Assembly: GCA_030151135.1 (NCBI GenBank)
Contig: JASLEQ010000281.1
Coordinates: 1 to 5,991 of the forward strand
Source of the DNA: Candidatus Sulfotelmatobacter sp.
GTDB taxonomy: Bacteria; Acidobacteriota; Terriglobia; Terriglobales; SbA1
Length of the DNA stretch: 5,991 bases
Reading direction: 5' to 3'
This document shows, in pieces, positions 1 to 5,991 of this stretch. The notes below the pieces were generated by a model. It searched no databases and was not told the origin of the DNA. It worked only from the letters and a program-made list of their open reading frames with translations. Both the position numbers and the translations under genes were made by a program. Numbering within the stretch: position 1 is the first letter of the stretch; every line of letters starts with the position of its first letter.

Positions 1-126
1 GAGACGTACAGGTGGGTCTTCTGCTGCGCCTGCTCTTCAGTTGCCTGATTGATTCGGACAGAACGGACACGGCGAATTCAGGTTCTCGAAGCGCTCTTCG
101 GCTCGGGAACGCGCGCCGTACGCAGG
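1..126. other. Unassigned left edge
   Basis: The upstream part of cas5c should lie here, but none of the three + frames shows clear Cas5c similarity and all carry or lie near stops. On the - strand bases about 50-130 are open and read ERFENLNSPCPFCPNQSGN before a stop; this is not recognised as a known protein. Confidence 0.35.
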
Positions 127-153
127 CTTCATGCCATGGCCCGCGCTGTCATT

Positions 154-261
154 ATCAAGTGAGCCATCGTTGTCGTCGTCGCCAGGCTCTTCTCCAAAGA
201 CGCACGGTGTGACGTAGCCCTGACAGTCCCGCGTGCCCAGGAAAATATCTTGGCGACCGAT
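154..261 (-). other. 108-bp inverted segment within cas5c
   Basis: This stretch encodes 36 Cas5c codons on the - strand, while the flanking Cas5c codons lie on the + strand. The segment starts with ATC at 154-156 and ends with GAT at 259-261, a 3-base inverted repeat, so the exact breakpoints are uncertain by a few bases. Reversing it joins LHAMARAVI to IGRQDIF on the left and GSLD to YGLTSHSF on the right, both in the same frame. Compared with the usual GGRxDIF context, about two residues seem to be missing at the left joint, so a small loss may have accompanied the inversion. Confidence 0.78.
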
Positions 262-501
262 TACGGCCTCACTTCCCATAGCTTCGACTACCCGGATGAA
301 ACGGGCGCGGGCCGGCTTGGAGCCAATTTCTGGCGGCCAAAACTCGTCAACCGCGTGCTGACATTTCTTCGGCAGGATGACATGAGCCAGATCGTGAAAA
401 AGGCTATCCGAGCCATGGAGCCTCGGGCCTTCGGGAACGAACGTGTGCGCTCCGTGGCGGCTGAAGCAACAGAACTGGCCGCCGCGACCGGACGCTCGAT
501 C

Positions 502-507
502 AGGAGG
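502..507 (+). promoter_or_regulatory. Fossil ribosome binding site of cas8c
   Basis: A perfect AGGAGG lies 7 bases before GTG at 515-517. It decides the original cas8c start: from that GTG the codons read (M)S-stop-IQ, which becomes MSWIQKLVDTYDAC when TGA is restored to TGG and one A is added to the run at 528-530. Confidence 0.7.
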
Positions 508-514
508 CGCCATT

Positions 515-942
515 GTGAGTTGAATTCAAAGCTGGTTGACACCTATGATGCTTGTCCTCAGGCGGCCGCAATTAGCACAGAATGCGCGGTCCCCTATCAG
601 CACTGTACCGCAGACCAGTTACATATGCAGTTGTATTCGGATAGGAGCTTTCACCACGCTCCTCTCGTGGAAGAGCGGGACACATCACTGTTTGTCTGAG
701 AAGATTCAGCAGCACGAGGCGGAAAGTTCCCCGCCCCCAATCCACTGACCGAACAATTGGAATACTGCGCGAAGGGGAGTGAACATTTCGGTGGTAAATC
801 TGACAAATATGACCGGTACGTCAGACAGTTGAAGTTATGGTCGGAGTCTCCCTACGGCGATCCGAAAATTGCAGGTGTTCTCAAGTACATCGTGAATGGA
901 ACGATCCTTGATGATTTACTGAATCGGAAAATTGCTGGCATT
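515..942 (+). pseudogene. cas8c: Type I-C Cas8c (Csd1) 5' remnant
   Basis: Cas8c is the large subunit of the type I-C Cascade and helps in PAM recognition and R-loop formation. Recognisable parts after frame repair are the N-terminal MSWIQKLVDTYDAC, then TEDSAAR-like EDSAARGGKFPAPNPL (700-747), EQLEYCAKGSEHFGG, the YVRQLKLW segment, PYGDPKIAGVLKYI, and NGTILDDLL near 895-924. These follow the order of the Cas8c N-terminal region (KLYETYD, then SAGR..PHPL, then the KG(S/T)xxxDLV block). Lesions seen: TGA at 521-523 (probably from TGG), one base lost from the A run at 528-530, and TGA at 697-699. Similarity ends near 942, so most of the roughly 600-residue protein is gone. Its position directly after cas5c matches the standard cas5-cas8-cas7 order. 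The likely GTGA overlap at 515-518 points to former translational coupling. Confidence 0.76.
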
Positions 943-952
943 TTCCGTTGGT

Positions 953-2316
953 GCAGGCATCTATATCTCAGGGAGTCATGACCTCTTGTCGCCAGTTCGC
1001 GTATATGCCAGACGGACGACCACCCTGTCAGTGATACGGAGCGCCGCAGAGTCCGCCGGATTCGAAGTCCACGGTTTCGCTCCCACTTCACGGGCGGCTC
1101 GTCCCCTCAATGAAGCTGGTATCGAAGCAGGAACGCTACAGGGATTCCTCAGTAAGGCGCAAGCGCTTGCCACATCGGATCAGAAGCGCTTTTACTTCAT
1201 CGACGAATCGACCCTCGCCAGCACCAATCAGGTTCGTGATTTCCTGTCCCGGTTGGGTCCAAGCGATCGAGTTCTGCTCATCGGGGACATCCGCCAGCAC
1301 CAGGGAGTGGAGGCGGGACGCCCATTTTAACAATTGCAGAATGCCGGGATGCGAACTGCCAAACTTGATGAAATCGTTCGGCAGAGAGATCCAGAGCTCA
1401 AATCCGCGGTTGAGATGTTGGCCAGGGGCGAGGTGTCGAAAGCGTTGGGAGTATTAGAGGAACAGGGTCGAATCGCTGAGATCCCGGACAAGGAAGCACG
1501 AATTCGCGAGATCACAACGAAGTATGTCGAATCTCCCGAGCGGACGCTAATCGTGTCGCCGGACAATGCATCGCGCCGGGAGATCAATCTTGCATCCGAG
1601 ATGAATTAAAGGCTCATGGGAAAGTTGTGCCCGATGATCAAAGTTTCCGTATCCTCGTGCAAAGGCAGAACATGACCGGCGCCGAACGGGCGTGGGTAGC
1701 CCACTACGAAATCAATGAGGAAGTCCGCTATTCGCGGGGCAGTAAGGCAGCGGGTATTGAAGCGGGGACTTACGTCGTGAACCAGCCTGAGAATCCACTC
1801 ACGGAAGACCGCGGCTCGGGTGATTACGTGACGTATGATCCACGGCGGCTGGCAGGCGTCAGCGCCTACCGGGAGGTGACCCATGATTTCTCTGTCAAGG
1901 ACAGGATTCACTTCTCGGCACCGGATGAGACAATCGCGTTGCCGTTCGTGATCTGGCCTCAATTGAGGTCATCTCCTCGGAAGAGCGCATTTCCGCCAGG
2001 TTCGAAAATGGGCGGCAAATCGCGTTCAATGCGTTAGAACATCGTCACTTTGACCACGGCTATGCCGTCACGAGTCACAGCGCTCAAGGCTCCCGCGGAG
2101 AGAGTGTTGGTCAACGCCGACACAAGCGTGCATCCTGACCTGCTGAATTCCAGATTCGGATACGTGTCAGTGTCTCGCGCCAGCCACGAGGCGCAAATCT
2201 TCACGGACAATGTGAACCGGTTCGGGCAACAGCTTTCATTTGAGGTAAGCAAGACTTCAGCCCTGGATCATGGCCACTCACTCTCGTTCGGGAATGAAAT
2301 CTCAATGGGACTCTAG
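953..2316 (+). pseudogene. MobF/TrwC-family relaxase, helicase domain remnant
   Basis: MobF relaxases nick plasmid oriT with an N-terminal domain and unwind DNA with a C-terminal RecD-like helicase during conjugation. Only the helicase part remains. In order: a damaged Walker A region at about 1001-1030 (VYARRTTTL instead of GYAGxGKTTTL), EVHGFAPTSRAARPL, the Walker B YFIDESTLAS, motif III LLIGDIRQHQGVEAGRPF, VRYSRGSKAAGIEAG, DYVTYDPRRLAGV, HGYAVTSHSAQG, AERVLVNAD and FGYVSVSRASHEAQIFTDN. TAG at 2314-2316 is likely the natural end. Lesions: TAA at 1328-1330 where GAA (Glu) is expected, one base lost at 1594/1595 (expected NLAIRDELKAHGK), one base lost at 1938/1939, and a -2 or +1 change at 2091-2094. 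The frame therefore runs +2, +1, +3, +1. The missing N-terminus (normally about half of a protein near 900-1000 residues) contains the catalytic tyrosine and histidine triad. The family call is firm; the start of homology near 953 is approximate. Confidence 0.88.
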
Positions 2317-2355
2317 TTCCGCCTCGCCGCCGTTCTGCGCGAGAATGATGAGATT

Positions 2356-3238
2356 ATGCGTCTCCTGTCTCGCCAGATCCTCACGTTCCTTGTCCTTGTG
2401 TTCGCATTCAGCTGCGTTCCGCACGCTGTGATGAAACACACCGGCCATATTGGCGCGGGAAACGGTCTGACCGTGCGCCTGGTGATGTGGTGTCCGGCCC
2501 TCGCCGCGTTCGTCACATGCGTCATCCATCGAATCGACCTGTCCTCGCTCGGCTGGAGTGGGCGCCCCGTGCAATACGAGTAGCTTGCATACCTGCTCCC
2601 ACTCGCTTATGCAACTCCGGTATACATCGCGTGCTGGATGGCAATTCCCGACTCTTTCGGGTTCCGCGCCTTCGCGCAAAAGATGGCCGGATCGTATGGG
2701 TTGGCGCAATGGCCTGTGCTCGGTACACTTTGCCTGGGCATTCCCGTCCTGGCACATTGAGGGTTACCGCGAGCCTCTCTACGGCTCTGGGCGAAGAGAT
2801 CGGCTGGCGTGGCTTCCTGTTGCCTCGGCTCAATGATCGTTTCGGTTGGTTTCTCGGCTGTCTGCTTAGCGGCGTGATTTGGGCCGTATGGCACTATCGG
2901 TGCTCCTCTTTGCGGACTACAACGCCGGCACTAATAAGGTGTTCGCGCTTAGCTGTTTCACGCTGATGGTCATCGGAAACGCGTTTCTGATGGGCTGGCT
3001 TCGGCTGAAATCAGGTAGCCTGTGACCCTGCGCCATGCTACACGCCAGTCACAATCTGCTTATACAGGCGATCTTCGACGGTATCACCGCTCCCGCGGGG
3101 CGCGCCCTTTACATCACTACGGAGTTCGGGATAGGGATGGTGATCACTACTGCTGTGGTCGCAGCATTCCTCTGGACTAAACGCCAAGGACTGCATTTAG
3201 GGGTTCACGGCCAACGCGAGGTTTTTGTGCAAGTTTGA
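2356..3238 (+). pseudogene. CPBP-family intramembrane metalloprotease, broken
   Basis: This membrane protein of the CPBP (CAAX protease/bacteriocin-processing, Abi) family is recognised from its three motifs: EEIGWRG near 2800-2820, the W..H motif in IWAVWHY near 2877-2897, and HASHN near 3041-3055. The N-terminal 75 residues contain hydrophobic segments (QILTFLVLVFAFS and a second around MWCPALAAFVTCV) and the common IDLSSLGW stretch. Lesions: TAG at 2581-2583 (probably from TGG), one base lost near 2748-2751, one C lost at 2897/2898 (the repaired reading is HYPVLLFADYN), and TGA at 3023-3025 (expected TGG, reading SLWPCAMLHASHN). After repair the protein would be about 290 residues, normal for the family. 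No convincing ribosome binding site is seen before ATG 2356, so the start is tentative. It follows the relaxase end by 39 bases. Confidence 0.85.
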
Positions 3239-3256
3239 ATGCTTGTCTGATCTGCA

Positions 3257-3865
3257 TCAAAGCGTCTCTGACTTGCGCAATACCCAGGTGGTCATACATC
3301 GGCTTCCCTGCACAATGGTTGTCTTGAGCGGATCGACCAGTTCCGCGTTGAGGTCGCGTGTGAGGGCCAGCAGCATTTCCTCGTCGACGAGGAACCACTC
3401 AGAGCCACCGACGCGGAATACGCCAGCGCGGATCTGCTCAAACTCCATTCCAATGCGCGACGCCACGCGGCAGAACAACATTCCACCGGGACGAAGAACG
3501 CGCCAAAGCTCGTTGAACATGGCATCGAAGTGCTCGCGGTTTCGGGCAAAGTGCAGAACCGCACTCGCGATCACTAAGTCGGCGATCGCATCGGGAAAGG
3601 GCATTTGCTCGACGGGAGCGATGCGGAAGTTTTCCGCCGGGGATGGATTACCGAAAGAACCCGCGAGCCTGCGCACGTGCTCCACGGCGTTGCTATTTGA
3701 ATCGACGGCGAACACTTCGCAACCTTCGCGTAGCAGGTAGATAAGATTCCGCCCCATCCCACAACCGGCATCGAGCACGTGCATGGCTCGCGTGATATTT
3801 CCGCGCAGAATCTGATCGAAAAGGTAGATATCGATCCGTCCGAATTGTTCTTGAAGCGTCACCAT
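3257..3865 (-). CDS. Class I SAM-dependent methyltransferase
   Basis: This is a 202-residue cytoplasmic methyltransferase of the UbiE/Methyltransf_11 type; its substrate cannot be told from the sequence. The SAM-binding motif I is VLDAGCGMGRN at residues 30-40, the acidic residue after beta-2 is Asp55 in VFAVDSN, motif II is DLVIASAVLHF (96-106), and motif III is LRPGGMLF (124-131). The frame stays open upstream to a possible TTG at 3988, but ATG at 3865 is chosen because AAAGGAG sits 6 bases before it and because MVTLQEQFGRIDIYLFDQ is a sensible N-terminus. No lesions are seen, unlike the genes on its left. It converges with the CPBP remnant, with only 18 bases between the two ends. The larger gene on its right is on the same strand, about 200 bases upstream, so cotranscription is possible but not shown. 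Confidence 0.86.
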   Translation of the reverse strand: MVTLQEQFGRIDIYLFDQILRGNITRAMHVLDAGCGMGRNLIYLLREGCEVFAVDSNSNAVEHVRRLAGSFGNPSPAENFRIAPVEQMPFPDAIADLVIASAVLHFARNREHFDAMFNELWRVLRPGGMLFCRVASRIGMEFEQIRAGVFRVGGSEWFLVDEEMLLALTRDLNAELVDPLKTTIVQGSRCMTTWVLRKSETL

Positions 3866-4064
3866 CCGAAGCTCCTTTGCCAGCGAAAATGTCGAAGTGT
3901 CAATGCTTCTGAGAGGCGCCATTCTGAAGTATCGTCTGGCTTCAGAAGTAAAGGACCGCGTCCATTCGTGTCGTTTGCTCTGAAACAACGATGCTACAAG
4001 AAAGGCTGGATGCAGTGATTCCGGGAGAGCGAACGCCAGCTGGGAAATCTACACAATCTGTATC
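3866..4064. other. Spacer between the two intact genes
   Basis: About 200 bases between the end of the TPR gene and the methyltransferase start. Apart from the ribosome binding site I see no gene, no clear terminator hairpin and no convincing promoter. A TTGACA lies at 3903-3898 on the - strand but has no acceptable -10 partner. CCAGCTGG near 4036-4043 is a short palindrome without a T-run. Confidence 0.5.
3872..3878 (-). promoter_or_regulatory. Ribosome binding site deciding the methyltransferase start
   Basis: On the - strand AAAGGAG is followed by CTTCGG and then ATG at 3865-3863. This spacing is close to ideal and argues against the longer frame that would begin at 3922 or 3988, where no comparable site is seen. 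Confidence 0.7.
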
Positions 4065-5991
4065 CTAAGGCTGCTCAGTCTGCAGATTCGCATCGGGGAC
4101 AAGCACCACATCGCATGAGTTACCCATAGAGCAACTCACGACCGCGCTGCGCAGTAGGTGGGCCTTCGATGCGGGAGGAAGCAGTTCCGAGAACTTCATC
4201 GCCATTAATGGCGGCTTGATGCTGGCTGAGAGCTTCTGCTCGCCTGACATCTGCTGTGCCTCTATGACTCCGCTGGTGCTGACCTCGAGCCGGAATGTTC
4301 CCCAGCCGCTAGCGCCCGCCGGACGCTTAATCTTGTACGTTCGTAAGTTTTGCAGTTCTTCCGCACCCTTCGACGCGGCAAGCACGCTGAACGAATTGCT
4401 GGCTGAGCCAGCGTGAGTGCGAGCAACTCCGGCATTGATCTCTTCTACTACGTTAGCGGGCGTGTTTTTATTCACCGCAAGCCTGGCAAACCGGAAGCCC
4501 GATGCAGCCTCTTCCTTTCTGCCCAGCTTCTCATACGTCTGGCCAAGATGGCAGCCTACCTCCGCAAGCAGAGATGCACGCCAGGCCGGTGACAGCCAGG
4601 CCATTGCGTCGTCATATTTCTCTTCCTGAAAGAGGATCCAGCCAAGAGTATCCCAGGACGCAATGAGCAGGTAGGCCGCAGAAAACGCTCCCTGGTTTAC
4701 CTGGTCGGTCGTAATCCCCGCGGAGCGCTCTTCAAGCTTGGCAATCGCCTTGCGGGCGGCGTCTTCGGCAACAACCAGATCACGCCCCGCCTCGCTAAGC
4801 GTATAAGCCGCGGAGTTCAGGATCTCAGGGTCATCTACTCCATCAAGCGCGCTTTTGGCAGCTGCGCTCGCTTCGTCGTATCGATGCAGCCGCACCAGCG
4901 TCGTGGCAACTTGCAGGCGGAGCTGGCGATCGTCGGGACTTTGTTGGGCCGCGGTCTCGTACGTTTTGAGGGCTCCCTGGTAGTCCTTGTCCTGCATTTG
5001 GAAATTGCCCAGGTACATTGCCATTTGTGCGTCATCAGGATGCGACTGAACGAAATTCAGCAGCAGTTTTCGTGCCGCGTCGCGCTGGTTATCGCGGGTC
5101 AGGAGATCCGCAAGATGGCCTACCGTCATCTTGTTGTCAGGGCTGACTTCGACTTCCTTGCGATAGTCCTCAATAGCGGCATGGTTGTCGCGATCGCCCG
5201 CTTCGGCAACGTATCCGTAGCTCGCCCACAGGCCTGGCTGCTTAGGATTCTTGGCTTTGACCGCGTCCAGTATCTCCCGAGCGCTCGCCCAGTCATATGC
5301 GCGCAGCTTGTCGGACAACTCCGACATCAGCTCCAGAGGAGACTTGTCGGCCAGCGAGCCTGATCCGGCTTTGCCGGCGTCTCCAGAGGGCTCTGCCGAT
5401 ACAATCGCGACCAGGTCCTTTTTGCTTTCAGACTCCGGTTGCGCTTTGCTTGGACCAGCAGCCTCAGAACTGACGACTGTGATCGGTTTTGAGAGCGGCA
5501 GCAATTGGATCCAGGGTTCGCCGTTCAGGCTGATGTCCTTCGTGAAAGCCTGGTAAGCCTTCCAGTCTCCCTTATCCACCTTCTTCTTCAGCACCACGAT
5601 GGTGCGTTGGGCTACGATCTCTCCGTTATCAAAATGATAGGTTTTATCGAAGGTCGCAAATGGCGTTTTCACGTGGATCGGATCGGGCAGATTCGTACGA
5701 TAGCCTTCCGGCAATTTGACGCGCGAGATGGCGGTCAGCGTGCGCGGCGCACCCAAATCTATGTCTTCGTTGGGCGCGGTATCCTTACTGTCTAAAGTGG
5801 TAAATTCCAGAGCCGGAAACAGCGGCACGATGCGCATCGAGTCCCAATCTCCGAAGGGATGGCGGGAATAGTCATAGGACATGATCATTGGCTGAGAGGT
5901 ATCGTCGGCATTGCGAAATTCGGTATTGCTCGGGGTTCCACCAAAGCCCGATGCGGAAGAGATGTACTGTGCAGCTTGGTCGCGCTCGGCT
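4065..5991 (-). CDS. DUF3857-like/TPR repeat protein, 5' end outside window
   Basis: The frame is open to the right edge, so 641 residues are visible and the N-terminus is missing; the ATG at 5888 is internal rather than the start. Numbering from the edge, residues 1-165 resemble the region after a transglutaminase core in DUF3857 proteins of Acidobacteriota: LPEGYRTNLPDPIHVKTPFA, FDKTYHFDNGEIVAQRT and DWKAYQAFTKDI. Residues about 170-220 form a Ser/Ala/Lys/Glu-rich linker. About 220-515 is an array of TPR-like helical pairs, for example MYLGNFQMQDKDYQGALKTY and LGQTYEKLGRKEEAASGF. About 535-641 is a beta-rich tail with a Cys pair (SCSMGNSC). The TPRs imply protein-protein binding, probably in the envelope or periplasm, but no signal peptide can be checked because the start is absent. 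The exact role is unknown. The sequence has no internal stops. Confidence 0.82.
   Translation of the reverse strand, partial: AERDQAAQYISSASGFGGTPSNTEFRNADDTSQPMIMSYDYSRHPFGDWDSMRIVPLFPALEFTTLDSKDTAPNEDIDLGAPRTLTAISRVKLPEGYRTNLPDPIHVKTPFATFDKTYHFDNGEIVAQRTIVVLKKKVDKGDWKAYQAFTKDISLNGEPWIQLLPLSKPITVVSSEAAGPSKAQPESESKKDLVAIVSAEPSGDAGKAGSGSLADKSPLELMSELSDKLRAYDWASAREILDAVKAKNPKQPGLWASYGYVAEAGDRDNHAAIEDYRKEVEVSPDNKMTVGHLADLLTRDNQRDAARKLLLNFVQSHPDDAQMAMYLGNFQMQDKDYQGALKTYETAAQQSPDDRQLRLQVATTLVRLHRYDEASAAAKSALDGVDDPEILNSAAYTLSEAGRDLVVAEDAARKAIAKLEERSAGITTDQVNQGAFSAAYLLIASWDTLGWILFQEEKYDDAMAWLSPAWRASLLAEVGCHLGQTYEKLGRKEEAASGFRFARLAVNKNTPANVVEEINAGVARTHAGSASNSFSVLAASKGAEELQNLRTYKIKRPAGASGWGTFRLEVSTSGVIEAQQMSGEQKLSASIKPPLMAMKFSELLPPASKAHLLRSAVVSCSMGNSCDVVLVPDANLQTEQP

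Follow-up and report, generated by a model that had tools for sequence, protein, structure and literature searches.

Remnants of a CRISPR-Cas operon and a relaxase gene

Judged from sequence comparison, the region from position 1 to about 3200 of the window, i.e., of the complete 5,991-nucleotide stretch analyzed here, looks like what is left of a ruined CRISPR-Cas operon together with a relaxase gene of plasmid type (Table 1). Partial and broken segments of cas3, cas5c and cas8c (csd1) follow each other in type I-C order, while an intact type I-C gene set is absent within the window, as these three genes are truncated and the others are without a match. Using the proteins of a related operon (L001, described below) as queries, no tblastn match below an E-value of 0.4 was obtained in the window for cas7, cas4, cas1 and cas2, and for cas2 none below 1.9. 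The best match of the L001 repeat amounts to 20 of 33 positions, lying within the range of 18 to 22 found with 20 shuffles, and a search of Rfam at gathering cut-offs gave no match. We infer that the operon remnant is probably non-functional.

The cas8c stub is recognized from positions 529–933, showing 27% protein identity to residues 6–134 of the L001 Cas8c (E 3e-8, with one stop in the match), and from 700–942, having 58% identity to a further locus, L003; the Pfam profile Cas_Csd1 matches weakly and under its cut-off (E 0.0024). Adjacent to it, 936–1047 is 70% identical to L001 13085–13196, the DNA between cas2 and the first repeat, and this leader stretch is also similar to the L002 DNA located just before the repeats of that operon. 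Directly 3′ of the leader remnant, a mobF gene without residues 1–468 is encountered, with 55% (residues 469–665) and 37% (residues 664–896) identity to MobF of the Granulicella tundricola plasmid pACIX903 and a match to AAA_30 at an E-value of 2e-25. The alignment begins at the Walker A lysine, which is replaced by R in the window. Searching plasmid DNA with positions 1–3400 resulted in mobF matches only, in three records on Granulicella and Acidisarcina plasmids.

Further downstream, a piece at 2487–2966 resembles CAAX proteases (Rce1-like; E 2e-10 on part of the profile, within part of one ORF), and the neighboring frames, inspected by eye, point to a gene that is broken. Past the remnants, a methyltransferase ORF (243 aa) on the opposite strand is unbroken. 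The protein encoded by the tetratricopeptide repeat (TPR) ORF is related to DUF3857-domain proteins of Acidobacteriaceae, and Alloacidobacterium dinghuense (52%), Terracidiphilus and Telmatobacter are among the organisms named for its 58 relatives. Together with the plasmids matched by mobF, these names point to an acidobacterium as the probable source.

Table 1. Coordinates of gene remnants, joints and the terminal ORF in the window. Percentages refer to identity with the reference operons.
Feature	Position	Strand	Basis or remark
cas3 remnant (Cas3 residues 200–224 of L001)	2–78	+	86% DNA identity to L001 5525–5601
Joint A, cas3 to cas3	73–78 (versus L001), 76 (versus L002)		breakpoint scan
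Second cas3 remnant (Cas3 residues 383–412)	67–156	+	68–156 with 93% DNA identity to L001 6074–6164
Joint B, cas3 to inverted cas5c	153 (versus L001), 153–157 (versus L002)		breakpoint scan
Inverted cas5c piece	154–259	-	BLASTN, 81% to L001 7974–7869, E 5e-22
Joint C, inverted to forward cas5c	257–259 (versus both L001 and L002)		common bases CG
Forward cas5c 3′ part	258–517	+	BLASTN, 81% to L001 from 7971
cas8c (csd1) 5′ remnant, in-frame stop	514–942	+	protein matches to L001 and L003
Type I-C CRISPR leader remnant	936–1013	+	between cas8c stub and mobF
mobF relaxase remnant	1013–2268	+	from residue 469 on; stops and frame change
TPR ORF	4065–5990	-	641 aa, unbroken, open at window end

Reversed orientation of a cas5c piece

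An earlier note on this DNA, made from the letters of the window alone, had placed Cas5c-like coding on the minus strand from position 154, had let it resume on the plus strand to the right of 261, and had interpreted the 108 bp between these points as an in-frame microinversion inside cas5c. The minus-strand coding is borne out by both DNA and protein matches, as in addition to the L001 alignment listed in Table 1 the minus strand of L002 matches positions 150–259 at 82% DNA identity (BLASTN), and minus-strand positions 154–258 encode 35 Cas5c residues with 89% identity to residues 185–219 of the L001 Cas5c ORF (E 6e-17). Likewise confirmed is the resumption on the plus strand, where positions 241–492 hold the next Cas5c stretch (residues 213–296 of L001, 79% identity, E 5e-38) and where the BLASTN match of 258–576 to the plus strand of L001 7971–8290 proceeds from cas5c into cas8c at 81% identity (E 1e-75). 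Near the end of the forward cas5c part, a 1-base alignment gap at about 490 shifts the frame relative to L001. On both sides of the strand change, the cas5c DNA has 77 to 82% identity to the type I-C operons L001 and L002.

Translation places the Cas5c-like block IGRQDIFLGTRDCQGYVTPCVFGE on the minus and DYGLTSHSFDYPDETG on the plus strand. Each block alone matches two solved Cas5c structures, 4f3m (BH0337) and 9w6c (crRNA processing protein). The E-values of the Cas5c matches on both strands exclude chance, as had been anticipated for conserved motifs distributed over two strands. Read from these alignments, the strand flip of the cas5c fragment is genuine. The range of 154–261 correctly captured the inverted Cas5c segment, but its edges are a few bases too wide; with breakpoints at 153–157 and 257–259, the inverted piece has a length of 100 to 106 bp over the 15 combinations of joint B and joint C breakpoints.

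Colinear operons in related genomes

When the flipped sequence was used as query against proteins, 2685 relatives were retrieved at E-values up to 1e-5, the best of which (P0001) shows 79% identity over 88% of the query. Via this protein, 28 cas5c loci were found in genome contigs, the top two, L001 and L002, being located in Acidobacteria metagenome-assembled genomes. L001 is a type I-C operon with cas3 at 4929–7424, cas5c extending to 8232 and cas8c at 8229–10139, all three exceeding the NCBIfam cut-offs (Cas3 core and HD, Cas5d, and Csd1, respectively), followed by cas7, cas4, cas1 and cas2, which were named by reading their translations, and by leader and CRISPR repeats. L002 has the same gene order, as shown by its matches to each of the seven cas proteins of L001; the cas4 match includes one stop.

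The uninverted form, whose existence in related genomes the earlier note had proposed to check, is indeed present there, since in all 28 fetched cas5c loci, albeit retrieved with a colinear query, a single forward tblastn match spans both breakpoints. By regular expression, both motifs were detected in forward order in 114 of the 120 best of the 2685 relatives; inspection of the remaining six by eye revealed five colinear sequences with variant letters, and P0012, which differs. This 97-aa Cas5c relative is without Cas5c similarity upstream of ASLDYGL, near the place of joint C, and could represent a further case of cas5c breakage, in a related lineage.

At family and order level, the search covered samples that were drawn evenly from larger groups and overlap each other, with two candidates scored per genome. 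Among 398 genomes of the family, 12 gave any match to positions 1–1050, and among 397 genomes of the order, 10 gave any match to 94–321; in both cases, none of the matches listed crosses the joints, and they either stop within a few bases of them or sit on one side. An exact 20-mer over joint C was present in no viral contig searched. Among the sequences searched, the rearranged form is known from one only. From the 28 colinear loci and the lack of a joint-crossing match in the sampled relatives, the forward arrangement is most likely the ancestral one.

Assignment of the left flank to cas3

Plus-strand Cas5c codons had also been claimed for positions 127–153, with 'HAMA' as a conserved Cas5c motif. 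Neither assignment holds, as positions 67–156 belong to cas3, with 90% protein identity to the L001 Cas3 besides the 93% at DNA level, and the 'HAMA' at 130–141 is part of Cas3 (FGSGTRAVRRLHAMARAVIV), which in L001 continues with FDEVQTLP. The preceding remnant at 2–78 is likewise a Cas3 match to L001 at protein level (80% identity, E 4e-8). For stretches of 30, 54 and 86 nt ending directly left of position 154, alignment scores were compared with those of 1000 single-base shuffles. The fit to the DNA expected upstream in cas5c does not exceed that of the shuffles, being reached by 143, 218 and 315 shuffles, respectively, with L001 and by 631, 350 and 659 with L002, whereas not a single one of the 1000 shuffles reached the cas3 fit of the same stretches in any of the six tests with L001 and L002. 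Furthermore, at E-values up to 0.01 the window gave no match to the part of the L001 Cas5c ORF that precedes residue 185.

Joints and missing DNA

The joints were located by a base-by-base scan against L001 and L002, and all four segments and both joints of the inverted piece are placed piecewise by these two separate operons, directly establishing the parent sequences, their order and orientation as well as the breakpoint intervals and sizes. At joint A, about 485 bp of cas3 are absent relative to L001, as computed from the alignment offsets. Between cas3 and cas5c, the gap amounts to 1703 to 1709 bp in L001 coordinates over the 15 breakpoint combinations, and the missing stretch comprises the rest of cas3 and the 5′ part of cas5c. 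The contact between inverted and forward cas5c is tight, ranging over the same combinations from a loss of 2 bp to a repetition of 4 bp.

Joint B has the bases ATC in common when L002 is taken as reference and only TC with L001. This ATC at 154–156 is also found in the cas3 of L002, while the cas3 of L001 has GTC, and it may be a junction microhomology. On their own, the shared bases, at most three at joint B and two at joint C, are weak evidence.

Divergence and relative age of the decay

In the inverted part, the differences to L001 are distributed over codon positions 1, 2 and 3 as 3, 3 and 14 of 34 each, and those to L002 as 2, 1 and 16 of 34 each. The corresponding values of the forward part are 8, 8 and 23 (L001) and 10, 9 and 31 (L002) of about 75 each. 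The third-position excess, which is stronger in the inverted than in the forward part, weakly suggests that most of the divergence from L001 and L002 arose under constraint, before or without decay. Consequently, decay would probably be recent compared with the split from these operons, a tentative dating drawn from about 330 bases.

Origin of the rearrangement

The arrangement is probably a real scar, left for the most part by a single deletion-inversion event in a type I-C CRISPR-Cas operon that has degenerated. It has the appearance of damage from genome decay, rather than of a switch or of a clean flip in a working gene. Presumably, the ancestral order was that of L001, namely cas3, cas5c, cas8c, cas7, cas4, cas1, cas2, leader and array. 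From it, about 1.7 kb would have been lost from inside cas3 to inside cas5c, with the adjoining 100 to 106 bp of cas5c being reversed and ending a few bases from where forward cas5c resumes. For the mechanism, we infer that a 3′ end at cas3, either replicating or resected, may have annealed via ATC to the opposite strand within cas5c, so that about 104 nt would have been copied backwards before a return switch via CG, i.e., microhomology template switching; microhomology end joining retaining one small fragment in reverse would be an equivalent route. The template-switch or fold-back idea of the earlier note thus stays within the favored class of mechanisms, but not its setting with cas5c on both sides, as cas3 lies at the left. 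A single event is favored because the deletion ends where the inversion ends, which is a stronger argument than the shared bases. Simultaneity is deduced only from these meeting ends, and the 2–3 bases common at joint B and the two at joint C are, by themselves, weak evidence for template switching.

A clean 108-bp in-frame inversion within an otherwise continuous cas5c would account for the fact that flipping unites the two Cas5c blocks. With the NCBIfam Cas5c profile TIGR01876, the pieces score 20.4 and 14.7 bits when taken singly and the flipped sequence 45.4 bits, all three values being below the curated cut-off of 85 bits. Hence, the profile check proposed in the earlier note gave the expected rise in score, but the match does not extend to the left of the joint, beginning at residue 11 of the flipped protein, past 'LHAMARAVII'. 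Similarly, the reading frame indeed stays open through the flipped 154–261, but the product is a cas3-cas5c fusion; with cas3 as its left flank and a loss of about 1.7 kb, the flip does not restore a cas5c. A simple microinversion has the same gene on both sides and goes without loss, whereas here cas3 lies to the left, about 1.7 kb are absent and no part of the L001 Cas5c ORF before residue 185 is detectable in the window at the threshold given above. The cas3 identity of 67–156 contradicts this model, to which we attach virtually no probability. Since the flank fits cas3 and the Cas5c profile match starts past it, we regard both the 36-codon length and the frame staying open across the left joint as coincidental.

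It is unlikely that the joints are artefacts, either chimeras from phi29 multiple displacement amplification (MDA) or misassembly of a metagenome or single-cell contig. MDA chimeras are described as mostly inverted, with intervening deletions, and formed at 2–21 complementary bases (PMC1855051). This description fits each single joint, and the joints were seen in no other searched sequence. However, two such switches, about 104 bp apart, would have to prevail in the consensus. In addition, cas8c and mobF carry stops and frame changes that resemble ordinary decay, and the unbroken state of both flanking ORFs, methyltransferase and TPR, argues against poor sequence quality. Two successive events are improbable as well, namely an inversion spanning about 1.8 kb from the ATC of cas3 to the GAT of cas5c, or else a short one confined to cas5c, with a deletion following in either case. 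The ATC in the cas3 of L002 and the GAT in cas5c do form a 3-bp inverted pair in the right places, but the tight contact of inverted and forward cas5c would require the deletion to halt no more than a few bases from the edge of the inversion, so that with independent events the second would have stopped at the edge of the first by coincidence. Quite speculative, and in our view very improbable, is a collapse driven either by the activity of the operon's Cas3 itself or by a conjugative plasmid that came into conflict with the locus while integrating, making the locus a fossil of type I-C autoimmunity; if true, it would cover the joining of leader and mobF in addition to the deletion-inversion.

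Comparison with known systems

Degenerate or partial type I-C CRISPR-Cas loci are a known class, to which the present locus is similar in having remnants of cas3, cas5c, cas8c and leader in operon order. It differs in that one piece is reversed and that no cas7, cas4, cas1, cas2 or L001-like repeat is found in the window. Invertons, the site-specific and phase-variable inversions of bacteria, have in common with it a segment in inverted orientation, whereas here inverted repeats of recombinase-site length are lacking, adjacent DNA is lost and genes are broken. No pair of inverted repeats of 12 or more was found at the edges of the inverted piece and no recombinase family match in the 10 ORFs scanned; with at most three and two bases in common at the joints, an inverton is rejected for want of inverted repeats.

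Template switching and microhomology-mediated break-induced replication are credited with deletion-inversion junctions. Rearrangements of this type (MMBIR or FoSTeS) are characterized by microhomology at every joint and by several joints arising at once. As in the present case, a short inverted piece lies between microhomologies with a deletion adjoining, but here just two to three bases are in common, and a mechanism is deduced for one instance in a bacterial pseudogene. For human-chimpanzee microinversions, a published study reports lengths of 17–33 nt, mostly pure inversions, eight cases with 3-nt repeats only, and microhomology-mediated break-induced replication as the proposed mechanism (PMC8755829). 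What they have in common with the present case is that the inverted segment is short and is bordered by an inverted repeat of only very few bases, while in the window about 100 nt are inverted and about 1.7 kb is gone on one side. The rearrangement is a further instance of an already known type and by itself leaves views of CRISPR and of inversion mechanisms unchanged. It corrects a tempting reading, in which 'HAMA' and a length divisible by three mimicked a precise in-frame flip, and with operon-bearing relatives at about 80% identity it provides a well-resolved case of the dismantling of a CRISPR-Cas operon by compound rearrangement.
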